A stretch of DNA of 36,677 nt from Planctomycetota bacterium (GTDB taxonomy: Bacteria; Planctomycetota; Planctomycetia; Gemmatales; Gemmataceae). The notes beneath the pieces are model-generated. The model made no database searches. It was not told the DNA's origin and saw only the letters and a program-made list of their open reading frames with translations. The position numbers were made by a program, and so were the translations under genes. The stretch is taken from contig JAKBCS010000040.1 in the NCBI GenBank assembly GCA_021807595.1, positions 1 through 36,677 of the forward strand. Direction: 5' to 3'. Below are positions 1-36,677 of the stretch, piece by piece (position 1 is the first letter of the stretch; the number at the start of each line of letters is the position of its first letter).

Positions 1-1
1 C

Positions 2-277
2 CAAGAAGCCGTCCGAGAGGCGGAGAAGAGGACGAAACAAAATCCTTACGCCGATCGATTCGAGTTAGTGTTCGCCCTTGCGTCGGCCGGAGACGTGCCT
101 CGCGCCATGGCCACGATTGAAAAAGCGAGTTATCGCATCTATTTACTCCGCAAATGCTACGAAGACGAAGAACTCGGCCCGATCTTGCGGAGCGAAGCGT
201 TCCGGGCGTTTCGAGAAAAGTATCCCCAGCCGAAAAAAAAGGACATCGAGGATTGGAGAGACGACGACGAGGATTAA
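2..277 (+). CDS. C-terminal part of a TPR-like protein (5' end outside window)
   Basis: The frame is open from the first bases and ends with TAA at 275-277, so the gene starts upstream of the window. A GTG at 68 is internal. The visible 91 residues form helical, TPR-like sequence (a helix pair around FALASAGDVPRAMATIEKA) followed by an acidic, lysine-rich tail ending DWRDDDED. The pattern in which the last helix pair is followed by 'ELGPILRSEAFRAF' resembles the C-termini of bacterial TPR proteins, where a DPxLxPL-x-F-type motif closes the repeat array. That family assignment is inference from a short stretch. No catalytic residues are visible and a function cannot be given. Confidence 0.6.
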   Translation, partial: QEAVREAEKRTKQNPYADRFELVFALASAGDVPRAMATIEKASYRIYLLRKCYEDEELGPILRSEAFRAFREKYPQPKKKDIEDWRDDDED

Positions 278-447
278 ATCGAATCGAGAGCTTCGCAGCT
301 CGCTCGCCTTCGAGCCAGGGGTTCAATAGAGTAAAATGGATGCTTCGTAGTCGCTCGGTTCGTGCTTGGCGGAGCGTAGACTCATCGTTCGAGGATTGCG
401 GCGATTCCTTTCCCTAGCCGCTAGCTACCATCGTGGAGGTCGCCTCG

Positions 448-2877
448 ATGAATCGCTTTCTTCCATTTCTCTCGGCTCTCTTGTTGGCCGTTTTGATTTT
501 GGTTCCGCCACCGTCGGAAGGATGCGCCGCCGAGGCGGATCGAGACGACGAACGAACCCTTCAAAGCGCCGGGCTATCCGTGACGGATTCCGCGTTGATC
601 GCGTTTTTCGAGGCGCGGGCACGGGCGGAAGTCGATTCGGATCGCCTGCGCGTTCTGTTAGAACAACTGGCTGCGGCATCCAATCGGGAACAGAGTCTGG
701 CGACGGAGCAGTTGCTCGGTCTCGGTCCTCTGGCGGTTCCAGCTCTTCGTCGGGCGGCCAACACGCTCGAACGCCCCGAATTGGTGCGTCGCGCCGAGCA
801 TTGTCTGCATTGGTTGGAAGGATCGAACCGCACCCTGTTACCGACGGCGGCGGCGCGGGTTTTGGGACAGCGTAAACCTTCTGGGGCCGCTGCCGCGCTG
901 TTGGCCTACTTGCCGTTCACCGACGGCAACGAGGTTCTACGGGCGGTGACCGCCGCCCTCGCTTCCGTGGCCGCCCCCAACGGGAAAGCCGACCCGGCTC
1001 TGTTGCGGGGCCTGGCCGATTCGATGGCCGTGCGCCGCGCCGCCGCGGGCATCGCTCTGTGTCGCGCCGCGCCTCCCGAACAACTCCCAGCCGTCCGCAA
1101 ACTCCTGAAAGACTCGTCGCCGTCCGTACGCTCGCGTACTGCCATGGCGTTGGCCGAGGCCCACGACGCCGAAGCCATTCCCGTTCTCATCGAACTGCTC
1201 GGCGAACTGCCGCCACAAAAACGACTGCCCATCGAAGAGTTTCTACAACAGCTGGCCGGCGACTGGGCACCGGCGGCAAACTTCAGCAGCGAAGACGAGA
1301 TCGCCCGCAAAATTCGCCGCGACGCCTGGGCGGCGTGGTGGCGAAACGTCGATGGCGAATCGCTCCTCGCGGCACTGCGAAAGCGCACGACCAGCGGCGA
1401 GGACCGCGAGAAGATTCGCGGACTCATCGAGAAACTCGCGTCCGACGATTTCGCCCTGCGCGAGGCTGCCTCGCGCGAGCTTTTTGACTTGGGGCGGCGG
1501 AGTCTGCTTCCGCTCCGCGATGCGCTGAAGAACAAGGATGCCGAAGTGGCGCGGCGGGCCAAGGATCTCATCGAGCGAATCGAAGTAGATCCATCGCACC
1601 GCCTGTCCGCCGCGGCGATTCGACTGTTGGCGGTGCGCAAACCGCCCGGATCGGTCGAGGCGATCCTGGCCTATTTGCCCTTTGCTGAGGATGAAAATCT
1701 CACTCTGGAGGCGCAGCATTCCCTCAGTGTGTTGGCGCTGCAAAACGGCAAACCGCATCCCGCCCTGCTCGCCTCTCTCGACGCCAAAGAATCGCTGCTG
1801 CGCATCGTCGCCGCCGAGGCGCTGATCGGCGGCGCGGGCGACGCAGGACGAGCCAGCGTGCGCAAGCTGCTCAAGGACGACACCGCCACGGTTCGCCTGC
1901 GCGTCGCGCTCGCCCTGGCGCAAGCCCGCGAGCGCGATGGCGTGACGGTGCTGATCGACCTGCTCACCGTTTTACCCGCCGAACACATCGGAACCATTGA
2001 GGATGCGTTATTTCAACTTGCCGGCGACACCGCGCCCGCCGTATCGCTGGGCAATGAGCCGGCCGAGAAGAAAAAGTTCCGCGATGCCTGGGCGGCCTGG
2101 TGGAAGGTCAACGCCGAGCGCGTCGATCTGCGCCGATTGACGGCGCGCCCGTGGTTCGGCTACACGCTCATCTGCGACTTCGGTACCGGCCGCGTCTTCG
2201 AACTCGACCGCGCCGGCAAGGAACGCTGGGGCTTCGATGGCTCGCAGAATCCCGTCGATGCCTGGGTAGTGGGAGGCAATCGCGTCCTTATCGCCGAGAA
2301 CAACGGCAGCCGCGTCACCGAGCGCGATTTCAAGGGCAAGGTTCTCTGGTCGAAAGACGGTCTGAATGGCCAGCCGGTGAACGTCCAACGCCTCCGCAAC
2401 GGCAATACGTTCATTGCCACGTTCACGCAAATCGTCGAGGTGGACCGCACGGGAAAAGAGATTTACTCGATCAATAATATTCCTGGAAATGTGACCGCCG
2501 CCTATCGGATGCGCGACGGCCGTATCGCCTGCCTCTCCGGCGTCGGGCAATGTCAGATTATGGACACGACCGGCAAAACCTGGAAGCAGTTCGCCTCCAA
2601 CCGTCAGAACGGCTGGACCAGCGGCATTGATGTCCTGAGCAACGGACATATCCTCATCACCCAGCCGGACCGCAACAAGGTTGCCGAGTACGACACCGAC
2701 GGCAAACTCATCGTCGAAGTGGATGCGCCTATGGCAACGACGGCGACCGGACTGCCCAACGGACATTTTCTCATCGCCAGCCACCAAGCCCAACGGGTTT
2801 TTGAAGTCGATCGAGCCGGCAAGGTCGTGTGGGAACACAAGGTTCCCGGAAACGCCTTCCGCGCCCGACGACGCTAG
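448..2877 (+). CDS. Secreted HEAT-repeat protein with C-terminal PQQ/NHL-like beta-propeller
   Basis: The 809-residue protein starts at ATG 448, which has GGAGG about nine bases upstream and opens directly into a signal peptide (NRFLPFLSALLLAVLILV, then a small-residue cleavage region near residue 28). An in-frame GTG at 433 would put five extra residues before it and is less likely. Residues about 50-565 are HEAT-like helical repeats, including a large tandem duplication listed separately. From about residue 569 the sequence changes to beta-propeller blades with repeated 'V.E.DR.GK' strands (FELDRAGKERW, VEVDRTGKEIY, FEVDRAGKVVW), as in PQQ-like or NHL-like propellers. HEAT arrays and propellers are protein-binding scaffolds, so a periplasmic or cell-surface scaffold role is likely. 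No enzyme motif is visible. The nearest upstream gene ends 170 bases away and the next gene starts 205 bases downstream, so it may be transcribed alone. Confidence 0.85.
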   Translation: MNRFLPFLSALLLAVLILVPPPSEGCAAEADRDDERTLQSAGLSVTDSALIAFFEARARAEVDSDRLRVLLEQLAAASNREQSLATEQLLGLGPLAVPALRRAANTLERPELVRRAEHCLHWLEGSNRTLLPTAAARVLGQRKPSGAAAALLAYLPFTDGNEVLRAVTAALASVAAPNGKADPALLRGLADSMAVRRAAAGIALCRAAPPEQLPAVRKLLKDSSPSVRSRTAMALAEAHDAEAIPVLIELLGELPPQKRLPIEEFLQQLAGDWAPAANFSSEDEIARKIRRDAWAAWWRNVDGESLLAALRKRTTSGEDREKIRGLIEKLASDDFALREAASRELFDLGRRSLLPLRDALKNKDAEVARRAKDLIERIEVDPSHRLSAAAIRLLAVRKPPGSVEAILAYLPFAEDENLTLEAQHSLSVLALQNGKPHPALLASLDAKESLLRIVAAEALIGGAGDAGRASVRKLLKDDTATVRLRVALALAQARERDGVTVLIDLLTVLPAEHIGTIEDALFQLAGDTAPAVSLGNEPAEKKKFRDAWAAWWKVNAERVDLRRLTARPWFGYTLICDFGTGRVFELDRAGKERWGFDGSQNPVDAWVVGGNRVLIAENNGSRVTERDFKGKVLWSKDGLNGQPVNVQRLRNGNTFIATFTQIVEVDRTGKEIYSINNIPGNVTAAYRMRDGRIACLSGVGQCQIMDTTGKTWKQFASNRQNGWTSGIDVLSNGHILITQPDRNKVAEYDTDGKLIVEVDAPMATTATGLPNGHFLIASHQAQRVFEVDRAGKVVWEHKVPGNAFRARRR
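835..2112 (+). repeat. Tandem duplication inside the HEAT-propeller gene
   Basis: Two long segments of the protein align end to end. Copy 1 spans bases about 835-1365 (residues 130-306) and copy 2 about 1597-2112 (residues 384-555). Both run through 'RxLxxRKPxGxxxAxLAYLPF', a 'VRKLLKD' HEAT helix, 'IEexLxQLAGD-APA' and end in 'DAWAAWW'. The DAWAAWW motifs are 762 bases (254 codons) apart, which gives the repeat period. The copies have diverged strongly at the DNA level, so the duplication is old and kept by selection on protein structure. Confidence 0.85.
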
Positions 2878-3082
2878 GAACCGGAGTGATTGCAGAGCCG
2901 CAACGGCGAAGGAACGGCTCCGATGATGCGATACCCTTTCAACTCAATCCGATGTTTCTCCTATCTCGGCCTATTGGTATAACCCATTCTGCGCCGAGAA
3001 TGCCTTGTAAGATTCCGCAAAACGAGTATAGGTAAATCGATCGGATTAGTGAACATTCCGGTGTGAGACAAGGACTGATCCT

Positions 3083-4861
3083 ATGTCAGGCGAAACGCGG
3101 CACGGTACGAATGGGACTGTCGACAACGCGGCGAAGAGGCCAGTTCGATCGGCGGTCGAGGGAATCAAAGAGAACAGCCGCGCCTTGCGCGGCACCATCG
3201 CCGACGAATTGGACAAAGACAGCGATCATTTTGTCGAGCAAAATAAACAGCTCCTCAAGTTTCACGGTTCTTATCAACAAGAAGACCGCGATGCGCGCAA
3301 AGCCCGACGGGGCGAGGGACTCGGCAAGCATTATATGTTCATGGTCCGCTGCAAGATTCCCGGCGGGCGTGTGACCGCCGAGCAATACCTCGCTTTGGAC
3401 GAACTGGCCGACGCCTACGGCAACGGAACCCTGCGTTTCACCAGCCGACAGGGCATTCAGTTTCACGGCATCTTGAAGGCGCACTTGAAGGATACCATTG
3501 CCGGTATCAACGCCACGCTGCTGACCACGTTGGGGGCTTGTGGCGATGTTTCGCGCAATGTCATGTGTTGCCCCGCGCCGTCTCGCCACGACCGGGTCCG
3601 CGACGAGATGCAGACGACGGCGCGGCGTCTCGCGCTGCATTTCGCGCCGCGAAGCACCGCCTATCACGAGATCTGGCTCAACGGCCAGGCCCTGGCACCC
3701 CTGAGCGAACATCGCGGAACAACGACACCGCCCTCCGAAGTGGAGGAGCCGATCTACGGCAAGGTTTATCTCCCGCGCAAGTTCAAAATTGGCCTCGCCC
3801 TGCCGGACGATAATTGCATTGACGTGTACGCTCAGGATCTCGGCCTGCTGGCCCTGGTCGAAAACGGATCGATCGCGGGATACAACCTGCTGGTCGGCGG
3901 CGGCATGGGCATGACGCACGGCAACGCCAATACCTTCCCGATGCTGGCCGTGCCGATTTGTCACGTCCCCGCTGCCGAGGTAATCGACGCGGCCGAGGCG
4001 GTGGTGAAGCTCTTCCGCGATCACGGTAACCGCGCCGATCGCAAGCGCGCCCGCATCAAATACGTCGTCCACGAGTGGGGAACCGAGAAATTCCGCGACG
4101 TGCTGGCCGGTTATCTCGGCGGCATGCCCGAACCGGCGCGCTCCGTCACCGTCACCGGCTTCCCCTTGCATCTCGGTTGGCATCCGCAGGGCGACGGCAA
4201 ATGGTACTACGGGCTGAGCGTTGAGAACGGCCGCGTCAAGGACGATGGCTGCGTGCGCCTGCGTTCCGCTTTGCGAACCATCGTCGAACGCTTCCGTCCA
4301 GAATTGCGTTTGACCGGAATGCAAGACGTATTGCTCTGCAATCTGGACGGCAATACTCTCCCGATCCTCGAAAACATTCTCGACGCACACGGCGTTGCGC
4401 GTCCGGAGACCATCGGCCTCCCACGCCTTCACAGTATGTCTTGCCCAGCCATTCCGACGTGCGGTTTGGCGATCTCGGAAGCCGAACGAGCCTTGCCCGG
4501 CATCCTGGACGAACTGGAATCGCTGTTCCATTCACTGGGACTGGAGCGCGAGACGCTGGGCGTGCGCATGACGGGCTGCCCCAACGGTTGCGTGCGTCCC
4601 TATCAGAGTGACATCGGCATCGTCGGTCGCAGCGGCGACAAGTACGTCCTCTACGTCGGCGGGCGTATCCAGGGCGACCGCATGAATTTTCAACTCAAAG
4701 ATCTGGTGCCGCGCGACGAGATCGCCTCCACGTTGGAGCCGTTGTTGCGTCGATTCCGAGTGGAACGACGCGACGGCGAGAGTTTCGGCGATTACTGCCA
4801 TCGCCTCGGTGCCGACCGGGCGCGTTCGTTGTTGCCAGCCCATGAGACGAGTACGATCTGA
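3083..4861 (+). CDS. Siroheme/[4Fe-4S] sulfite reductase, hemoprotein (ferredoxin- or NADPH-linked)
   Basis: The 592-residue product reduces sulfite to sulfide in assimilatory sulfur metabolism. The cluster cysteines are visible: C454-x5-C460 (in MSCPAIPTC) and C499-x3-C503 (in TGCPNGC), with the same spacing as the E. coli CysI cysteines 434/440/479/483. The N-terminal siroheme half contains [10 protein letters not shown] and GDVSRNVM, which corresponds to the N-x-RN region of sulfite reductases and not to the nitrite reductase version. No flavoprotein subunit (CysJ) lies in the window, and the length fits single-subunit ferredoxin-type or planctomycete enzymes, so the electron donor is undecided. 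The start at 3083 has AAGGA about eleven bases upstream. msrB follows after 26 bases, which suggests an operon dealing with sulfur redox. GDVSRNVM is followed by two adjacent cysteines (CCPAP). Confidence 0.93.
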
Positions 4862-4887
4862 GTCGCCGCCGCTTTGGAGGAGCCGCC

Positions 4888-5292
4888 ATGGACAAAGTAC
4901 ACAAAAGCGATGAGGAATGGAGTTCATTGCTGACGGACAAACAGTACAAGGTGGCGCGCCGCAAGGGTACGGAGCCGGCGTTCGACAACGAGTATTGGGA
5001 CAACCATGCAGTCGGCGTTTACCGCTGCGTCTGTTGCGGTCTGCCGTTGTTCGACGCGGCGACGAAGTTCGATTCCGGCACGGGCTGGCCGAGTTTTTGG
5101 ACGCCGTTGGAAAACGACCGCCTTTCGCTGCACGAGGATCGCGGCTGGTTCATGGTTCGCACCGAGGTTTGTTGCAGCCGATGCGACGCACATCTGGGTC
5201 ACGTTTTCGACGACGGCCCCCAGCCGACGGGTCTGCGTTACTGCATGAACTCCGCCGCCTTGAAGTTCGAGCCGCGCGAAGAGAGACCGTAG
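4888..5292 (+). CDS. msrB: Peptide-methionine (R)-S-oxide reductase
   Basis: MsrB reduces the R-form of methionine sulfoxide in oxidised proteins. The 134-residue product has the whole family pattern: two zinc-binding CxxC pairs (C47/C50 in CVCC and C96/C99 in CSRC), the GTGWPSFW core, [10 protein letters not shown], and the catalytic cysteine C119 in RYCMNSAAL. There is no signal peptide, so it should act in the cytoplasm. TTGGAGGAG at 4875-4882 is a strong ribosome binding site for ATG 4888. The gene lies 26 bases after the sulfite reductase and is probably cotranscribed with it. Its stop lies five bases from the stop of treY on the opposite strand, so the two transcripts converge and must overlap or end inside one another. 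No hairpin is seen in that gap. Confidence 0.95.
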
Positions 5293-5297
5293 ACGAT

Positions 5298-8200
5298 TCA
5301 AGATGCCGTCGCATCGATAGCGATGCTTTCGGCGGCGTCGAGCAGCAACGCCACCGGGAAACGAGCGAATACCCGAGCCGCCGAGAGTGCGGGTCGGCCG
5401 AGATGCTCATCCGCCGTAAACTTCTCCCCCGTAAACAACGAATACCACGTTCGATCCGCCAACTCTTCCGGCAGGGGTAGCAGTGTCTCACCCCAGATTG
5501 CCGAACCGCACGGATCTATCGCCGGATTCGCCAACATCGTCGCGATCCGGCGCGGCGCGGCAACCACGGCGGTTCGATCGCGATGACGGCGAACGAAGCT
5601 AAAAACGTGATCCGCCTGGACGCCCACGGGTTCGACAGGGAGATAGCCTCCGACCGAGAACAGTCCCGGATGCGCGCGGCGGCAGCGCAGCGCCAAGGCC
5701 GTGAGGTAGAGCTTGATTCGCCCGTCGGCGATCGTTTCCATCAATTCGTCCGCCAACCCACCGCGCGCTTGCATCGGAGCCGCGCGTTCGAGCAAGTCGC
5801 TCAACCACCGCCGCCGAATCTCGTAATCGACGGAACGGCGATTATCCGGATCGACCAAACGATAATCCCACAGCTCCGTCCCCTGATACGAGTCCGAGAC
5901 ACCCGGCGCGGTGATTTTGAGCAGACATTGCGATAGCGAATTGAAAAAGCCATAGCGGCCAATCGTTCGCTGGAACGGGAGAAAAGCGTCGAGAAACGGC
6001 TTCCCAGCGACGGGATCGAGAACGCGACCCACGAACAGTCGCAATGCCTGGTCGTAATCGGCATTGGGATTGATCCAACTGGTATGCACCTTGGCTTCGT
6101 GCGTCGCCTTCTCCATGTACGCCTGAATGCGGCCAATAAACTCGGCATATTCTTCGTCGGCATACGGTTCGACGGGCCAGGAACCCAGCAGCGTTTGATA
6201 CAGCAAATACTCGACATTGCGATCCGGAGCTTTGTCGTCCTCGACTTGGACGCGATGCGCTTCGTTGAGCGCGCTCCACCGATGAAGGCACTCGCGCCAG
6301 GCTTCGGGCATCTCGGATAAGACGGAAATGCGCGCGCGGACATCTTCGCTTCGTTTGGTATCGTGCGTCGAAGTTGCCGAAAAGGCGCGCGAGCAGTGTT
6401 GTTGTCGGGCGGCGAAGTTTTGATGGACGGCGGCCGGCGCATATCCGAAATGAGTCGGATCGCCGCCGACTTCGTTGAGCGAGGTCAGGCGATTGAAGAC
6501 GTAAAACACCGTGTCTTCCAGTCCCTTGGCCGTGACCGGCGACGTTACCTGCTGAAATTGACCGGCGAAACGCTGTTGCTCGGCGAACTCCTCGTCGTCG
6601 CCGCGATCGTCGCGTCGCAACAATAGCACGTTGCGCAAGAACTGAAAGTGCGATCGATTGAGGGTCGGATTGCGCTTGCGCGCTTCGCGGATAGCGGCGT
6701 CGAGATATTTGCGATCGTCGTCGTGGACCGTGCAGTCGGCGATATAGGAGCGATAGACGGGAAAGCAAGCCACCACCTCGCGGAGAACGCGGCGGAGGCT
6801 GTGGTGCGTGAAATCGCGCGATGCACGCCGCCGCTGCGCCAAGCGATCCAAGGCCAGCGACAACATCTGCAATTCGCTGGAAAGAGATAGCTGTAGTATC
6901 AAGAGTTTTTTTTGATACACCAACTCCGAATACGGCGTGTAGTCTTCGATCCACTCGCGGTACAGGGTTGTGAAGGCGCGCGCGCCGGCCGGATCGACAA
7001 ACAGGCCACCCAAGACGTTGAGAAATTCGTAACCCGTCGTGCCATGGACGGGCCAATCGCCCGGCAACGACTCGCCCTCGCCGAGGATCTTCTCGACGAC
7101 GACGTAAAGCGATCGATCCGGCATGGCCCCCGAGTCGATACGCGCCAGCACCGGCTCCTCCAGTTCGCGCCATTCGACGCGGTGATATTTTGGATTGGAG
7201 TAGTAGATATGACGGGCCAGTTCTAACAGGTAATGGCGCTGTATACGCCGTAAATACTGCCGGGGATTGAAGAGACCATCGGGATGATCGATGCGAAGGC
7301 CATGGATTTTTCGCTCCCTCAACTGTTGTAGGATCAATCCGTGCGTGGCAAGGAAGACCTCGGGGAGTTCCATGCGCAGCGCGGCCAATTCGTTCACATC
7401 GAAGAAACGGCGATAATTGATCTCATCGGAAGCCACCCGCCACGACGACAGACGATAGGCTTGTTCGTCGAGCAGTTGCTCCAACAAATCGAAACTGTGC
7501 GAGTCTCCCGGTTCGCCGTTGTAGTGCGCGACGACAGCCAAGAGATGCTCGCGCACCTCGGCGCAGGTTTCGGTCAGCAAAGCGAGCCGGCGTTTGATGA
7601 CTTCCTTCTCACGCTGGCGTTCGGCGATGCGCTCCACGCTGGTCTCGGCGCGCGACGGCAGGTTGCGCAGCGCGGTAAGGATGCTCTGATACTCCTGAAA
7701 GTGTGGCGAATCCTTGCTCATCGCCCTCTCTAGTTCGTCGAGATCGCGATGCAGGATGCCGCCCCAGGTGCAGGGGGCCACGGGCAAGCGGTGTTCGAAA
7801 TAATGCAGGGTGAAGGTACCGCTTTCGTAGCGGAGTTGGATTTGGCCCGCTTCGAGGACCTGTCCGTAGGGTTCGCCGAGCAATGGCAACAGCACGCGAT
7901 CGCGCAGAGCGGGACGCGGCGACGCTTGCCAGGCGATGTCGAAATAGTTGGCATAGGGCGACGAGGGCCCGTTCTCCAGTATGTCGTTCCACCATTTGTT
8001 CTCGTTGCCGACAATCCCCATGTGATTGGGCACGACATCGAGAATTTGACCGAGATCGTGGAGACGGAGCGCCGCGATGTAGGCGGCGTAGGCGGAATCG
8101 CCGCCGATTTCCGGATTGAGAAGCCGATGGTCGAGAACGTCGTAGCCGTGCGTGCTTCCGGGTCGAGCCTTTAGATAGGGCGAGGCATAGACGTGGCTGA

Positions 8201-8360
8201 TGCCGAGGTCGTGCAAGTAGGGAGCGAGACGAGCGGCGTCTTGGAAAGTGAAACCGGCGTGGAATTGGAGACGATAGACGGCTTCGGGCGAACACCGTCG
8301 CGCGGCGGCCTCACGTTCCACATCGGATAACAGATCGGTCAGGACATCGTCGTTCGTCAT
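5298..8360 (-). CDS. treY: Malto-oligosyltrehalose synthase (GH13)
   Basis: TreY turns the reducing end of maltodextrin into a trehalose unit by intramolecular transglycosylation. It normally works with TreZ, which releases trehalose. Start ATG 8360 has GAGGAG six bases upstream; the open frame continues another 121 codons upstream, but that part is low-complexity repeat DNA. The 1020-residue product has all four GH13 regions: DVVPNHM (residues 108-114), GLRIDHPDG with nucleophile D358, VVVEKILGEGE with acid/base E423, and STHDTKRSED with D667. The N-terminal YRLQFHAGFTF and YASPYLKARPGSTHGYD are typical TreY signatures. It is longer than many family members (about 700-800 residues). No treZ, treS or glgX is in the window, so any partner must be elsewhere. 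A terminator-like hairpin precedes the ribosome binding site. Confidence 0.95.
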   Translation of the reverse strand: MTNDDVLTDLLSDVEREAAARRCSPEAVYRLQFHAGFTFQDAARLAPYLHDLGISHVYASPYLKARPGSTHGYDVLDHRLLNPEIGGDSAYAAYIAALRLHDLGQILDVVPNHMGIVGNENKWWNDILENGPSSPYANYFDIAWQASPRPALRDRVLLPLLGEPYGQVLEAGQIQLRYESGTFTLHYFEHRLPVAPCTWGGILHRDLDELERAMSKDSPHFQEYQSILTALRNLPSRAETSVERIAERQREKEVIKRRLALLTETCAEVREHLLAVVAHYNGEPGDSHSFDLLEQLLDEQAYRLSSWRVASDEINYRRFFDVNELAALRMELPEVFLATHGLILQQLRERKIHGLRIDHPDGLFNPRQYLRRIQRHYLLELARHIYYSNPKYHRVEWRELEEPVLARIDSGAMPDRSLYVVVEKILGEGESLPGDWPVHGTTGYEFLNVLGGLFVDPAGARAFTTLYREWIEDYTPYSELVYQKKLLILQLSLSSELQMLSLALDRLAQRRRASRDFTHHSLRRVLREVVACFPVYRSYIADCTVHDDDRKYLDAAIREARKRNPTLNRSHFQFLRNVLLLRRDDRGDDEEFAEQQRFAGQFQQVTSPVTAKGLEDTVFYVFNRLTSLNEVGGDPTHFGYAPAAVHQNFAARQQHCSRAFSATSTHDTKRSEDVRARISVLSEMPEAWRECLHRWSALNEAHRVQVEDDKAPDRNVEYLLYQTLLGSWPVEPYADEEYAEFIGRIQAYMEKATHEAKVHTSWINPNADYDQALRLFVGRVLDPVAGKPFLDAFLPFQRTIGRYGFFNSLSQCLLKITAPGVSDSYQGTELWDYRLVDPDNRRSVDYEIRRRWLSDLLERAAPMQARGGLADELMETIADGRIKLYLTALALRCRRAHPGLFSVGGYLPVEPVGVQADHVFSFVRRHRDRTAVVAAPRRIATMLANPAIDPCGSAIWGETLLPLPEELADRTWYSLFTGEKFTADEHLGRPALSAARVFARFPVALLLDAAESIAIDATAS

Positions 8361-8370
8361 AACGCTCCTC

Positions 8371-8454
8371 AAAAAAGAAGGCGGCGCGCAACGTGGCGCG
8401 GGCAGTCCGTTCGGGAGCGGCCGAACGGGCTGCCCGCGCCACGTTGCGCGCCGC
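8371..8454 (-). terminator. Very long hairpin plus T-tract in front of treY
   Basis: On the minus strand, arms 8454-8421 and 8414-8381 pair over 34 bp with one mismatch (a possible G-U pair at 8406) around a 6-base loop. They are followed by CTTCTTTTTT (8380-8371) and immediately by the GAGGAG ribosome binding site of treY. A GC-rich stem plus T-tract is the classic intrinsic terminator layout. It could end transcripts coming from the upstream sugar kinase or act as an attenuator in the treY leader. The arm is unusually long for a plain terminator, so it may also be an inserted palindromic repeat. Confidence 0.7.
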
Positions 8455-8465
8455 GCCCAATATGA

Positions 8466-8471
8466 ATTATA
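8466..8471 (-). promoter_or_regulatory. Candidate -10 box for treY
   Basis: A perfect TATAAT reads on the minus strand at 8471-8466 in the only AT-rich patch of the spacer. No good -35 match lies 16-18 bases upstream. If used, transcription would begin just before the long hairpin, which would then lie in the treY leader RNA. Confidence 0.3.
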
Positions 8472-8510
8472 ACCGAATCCCGCAAATCCGGCATACCCTA
8501 TCCCTGGTTC

Positions 8511-8564
8511 GCCGCGGGGCGGAGCGGAGCGCGGGATCCACGGCACTCCGCCACGCGCCGCGGC
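8511..8564. repeat. Intergenic inverted repeat
   Basis: GCCGCGG (8511-8517) and GGCGGAG (8518-8524) are mirrored by CTCCGCC (8546-8552) and CCGCGGC (8558-8564), with a short bulge in the right arm. This gives a GC-rich stem-loop. It is the middle of three consecutive stem-loops in the 395-bp spacer between treY and the sugar kinase gene, in which no gene is supported. Confidence 0.5.
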
Positions 8565-8621
8565 AATCCATGCGTGGCCGCTGGAAAAGCAAGCACGAAA
8601 CGCTGGAACGGAGAAATCTCC

Positions 8622-8742
8622 TCGTACCCAGGCTCCGCATCGGAACGCAAGCCTTGCCGCTCCGCGCCGCGAGAGACGAGACGCTAAGGAGGGGACGCGG
8701 AGCGTCCGGACGTGCGTTCCCACGCGGAGCCTGGGAACGAGA
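8622..8742. repeat. Inverted pair of CTCGTTCCCAGGCTCCGC-type repeats
   Basis: The segment beginning CTCGTACCCAGGCTCCGC (from about 8626) and the reverse complement of the segment ending near 8742 (CTCGTTCCCAGGCTCCGC) match almost base for base. The similarity continues through GGAACGCA and a GCTCCGCG block. Such 'gttcccag...ctgggaac' units look like a dispersed intergenic repeat family, and two copies facing each other give a MITE-like or hairpin structure. No transposase is associated. The rest of the spacer holds no supported gene. Confidence 0.55.
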
Positions 8743-8755
8743 ATAAGAAAAGCAA

Positions 8756-9658
8756 TTAGAACGTCAGCATGTTGCGATATTCCTCGAAACGGCGGTCGAT
8801 CTCGCTCCGGTCGGTGCGTTTAAGGCGATCCAACCCGAAACCCTCAACGATCAAGCCGCCGATCACCGTTCCATAAGCCATGGCCCGACGCAGCCCGCTC
8901 GTTGTCGGGACGGCGGACGATTCGCTCAAATGTCCCAGCACGCCGCCCGCGAAGGCGTCTCCGGCTCCCGTCGGATCGAGAACCTCCGCCGACGGATAGG
9001 CCGGCGCGACGAAGACGCCTTCTTCACTGAACAGCATGGCACCGTGTTCGCCCTTTTTAAGGACGACGAACTTCGGTCCCAACCTGCGCACGGCAAAACC
9101 GGCCTTCACGAGATTCGCTTCGCCGGTCAACTGGCGCGCTTCACTGTCGTTGAGCATCAAGCCGTCCAACCGCGGCAGCAGCGCGAGCAGATCGTCGCGT
9201 TGCGTGTCGATCCACAAATCCATCGTGTCGGCAAAGACGGCTTTCGGCTGACGGACCTGCGCCAAAACGCGCGCCTGCAAGGTCGGGCTGCCGTTGGCGA
9301 GAAAGACGTGTGAACTGTCGCGGAATCGCTCCGGCAAGACCGGATCGAACGTGCCGAACACATTCAAATGTACTTCGAGAGTGTCGCGCGAGTTCATATC
9401 GGCGTGATAGCGGCCCTTCCAGCGAAAGGTTTCGCCCTTGGCCTCGGTCAGTCCCGCCGTGTCGATGCCGCGCGAGGCGAACAACTCGCGGTGTTCGTCG
9501 GGGAAATCCTGACCGACCACCCCGACGAGGCGCGGTTGCGTGAAGAAACTGGCGGCCATCGAGAAGTGCGATGCCGAACCGCCGAGGATGTTCTCCGCGA
9601 CGCCGTTGGGCGTCTCGATAGAATCGAACGCGATGGAACCGACTACGAGTAAAGACAA
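8756..9658 (-). CDS. PfkB/ribokinase-family sugar kinase
   Basis: The 300-residue product is a PfkB-family kinase that phosphorylates a sugar or nucleoside with ATP. Visible signatures are the N-terminal SLLVVGSIAFDSIETP strand, the substrate-binding GGSASHFS region near residue 30, and the C-terminal DPTGAGDAFAGG with catalytic base D234. The substrate cannot be told from sequence. The most likely start is TTG at 9658: it opens exactly at the family's first beta strand and has AGAAAGG eight bases upstream. An ATG at 9700 would add 14 residues and has no clear ribosome binding site; the still longer open frame runs into the MaoC gene. The MaoC-like gene ends 67 bases upstream on the same strand, so both may share a transcript. 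Confidence 0.85.
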   Translation of the reverse strand: MSLLVVGSIAFDSIETPNGVAENILGGSASHFSMAASFFTQPRLVGVVGQDFPDEHRELFASRGIDTAGLTEAKGETFRWKGRYHADMNSRDTLEVHLNVFGTFDPVLPERFRDSSHVFLANGSPTLQARVLAQVRQPKAVFADTMDLWIDTQRDDLLALLPRLDGLMLNDSEARQLTGEANLVKAGFAVRRLGPKFVVLKKGEHGAMLFSEEGVFVAPAYPSAEVLDPTGAGDAFAGGVLGHLSESSAVPTTSGLRRAMAYGTVIGGLIVEGFGLDRLKRTDRSEIDRRFEEYRNMLTF

Positions 9659-9725
9659 TGCTTGCACCTTTCTGGAGCTTAATCCCACCCGGCAACCCAT
9701 GGGACAGGTTCGCCTAATTGGCGGC

Positions 9726-10244
9726 TTACTTGGCCGGTTCGCCGGTGGTCTGCGGCACGGAGGGCAGTTCGAGAGAATTGGTATCTCCGCGTCCTCCCCG
9801 CGCTTCGACAAGCGTGATGGTAATTCCCTCTTGCACGACTTTCCGTTCTTGGTTGAGAATCTGCCGCTGCCAAACGATCTCGCCACGCCGACCGCGACCG
9901 CGCGTCTCTTTCTTCAGTATTTTCGTGATCACCCGCAGGGTGTCGCCGATAAAGACGGGACCGCGAAAGTGCCATTCGCTAATCTGGAGGAAAGCGAGCG
10001 TTCGCATCGGAGGACTGTACAACCCCAAGCCGCTGGCGATGGAAAACACGAGCAAGCCGTGAGCGATGGGACGGCGGAACGGCGTGGCGGCGGCAAATTC
10101 GTGGTCGATGTGAATGGGGTTGAAATCGCCGCTGATTCCCGCGAAGTTAACGATCTCGGTTTGTGTGATCGTGCGGCCAAGCGATTCCCATTCTTGACCG
10201 ATTTGCACGTCCTCAAAGTAGAAGTGAGCGGGTGTAAACGACAT
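9726..10244 (-). CDS. MaoC-like hot-dog dehydratase/hydratase
   Basis: The 172-residue protein belongs to the MaoC/(R)-specific enoyl-CoA hydratase group. The hydratase motif is clear: GISGDFNPIHIDHEFA with the Asp-Asn-x-x-His pair, followed by FRRPIAHGLLVFS, where the hot-dog helix ends. Known members hydrate trans-2-enoyl-CoA or related thioesters. The physiological substrate here is unknown. ATG 10244 has AAGGAAAA upstream and starts with the usual 'yFEDvqIGqew' segment. The open frame extends 90 codons further upstream, but this part overlaps the likely control region of the divergent export operon and is not typical of the family. The sugar kinase gene lies downstream on the same strand. 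Confidence 0.88.
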   Translation of the reverse strand: MSFTPAHFYFEDVQIGQEWESLGRTITQTEIVNFAGISGDFNPIHIDHEFAAATPFRRPIAHGLLVFSIASGLGLYSPPMRTLAFLQISEWHFRGPVFIGDTLRVITKILKKETRGRGRRGEIVWQRQILNQERKVVQEGITITLVEARGGRGDTNSLELPSVPQTTGEPAK

Positions 10245-10352
10245 GGTCGTTTTTCCTTGCGCCAACCGTAACGGATACTCTCCCATCCCAATTTTACTGA
10301 ATTGTAGAGCCTCCGAGCAAGCCCCCTTTGAATCGACTCCGCCCCGGAGTTC

Positions 10353-10374
10353 ACTTCCCAATCTTTTGGGAAGT
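10353..10374. promoter_or_regulatory. Perfect dyad upstream of the exporter operon (possible operator)
   Basis: ACTTCCCAA, a 4-base spacer and TTGGGAAGT form a perfect 9-bp dyad 60 bases before the HlyD start codon and 109 bases before the divergent MaoC start. Its symmetry and place fit a repressor binding site, although an RNA hairpin is also possible. No regulator gene is nearby. A similar TTCCCA-N7-TGGGAA dyad lies after the operon at 17236-17254. Confidence 0.4.
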
Positions 10375-10434
10375 CGATACCTTGGACAGCGGCGGCAACG
10401 ACGCCCGGTTCTCATCGAAAGAAAAGACAAAGCC

Positions 10435-11478
10435 ATGAAGACGCGCGTACTGCGATTGTCGCTTTTGGTGATGTTGTTGGCGACGGTCGGAGGTGGTTCC
10501 TGGTGGTGGAGCAAGATCTATCGGGAGACACCCGCCGACGACTTGATCCTGTTTGGCAACGTGGACATCCGCGACGTGCAGTTGGCGTTCAACCAGAGCG
10601 ACCGCATCGATTCGCTTCTGGTGAAAGAAGGCGACCGCGTCTACGAAGGCCAATTGCTGGGCGTTTTGGACGCGCGCCGCCTCAAGGCCGCCGCCGACAA
10701 AGCCGAGGCTCAGGTCCAGGCACAGAGGGAAGTCGTCGCCCGACTGGTGAACGGCACCCGGCCCGAAGACATTCGCAAAGCGCGCGCCGATGTGGATCTG
10801 GCCAATGCGGAGCTAGAGAACGCCCAGCGAACTGCCGCGCGAAAGAAGGCGTTGGCCGAACGGAAAGCCGGTTCGCAACAGGAAGCCGACGACGCCCGCG
10901 CTGCCGCCTCCACCGCGGCGGCTCGACGGGCGGCGGCGCAGGCCGTTCTCGATTTGGCAATTGCCGGACCTCGAAAAGAGGATATTGCCGAGGCCCGCGC
11001 ATCGCTGCAATCCTTGGAAGCGCAACGCAACCTGGCTCGCATCGAATTGGCCGACGCTTCGCTCCACGCCCCCAAAGCTGGCATCGTTCAGGATCGCATC
11101 CTCGAACCGGGGGACATGGCTTCGCCGCAAAAACCCGCCTTCACCCTGGCGATCGTCGATCCGGTTTGGGTGCGAGCCTATGTCGCCGAACCGGACCTGG
11201 GAAAGCTCTCGCTGGGCATGACGGCCGAGGTCGAGACCGACAGCTATCCCGGCAAACGCTATCGAGCTTGGATCGGCTTTATCTCGCCTACGGCGGAGTT
11301 TACTCCGAAGTCGGTGGAGGTACGCCAACTGCGAACGCGGCTGGTTTATCAGGTTCGCGTTTTCGTTCACAATCCGGACGACGAGTTGCGGTTGGGCATG
11401 CCCGCGACGGTTCGCGTTCCTCTCGATCGACCGCGTCCCACCACTAAGCCGTCCAACTCCGAGTTGCCCCAGCCATGA
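10435..11478 (+). CDS. HlyD/YbhG-type membrane fusion protein of an ABC exporter
   Basis: This 347-residue periplasmic adaptor links the inner-membrane ABC transporter to the outer-membrane channel. An N-terminal signal-anchor (LRLSLLVMLLATVGGGSWWW) is followed by a barrel-sandwich half (GNVDIRDVQLAFNQSDRI, VKEGDRVYEGQLL), a long Ala/Glu/Arg-rich coiled-coil hairpin (about residues 85-205, with many heptads), the second lipoyl half (LHAPKAGIVQDRILEPGDMAS) and a C-terminal beta-barrel. The order is that of YbhG/HlyD_D23 proteins. ATG 10435 is chosen because it opens the anchor; the longer frame upstream runs through the intergenic region. The stop overlaps the next start (ATGA at 11475-11478), so translation is probably coupled. 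Confidence 0.9.
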   Translation: MKTRVLRLSLLVMLLATVGGGSWWWSKIYRETPADDLILFGNVDIRDVQLAFNQSDRIDSLLVKEGDRVYEGQLLGVLDARRLKAAADKAEAQVQAQREVVARLVNGTRPEDIRKARADVDLANAELENAQRTAARKKALAERKAGSQQEADDARAAASTAAARRAAAQAVLDLAIAGPRKEDIAEARASLQSLEAQRNLARIELADASLHAPKAGIVQDRILEPGDMASPQKPAFTLAIVDPVWVRAYVAEPDLGKLSLGMTAEVETDSYPGKRYRAWIGFISPTAEFTPKSVEVRQLRTRLVYQVRVFVHNPDDELRLGMPATVRVPLDRPRPTTKPSNSELPQP

Positions 11479-13292
11479 CACCTTCCGCCCTGGCCACGCC
11501 CTCCGGCGGCGCGCCGGAGGAGGCGATCCTGGATTTTCGCCGCGTTCACAAGACGTTCGGAGGCGGTAAACGGAGGATTCCCGCGCTTCGCGGAGTCAAC
11601 CTGCAAGCGCGGCGCGGGCGCATCACCGGACTCATCGGTCCCGACGGCGCGGGCAAGACCACGCTCCTCCGTTTGGCGGCGGGGCTGCTGGAACCGGATG
11701 AGGGAACAATCCTCGCGCTCGGCATGGACGCCACGACCGAATCTTTAGCCGTCCAGAGTATTCTGGGCTATATGCCGCAGCGGTTTGGACTGTACGAGGA
11801 CTTGACGGTCGGCGAGAACTTGAACCTCTACGCCGACCTGCAACGCGTTCCGCGCGCCGACCGGGCGGAGCGTTACCGCGAACTGATGCACATGACGGCG
11901 CTGGCTCCCTTCATGGACCGTCTGGCCGGCAAACTCTCCGGTGGGATGAAACAAAAGCTCGGCCTGGCCTGCACCCTCATCCGCAGCCCGCGTTTGCTCC
12001 TCTTGGATGAGCCGACCGTCGGCGTCGATCCCGTCTCGCGTCGAGAACTGTGGGAGATTGTGAACCGTTTGGTTCACAAGGAAGGCGTAAGCGCGTTCGT
12101 CAGCACCCTGTATCTGGATGAAGCCGAGCATTGTCACGAGGTGGTCATTCTCCACGAAGGCGAAGTGTTGGGGCAAGACGCGCCGGCAGCTTTCAGCACG
12201 GCTCTGCGCGGCCGCGCCTGGACGGTTCAAATTGCCGGGCGGAAACCGCGCTCCATTCAATCTCGTCTCGCCGGTGCCTCCGGCGTGGTCGATGCCGTTG
12301 TCCAAGGAGAGCGCGTGCGTCTGGTTCTGGAAGAAGGGGCCGATCCTCGAATCGTGGGGGCTTCCGCTGGACTCGATGGCGTGGAATTCACTTCGGTGCC
12401 GCCTCGCTTCGAGGACGGATTCATCGACCTGCTGCGAAAGCGAATCGCGCCGGCGAACGGATCTCGGAGCTTGGAACGCTCGACTCTCGACGCCCCACCG
12501 ATTCAAGACGCCTCCGCCCCTCGTTCGGAAAATCGCGCGGCGATCGAGGTGCATAATCTCGAACGGCGTTTTGGCGACTTTTACGCTGTCAAAAATCTGA
12601 CGTTCTCGGTGGAGCGCGGCGAAGTGTTTGGCCTATTGGGTGCCAACGGCGCGGGGAAATCGACCACCTTTCGCATGTTGTGCGGGCTGTTGTCTCCCAG
12701 CGGCGGGTCGTTGAGCGTCGCCGGCGTGGATACGCGCAAAGCGGCGGCGGCGGCGCGGGCGCGATTAGGCTACATGTCGCAAAAGTTCTCGCTGTACGGC
12801 AATCTCAGCGTCGCGCAAAACCTGCATTTCTTCAGCAGCGCTTATGGGCTATCCGGTTCGCGCCGCGCTGCGCGGCTTGCCTGGGCGCTGGAACAGTTTC
12901 AACTTACCCCCTACGCCGACGCCTCCAGTTCCGAATTGCCCCTGGGCTACAAGCAGCGTCTGGCTCTGGCCTGCGCGCTGATGCACGAACCGGACATTCT
13001 TTTCCTGGACGAACCGACTTCCGGGGTCGATCCGCTGGCGCGGCGAGAGTTTTGGCAGCGCATCAACGAACTGGCGGAGCGCAGCGTGACCGTGTTGGTG
13101 ACGACGCATTTCATGGAAGAAGCCGAGTATTGCGATCGGCTGGCCATCATGGCGAGCGGACAACTCTTGGCATTGGGATCTCCGTCCGACATCAAACGGC
13201 GAGCCGCGACCCCGCGATGCCCGGAACCGGACATGGAAGAAGCGTTCATTTACCTCATCGAGAACGACTCCAAGCGAGGAGCGGGGCCATGA
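11475..13292 (+). CDS. ybhF: Duplicated ABC transporter ATPase (YbhF type)
   Basis: The 605-residue protein contains two complete nucleotide-binding domains in one chain. The first has Walker A GPDGAGKT (K61), signature LSGGMKQKL and Walker B LLLLDEPTVGVDP. The second, from about residue 355, has Walker A GANGAGKST (K395), a degenerate signature LPLGYKQRL, Walker B ILFLDEPTSGVDP and a switch histidine in TTHFMEEAEYC. The switch position of the first domain is not histidine (VSTLYLDEAE), so the two sites may not hydrolyse ATP equally. That two-domain architecture with a following pair of ABC-2 permeases is characteristic of YbhF. It overlaps both neighbours by ATGA and sits in the middle of the export operon. 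Confidence 0.92.
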   Translation: MTPSALATPSGGAPEEAILDFRRVHKTFGGGKRRIPALRGVNLQARRGRITGLIGPDGAGKTTLLRLAAGLLEPDEGTILALGMDATTESLAVQSILGYMPQRFGLYEDLTVGENLNLYADLQRVPRADRAERYRELMHMTALAPFMDRLAGKLSGGMKQKLGLACTLIRSPRLLLLDEPTVGVDPVSRRELWEIVNRLVHKEGVSAFVSTLYLDEAEHCHEVVILHEGEVLGQDAPAAFSTALRGRAWTVQIAGRKPRSIQSRLAGASGVVDAVVQGERVRLVLEEGADPRIVGASAGLDGVEFTSVPPRFEDGFIDLLRKRIAPANGSRSLERSTLDAPPIQDASAPRSENRAAIEVHNLERRFGDFYAVKNLTFSVERGEVFGLLGANGAGKSTTFRMLCGLLSPSGGSLSVAGVDTRKAAAAARARLGYMSQKFSLYGNLSVAQNLHFFSSAYGLSGSRRAARLAWALEQFQLTPYADASSSELPLGYKQRLALACALMHEPDILFLDEPTSGVDPLARREFWQRINELAERSVTVLVTTHFMEEAEYCDRLAIMASGQLLALGSPSDIKRRAATPRCPEPDMEEAFIYLIENDSKRGAGP

Positions 13293-14446
13293 GCAACGCC
13301 GCGGCGGCCCGACGATGGTGGACCGCGTGGGACGAGCGCACCATGCGCCTGCGCGCGTTGGTTCGCAAAGAGTTTCTGCAAATCTTACGCGATCCGAGTA
13401 GTATCGCTATTGCTTTTCTGCTTCCGGCGGTTCTCCTTCTGCTGTTCGGCTACGGCGTATCGTTGGACGCGGAGCATGTGCCGATCGCCGTGGTGGTGGA
13501 CCGAGCGGATGCCGATGCAGCGGGGTTCACGGGGGCGCTCCAGCAATCGCGCTACTTTACGGTTTGGCCGATGTCCAGCATGGTCGAGGCCGAGAAAGCC
13601 ATGCGCGAACGGCGGGTCGATGCCATCGTTTACCTTCGCGCGAACTTCGCCCGGCAGCGGCGCGGCGGCGGCGCGGCGATTCAAGTCCTCCTCAACGGCG
13701 TCGACGCCAACACCGCGCGATTGGTCTCCGGTTATCTGGAGGGAGCGTGGCAAAAATGGCTGCGGCAATCGACCCAAGGTGCCATCTCCACTTTCGATCC
13801 TCCCGTTCTCGTCCACGAGCGCGTCTGGTTCAATAGTGAGCTACGCAGTCGCAATTTCTTGGTTCCGGGATTGATCGCCATTATTATGACCCTGATCGGC
13901 GCGTTGCTGACGGCGCTCGTCATGGCCCGCGAATGGGAGCGCGGTACGATGGAGGCTCTGTTATCCACGCCGACGGCGGTGGCGGAAATCCTGTTGGGCA
14001 AGCTCATTCCCTATTTTTTGCTCGGAACCGGCGGAATGGCTTTGTCCGTCGTCATGGCCGTGTGGCTCTTTGAAGTACCGTTGCGCGGCTCGCCGATCTT
14101 GCTCTTCACCGCCTCGTCGCTGTTTTTGTTCGGTGCCCTGGGGATGGGCATGCTCATCTCGATTGTGGCCAAGAATCAGTTCGTGGCGGGACAGGTGGCC
14201 ATCATCGTCACCTTCCTGCCCGCCTTTCTTTTGTCCGGTTTCCTGTTTGACATTGCCAGCATGCCCGCTTTCATCCGGGCGTTGACGCACATCCTTCCAG
14301 CGCGCTATTTCGTCGCCATCTTGCAGACGCTCTTTCTGGCCGGCAACGTCCGCTCCGTGCTGGTCCCTAACGGATTGGCGCTGCTCGGCATGGCAATCTT
14401 CTTTCTCGGACTGAGCCGCTGGAAATCGCGCAAAAGGCTCGAATAG
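13289..14446 (+). CDS. ybhS: ABC-2 type permease (YbhS type)
   Basis: This 385-residue inner-membrane permease has the ABC-2 layout: a cytoplasmic N-terminus (LRALVRKEFLQILRDP), a first membrane helix (IAIAFLLPAVLLLLFGYGVSL), a large periplasmic domain of about 150 residues, then five helices starting at FLVPGLIAIIMTLIGALLTA, with the coupling motif REWERGTMEALLSTP. ATG 13289 overlaps the TGA of ybhF and has GAGGAG at about 13276. A much longer open frame in the same register begins at 12680 but lies inside ybhF and is not coding. It should pair with the following permease to form the membrane channel of the exporter. The substrate of YbhGFSR-type pumps is usually a toxic compound; here it is unknown. 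Confidence 0.9.
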   Translation: MSNAAAARRWWTAWDERTMRLRALVRKEFLQILRDPSSIAIAFLLPAVLLLLFGYGVSLDAEHVPIAVVVDRADADAAGFTGALQQSRYFTVWPMSSMVEAEKAMRERRVDAIVYLRANFARQRRGGGAAIQVLLNGVDANTARLVSGYLEGAWQKWLRQSTQGAISTFDPPVLVHERVWFNSELRSRNFLVPGLIAIIMTLIGALLTALVMAREWERGTMEALLSTPTAVAEILLGKLIPYFLLGTGGMALSVVMAVWLFEVPLRGSPILLFTASSLFLFGALGMGMLISIVAKNQFVAGQVAIIVTFLPAFLLSGFLFDIASMPAFIRALTHILPARYFVAILQTLFLAGNVRSVLVPNGLALLGMAIFFLGLSRWKSRKRLE

Positions 14447-14455
14447 GAGGAGAGC

Positions 14456-15565
14456 ATGTGGCGGCGCATCCTCGCGTTGACGATTAAAGAGTTGCTGGCT
14501 CTGCTCAAGGATCGGCGCAGCCGCTTCGTCCTGATCGTCCCTCCTTTCGCGCAACTTTTGATCTTCGGTTTCGCCGCCAGCTTCGATCTAAACGACGTTG
14601 CCTATGCCGTTTATAACGAGGATCTGGGCGAGGATTCGCGCGCATTGTTGGCCGGCTTCGATGGCTCGCCGCACTTTCGCCTCGCCGCCGTATTGACCTC
14701 CGACGAACAGATCGCTCCGCTGATCGACAACAAGCAAGTGATGATGGTCGTACACGTCGGCCCGCGATTCAGCCGCGATTTGCGCGTCCGACGTCCCGCC
14801 GCCGTCCAGGTGATTGTGGACGGACGCGATTCGAACACGGCGTTGGTGGCTCTGGGTTACGCGCGCGGCATCGTGGATCGCTTCAGCGTCGAGTGGGCGG
14901 CTCGGCACGGATTGACGGCTCCCAATGCGCGCTTGGAAACGCGCGCTTGGTTCAATCCCAATCTGGAAAGCCGATGGTTCATCGTGCCGGGTATCATCGG
15001 CCTGCTCACTCAAGTCGTCTCGTTGCTCGTGACCTCGCTTTCGGTGGCGCGCGAGCGCGAGGAAGGAACATTCGATCAACTTCTGGTAACACCCTTTCAT
15101 CCCGCCGAGATTCTCTTAGGCAAGGCACTTCCTGGTTTCGTCCTCGGCATGTTTGAGGCCAGCGGGATTCTCGCCATCGTGGTGTTCGCCTTTCAAGTGC
15201 CTCTGGTGGGAAGCCTGCTTACCCTTTATGTGGGCTTGGCTTTATTTTTGATCGCGTCCATCGGCGTGGGGTTGATGATCTCCTCGCTGTCGCTCACGCA
15301 ACAACAGGGTCTCCTGGGCGCGTTCCTCTTTCTCGTTCCGTCCGTCATTCTGTCGGGCTTCGCCACTCCCATCGCCAACATGCCGCCTCTGTTACAAGAG
15401 ATCACGCGCATCAATCCGTTGCGTTACTTTCTAGTTATTCTTCGCGGAGTCTTCTTGGAGGGTACGCCCTTCGAGTTGCTACTCGATCAGTTTTGGCCCT
15501 TGGCAGTCATCGGCGCGGTCAATCTCACCGTCGCCGCCTGGCTGTTTCGTCGTCGAATGGGCTAA
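14456..15565 (+). CDS. ybhR: ABC-2 type permease (YbhR type)
   Basis: The second permease of the exporter is 369 residues long and follows ybhS by nine bases, with a strong AGGAGGAGAG ribosome binding site before ATG 14456. It has the same topology: first helix around FVLIVPPFAQLLIFGFAASF, periplasmic domain of about 150 residues, then FIVPGIIGLLTQVVSLLVTSL, the coupling motif REREEGTFDQLLVTPF, and four further helices. The two permeases are related to each other and expected to form a heterodimer on the YbhF ATPase. The NodT channel gene starts 121 bases downstream on the same strand. Confidence 0.9.
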   Translation: MWRRILALTIKELLALLKDRRSRFVLIVPPFAQLLIFGFAASFDLNDVAYAVYNEDLGEDSRALLAGFDGSPHFRLAAVLTSDEQIAPLIDNKQVMMVVHVGPRFSRDLRVRRPAAVQVIVDGRDSNTALVALGYARGIVDRFSVEWAARHGLTAPNARLETRAWFNPNLESRWFIVPGIIGLLTQVVSLLVTSLSVAREREEGTFDQLLVTPFHPAEILLGKALPGFVLGMFEASGILAIVVFAFQVPLVGSLLTLYVGLALFLIASIGVGLMISSLSLTQQQGLLGAFLFLVPSVILSGFATPIANMPPLLQEITRINPLRYFLVILRGVFLEGTPFELLLDQFWPLAVIGAVNLTVAAWLFRRRMG

Positions 15566-15686
15566 CTCGGCAATTGGCGTAAACGAAGTCGTTGGCTTTC
15601 GTGTGAAATTCCTGCGCCGCCGTCGCCCCTACAGCCGATAGAACCGTTAGATTTTGCCGCGCGATTTTTCTTGAGATTGGAGAGGC

Positions 15687-17162
15687 ATGTCGCCGTTGCC
15701 TGCATGGGGTCGAGCGGTCTTGTTGGCACTCCCGCTGTGGAGCGCGGGTTGCGGCGGACTGCGCGAATGGTGGCACAATGGCTGGAAAGTCGGGCCGAAC
15801 TACATTCAACCCCCGGTCGACTTGGCAGCTCAATGGCACGAGGGAGACGAACCACACCTTCAGGCCGCGCCCGTGGATCGTCCGGATTGGTGGACCGTTT
15901 TCGAGGATCCGGTTCTTTCGCGCCTCATCGAGAGCGCACACCGACAAAATCTGGATTTGAGAGCGGCAGGGACTCGCGTTCTCCAAACGCGTGCGCAGCG
16001 CGATCTGGTGGCCGGGAATCTCTTCCCACAATCGCAACAAGCGCTCGGAGCCTATGCCCACGCCCAGCTGAGCAAAAATCTCGGTCTGCCCCTCGGTCCC
16101 TACGTCAATCTGTGGGCTTCGGGACTGCCCGTTTCTTGGGAGATCGATTTCTGGGGGCGCTTTCGCCGCGCCCTCGAAGCCGCCGACGCCAACCACGATG
16201 CCGCCGCCGACGGCTACAACGATGCACTCGTCCTTCTTCTTGCCGACACGGCCGAAACCTATGTGCAAATCCGCGTCTTTCAAGAGCGCTTGCGCTACGC
16301 TCGTCGCAATGTGGAAATCCAGCGCGGCTCGCTCAAGCTGGCCGAAACCCGATTCAAGGAGGGGGCGACCACACAACTCGACGTGCGGCAAGCGCGCTCG
16401 AGCTTGAACCAGACCGAAGCGATCGTTCCCCCTTTGCAGACCGGATTGCGGCAAGCGAACAATCGCCTCTGTCTGCTCGTGGGCGTCCCCCCCAGCGATC
16501 TTCTCGCGGAATTGGGCGAGGCATCTGTCCCAGCCGCTCCCACTTCGGTGGCCGCCGGTATTCCCGCGGAGCTACTGCGGAGACGCCCCGATGTTCGCCG
16601 CGCCGAACGAGAGGCCGCCGCGCAGAGCGCGCAAATCGGCGTGGCCGCGTCCGACCTCTACCCGCGATTCGCGCTGTTCGGCTTCCTCGGCTACACCGCC
16701 GACGATTTCAAGGATATATTTGCCATGCGCAGCTTCACCGGACTTCTGCTGCCGAATTTCCAATGGCCCATCCTCAATTACGGACGCCTGAACAACAACA
16801 TTCGCGTCCAAAGAGCGCGCTTTCAAGAAAAGGTGTTGAACTACCGACAGACGGTGTTGCGCTCGGCTCAAGAAGTCGAAAACGGTCTCGTGGCATTCTC
16901 CCAGGCATGGGATCAGGTCCGCCATCTCCAAGACAGTGTCGAAGACTCCGAAGCCGTCGTCGAATTGGCCCTGGTGCAATATCGAGAAGGGAACGTCGAT
17001 TTTAACCGCGTCTACAACCTACAGGCCGTACTGACGACGCAGCAGGATCAACTCGCCGTGGCGCGAGGCAACATCGCGCTCCAACTCATCGCCACCTTCA
17101 AAGCCCTCGGAGGAGGTTGGGAGCTATTCCACGACCGTGCCTCCCTCGCCGACTGTCACTAG
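15687..17162 (+). CDS. NodT/OprM-type outer-membrane efflux lipoprotein
   Basis: The 491-residue TolC-like channel completes the tripartite exporter. A short signal ends in a lipobox (LWSAGC, Cys near residue 22), followed by the NodT-family opening KVGPNYIQPP and WWTVFEDPVLSRLIESA. Two outer-membrane-factor repeats follow, each of long Ala/Gln-rich coiled coils with a beta strand pair; QRGSLKLAETRFKEGATTQLDV and VVELALVQYREGNVDFNRV are the equivalent parts of the two halves, and RRRPDVRRAEREAAAQSAQI marks the second. GGAGAGG lies before ATG 15687. Presence of the channel in the same operon shows the pump is expected to cross both membranes, consistent with a Gram-negative type envelope. Confidence 0.92.
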   Translation: MSPLPAWGRAVLLALPLWSAGCGGLREWWHNGWKVGPNYIQPPVDLAAQWHEGDEPHLQAAPVDRPDWWTVFEDPVLSRLIESAHRQNLDLRAAGTRVLQTRAQRDLVAGNLFPQSQQALGAYAHAQLSKNLGLPLGPYVNLWASGLPVSWEIDFWGRFRRALEAADANHDAAADGYNDALVLLLADTAETYVQIRVFQERLRYARRNVEIQRGSLKLAETRFKEGATTQLDVRQARSSLNQTEAIVPPLQTGLRQANNRLCLLVGVPPSDLLAELGEASVPAAPTSVAAGIPAELLRRRPDVRRAEREAAAQSAQIGVAASDLYPRFALFGFLGYTADDFKDIFAMRSFTGLLLPNFQWPILNYGRLNNNIRVQRARFQEKVLNYRQTVLRSAQEVENGLVAFSQAWDQVRHLQDSVEDSEAVVELALVQYREGNVDFNRVYNLQAVLTTQQDQLAVARGNIALQLIATFKALGGGWELFHDRASLADCH

Positions 17163-17235
17163 CGAGCGATTGCGTGTCGGGGCAAACGAGATGAAGCGGC
17201 ACGGAGGATCTTGTATCTTGAAGGATACGAGTACA

Positions 17236-17254
17236 TTCCCAGAACCGTTGGGAA
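17236..17254. promoter_or_regulatory. Dyad TTCCCA-N7-TGGGAA after the exporter operon
   Basis: A 6-bp perfect dyad followed by AAAA lies between the NodT gene and the TPR gene, 30 bases before the latter's start. It resembles the dyad at 10353-10374 but with a spacer longer by one base (N7 against N6 between the same TTCCCA/TGGGAA halves). It could be a second binding site for the same factor or a weak terminator hairpin. Confidence 0.25.
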
Positions 17255-17284
17255 AAACCTTCCTACCGAGAGCGAGGCGGCCCC

Positions 17285-19762
17285 ATGCGCTGGCTGCAAA
17301 CCGAATATCTCCTTAAAGGCGTTTACCTCGGCTTGATCCTCTACGCCGCACTTCAGCAAGCGACCGTGCCGCAACTTGGCTGGGAGGCGTTGGGCCGCGT
17401 CAATCTGTTGGCGTTGGCCGGTTTGGTTCTCGCGCTGTTTGGAGCGGGACTGGCCAAAGTGCGCGAAGGGTACGGCATCCGCGGTCGATTGTTGATCTTC
17501 ATACTCTTTTTATTGCTCGAAAGTCCAACGATGGTCTACGCCGGCATCTTGGGCGGCACACTCGGCGGCATTGCTTGGGTGCATCAGCTTCTCGGCGAAC
17601 AAGTGGAGCTGCAACAACTCTTCGTCCCGACGATCCTGGGAGGAGCGGCTGCCGGTCTTGCCTTCGGTTCGATGCGGCAAGTGCGCCATCGCCTCACGCG
17701 CATCGGTCTGATCTTGGGATTGGCGGCGGGGTTAGTCGGAGGACTGCTCTATTGGTTGGGACAATTCGGCGACCTGGCCCAGAGGCATCATCTGGCCGAT
17801 CGAACCGTCTTCGCCGTGCAAATCCTCTTGAGCATGCCCTTCTTCTACCTGCTGACGTTTGCCGGACACGAAGAGGAATCCGAGATCGAAGTCGGCATCC
17901 TGTGCGCCAGTCTCGGCCTCGGTTTGGGCCTATTGACCAATGAATACGTTCAATATCGTTCGATCGCTTTCGTGCTGCCCCTGATTGTGTATTTCGGTTA
18001 TACGACCAAGGTATTGCCGGGCCTCCGCGTCCTCAAACATGCCTTTCGCGGTCTCAGCCACGCGCGCGAGGGACGCCATCGTCGCGCCCTGTTGTCCTTC
18101 CGCCGCGCCCTGCAACTCGATCCGAACAATCGACTAGCCCGCGATGGCTTCTGGGACGTGCATCGCTCGCTCGATCTCAATCAGTTGGCCAACGATCCGC
18201 AGACGCTGGCTTTGGTCGATCTCGATTTGTGCCTCCAGCGCGCCGGTTCGCTGCTGCTCCAAGCGGGGCCGACGACCGTGCAACTCGACGAATCCCAGCG
18301 GTTATTGGACCTCGTCTTGCGTTTGCAACCCAACCTGCGCCCCGCCGTCGAATACTGGCGCGCGGTGGCCGACACGCACCAGCGCCATCTCGACGAGGCC
18401 GCCGAGGAACTCGAACACATTCTTGACCCGTCGCATTTTGGACCGAATAATCCACAACGTCAGGCGATCTTACTGTCCGCCTGGCAACTGGCTCTGCTGT
18501 TGCACGACGACCTGCGACGGCGCGTCGGCCAGCCGCAACTCGCCTTGCCCGGAAGGCGGATGGAGGCGATTGCCGCCGTCGAACGCCACCTGGCCGAGAA
18601 TCCCAACGATCCGACGATCTGGGGTCTTAAAAGGCTTCTGTACCAAGATGCGACTGAGGCGGAATACGACGCTTTCGCCGGCGCGGGGATTGCCGCTGCG
18701 CACTTCGATCACGAATACGTTCAACAACTCGGGCTCGCACTCATCGACAACGACGCCAGCTGGCAACGCGGCGGCGAATATCTGCGCATGGCCGCGCGCG
18801 GTCTACCTACCTTGGGACCGACGCTCTTCGTCCAGATCGCGCAAGCGCACCAGCGCGCCGGACACCTCGACGCAGCGCGCCACCACTACGAGTTAGCCAA
18901 GCGCGCCGGCGTGGCCATCGGACAAGGCAATCTCGCCGACGCCGAGCGCCGTGCGTACTTTGGAACGGTCAAACTCTTGGCCGAGGATGCCCAGGCGCGC
19001 GGCGACCTCGACGCCGCTATCGAGAATTACCATCTCTTCGCCGAGTCCGAGCGCTCTGGGCTAGAGACCTTGCGAACCTTGGCCGACCTCTACGAGAAAA
19101 AGGGCGATGCTTTGTCCGCCATGCGCGTCACCGATCGAGCCTTGGCAGCCTACAATCCCAAGGACAAGGACTTTCTCGAACGCAAGGATCGCTATTACTA
19201 TTCGGTCATGCCCGATCGGATTCGGGCCGCTCTGGATTCGGTGCGGCCGTGGTTCGATTTCCAGTATTGCGTCCGCAAGTCCCGCTCGATCCTCGACGCG
19301 CGCCACACCGACGTGGAATGGCTGGACGTGGCCCACCACCTTATTCACCTTGCACTCGTCGTGCAGCCCGACAGCCGCGAGGCGAAGGTGACGCTGGCCA
19401 AGATTCTGTTGCGCTACGGCGAACGCGATCGAGCCATTGCCGCCCTCGAAGAGGTGCGCACTCCCAAGCCGGAAAAGTTCGCCAGCGGCGAGGACGAGGA
19501 TGCCTGGTTTCAAAGCTGTCAGTTGTTGAGCGATCTCTATCTGGAAACGAACCGGCCCGATTTGGCTCTGCCGTGTCTGATCGAGTTTCGGCAGAGTTCC
19601 AAGAGTGGAGCGCGAACGCTGTACAAGATGGGACAGGCTTACGAACAACTCGGCGACCGCGTTCGAGCGGCAAAGTGCTACAAACAAGTGACGGCCTACG
19701 AGAGCAATCCGCTGGCACCGGATGCCGAGGATGCCTTGCAGCGATTGCAGGAGCAAGCGTGA
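17285..19762 (+). CDS. Membrane-anchored TPR-repeat protein
   Basis: The 825-residue protein has about eight hydrophobic segments in its first 245 residues (for example LLALAGLVLALFGAGLA and IGLILGLAAGLVGGLLYWL), then a soluble region of about 580 residues made of tetratricopeptide-like helix pairs. Clear TPR units include GRHRRALLSFRRALQLDPNN (about residue 265), AGHLDAARHHYELAKRAG and the C-terminal YKMGQAYEQLGDRVRAAKCY. No enzyme motif is seen. TPR arrays bind proteins, so a membrane-bound assembly platform is a reasonable inference. The start at 17285 is supported by the hydrophobic N-terminus and an upstream purine stretch (GAGCGAGG). It lies 122 bases after the exporter operon and is followed by a strong hairpin. 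Confidence 0.8.
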   Translation: MRWLQTEYLLKGVYLGLILYAALQQATVPQLGWEALGRVNLLALAGLVLALFGAGLAKVREGYGIRGRLLIFILFLLLESPTMVYAGILGGTLGGIAWVHQLLGEQVELQQLFVPTILGGAAAGLAFGSMRQVRHRLTRIGLILGLAAGLVGGLLYWLGQFGDLAQRHHLADRTVFAVQILLSMPFFYLLTFAGHEEESEIEVGILCASLGLGLGLLTNEYVQYRSIAFVLPLIVYFGYTTKVLPGLRVLKHAFRGLSHAREGRHRRALLSFRRALQLDPNNRLARDGFWDVHRSLDLNQLANDPQTLALVDLDLCLQRAGSLLLQAGPTTVQLDESQRLLDLVLRLQPNLRPAVEYWRAVADTHQRHLDEAAEELEHILDPSHFGPNNPQRQAILLSAWQLALLLHDDLRRRVGQPQLALPGRRMEAIAAVERHLAENPNDPTIWGLKRLLYQDATEAEYDAFAGAGIAAAHFDHEYVQQLGLALIDNDASWQRGGEYLRMAARGLPTLGPTLFVQIAQAHQRAGHLDAARHHYELAKRAGVAIGQGNLADAERRAYFGTVKLLAEDAQARGDLDAAIENYHLFAESERSGLETLRTLADLYEKKGDALSAMRVTDRALAAYNPKDKDFLERKDRYYYSVMPDRIRAALDSVRPWFDFQYCVRKSRSILDARHTDVEWLDVAHHLIHLALVVQPDSREAKVTLAKILLRYGERDRAIAALEEVRTPKPEKFASGEDEDAWFQSCQLLSDLYLETNRPDLALPCLIEFRQSSKSGARTLYKMGQAYEQLGDRVRAAKCYKQVTAYESNPLAPDAEDALQRLQEQA

Positions 19763-19776
19763 ACGCTTTCGCGCCG

Positions 19777-19815
19777 CGACGGCGTTGCAAGGCTCGACGC
19801 CTCGCAACGCCGTCG
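19777..19815. terminator. Hairpin between convergent genes
   Basis: Arms 19777-19793 and 19799-19815 pair over 17 bp with one mismatch around a 5-base loop. The hairpin lies just after the TPR gene (stop at 19762) and just before the end of the convergent EF-hand gene. No T-tract follows on either strand, so it is a likely but not classic bidirectional terminator. Confidence 0.55.
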
Positions 19816-19834
19816 TGGGAGGGCGGCCAGCCGA

Positions 19835-21844
19835 TTATCGGGGCAAACCCTGAACCTTCTCGGCTTCTTCGACCCCGATGAGCCCATCGCCGTCTGTGTC
19901 GAGCTTGCGAAATAGCTCTTCGCCGAAGAGAAACTCTTTGCGCGAGACATCGCCGTCGCGGTTGCGATCCATTTTACGGAACCAGAGAGGGCCGCGCATC
20001 GTCTTCGGCTCGTCGCTTTCCCCGCCCATCAAACTGGAGATGACAATCGCTTCTTGATAGCCGGAGGCTCGTCTCGTCGAGCCGCGCCGGATCGAGACGC
20101 GATGGCTTTCGGGGATGTCAGCGCGGCGCAGAAATCCTTTGTGCTCACGGTCGAGTTGAGCCAACAGTTTCGGCGTCCGCTTGATCTCGCGCAAGCTCAA
20201 GCGGCCGTCGCGGTTGGTGTCGAGCAGATCGAACAACCCGCGACTTTGATCGCTGAAAACCAGCGTGGCGCAGCCGTTGGACGCACGCTTCCGCATCTCA
20301 AGCATGGCATCGAAGTAGTCCAAGATCTCCTTCTCGTACAGCTTGCCGTCGCCATCGCGGTCCATCTGTTTGAAGGAGCCGCCCAAAGGAAAGTTTTTGG
20401 CTTCCGGCTCGTCGAGGTAGCCATTGTTGTCCTTGTCTGCTTGCTTGAACTGTATCTTGAGCTGTGGCTTGACGAACGTAACGAGCATATCGGTGCGATT
20501 TTTCTCCTCTCCGCGCCGCAATTCGAGGCGCGACGCGGCGAGATCGAGTATGCCTACTTCGTCGTCGATGCGGAACTTAGCGGCCAGCGCGGCCGGCTTG
20601 CCCGACACAGCTTCGAGAGCCAACGGCTTGTCGTCTTTGCCGTCGAGAGAAACGGTCAAACACAAATCGGGATCGCGGCGGACGAATGCCTCCAACTCTT
20701 TGTCGTCGAGTGCGCCGTCTCTATCGGCATCGAGTCGAGCAAACGTCTCCGCGTCGAAAGGTATTTGCTTGCGCGTCCACTTCTTAGGCGGCTCTTTTTT
20801 GTCTTCTTTTAGGGGTTGCTTCGCCTTCGATTTCGGTTCGACCTTGGCTTCCGTCTTTTGCAGCGGCCTCGTACCCTCCTTGAGCGAGGACGCAGGAGCC
20901 TTGTCGAACGGTTTCGCCTCGGTCTTTTTGGCGCTCGGATGGTAGCGTTCGCTCATGCGGATCGCTAAGTTCGGCGGTGCCTGTCCGGATACTGGAATCG
21001 GTATCAATAAGGGACTGGTCGTCGCAGCGGCTTTTGGAGCGAAGGACATCATCATCGTCATCGCAGACGGCTTCGATTTGTCCTTAGGTTTTTCCTCTGG
21101 AACGACTTCGCGGGCAGTGAGGATCTCGTCTTCGTTCTCGTCGCGCGCCAGCAGTAGCGACGCAGCGGCATCCAACTCTTCTGGCGTCAGTTTGCCGTCT
21201 TTGTCGGCGTCGATCCAATTGAATATGGCCTGGCTCACCTGATTCACGCTCGGTTCGGGCTTCGATCCGCTGAAGGCGAAAACAATCGTGTCCATCCCCG
21301 CGTTCGGCATATCGTCGAATTGGAACTGAAAGGGTGTCATGCCGTTACTGCGATAGTAGGCCGACAACTCGGCGAGCGACGTCTTGCCGTCCTTGTTCGC
21401 GTCGAAATCCTTCATCGAGAGGGAAGTCTTTGTGGAACCGTACATGGTACCGTCGTTGGAACCTCCCGTCAGTTGATCCACGTGCGGCGCTCGCTCGACT
21501 TCTTGCTCGCTCAGCACGCCGTCGCCGTCGCGATCGAGCGAGGTAAAAAGATACTTCATGAAATCGCCCCACGCGGAGGCGAGCGGCTTGCCTTCGACAC
21601 GGACGCGCAAACGCAAGAGGATCGGTCTCGACCGGGCGAGAAAGACGAAGTCTTGCACGTTTTCCCTCTCCCCCCCACCCCCCCCTTCTCTGAGTAGGGG
21701 GGGAGAGGGGGGCCGCTTGCTCCCCTCACCCGCTTGGGAGAGAGGGACCGGGGATGAAGGGGCAGGAATCTCATCGGCAATCAGCCAACTCGTTAGCAAT
21801 ACGAAAGCGAGAGCAGTAAGCGAACGGAGCGGATAGCGGTTCAT
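19835..21844 (-). CDS. Secreted protein with ten EF-hand calcium-binding loops
   Basis: The 669-residue protein begins with a signal peptide (NRYPLRSLTALAFVLLTSWLIA). EF-hand loops recognisable by DxDxDG are: LDRDGDGVLSEQE, FDANKDGKTSLAE, IDADKDGKLTPEE, RDENEDEILTARE (Gly replaced by Glu), LDADRDGALDDKE, ADKDNNGYLDEPE, MDRDGDGKLYEKE, LDTNRDGRLSLRE, MDRNRDGDVSRKE and LDTDGDGLIGVEE. They come in groups near the N-terminus, the centre and the C-terminus, separated by a Lys/Pro-rich linker (about residues 300-390). A calcium-binding or calcium-stabilised extracytoplasmic role is likely. ATG 21844 overlaps the TGA of the DUF1501 gene (ATGA), so translation is coupled; longer frames upstream lie inside that gene. 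Residues about 30-62 are encoded by an inserted palindromic repeat. Confidence 0.88.
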   Translation of the reverse strand: MNRYPLRSLTALAFVLLTSWLIADEIPAPSSPVPLSQAGEGSKRPPSPPLLREGGGGGERENVQDFVFLARSRPILLRLRVRVEGKPLASAWGDFMKYLFTSLDRDGDGVLSEQEVERAPHVDQLTGGSNDGTMYGSTKTSLSMKDFDANKDGKTSLAELSAYYRSNGMTPFQFQFDDMPNAGMDTIVFAFSGSKPEPSVNQVSQAIFNWIDADKDGKLTPEELDAAASLLLARDENEDEILTAREVVPEEKPKDKSKPSAMTMMMSFAPKAAATTSPLLIPIPVSGQAPPNLAIRMSERYHPSAKKTEAKPFDKAPASSLKEGTRPLQKTEAKVEPKSKAKQPLKEDKKEPPKKWTRKQIPFDAETFARLDADRDGALDDKELEAFVRRDPDLCLTVSLDGKDDKPLALEAVSGKPAALAAKFRIDDEVGILDLAASRLELRRGEEKNRTDMLVTFVKPQLKIQFKQADKDNNGYLDEPEAKNFPLGGSFKQMDRDGDGKLYEKEILDYFDAMLEMRKRASNGCATLVFSDQSRGLFDLLDTNRDGRLSLREIKRTPKLLAQLDREHKGFLRRADIPESHRVSIRRGSTRRASGYQEAIVISSLMGGESDEPKTMRGPLWFRKMDRNRDGDVSRKEFLFGEELFRKLDTDGDGLIGVEEAEKVQGLPR
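21664..21709. repeat. Palindromic CCCTCTCC/GGAGAGGG repeat inside the EF-hand gene
   Basis: CCCTCTCCCCCCC (21664-21676) and its perfect complement GGGGGGGAGAGGG (21697-21709) form 13-bp arms. The wider G/C-rich block (about 21660-21757) encodes the low-complexity Ser/Pro/Gly/Glu/Arg segment directly after the signal peptide. The same CCCTCTCCCC/GGGGAGAGGG core occurs in the Hsp70-like gene at 31688-31713. Confidence 0.75.
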
Positions 21845-23178
21845 GCGAGTGCCTCCGTGATGGGTTTGGCGGACGGATCGGCGATGCGAATGGGACGGCC
21901 GACGTTGGAACGATTTTGTTTCTTGATGTCGATGCCCAAGGCGACGGCTAGGGTGGCCAAGAAGTCTTGAACGCCCACGGGTCGGTCGATCACCTCCATG
22001 CCGTCGGAACTGGTTTTGCCGACGACCTGCCCCCCTTTGACGCCTCCACCGGCCAGCACGGTGGTCCACGAGTTCGCCCAGTGATCGCGGCCGTTATTGC
22101 CGTTAATCTTCGGCGTGCGGCCGAACTCGCCCATCCACACAATCGTCGTGGTTTCCAACATGCCGCGTTGTTTCAGGTCGTGCATCAGGGTGGCCCAGGC
22201 CGGATCGAGAACCTGACTCAGTTTTTTCACGTTGTCAAAGTTCTCGACATGCGTATCCCAGCCGAGCGACAAGTTGCCCAGGTTGCCGAGAGTCACTTCG
22301 ATGAACGGTACGCCGCGCTCGACGAGTCGCCTTGCCAAGAGACAGCCCTGCCCGAACAGATTGCGGCCATAGGCGTCGCGCAGCTTCTTCGGCTCCTCGT
22401 CGAGATCGAACGCCTTGACGGCGCTCGAGTGCATCAGTTTCACGGCGCGCTCGTAGGCGCTGCGCTGACTCAAAGAGGGAATGGCCGAGCGCTTTTGTAA
22501 GAAATCGTTTTGCATGTCGCGGAGCAGTTCGAGGCGCGCGGTTTCGCGTTCGGCGCTGACCCCTTCGGGCCGAGCGATGTCTTGTACTTTTAGCCCCTCT
22601 TCATAATTGGTTTCGCGTCCGGGTATGGGGATGAGGCTCTGTTGATTCTCGCCGACGACCAAAGGGGCATATTGAGGTCCGAGAAATCCTGGATTGTACG
22701 CTGCCGGGCTGAAGAACCGATACGGCGCGACGCTGACGAAACTCGGCAGCTCGGCACTCGGCTGTTCCATTTCTTTGGAGAGCAGCGAGCCGAGCGTCGG
22801 ATAGTGAACCGGGCCTCCCGGAACGTAGCCGGTGCGCAAATAGTAGGTGGCGCGTCCGTGATCGGCCTCCTTGGTCCGCATCGAGCGGATGAGGACCATG
22901 TCGTTCATGTGCCGAGAGAGCCGAGGCAGGTGTTCGCTGATCTTGATGCCGGGGACATTGGTGGCGATTTCCTTGTAAGGACCGCCATTCAGTTGGCCGG
23001 GCTTCAGGTCGAAGGTGTCGAGTTGACTGGGGCCGCCGTTCATCCACAAAAGGATGCACGAGCGTTTACGTTCGGGAGAGGCGGAAGCGGCCAGGTTTTC
23101 CAGCCAGCCGGACATCGAAGCGCCGAATGCGCCCATCGTCGAAAGTCTCAACCAATCGCGGCGCGAGAATCGGGACAT
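21841..23178 (-). CDS. Tat-exported DUF1501 protein
   Basis: This 445-residue DUF1501 protein is a member of the alkaline-phosphatase/sulfatase-like fold family common in planctomycetes. The N-terminus MSRFSRRDWLRLSTMGAFG is a twin-arginine signal. LLWMNGGPSQLDTFDLKPG is the family's metal-site-like opening, and WMGEFGRTPKINGNNGRDHW with its Asp-His pair is the C-terminal counterpart. ATG 23178 has GGAGAAC upstream; the frame is open 25 codons further but the Tat signal sets the start. It lies 85 bases after the DUF1549/1553 gene, the usual planctomycete pairing, and overlaps the EF-hand gene by ATGA. The function of the pair is not established. Confidence 0.92.
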   Translation of the reverse strand: MSRFSRRDWLRLSTMGAFGASMSGWLENLAASASPERKRSCILLWMNGGPSQLDTFDLKPGQLNGGPYKEIATNVPGIKISEHLPRLSRHMNDMVLIRSMRTKEADHGRATYYLRTGYVPGGPVHYPTLGSLLSKEMEQPSAELPSFVSVAPYRFFSPAAYNPGFLGPQYAPLVVGENQQSLIPIPGRETNYEEGLKVQDIARPEGVSAERETARLELLRDMQNDFLQKRSAIPSLSQRSAYERAVKLMHSSAVKAFDLDEEPKKLRDAYGRNLFGQGCLLARRLVERGVPFIEVTLGNLGNLSLGWDTHVENFDNVKKLSQVLDPAWATLMHDLKQRGMLETTTIVWMGEFGRTPKINGNNGRDHWANSWTTVLAGGGVKGGQVVGKTSSDGMEVIDRPVGVQDFLATLAVALGIDIKKQNRSNVGRPIRIADPSAKPITEALA

Positions 23179-23263
23179 GAGAAGTTCTCCGTTTGTTCGA
23201 CCGCGGGCCCGAAGCGAGTGCGAAGCCGTCTCTCGCTCTCCTTCAGGCCGCATCGGAATGCCG

Positions 23264-24847
23264 TTAATGATTCACGATGAATTCGGGGCTATTGAGCAAC
23301 GCCCAAAACAGATCGGCAAAGGCTTCGTTGCTCGCTCTCTTGCGGACGAACTGGACCGCGCGGCTCAACTCCCTCGCTTCCGGTTTGCGCGACAGGGATG
23401 CGAGGTAGAGCGTTTCGATACGTTGTTCGTTGCCGAGGAATGGAGCATCGACCACGGCGGCAAGCGTCTCGCTGCGTTCGAGCGAGGTGGCGGCGACAAT
23501 CATCTTTCCGTTCATCAGAGACAACGCCTGCAAAATGGAGGTTTCCGTCTCAGTCGTGCGCTCCGGCTGATTGGCGAAGCGAGTCAGAAAATCGGCGCGG
23601 GCCGAGCGATTGTTGCCCAACAGGCCGCTCAAGATATTGTCGCTCCCGCCGGAATCGCGGAACCCGGTCGCCATGGCCACGCTATCGAACAGTTGCTCCG
23701 CCGTCAGTCCGCGCAACTGCATGCGCGCGAACAGCGCGCGATCTTCCGGGCCAGTGGAAGTGGAAGCGCTCGTGAGCTGATAGGTTTGCGATGCGGTGAT
23801 GGTGCGAAGGAGGAACTTCACGTCAAAATGATGGGCGGCGAACTCGCGGGCCAAGAGGTCGAGCAGTTCGGGATGGCTGGCAAGATGATCGCCGCCGACC
23901 ATCTCATCGACGGGGTCGATCAAACCCGCGCCGAAAAAGTACGCCCAGACGCGATTGACCGCAGCGCGCGCAAAGTAGGGGTTGTTCGGCCCGGTCATCC
24001 ACTCGGCCAACGTGGTTCGACCGTTGGCCTCCGGCTTCCACGCCGGCTCGGAGCCGTCGAGGAACCGCGCCCGCGCGACGCGCTCGGTCCCTGGGATTTT
24101 CAGCTCTCTTTTGTTCTTTTCTTCTTTCTCCGGCAAGATGAAATCCATCGTCCGCTTCGATTTGACGCCGGCGAAAAAGGCAGCATAGCTCCAGAACTGT
24201 TCGCGCTTCCACGATGCGAAGGGGTGATCGTGGCATTGAGCGCACTCGACGTTGATGCCGAGAAATACGCGCGCCGTGCCGGCGGCGAGGTTCTCCGGCT
24301 TGAACTCTTTGGCGGCGTAATAGGGCATCGGAGAGCCGGAGCCGTTGCCGACAAATAAGTCGATCTCCGATCCGCCCTCAATGGGGTAGGCGATCAACTC
24401 GCGCGCCATCTCATCGTACTTGGCATTGCGGACGAGCATCTCTTTGAGCCAGGCTTCGAAGCCGCCCTGTTGGAGCTTCACCTGGAAATTGTTGCCCGCC
24501 TCCGGTAAGAGCCACGTCCGCCACACATTGGTAAAATGGGCAACATAGCGAGAACCGGCAAGGAGTGTCTCAACGAGCCGCGCCCGCTTGTCTGCGCGCT
24601 TGTCGCCGAGGAATGTCCTCGCTTCTTCAACGGAAGGAATGCGTCCCGTCAGATCGAGATAAGAGCGGCGAAGGAACTCGGCATCGCTGGCGCGATCGAC
24701 CGGTGCGGTCGCGGTTTCGCGCCAACGCCGCGCGATGTGGCGGTCGATCTCGTCGGCGAGCTTTTGCGCGTCGCTGCCATATGCCGAATCGCCAAGGATC
24801 AAGAATGGGAATACCACTGCCAGAATCGCCGAAAGTCGAACGACCAT
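23264..24847 (-). CDS. DUF1549/DUF1553 exported protein
   Basis: The 527-residue product has a signal peptide (VVRLSAILAVVFPFLILG), a DUF1549 domain at about 30-240 (FLRRSYLDLTGRIPS; ECAQCHDHPFASW with a CxxCH motif) and a DUF1553 domain at about 290-510 (FARAAVNRVWAYFFGAGLIDPVDEM; C-terminal LLNSPEFIVNH). The CxxCH is conserved in the family and could hold haem or a metal, though this is not shown. Many relatives carry an additional N-terminal cytochrome-type domain (PSCyt1); that is absent here. ATG 24847 is preceded by GGAGG at eight bases and by a good promoter. It heads a three-gene unit with the DUF1501 and EF-hand genes. Confidence 0.92.
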   Translation of the reverse strand: MVVRLSAILAVVFPFLILGDSAYGSDAQKLADEIDRHIARRWRETATAPVDRASDAEFLRRSYLDLTGRIPSVEEARTFLGDKRADKRARLVETLLAGSRYVAHFTNVWRTWLLPEAGNNFQVKLQQGGFEAWLKEMLVRNAKYDEMARELIAYPIEGGSEIDLFVGNGSGSPMPYYAAKEFKPENLAAGTARVFLGINVECAQCHDHPFASWKREQFWSYAAFFAGVKSKRTMDFILPEKEEKNKRELKIPGTERVARARFLDGSEPAWKPEANGRTTLAEWMTGPNNPYFARAAVNRVWAYFFGAGLIDPVDEMVGGDHLASHPELLDLLAREFAAHHFDVKFLLRTITASQTYQLTSASTSTGPEDRALFARMQLRGLTAEQLFDSVAMATGFRDSGGSDNILSGLLGNNRSARADFLTRFANQPERTTETETSILQALSLMNGKMIVAATSLERSETLAAVVDAPFLGNEQRIETLYLASLSRKPEARELSRAVQFVRKRASNEAFADLFWALLNSPEFIVNH

Positions 24848-24874
24848 CGAGGCGTCCTCCTTGGGTTGTCCGCA

Positions 24875-24891
24875 CTGGACAGAGGGTCCAG
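24875..24891. other. Hairpin in the leader of the DUF1549/1553 gene
   Basis: CTGGAC, AGAGG and GTCCAG form a perfect 6-bp stem with a 5-base loop, 27 bases before the start codon and just upstream of the ribosome binding site. If the promoter at 24933-24961 is used it lies in the leader RNA. Regulation is possible but not shown. Confidence 0.35.
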
Positions 24892-24932
24892 ACGGCCGTG
24901 TCGGTGGAAGATTGGGATTCTCAAGCCCCGCT

Positions 24933-24961
24933 ATCTTACTCGTACCCCGCTTTTTTGCCAA
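24933..24961 (-). promoter_or_regulatory. Sigma-70-type promoter for the DUF1549-DUF1501-EF-hand unit
   Basis: On the minus strand TTGGCA (24961-24956), a 17-base spacer and TAAGAT (24938-24933) match the -35/-10 consensus at 5/6 and 4/6. Expected transcription start is near 24926, giving a leader of about 80 bases. The rest of the 334-base divergent spacer (24848-25181) holds the dksA-side promoter and no gene. Confidence 0.55.
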
Positions 24962-25101
24962 ATGTTTCATGGTGCAGTGAGGCACTCGGGAACCGAGGAA
25001 CCCGGCTCCTCGCGCTGCCGATTCGCCGGGTATCTGCCCTTGTCCGTGTCGAGAGGGGTCGTTATAGGACGGGTCGGAGGTCGGCTCTGAAATCGTCGTC
25101 C

Positions 25102-25130
25102 TTGACGGCTTCGCGCGCCTGGGTTATCGT
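25102..25130 (+). promoter_or_regulatory. Sigma-70-type promoter for the DksA-like gene and lspA
   Basis: TTGACG (25102-25107), a 17-base spacer and TATCGT (25125-25130) give a good -35 (5/6) and an acceptable -10 (4/6), about 45 bases before the start codon. Confidence 0.55.
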
Positions 25131-25181
25131 AAAAAATGTCCCATGAAGACGGATGTTTGAAACGCGAACCTTGAGGGAGCG

Positions 25182-25556
25182 ATGACCGAGGCCGACAAGA
25201 CGACTTTTCGAGATACTCTGCTGGCGTTGCGCCATCGCCTGACGGGCGAGGTTTCGCATCTCGCCGACGAGGCTCTGCGAGGACGAGGCGGCGAGGCGAG
25301 CGGCAGCCTGTCCAATGCGCCGTTGCATTTAGCCGACCTGGGTACCGACAACGCCGAACAGGACTTCACCCTCAAACTCCTGGAGAATCAGGAGCAGGCG
25401 TTGACGGAGATTAACGAAGCGCTCGAGCGTCTTCGTCTCGGCACGTTTGGCCGGTGCGAAGAGTGCGGGGCGGCGATTCCCAAGGGGCGTTTGCAGGCCT
25501 TGCCTTACACGCGCCACTGCGTCGATTGTGCCCGAAAGGTTCAACAAAGCTTGTGA
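25182..25556 (+). CDS. DksA/TraR-family zinc-finger protein
   Basis: The 124-residue protein has the family's N-terminal coiled coil (residues about 1-85, with a conserved-looking FTLKLLENQEQALTEINEALERL arm shared out over the helix) and a C-terminal four-cysteine zinc finger (CEECG...HCVDC, Cys-x2-Cys-x17-Cys-x2-Cys). DksA proteins bind in the secondary channel of RNA polymerase and modulate transcription, often together with ppGpp; other family members serve different roles, so the exact activity is inference. GAGGGAG precedes ATG 25182. lspA begins eight bases after the stop, so the two are almost certainly cotranscribed, an arrangement seen in other planctomycete-like genomes. Confidence 0.88.
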   Translation: MTEADKTTFRDTLLALRHRLTGEVSHLADEALRGRGGEASGSLSNAPLHLADLGTDNAEQDFTLKLLENQEQALTEINEALERLRLGTFGRCEECGAAIPKGRLQALPYTRHCVDCARKVQQSL

Positions 25557-25564
25557 AGGGTTCT

Positions 25565-26194
25565 ATGCCGGATCGCACCTATCGCACACTGTTGTGGATT
25601 CTGGCCCTGATGGGGCTGGGTCTGGATCAAGCCAGTAAATACGGCGTCTTCTCGTGGTTGGGCGACAAGCCGGATCACGAACACATCGTATTCCGGACGG
25701 ACAAAGGCGGCTTTCAATTGGTCGCTCAGTTCGAGCGCGACGAGTACGGCATGGAGCGAGTTGAGAACGGCAGCCGCGTCCCGCACGTCAATCAAGGTGC
25801 CTTGTTCGGTTTTCTGCGCGATCACAAGTCGTTGGCCAACGGCGGGTTCGCGGTCATCAGTCTGCTGGCCGCCTTCGCCATCGTCTATTGGAGCCGGTTC
25901 GACAGCACGGCCCGCGACGCCTGGCTGTGTTCCGCGCTCGGCCTGATCTTGGCCGGCACCCTCGGCAATTTCTACGACCGCGTCGCCTTCAACGGCGTCC
26001 GCGACTTCCTGCACTGGAACTATTACTTCGATTGGCCGGTCTTTAATATCGCCGATTGCTGTCTGGTATGCGGCGCGGGCCTGCTGCTGGTGCAAGCGTT
26101 TGTAGCACAGCCGGCCAAAGACGAAGCGAAAGTCGAGGTCGCGTCCGTGCCCATCTCGCGCACGGCGGAGTTGAGCGCCGCGCCAAAGGGCTAA
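25565..26194 (+). CDS. lspA: Lipoprotein signal peptidase (signal peptidase II)
   Basis: LspA is the membrane aspartyl protease that removes the signal peptide of prolipoproteins. The 209-residue product has all family blocks: DQASK after the first helix, NQGALFGF, the GTLGNFYDR...GVRDF block carrying the first catalytic aspartate, and FNIAD with the second. Four membrane helices are evident. The periplasmic loop between DQASK and NQGA is longer than in E. coli LspA, by some 20 charged residues, and there is a hydrophilic C-terminal tail. ATG 25565 has AAGGG close upstream; an in-frame GTG at 25553 overlapping the dksA-like stop is an alternative start. The NodT lipoprotein in this window would be one of its substrates. 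Confidence 0.93.
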   Translation: MPDRTYRTLLWILALMGLGLDQASKYGVFSWLGDKPDHEHIVFRTDKGGFQLVAQFERDEYGMERVENGSRVPHVNQGALFGFLRDHKSLANGGFAVISLLAAFAIVYWSRFDSTARDAWLCSALGLILAGTLGNFYDRVAFNGVRDFLHWNYYFDWPVFNIADCCLVCGAGLLLVQAFVAQPAKDEAKVEVASVPISRTAELSAAPKG

Positions 26195-26202
26195 CGAGTT
26201 CT

Positions 26203-26254
26203 GGTTAGCCGCGACGCGAAGCGCGGGGGATGTCCCTCAAGCTCCCCGTCGCGG
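26203..26254. terminator. Hairpin/repeat between convergent lspA and CcmH-like gene
   Basis: CCGCGAC (26209-26215) pairs with GTCGCGG (26248-26254), and a GGGGGA run pairs with CTCCCC-like bases inside, with a bulge. The left part, GGTTAGCCGCGACGCG (from 26203), also occurs in nearly the same form on the minus strand around 33999-33977, so it belongs to a dispersed repeat. It lies between two gene ends and could terminate both transcripts. Confidence 0.45.
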
Positions 26255-26270
26255 CGAAACGACATATCTT

Positions 26271-27473
26271 TCACGGCGCTAAATGCGGACGCAGCAAGTC
26301 CGGCCCGTGTTCCTTCAATAAAAACTCGAAAATCTGTCGATCCGTCTTGCCCTTGTCGATCTGCTCGGCGAGGGTTTTACGCATGTGGCGCGGCATGCCG
26401 CAGCCGTTAGGATTGCAACTCGCCAGCGTGTAGAAATGCCCGGTACACACATCGCCGGCCACGCCGCACGAACAGTAAATGCTCGCCAAAAACCAGTCGA
26501 TGCGCTCTTCTTTGCCGCGCAGACGATCCAGATCCGGCGGCAGTTGCGCTTCGTCCACTTCTTTCGCCGGCGGCGGCCTCTTCAAATGGATGCGCTGGCC
26601 GAGCCGCAGTTCCGTCTGATCGAAGCTATTGACCACGAGGCGTAGTTGCGTTCGTTCGCGCCACGGCTTCACTTCCTTGACCACCGCGGCGATGGGCGGC
26701 TCGGCGCGGAGACTCACTTTGTCGCCGAGTTTTAGCGAACGTCCCCAGCGCATCGCTTCGTGATCGAGCATAAACTCCATTTCGCCGCTGAAACGGTGCA
26801 AAAACGTTACCGTACCCGGCAAGCCTTCGTCTTTCCAAATGTTCCGCAGCCGTTCGATCTGTTCGCGGCGAAGCGACTCGAATGCGTCTGCATCGACGGC
26901 GCGGCGCACTTTGTCGCTACTCGATTGCACATAAATCGAATGGCCGACGGGCAGAAAGGCGAAATCTTTTGGAATGACGAGAGTGCGCTCTTTCTTCGCT
27001 CCCTTGATGGTGATGCTCTGCACGCGGGCGCTGACGAGGGTGACGCCCTGGCCGTGGATGTCTTGTTCGCTCATCTCATCGGCGAGCATGGCCACGGCCA
27101 CGGCCTGTTTCTTGCGGTCGGTCTGGAACCACACCCAAACGCGATCGCCGAGGGTGAATTGATCGAGCCGTCCCCACCAGCCGTGAACCTTGATCTCGGC
27201 ATCATCGGCGACCGGCCAAACCTTCGCCAACTTCTCGCCCTCAATCAACAACGTGACGCGCCGCCGCGCGACATCGACGGCCTTGAGCGTGGCGAAATGT
27301 TTCGGCACCGAGCGCAGAAACTCGGCGGTCCCGGCGACTTCGACGATCTTGTCGTTGACGCGCTTGTGTTCTTCGTTTTTCGGATACGCTTTCGTGTCGG
27401 CGTCGGCGGCGACAAGCGGCGCGTGTGCAAGGGCGATCAGAATAAAGCACATGAGGAGTCGGTAAATCGACAT
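26271..27473 (-). CDS. Exported protein of unknown function with CcmH-like C-terminal domain
   Basis: The 400-residue protein starts with a signal peptide (MSIYRLLMCFILIALAHAPLVAA begins it; cleavage near residue 24). Residues about 55-310 are beta-rich, with repeated short barrel-like segments such as LGDRVWVWF, VGHSIYVQS, LGDKVSLRA and LGQRIHLKR, which suggest small OB- or SH3-like units. From residue 326 the sequence contains five cysteines (C334, C336, C343, C353, C358) followed by MRKTLAEQIDKGKTDRQI and a FLLKEHGPDLLRP end. This closely follows the helical half of the CcmH/NrfF family of cytochrome c maturation (LR..I...I..GkSd.EI...l...YG..vL..P). The canonical CxxC is replaced by a CxC and further cysteines. 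A thiol-redox or metal role in the periplasm is inferred. It is not a standard CcmH. Confidence 0.6.
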   Translation of the reverse strand: MSIYRLLMCFILIALAHAPLVAADADTKAYPKNEEHKRVNDKIVEVAGTAEFLRSVPKHFATLKAVDVARRRVTLLIEGEKLAKVWPVADDAEIKVHGWWGRLDQFTLGDRVWVWFQTDRKKQAVAVAMLADEMSEQDIHGQGVTLVSARVQSITIKGAKKERTLVIPKDFAFLPVGHSIYVQSSSDKVRRAVDADAFESLRREQIERLRNIWKDEGLPGTVTFLHRFSGEMEFMLDHEAMRWGRSLKLGDKVSLRAEPPIAAVVKEVKPWRERTQLRLVVNSFDQTELRLGQRIHLKRPPPAKEVDEAQLPPDLDRLRGKEERIDWFLASIYCSCGVAGDVCTGHFYTLASCNPNGCGMPRHMRKTLAEQIDKGKTDRQIFEFLLKEHGPDLLRPHLAP

Positions 27474-27487
27474 AATGACGTTCTCTT

Positions 27488-27613
27488 CTAAATCGAGGGC
27501 GAAGGAGAGGGATTGGTTCGTTGGGACAGATCGATCTCCATCTGGCGCATGGCGTCAACTATCCACTCGTCTTCCACATCCCAGAGCGTTTGGTCCCACG
27601 GTCCAGCGGCCAT
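27488..27613 (-). CDS. Possible 41-residue small protein
   Basis: ATG 27613 has GGAG five bases upstream, and the frame ends at TAG 27488-27490. The product is acidic with several tryptophans (MAAGPWDQTLWDVEDEWIVD at its start) and a Ser/Pro tail. It overlaps the end of the hicB remnant in another frame and lies just upstream of the CcmH-like gene. The amino-acid pattern looks coding, but I recognise no family. It may equally be the C-terminal part of a broken gene. Confidence 0.35.
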   Translation of the reverse strand: MAAGPWDQTLWDVEDEWIVDAMRQMEIDLSQRTNPSPSPSI

Positions 27614-27819
27614 AAATCTCCAACAGTGGGGAGCGATCCGAATGCCGCCAGCGATTTCTCGGCCAACTCGCGATTGGCTTCGAGAACCAAGGCGACGGCC
27701 TCGCGGAGATTCTCTCGTGCTTCCTCCAACGTATCCCCTTGGCTATTCGCCCCCGGAAGCTCTTCGACAAAAGCGATGTAGCCTTCCGGAACCTGCATGA
27801 AGATAGCGGTTAGTTGCCT
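27559..27819 (-). pseudogene. Decayed hicB antitoxin copy
   Basis: From the internal Met codon at 27798, 46 of the first 51 residues equal those of the intact HicB encoded at 29636-29854 (MQVPEGYIAFVEELPGAN, then EEARENLREAVALVLEANRE). Upstream, the seven preceding codons also match, but the start codon position reads AGG (27817-27819) where the intact gene has ATG, and the GGAG site is not conserved in place. Beyond residue 51 the sequence has nothing in common with the intact copy and reads into a foreign tail. No hicA follows. This is best read as a duplicated hicB fragment that has lost its start, its C-terminus and its toxin, although translation from the internal Met (79 residues) cannot be excluded. 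Confidence 0.7.
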
Positions 27820-27855
27820 GTTACATCTCCCTTCCAGGCGGCATCTTTTTGCCCA

Positions 27856-28335
27856 CTATTCGATGACGAACTCAACCGCGGCTCCATCGGGCAGGCTCTG
27901 GAGCTTCTGGTGGATCGGTCCCCAAATCCGGAAATGCGTCACAACATCGCGCACCCAAAAGTTGTCTTGCCGATACTCTCCACCAAGTATTGGGAGCAGC
28001 AGGTAGCAATAGCACTCCTGCGGCCCCAAAATCAAACCGGCTGCGCGAAGTTGATCTACCAAAACTTCGCCGAACCACAAGGCCGCATTCTCAGAGATCT
28101 CTAGTAGCGTTCGGAACTCTGCGGCATGGTGCGCTACCTCTCGCAGTTCGCCGACGCCGACGTCTAGCCACCACACTTGGCCTTCCGGGCCTTGCAAAAA
28201 CAGATCGCCGAGAGCGGTCGCGAACCAGGGTTGCAAGGAATCGTACAGCAACCAGCGCCAGGTCGCCACAAGGCTCCCCAGGTCGATACCATCCAAAGGG
28301 ACAAGCAGGTCGTCGCGAATATCCAACTTCGACAT
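27856..28335 (-). CDS. Tdi1/DUF1851-like immunity-type protein
   Basis: The 159-residue protein resembles the DUF1851 family, whose known member Tdi1 is the immunity protein for a type VI secretion DNase effector. Supporting signatures are FATALGDLFLQGPEGQVWWL followed by DVGVGEL, then an 'EF..LLE' helix, and the C-terminal PILGGEY, VVTHFRIWGPIH and LPDGAAV. ATG 28335 has AGGAA upstream. It lies 86 bases after the orphan antitoxin gene on the same strand. No effector, toxin or type VI secretion gene is in the window, so if it gives immunity it does so as an orphan, which is common for acquired immunity genes. The assignment is from memory of the family pattern. Confidence 0.65.
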   Translation of the reverse strand: MSKLDIRDDLLVPLDGIDLGSLVATWRWLLYDSLQPWFATALGDLFLQGPEGQVWWLDVGVGELREVAHHAAEFRTLLEISENAALWFGEVLVDQLRAAGLILGPQECYCYLLLPILGGEYRQDNFWVRDVVTHFRIWGPIHQKLQSLPDGAAVEFVIE

Positions 28336-28421
28336 GCCAATTCCTTTCGCTGCACATCCCGCGAATGCGCAGTCTCACACCGGCTCGCAATCGGACTCGA
28401 TCGCATAGCGGCCGAGCTGAA

Positions 28422-28640
28422 TTATGGCGTCTCCTCGATCCGTCCAACGGCGTTGCGGAGGCCAACAGCGCGGATGGATCTCTGACGCTGCTCTTCGTCA
28501 AGAAGTTGCCGGACGGCCTCGTACTGCGACACCGCAACGAGGTAATACGCCGAGTAATTGCGCGGGTCGATGACGCGGAGCGGTTGCTCGCTTCCCACGT
28601 CCAAGGCTTGTTGCTGTTGCTCGTTTAACTCAATGCTCAT
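28422..28640 (-). CDS. Antitoxin-like small protein without adjacent toxin
   Basis: The 72-residue product has the pattern of small antitoxin-like proteins found with PemK/MazF toxins in cyanobacteria and planctomycetes: MSIELNEQQQQALD, then a 'P.RVIDPRNYSAYYLV' strand, a helix with Tyr and Leu positions, and a C-terminal 'RAVGLRNAVGRIEE.P'. Its GGAGG ribosome binding site is strong (ending seven bases before ATG 28640). In known loci a MazF-type toxin gene follows directly. Here the next gene is the Tdi1-like gene and no toxin is seen. The family call is moderate; function as an antitoxin is inferred. Confidence 0.6.
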   Translation of the reverse strand: MSIELNEQQQQALDVGSEQPLRVIDPRNYSAYYLVAVSQYEAVRQLLDEEQRQRSIRAVGLRNAVGRIEETP

Positions 28641-28796
28641 GGTTCACCTCCTCACGAACTATTGTAGCTGCTGTGCCTCTGCCGCCGAACGATATAAGAG
28701 GCGAACTGCTACAGGCCGCTATCCGAAAGCAGCGCCTTTCGCAGCAGTGCGCTCAGTAACAGTATGTGAAGAGGGAATACCGAGGCTGTTCCTGTA

Positions 28797-28870
28797 CCGG
28801 CAGTCGCCCGCCGGCGATGGTTCCCGCGAACCACCCAGACCTCGGAACCGGAATCGCAAAAGACTGCCGG
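28797..28870. repeat. Structured inverted-repeat element
   Basis: CCGGCAGTC (28797-28805) and GACTGCCGG (28862-28870) are perfect 9-bp complements enclosing a second perfect hairpin GGTTC-CCGC-GAACC (28819-28832). It lies between two small genes of the accessory patch. It could be a terminator or a small mobile repeat; no T-tract follows. Confidence 0.4.
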
Positions 28871-28886
28871 AGCCGTGCCTGTTTCC

Positions 28887-29036
28887 TCATGCCCCCGGCG
28901 GTGGAGCTGTGGCTTCGATCTCGCGGAGCAAGGCCGCGTCGATGACGATCGGCGTCTGGTGTTTGGCCAACCGCCCGGCCAGCCGATTTTTGAGCTTGAG
29001 CGCTCGTGCCAGAGTGATTTCCACACGCTCCGCCAT
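28887..29036 (-). CDS. Small unknown protein, 49 residues
   Basis: ATG 29036 has GAGAGGA about eight bases upstream. The product starts MAERVEITLARALKLKNRLA and ends in EATAPPPGA. The Lys/Leu-rich amphipathic helix after a short beta strand resembles the beginning of small planctomycete and cyanobacterial proteins with 'RALKLKNRL'. No function can be given. It follows the next gene upstream (29072-29311) by 35 bases on the same strand, so both may be cotranscribed. Confidence 0.45.
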   Translation of the reverse strand: MAERVEITLARALKLKNRLAGRLAKHQTPIVIDAALLREIEATAPPPGA

Positions 29037-29071
29037 TGAGAAGTCCTCTCGGAAACAAAATGCGGAATCAT

Positions 29072-29311
29072 TCAACGATTCCGGCTTTCTTTCTTCGCGC
29101 CGCTCCGCTTGGTTCGCCGGTTTTTCGTTTTCGTCGCTTCGAGGAAACACCGCAAGGAAGCGAGAACTTCATTCGCGCCGGAGTCGGAGGCAATTTGGCT
29201 GCAGGGGACACTCATGCGCTCTTCGAGCCAGAGGATGGGGTCGTCCCCTGTTGCGGTCAACGCATCGTGTAACTCTTTGCGAATGACGCTGAGTTTTTTT
29301 GGACCGATCAT
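29072..29311 (-). CDS. Small unknown protein, 79 residues
   Basis: ATG 29311 has GGAG about nine bases upstream. The product (MIGPKKLSVIRKELHDALTA at its start, with DDPILWLEERM after it) is helical and ends in a very basic tail (KTKNRRTKRSGAKKE). I do not recognise a named domain. Its position between hicA and another small gene on the same strand suggests it belongs to the accessory patch. The tail could bind nucleic acid, but this is only a guess from its charge. Confidence 0.55.
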   Translation of the reverse strand: MIGPKKLSVIRKELHDALTATGDDPILWLEERMSVPCSQIASDSGANEVLASLRCFLEATKTKNRRTKRSGAKKESRNR

Positions 29312-29453
29312 AACAGGGTCTCCAAATCAAGCTACTCGTTTTTCCGCCGCAGCGCGCCGAAATCCAGGCGAACGCCTAATAAAATCGACAAGGGTTAACG
29401 GATACTCGCAGACCGTAAAGCGGTTATTTTACTGGGAGAGGAAACGGTGTCGG

Positions 29454-29639
29454 CTACGGTTCGTTTATGCCCAAGTCACGGCAGATTTTCCGCGCGAGAA
29501 AATCGTTGAGTTCCCGGTGTCGGGGCACTGCGGAGGTCTGATTGTTCGCCGGATTCAAATAGACGCTATGCTTTCCTCGGTCGCGGAGCAAACGGCATCC
29601 CATCGCTTCGAGGTGCCGGATCAAGTCTATCCGTTTCAT
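29454..29639 (-). CDS. hicA: HicA-type toxin
   Basis: HicA toxins are small double-stranded-RNA-binding-fold proteins that cleave mRNA. The 61-residue product has the family pattern MKRIDLIRHLEAMGCRLLRD, then GKHSVYL with the catalytic histidine (H24), and the VPRHREL strand before a C-terminal helix (ARKICRDLGI). The start overlaps the stop of hicB by ATGA (29636-29639), so toxin translation is coupled to that of the antitoxin; here antitoxin comes first. The length is normal for HicA (about 60 residues). Confidence 0.85.
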   Translation of the reverse strand: MKRIDLIRHLEAMGCRLLRDRGKHSVYLNPANNQTSAVPRHRELNDFLARKICRDLGINEP

Positions 29640-29854
29640 GGCGTGGCCACGTCGAAAGGTTCACGAATCACCGTTTGGCCCGCCAGCGCTTCTTCGGTCA
29701 ATTCGCGGTTGGCTTCGAGAACCAAAGCGACGGCCTCGCGGAGATTCTCCCGTGCTTCTTCCAGTGTATTTCCCTGGGTGTTCGCCCCCGGAAGCTCTTC
29801 GACGAAGGCGATGTAGCCTTCTGGAACCTGCATGAAAACGGCGGTTAGTTGCAT
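29636..29854 (-). CDS. hicB: HicB-type antitoxin
   Basis: This 72-residue protein has the partial RNase H-like fold of HicB: MQLTAVFMQVPEGYIAFVEE, then LPGANTQGNTLEEA and the helix RENLREAVALVLEANRE. The short version carries no clear DNA-binding domain at the C-terminus, which is typical of the smaller HicB group found in cyanobacteria and planctomycetes. ATG 29854 is chosen because GGAG lies nine bases upstream and the beta strand begins there; an upstream in-frame ATG at 29881 would overlap that site. It overlaps hicA by four bases. The gene has a decayed near-identical copy at 27559-27819. The zinc-ribbon membrane gene lies 23 bases upstream. Confidence 0.85.
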   Translation of the reverse strand: MQLTAVFMQVPEGYIAFVEELPGANTQGNTLEEARENLREAVALVLEANRELTEEALAGQTVIREPFDVATP

Positions 29855-29877
29855 TTCTTTTCTCTCCATAAAATTCG

Positions 29878-30369
29878 TCAAGCAATCTCCTCGTCGGTTT
29901 TGCTGTTGTTGAGTGAGGCAAACTCGGCAGCGTAGTCTGCATCCCGAAACTCATAGTCAACGGATTCCGAGAATGCGGTCAAATCAATCGGAGTTGGAAA
30001 AATCGTCTCCCACACGATCAGAGGCAGCAAGCACAACATGGCGATCCCCGTGGCAATCCAGCGCTTGAATGGGCCATGATACTCCGCGAGCAGGTAGGCA
30101 GCGACGGCTATGCCTATCCCAGCAAAGCCCCAAGTGATGATTCGCCGCATCCACTTCTGCCGGCTTATTTGGACGCGACAAGAAGAGCAAGCGGGAACAT
30201 CAATGCAAAATCGGCTGCCGGACATCAACAAGATAACCGTCCACCAACCAAGGGCATGAGTACAAACTTGGATATTCTCCCCTGGTTGGGGTTGGCCGCA
30301 AGCGACGCACCGATCCGGAAAGATGGGCATCTGAGATTTCGGCAGATTGACATCGGTACTCAACGGCAT
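29878..30369 (-). CDS. Membrane protein with N-terminal zinc ribbon
   Basis: The 163-residue protein starts MPLSTDVNLPKSQMPIFPDR and has CVACG (about residue 22) and CSSC (about residue 66), which can form a zinc ribbon. Two or three hydrophobic segments follow (TWGFAGIGIAVAAYLLAEY and WIATGIAMLCLLPLIVWETI), then an acidic C-terminal tail. I recognise no family beyond this. ATG 30369 is preferred; an ATG at 30405 would add twelve residues and has no ribosome binding site. The gene ends 23 bases before hicB on the same strand, so it may be cotranscribed with hicBA, and it is divergent from the Hsp70-like gene. Confidence 0.65.
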   Translation of the reverse strand: MPLSTDVNLPKSQMPIFPDRCVACGQPQPGENIQVCTHALGWWTVILLMSGSRFCIDVPACSSCRVQISRQKWMRRIITWGFAGIGIAVAAYLLAEYHGPFKRWIATGIAMLCLLPLIVWETIFPTPIDLTAFSESVDYEFRDADYAAEFASLNNSKTDEEIA

Positions 30370-30392
30370 GGTTCTACCCGAAGACTTTCGCC

Positions 30393-30423
30393 TTGAGGTC
30401 TGCATGGGAACAACTGCTATAAT
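30393..30423 (+). promoter_or_regulatory. Candidate promoter for the Hsp70-like gene
   Basis: TTGAGG (30393-30398) and a perfect TATAAT (30418-30423) are separated by 19 bases, slightly longer than ideal. The predicted transcript would have a leader of about 75 bases before GTG 30506. It overlaps the upstream region of the divergent zinc-ribbon gene. Confidence 0.4.
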
Positions 30424-30505
30424 CAACGACAGTTGATAGAGCGTCAAGAGTTTTTCAGGCGAGCGAGGAGAATGCCTTGTTCGCGGGCTGATGGAGTGAG
30501 TAATC

Positions 30506-32365
30506 GTGGCGCTTGCACGTTTCGTTGTGGGCATCGACTTGGGAACCACCAACAGCGCTCTCGCTTACGTCGATACCGGCGTCGGCGAAGAGGAGGACGT
30601 TCGCCCCACGCATCTGTTCGTTCCGCAAGTAGTGCAGCCGGGCAGCGTCGAGGATAAGCCCCTTCTGCCCTCGTATTTGTATCTTCCTGGTCCGAACGAA
30701 CTACCAGCCGGCAGTCTACGTTTGCCGTGGGACGCCAACCGCGATTTCGCCGCCGGCGAGTTCGCGCGTCAGCAGGGCGGCGTTGTGCCGACGCGCGTTG
30801 TCGCCTCGGCCAAGTCGTGGCTGTGTCATCCCGGCATCGACCGCAAAGCCGCCGTGCTGCCGTGGAAGGCACCGGATAACGGACGCCGCGTGTCGCCATT
30901 GGAAGCCGCCACGCTGTACCTCAAACATCTCGCCGAGGCATGGAATCACAAGATCGCCAAGGATCGACCGGAAAATCGCTTGGAGCATCAGGACATCATT
31001 CTGACGGTGCCGGCTTCGTTCGACGCCGTGGCGCGCGAGCTAACCGTCGAGGCCGCCCGCGCCGTCGGCTTCGAGAACGTCACGCTGTTGGAGGAGCCGC
31101 AAGCCGCGTTTTACGCCTGGATCGATGCCAACGGCGACAAATGGCGCAAGCAAGTCGATGTCGGCGACACCGTTCTCGTCTGCGATGTCGGCGGCGGCAC
31201 GACGGATTTAACGCTCATTGCCGTGAGCGAAGACGCCGGTCAGTTGGCGCTGACGCGCGTGGCTGTCGGCGATCACATCCTTCTCGGCGGCGACAACATG
31301 GACTTGGCCCTGGCCCATGCGGTGGCCCAATCGTTCGCCGCGCGCAACATCAAGCTCGACGCCGGACAAATGCTGATGTTGTGGCACAGTTGCCGCGCCG
31401 CCAAGGAACGCCTCTTTAGCGATCCGAGTCTGGCCAGCGCTCCGGTGACGGTGCTGGGTCGCGGGAGCAAGGTGATCGCCGGGACACTCAAAGGCGATCT
31501 GACGCGCGAGCAAGTCGAGCGCGTGCTGATCGACGGTTTCTTCCCGGAGGTCGCCGTCACCGAGGAGCCGAAACGCCAGCGCGGCGTCGGTTTGCAAGAG
31601 TTGGGGCTGCCCTATGCCAGCGATCCTGCCGTGACGAAGCATCTCGCCGCGTTCCTGCATCGCCAATCCGATGCGATTCTCGCCTCTCCCTCTCCCCACG
31701 AGGGGGGAGAGGGAAGGGTGAGGGGGGGAGGCCGGGGCAAAAAGAAAGTCAGCGGCTTGACGGCGATCTTGTTCAACGGCGGCGTATTCAAAGCCGAACC
31801 GCTGCGTGAGCGCCTCGTATCCACGCTCAACAAGTGGGGCCACGCCGTCAAAGTGCTGCCCAACGACGATCTCGATTTAGCCGTGGCGCGCGGCGCAGCC
31901 TACTATGGTTTGGTTCGTCGCGGCCGGGGTGTGCGTATCCGCGGCGGGGCGGCGCGCGTTTACTATGTCGGCGTGGAGACGGCTCTGCCGGCCGTTCCCG
32001 GCGCGCCGCCGCCGCTGAAGGCGCTGTGCGTCGTTCCCTTCGGCATGGAGGAAGGCACCGAGATGGACGTGCCCGGTCAGGAATTCGGACTCATCGTCGG
32101 TTCGCCCGCCGAGTTTCGCTTTCTCGGCTCGACGGTTCGGCGCTCCGACACGGTCGGCACAATGGTCGAAGAATGGGAAGGCCAGATCGAGGAACTAAGC
32201 CCCTTGGCAACGACGCTCGAAGCGCCGAGCAAGGAAGGGCAAATGGTGCCGGTCCATCTGCACAGCAAGATGACGGAAATAGGCACTCTGGAATTGTGGT
32301 GTCTCAGCCGCGATGGCAAGCAACGCTGGAAGCTCGAATTCAACGTCCGCGAACAACCGGAGTGA
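30506..32365 (+). CDS. Hsp70/DnaK-like protein with short C-terminal domain
   Basis: The 619-residue protein has the Hsp70 ATPase fold: phosphate-1 loop VVGIDLGTTNSALAYV, connect motif around ILTVPASFD, phosphate-2 DVGGGTTDLTLI (about residue 230), and the adenosine motif LFNGGVFKAEPLRERL (about residue 420). After about residue 470 there is only a short beta-rich region ending EFNVREQ. A canonical substrate-binding lid of DnaK is not recognisable, so this is a divergent Hsp70 of a type found in planctomycetes and not the housekeeping DnaK. No dnaJ or grpE is next to it. GTG 30506 is the start, with GGAGTGAG before it. Residues about 394-411, just before the adenosine motif, are encoded by a palindromic repeat. 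Confidence 0.88.
   Translation: MALARFVVGIDLGTTNSALAYVDTGVGEEEDVRPTHLFVPQVVQPGSVEDKPLLPSYLYLPGPNELPAGSLRLPWDANRDFAAGEFARQQGGVVPTRVVASAKSWLCHPGIDRKAAVLPWKAPDNGRRVSPLEAATLYLKHLAEAWNHKIAKDRPENRLEHQDIILTVPASFDAVARELTVEAARAVGFENVTLLEEPQAAFYAWIDANGDKWRKQVDVGDTVLVCDVGGGTTDLTLIAVSEDAGQLALTRVAVGDHILLGGDNMDLALAHAVAQSFAARNIKLDAGQMLMLWHSCRAAKERLFSDPSLASAPVTVLGRGSKVIAGTLKGDLTREQVERVLIDGFFPEVAVTEEPKRQRGVGLQELGLPYASDPAVTKHLAAFLHRQSDAILASPSPHEGGEGRVRGGGRGKKKVSGLTAILFNGGVFKAEPLRERLVSTLNKWGHAVKVLPNDDLDLAVARGAAYYGLVRRGRGVRIRGGAARVYYVGVETALPAVPGAPPPLKALCVVPFGMEEGTEMDVPGQEFGLIVGSPAEFRFLGSTVRRSDTVGTMVEEWEGQIEELSPLATTLEAPSKEGQMVPVHLHSKMTEIGTLELWCLSRDGKQRWKLEFNVREQPE
31688..31713. repeat. Palindromic CCCTCTCCCC/GGGGAGAGGG repeat inside the Hsp70-like gene
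   Basis: CCCTCTCCCC (31688-31697) and GGGGAGAGGG (31704-31713) are perfect 10-bp arms around a 6-base loop. With its G-rich continuation to about 31738 the block encodes SPSPHEGGEGRVRGGGRG, which is foreign to Hsp70 and sits in a loop. The same core is present in the EF-hand gene at 21664-21709. Confidence 0.75.
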
Positions 32366-32455
32366 TAACGCGAAAATGCGTCCGTCGGAGAGATGAATGT
32401 GGAATGGAGCGAACGGCTGTTGCATCGGCTGGTTGCGTAGTTCTTCCGCAGGCAC
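32366..32455 (-). pseudogene. 5' fragment of a small unknown gene
   Basis: Reading from a GTG at 32455 on the minus strand, the codons give PAEELRNQPMQQPFAPFHI and then HLSDGRIFALS. The 'EELR....PF.PF.IHLSDGR' pattern is that of a small protein family often met in planctomycete genomes, whose members continue with a 'V.HPEF' segment. Here the similarity stops exactly at the end of the Hsp70-like gene, whose last codons occupy the position of the missing part. It looks like a truncated relic. Confidence 0.45.
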
Positions 32456-32475
32456 GATGACTTCGTTTGCAAAGT

Positions 32476-32509
32476 GCGTAAGCGACGGCCGCTTCTCCGT
32501 CGCTTACGC
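32476..32509. terminator. Bidirectional hairpin between Hsp70-like and Gfo/Idh/MocA genes
   Basis: GCGTAAGCGACGG (32476-32488) and its perfect complement (32497-32509) form a 13-bp stem with an 8-base loop between two converging genes. There is no long T-tract on either side. Confidence 0.55.
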
Positions 32510-32539
32510 TTCCGGCTCTGAAGGGAAATTCCCGTCGCT

Positions 32540-33841
32540 TTAGATCAGCGCCTTCCTGCCGGGGATAGCGACCGGCGTTACGGGCAGGCTCATGTCCATC
32601 GTCAGGTTTTGCGGCATGGTGTCTTCGGTCGAGTTGAGGGCCTGCTCCCAGCTGACTTCCTTGCCGGTGTAGGCCGACATACGGCCCATGATGGCCGTCA
32701 GCGTACTCTCTGCCACCTGTTTCAACTCGTTCAGCGGCTTGCCAGAGCGGATGCTTTCGATGAGGTCGGTGTGTTCTTGCACATAGGCATTCCGGCCGTT
32801 ATTCCGAGTGACGCGCTTGCCGTTGATACTGTAGGCGTTGACGTGGCACATGCCCTTGGTGCCGACGAGGTGTTCGCCGACTTCGTTGGCGCAGTTGCTG
32901 ATTTGCCGGCACATGCTCAGCGTGTGAACGCCCTTAGGATACTTGTAGTCGATGGCGAAGAAGTCGAAGATGTGGCCGAAGCGAGGATCGGTGCGAGTAC
33001 GGTAGCCCATGCCGACGGCGCTTTCGGGATGCGTGCCGAAGGCCCAGTTCATAACATCGAGATTGTGAATGTGTTGTTCGACGATGTGATCGCCGCACAG
33101 CCAAGTATAGTTGTACCAGTTCCAAATTTGCTTGGCGACATCGGATTTCATTTCCGGCTTGGGATCGCGCGCCCACAAGATGCCCTGGTTCCAGTAGAAT
33201 TGTCCGCCGACGAGATCGCCGATCGCTCCGTCGTGAATGCGTTTGATCGTTTCGATATAGGGGAGTTGATGGCGGCGTTGCGTACCGGCCGCGATGTGCA
33301 ATCCCTTCTTCTTGGCATCTTCGTAGGCTTCGAGAACCTTGCGGATGCCGGGACCATCGACACCGACCGGCTTCTCGGTAAAGATGTTCTTGCCCGCGGC
33401 AACGGCGGCTTGCAAGTGAATGGGACGGAAGCCCGGCGAGGTGGCCAAAATGACGTAGTTGATGCCGCTGTCGAGAACCTGCTTGTAGGCGTCCAATCCG
33501 CTAAAGCAACGACCTTCCACGTCCACGGAGTTGCCAAGTTCCTTGATTTCTTTACGCTCGGCCGCGTTTTTCAGTCGATTGCGCGCGCCGTCGGCCTGAA
33601 ACTGGAAGACATCGCCGAGGGCATGGATAGTTACGCCTCTGGCGGAATGAAGCACATCGTCCGCCGCGCCGCTGCCGCGTCCGCCGCAGCCGATGACACC
33701 GACTTTGATGACATCGCTACCGGCCGCATGAACGGTCGGTACGGTCAGCTGCGCGGCCACGGCGGCACCCGCCGCCACGGCCGTTGTTTTCAGGAATTCG
33801 CGCCGCGAAGCGCTGCTACCGAGATTGGTCCTGTCGCTCAT
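32540..33841 (-). CDS. Tat-exported Gfo/Idh/MocA-family oxidoreductase
   Basis: The 433-residue protein has a twin-arginine signal (SRREFLKTTAVAAGAAVAA, cleaved near 'VHAAG'), an N-terminal Rossmann domain (VIKVGVIGCGGRGSGAAD), the family's EKPVGVD motif (in FTEKPVG, about residue 158) that places the catalytic lysine, and the C-terminal alpha/beta domain with WNWYNYTWLCGDHIVEQHIHNLD. Such enzymes oxidise or reduce sugar-like alcohols with tightly bound NAD(P). The export by Tat as a folded protein with cofactor is typical of planctomycete members, whose substrates are mostly unknown. ATG 33841 has GGAG about ten bases upstream. No cotranscribed sugar epimerase is seen. Confidence 0.92.
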   Translation of the reverse strand: MSDRTNLGSSASRREFLKTTAVAAGAAVAAQLTVPTVHAAGSDVIKVGVIGCGGRGSGAADDVLHSARGVTIHALGDVFQFQADGARNRLKNAAERKEIKELGNSVDVEGRCFSGLDAYKQVLDSGINYVILATSPGFRPIHLQAAVAAGKNIFTEKPVGVDGPGIRKVLEAYEDAKKKGLHIAAGTQRRHQLPYIETIKRIHDGAIGDLVGGQFYWNQGILWARDPKPEMKSDVAKQIWNWYNYTWLCGDHIVEQHIHNLDVMNWAFGTHPESAVGMGYRTRTDPRFGHIFDFFAIDYKYPKGVHTLSMCRQISNCANEVGEHLVGTKGMCHVNAYSINGKRVTRNNGRNAYVQEHTDLIESIRSGKPLNELKQVAESTLTAIMGRMSAYTGKEVSWEQALNSTEDTMPQNLTMDMSLPVTPVAIPGRKALI

Positions 33842-33936
33842 GATCTGCGTCTCCTGGTGCCTTGGGATCGATCCTCACGCGCCTGCACCATGTTGAACGC
33901 GCGAGAAATGGGAAACCGTAAGCGATTATCAACTTC

Positions 33937-33999
33937 GGTTAGACGCGACGTGCAGACGAGCGCGTTGCTCTCGCGCTCCGCTGCGCGTCGCGGCTAGCC
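33937..33999. repeat. Long imperfect inverted repeat, dispersed type
   Basis: Segment 33937-33962 (GGTTAGACGCGACG...) and the reverse complement of 33974-33999 (GGCTAGCCGCGACG...) match over 26 bases with a few differences and an 11-base centre, giving a long stem. The right arm, read on the minus strand, shares TAGCCGCGACGCG with the repeat at 26203. It lies in the 173-base gap between the SUMF1 gene and the Gfo/Idh/MocA gene and may be a mobile palindromic repeat. It could also terminate the transcript coming from the Gfo/Idh/MocA promoter region in the reverse direction. Confidence 0.5.
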
Positions 34000-34014
34000 G
34001 GCTAACGTACTTCC

Positions 34015-35052
34015 TTAGTCGTCCGAACTCTGACGAGTTATGTGCGAGCGAAACTCTTTCAAATTGTCCTGTTCCTCGACGGCACGCACAACTCGAAAGC
34101 CGACAAAATCGGCGTCGGTCATCCACCAGATGCTCTGCGGTCGCTGCGGATCTTGACGCAGCCAATCGCGTTCGGAGGCGAGCCGGGCCGCGCTGCGGCA
34201 GTCTTTGGTTTCGTCGCCCCACGAGCCGCCTCGCGCCACGTTGGGATAGCGCACCTCGTTGGGAATCAGCACCGGCCACAACGCCGGCTTCTTCTTGGCA
34301 AACTCGGCGTAAGCGTCTTTCTTGTAGCGGTCGATGCACCACTCGGCGACATTGCCGTACATATCGTGGAGCCCCCAAGGGTTCGGCTTCTTGCCGGCTA
34401 CTTTGTGCGTCTTTTCATCCGAATTATCCGCGAACCAGGCATAATCGCCCAGCTTCTTCGGATCGTCGCCGAAGGAGTAGGCGGTCTTGGTTCCGGCGCG
34501 GCAGGCATATTCCCACTCGGCCTCGGTGGGTAGGCGATAGTGCTTGCCGGTCTTCAGCGACAGCCACCGACAATACTGCATGGCGGCGTGCCAGGTAATG
34601 CCGAGAACCGGATGGCCCTCGCGCCCCTTCTTAAATGTCTCGTCGGCATAGGGAGGGGTGGGGCGCGTGACCGCGTCGGCGTTGGCCGGCTTTTCCGGCT
34701 CTTTGTCTTCTTTCTGTCCCGGCTTGCCGCGCCAATACTGGTCAAACTCGTCCCATGTCGCCTCGTGTTGTTCCATCCAAAACGGACGAATCTTGACGGC
34801 GACTTGCGGTCCCTCATCGTCCTTGCGATCCTTCTCGCCGGCGGGGCTGCCCATAACGAACTCGCCGCCGGGTAGAGCGATCATCTCGAACTTCACCTTC
34901 GTGCCAGGGATGGTCTCGGTGTAGGATTTAGGCTTGGCGGTCGGATCTTCGGCGCGGACGGCAGGCGCATCCGGCACGGCATCCCAGAGTAGAAGTGCCG
35001 ACAAGAGGCAGCACGCGCTTGCGGAAAGCAAAAACTGTATCCATCGCCTCAT
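34015..35052 (-). CDS. Exported SUMF1/formylglycine-generating-enzyme-fold protein
   Basis: The 345-residue protein has a signal peptide (MRRWIQFLLSASACCLLSAL) and a C-type-lectin-like SUMF1 domain: FEMIALPGGEFVMGSPAGE, HPVLGITWHAAMQYCRWLS, YRLPTEAEWEYACRAGT, NPWGLHDMYGNVAEWCID, GGSWGDETKDCRSAARL and the closing FVGFRVVR. This fold is used by formylglycine-generating enzymes and by many planctomycete proteins with no known activity. The typical 'N-x-x-G-NVxEW' and 'RGGSW' blocks are present, but I do not see the copper-binding cysteine pair that would establish oxidase activity. ATG 35052 opens the signal peptide. The gene is divergent from apbE with only 52 bases between start codons. Confidence 0.88.
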   Translation of the reverse strand: MRRWIQFLLSASACCLLSALLLWDAVPDAPAVRAEDPTAKPKSYTETIPGTKVKFEMIALPGGEFVMGSPAGEKDRKDDEGPQVAVKIRPFWMEQHEATWDEFDQYWRGKPGQKEDKEPEKPANADAVTRPTPPYADETFKKGREGHPVLGITWHAAMQYCRWLSLKTGKHYRLPTEAEWEYACRAGTKTAYSFGDDPKKLGDYAWFADNSDEKTHKVAGKKPNPWGLHDMYGNVAEWCIDRYKKDAYAEFAKKKPALWPVLIPNEVRYPNVARGGSWGDETKDCRSAARLASERDWLRQDPQRPQSIWWMTDADFVGFRVVRAVEEQDNLKEFRSHITRQSSDD

Positions 35053-35104
35053 CTGTGATAAACTCCACAAAGTTGTCGAATCGTTCGTGCGGGAGAATCG
35101 AGTC

Positions 35105-36106
35105 ATGCGTCTGTGTTTGTTGGGCATAATATCCATGCTCGTGTTCGGCGGCGCGGAGCCAACGGTCGATCGCTATTCGTTCACCGAGCCGCACATGGGC
35201 ACACGCTTTCAGATTATCGTCTACGCCCCCAGCGAGGAAACCGCTCGCAAGGCAAGCAAAGACGCTTTCGCACGCATCGAAGCGCTCAACGCGATGATGA
35301 GCGACTACGACAAGAACAGCGAGGTTATGCGCCTCTGCGCCCAAGCCGGCGGACCTCCCGTACCAGTAAGCAAGGAACTATTCTTTGTTTTATCCACGGC
35401 GCGAGAAGTGTCTCGACAATCCGAAGGCGCGTTCGATGTGACGGTCGGCCCCGTCGTGAAATTGTGGCGAAAAGCCCGTAAACAACGCAGACTGCCCGAT
35501 GCCGAAAAATTGGCCGAGGCGCGGGCGTTGGTCGATTGGCGCAAGGTGCGTCTTGATGCCGACAAATGCACCGTCCAGCTGCTCAAGGCCGGTATGTTGC
35601 TCGACCTCGGCGGGATCGCCAAGGGCTACGCCGCCGACGAGGCGCTGGCGGTATTGAAGAAGCACAACCTCGAACGCGCTCTCGTGGCCGCCGGTGGCGA
35701 CATCGCCGTAGCCGCCCCGCCGCCGAATGCCGATGGTTGGAAGATCGCCATCGCCACGCTGCCCGGCGAAAAAGACCCCGGACGGCTGATCTTGCATCAC
35801 GCCGCCGTGTCCACATCCGGCGACGCCGAGCAATTCGTCGAGATCGACGGCCGGCGCTATTCACACATTGTCGATCCGCGAACGGGCTTGGGATTGATTG
35901 GCCGCATGAGTGCCACCGTCGTCGCGCGTAAAGGCATCGACTCGGACAGCCTGACCAAGGTTGTGGCTATATTAGGAGCGGAGAAGGGAGTGAAAATCAT
36001 CGAGGCGAGAGATGGGGTTGGAGCGCGCATGGTCCGAAAGGATGGCGAGGCGTTCGAGACGCTCGTGTCGAAACATTTTCCGAAACTGCATCCGCTCGAG
36101 AAATGA
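35105..36106 (+). CDS. apbE: FAD:protein FMN transferase (ApbE)
   Basis: ApbE links FMN from FAD to a threonine of target flavoproteins in the periplasm. The 333-residue product starts with a hydrophobic N-terminus (MRLCLLGIISMLVFGGAEP) that may be a signal peptide. It has the family opening 'FTEPHMGTRFQIIVYA', MSDYDKNSEV, the FDVTVGPVVKLWR block, LDLGGIAKGYAADEA, VAAGGDIAV and the nucleotide/Mg-binding YSHIVDPRTG. GGGAG lies upstream of ATG 35105; the longer open frame begins inside the divergent SUMF1 gene. No NqrC- or RnfG-type target protein is in the window, so its substrate is unknown. The 52-base divergent spacer must hold both ribosome binding sites, so the promoters probably overlap the coding parts. 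Confidence 0.93.
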   Translation: MRLCLLGIISMLVFGGAEPTVDRYSFTEPHMGTRFQIIVYAPSEETARKASKDAFARIEALNAMMSDYDKNSEVMRLCAQAGGPPVPVSKELFFVLSTAREVSRQSEGAFDVTVGPVVKLWRKARKQRRLPDAEKLAEARALVDWRKVRLDADKCTVQLLKAGMLLDLGGIAKGYAADEALAVLKKHNLERALVAAGGDIAVAAPPPNADGWKIAIATLPGEKDPGRLILHHAAVSTSGDAEQFVEIDGRRYSHIVDPRTGLGLIGRMSATVVARKGIDSDSLTKVVAILGAEKGVKIIEARDGVGARMVRKDGEAFETLVSKHFPKLHPLEK

Positions 36107-36357
36107 GACGAGTGCCCGTCGCTCCTCGGTCAAATCCCGCTGGAGAGCCTCGATAGTCGTAGTCGATCCCCTCGGCCAGCGCCTGATCGGCAACCCCGCG
36201 CACGGCGGCAAACAGATGGCCGGACTGCTTTGAAAGCCCCTCTGTCGGGTCGAGGAGCGGCGATACGGGATTATCGTGGATTCTGAAGGCTTGAAAAAAG
36301 ATGGGGGTCGGCACGTCCAAGGGGGTAGGCGCGGTTTGAGATGCGGTAGATGGATGA

Positions 36358-36677
36358 CTATGAAGGAAGGGAGAGTTCGGCGAGGGGCGCGTCGGGGGCT
36401 AAGGCGTCGGCAACGTCCACGGCCCGTGCGAAGGTGTATTGATCCAGAAGTCTGGTAAGCCGCTGGCGCGAGCGGTTCATGCCGACGTAGGTGCGGAAGC
36501 GACTGAGGCGGGAAAGGGGCAAACGCTCTTGATCGGGGTCGAACTCCCAGGGATGGAAGTAGAGCATGGCGACGGGCGGTTGGCCTTGGCGCATCGTCTG
36601 GACGATGCCTCGTCGCATCAGAGCCGGTGGGAACAAGCGGAAGTAGCCGCCGCCGCCGACCGCGAGATTCGCACCCA
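36358..36677 (-). CDS. Polysaccharide deacetylase, C-terminal part (DUF3473 type; start outside window)
   Basis: The frame enters from the right end of the window and ends at TAG 36358-36360. The visible 106 residues (GANLAVGGGGYFRLFPPAL, then VAMLYFHPWEFDPDQERLPL, RFRTYVGMNRSRQRLTRLL) match the C-terminal DUF3473 extension of polysaccharide deacetylases that accompany exosortase (XrtA/PEP-CTERM) and exopolysaccharide loci. The FHPWE-[LF]-DP motif is diagnostic in my experience of the family. The catalytic NodB-type region would lie upstream, outside the window. Its presence suggests that an exopolysaccharide or exosortase region continues beyond the right border. Confidence 0.85.
   Translation of the reverse strand, partial: GANLAVGGGGYFRLFPPALMRRGIVQTMRQGQPPVAMLYFHPWEFDPDQERLPLSRLSRFRTYVGMNRSRQRLTRLLDQYTFARAVDVADALAPDAPLAELSLPS

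Follow-up and report, generated by a model that had tools for sequence, protein, structure and literature searches.

The E. coli ompA leader is a 5'-terminal stem-loop that acts as an mRNA stabilizer, and a stem of about 34 bp, such as the one described here before treY, far exceeds the length that a 5'-terminal stabilizer needs. TreY functions in the synthesis of trehalose, which is an osmolyte. E. coli betT and proU are controlled via RNase III, for which the available portion of one report gives a minimum stem of 22 bp (PMC4067347). At the DNA level, template switching is described, in the available portions of two reports, as inverting hairpin loops and as perfecting or homogenizing their stems (PMC8794818, PMC8604942). 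Our literature search turned up neither a paper about a hairpin in a treY leader nor one about leader stems in planctomycetes, by which we do not claim that none exists, and the available part of PMC13155455 does not mention planctomycetes.

The treY leader analysed here lies in a window, by which we mean the whole analysed stretch of 36,677 nucleotides (contig JAKBCS010000040.1), from a planctomycete of the Gemmataceae (genome G000). Like the ompA leader, it places a stem a few bases from the predicted 5' end of the RNA and a ribosome site after that stem, in a genome that encodes an RNase E/G-type enzyme; it differs in that the stem is about 34 bp long, the host belongs to another phylum, and the 5' end of the treY RNA is a predicted one. 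With the RNase III-controlled osmotic mRNAs of E. coli (betT, proU, and bdm, as far as the available portion of PMC4067347 describes them) it shares a long double-stranded stem, an osmolyte-related gene, and an RNase III gene in the genome. This parallel is suggestive only, and unlike those mRNAs, the long treY stem is not kept in two congeners (G001 and G002) and cleavage here is only a candidate event. The near-perfect arms and a loop that is inverted between close relatives resemble the template-switch hairpins in the available parts of PMC8794818 and PMC8604942. In contrast to those hairpins, the treY arms reach 34 bp, compared to up to 16 bp for yeast arms (PMC8604942), and the element is a bacterial leader, whereas the published cases seen there concern rRNA, microRNA, and yeast coding DNA. 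Finally, a GC stem with a T-rich tract right after it is the layout of an intrinsic terminator or attenuator, but this element sits between the probable -10 box of treY itself and the treY start, and its T-tract is not conserved.

The locus reads on the minus strand and is compact, with 114 bases in all carrying, in succession, a TATAAT motif (8466-8471), the hairpin (8381-8454), the T-tract CTTCTTTTTT (8371-8380), the Shine-Dalgarno-like GAGGAG (8365-8370), and, after CGTT, the treY ATG (8360-8358), 4 nt from GAGGAG. The hairpin consists of 34-nt arms (8381-8414 and 8421-8454) that are complementary at 33 of 34 positions (97%) around a 6-nt loop, and 11 bases separate TATAAT (8471-8466) from its start at 8454. 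The contiguity of this stem, the T-tract, and GAGGAG had been noted in the sequence-only reading and is confirmed here; the TATAAT motif named there is likewise present, upstream of the hairpin in the direction of treY. It is the probable -10 box of treY, with no good -35 element found; scanning 5200-12000 for promoters did not reveal a complete sigma-70 site. The treY gene (5298-8360, minus strand) encodes a malto-oligosyltrehalose synthase of 1020 amino acids, identified by a match to TIGR02401 of 949 bits compared to a cut-off of 498.65. Its frame is also open upstream (8361-8723, minus strand), across the hairpin and as far as a GTG at 8723. This longer frame is not conserved in the sister species G003, which has an in-frame stop at -99; the more probable start is therefore the ATG at 8360. 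In six relatives (L012, L013, L014, L017, L020, and L021), treY was contained in a single open frame of 1831-1902 amino acids that extends about 490 codons upstream in frame, which suggests a fused upstream enzyme.

The upstream neighbour of treY is a PfkB-family sugar kinase gene (8756-9886, minus strand; PF00294, E 7.9e-25). Between it and the treY promoter, outside the leader, lies a dispersed palindromic repeat (8621-8741, no strand assigned) of the form CTCGTTCCCAGGCTCC ... GGGAACGAG, a related copy of which occupies the same spot in G003. A query with 8600-8745 returned at least 65 match rows in its own genome (the best 40 of 100 candidates being scored), some of these rows being both strands of one palindrome. 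Elsewhere in the window, a direct repeat of 173 nt (27645-27817 and 29680-29852; 87% identical, 2035 bases apart) was found.

The hairpin before treY is real and unusual. Folding of 8350-8480 (minus strand) as RNA yielded -86.9 kcal/mol compared to -51.6 (sd 3.8) for shuffled sequences (z -9.2; 0 of 200 as good) and one dominant fold, in which the T-tract can in addition pair with the GAGGAG site (CUUCUU/GAGGAG). The plus strand of 8375-8460 folded as single-stranded DNA with a z of -11.4. In a G000 sample of 466,841 bases (the window and 23 further stretches), the ungapped stem score of the treY hairpin was 31, compared to a best score of 12-14 in five dinucleotide shuffles of the same bases. 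The sample as a whole contained 48 stems scoring at least 12, each shuffle 1-3. The treY hairpin is not its longest palindrome, which is a perfect 45-bp arm of simple C-/G-run composition (L076:3342-3442). Among the 31 TATAAT sites of the sample, the next best stem after that of treY (31) scored 13, and treZ (C108) showed no long stem within 300 bases before its match and no TATAAT in its stretch. The treY stem therefore looks like an isolated case, found at 1 of 31 TATAAT sites and not before treZ, rather than a system or a general leader design. In 8200-8800, Rfam gave 11 matches with an E of 1 or lower, all of them under the gathering score. A rule-based terminator scan of 5200-12000 found 6 terminators compared to 8.3 expected; the treY stem was absent from this list, probably because the scan counts 20 pairs at most.

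Searches for further copies placed the hairpin at its own position alone, on both strands, in a genome that is 95.5% complete. Among the matches listed for 59 related genomes, with no more than 15 candidates scored in each, the only full-length one was in G003 (83% over 114 bases), at the same position before a treY whose product is 94% identical in amino-acid sequence. At least 54 of the 59 relatives had some hairpin match at E up to 1; among the matches listed outside G003, these were short and partial (best E 7e-4), and no full relative was seen by eye at 22 places viewed (18 in relatives, 4 in G000 or G003). A looser pattern of the hairpin core occurred at 42 places in the genome, about the chance level given by a reversed control (38), and nothing in the viral_contigs set matched an 18-base core exactly. 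The sequence-only reading would have counted as its refutation a plain mobile repeat, missing before treY in close relatives and copied elsewhere. That absence was found, in two of the three other congeners (G001 and G002), but a second copy in the genome was not. A mobile repeat of the REP or MITE-like kind was thus rejected, given a single place in the genome and one orthologous copy in G003. By contrast, about 13 of 19 other long palindromes, a set that excludes the treY hairpin and its G003 orthologue, could be assigned by eye, without clustering, to families that recur, among them GGTTAGCCGCGACGCG and CGGAAGCGTAAGCGACGG. Palindromes with arms like GGTTAGCCGCGACGCG were recognized by eye in the window at 33936-34000 and in L065, L067, L073, L080, L081, L085, L090, and L091, and are mostly intergenic by crude gene calls.

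We compared four congeners (G000, G001, G002, and G003; treY amino-acid identity to G000 79% in G001 and 78% in G002). TATAAT lies 78-105 nt before the treY ATG in all four; the frequency of the motif in the sampled G000 sequence is 0.0034 per 100 nt per strand, and 32,923 bases of G001 and G002 contain it 6 times, both strands counted. The kinase gene adjoins treY in G003 and was not found in about 16.8 kb upstream of treY in G001 or about 2.5 kb upstream in G002. Since 4/4 congeners have TATAAT, whereas G003 is the only one of the three relatives in which the kinase was found next to treY, treY probably possesses a promoter and start of its own. In three of the four (G000, G003, and G001), a stem starts 11 nt after TATAAT, an offset that in G003 counts its outermost pair. 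The G001 stem (17 bp, 2 mismatches) is unrelated in sequence to the G000 hairpin and is not followed by a T-tract; a stem as good and as early arose in none of 1000 shuffles and one as good anywhere in 1 of 1000, and the fold had a z of -1.7 for the whole leader and of -4.0 when folding was confined to a segment selected to surround the stem. The G002 leader had no convincing stem (566 of 1000 shuffles reached its best; z -0.1 for the leader and -1.3 for a chosen piece), and no stem with a T-tract was seen in it. In G003, GAGGAG is unchanged and the T-tract is the weaker CTTCGTTTTG, with a tail score of 2.80 compared to 3.36 in G000. What three of these four leaders have in common is a stem close to the predicted 5' end rather than a terminator. 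The wider set comprised 34 treY loci, or 31 after removal of three that repeat G001-G003; one of the 31 (L016) lacks upstream sequence, and two (L023 and L024) have less than 260 bases of it. Long stems (score at least 19) preceded treY in 2 of the 31 and TATAAT in 4, and stems scoring 12-16 lay further upstream in L008 (-240), L010 (-110), and L134 (-224).

We compared 33 stem pairs between G000 and G003, omitting the innermost of the 34 owing to an insertion in G003. Watson-Crick pairs number 32/33 in G000 and 28/33 in G003, and on the mRNA-sense strand G003 keeps 32/33 standard pairs (28 Watson-Crick and 4 G-U). The two species differ at seven pairs. At one of these both bases have changed, G000 having G-C and G003 T-A; at four, G003 has G-U on the mRNA strand; and at the remaining two, one species has C-A where the other has C-G, the C-A belonging to G000 at one pair and to G003 at the other, which lies near the stem base. 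Of the six non-Watson-Crick pairs over both species, four are sense-strand wobbles and two are wobbles of the opposite strand, a bias toward the mRNA strand that is not significant by our own reckoning. Divergence of the stem (8/66) did not differ significantly from that of treY fourfold sites (89/505; p 0.30). Thus, purifying selection on the stem letters was not detected, and sequence does not demonstrate a function. From 25 nt before TATAAT to the ATG, 112 of 137 aligned columns are identical in the two species, compared to 161 of 293 in the upstream spacer, gaps being counted as differences in both; the spacer is a poor yardstick because the dispersed repeat lies inside it. Reverse-complementing the G000 loop and adding one base gives the G003 loop; the alignment score of the two loops is 111 inverted and 95 direct. 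This two-species comparison therefore contains the loop inversion that marks template-switch hairpins. The arms, with one mismatch in G000 and 5/33 non-Watson-Crick pairs in G003, suggest homogenization, which in two species could have run in either direction. Template switching during replication probably gave rise to the palindrome or made it near-perfect again, and probably also flipped the loop in one of the two sister lineages.

Our preferred, if tentative, interpretation is that the feature is a lineage-specific 5'-terminal stem-loop of the mRNA of treY itself and not an inter-operon terminator; most likely, the hairpin is of a known kind of 5'-end stem-loop rather than a terminator switch. 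Because TATAAT lies upstream of the hairpin, the RNA of treY would begin with it. Transcription would start a few bases after TATAAT, and the RNA would then present in order a few free bases, the 33- to 34-pair stem, a U-rich stretch of about ten bases, and the ribosome site followed by the ATG. By concealing the 5' end, the stem may protect the RNA against 5'-end-dependent decay through the encoded RNase E/G-type enzyme, and the length of the stem makes it a candidate substrate of RNase III; either route would set the lifetime of the treY mRNA. The stem probably affects that lifetime in one of these two ways. Genes for both enzymes are present, RNase III with 213.7 bits compared to a cut-off of 166.25 and RNase E/G with a match over the cut-off. 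The latter match (G000:C247:36109-38403) is split within a single frame into two parts, separated by about 1 kb and covering profile positions 1-68 and 78-415, which suggests a large insertion in the N-terminal part of the protein. A search with TIGR00649 ('MG423'), which we take to be RNase J, gave a single match, far under its cut-off.

An unlikely but appreciable alternative is that the palindrome plays no part in the expression of treY and is a by-product of template switching in a palindrome-rich genome, one that the leader tolerates while it decays. Its absence from two of the three other congeners, a stem divergence not significantly unlike that of fourfold sites, a loop inversion that shows DNA-level events shaping the palindrome, and the excess of stems scoring at least 12 in the sample over the shuffles all agree with this alternative. 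It accounts less readily for a single-copy hairpin where, by eye, about 13 of 19 other long palindromes belong to recurring families, for its fixed place after a common TATAAT, and for the unrelated stem that G001 has in the same place. An improbable version of control at the RNA level would make the stem an RNase III site, such that treY output tracks RNase III activity, for instance under osmotic stress, as for E. coli betT and proU. RNase III is encoded, TreY acts in the synthesis of an osmolyte, and the 33-34 nearly perfect pairs (34 bp, 1 mismatch) exceed the 22-bp minimum given in the available portion of PMC4067347, as does the G003 stem if G-U pairs count. The imperfect 17-bp stem of G001, however, is below that minimum, and the osmotic control described in that portion concerns E. 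coli. We consider it more doubtful still that both levels are joined, such that the leader palindrome sets treY post-transcriptionally, as a gate for RNase III or for decay from the 5' end, while template switching keeps rebuilding and flipping it, a mutational process that would maintain a regulatory stem despite sequence turnover.

Two further alternatives take the T-tract as a stop signal. Attenuation, which the sequence-only reading had put forward, would have most transcripts from TATAAT end at the T-tract as an RNA of about 85 nt unless some signal permits read-through into treY. The GC-rich stem is followed directly by CTTCTTTTTT, whose tail score (3.36) is the fourth best of the 48 sampled stems, but this arrangement was not conserved: the T-tract is weaker in G003 (2.80) and absent after the G001 stem. 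In addition, the modelled stem is so stable that it would leave little room for a competing fold, and no leader peptide was seen by eye. Attenuation could operate here but found little support, and we hold it to be quite improbable. The same reading had offered that the kinase transcript is stopped here while treY has its own start. The second half of that proposal gained support from the TATAAT shared by the congeners, but the first half did not: TATAAT lies on the kinase side, so the RNA of treY itself must pass the hairpin. That the kinase gene is followed, in its own orientation, by a stem and T-tract would suit a terminator of the kinase transcript; yet these elements come only some 300 nt after the kinase stop, past the common TATAAT in the direction of treY, where they would stop the treY RNA too, and in the congener stretches searched (about 2.5 kb upstream for G002) G003 alone has the kinase next to treY. 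A kinase terminator is therefore highly improbable.

If the stem does not work in treY expression, the locus is a caution that a long stem with a T-tract is not necessarily a terminator or a switch. If it does work, it would place a planctomycete trehalose gene under the control of a 5'-end RNA stem and would offer, in a bacterial leader, a visible instance of template switching maintaining an RNA hairpin.
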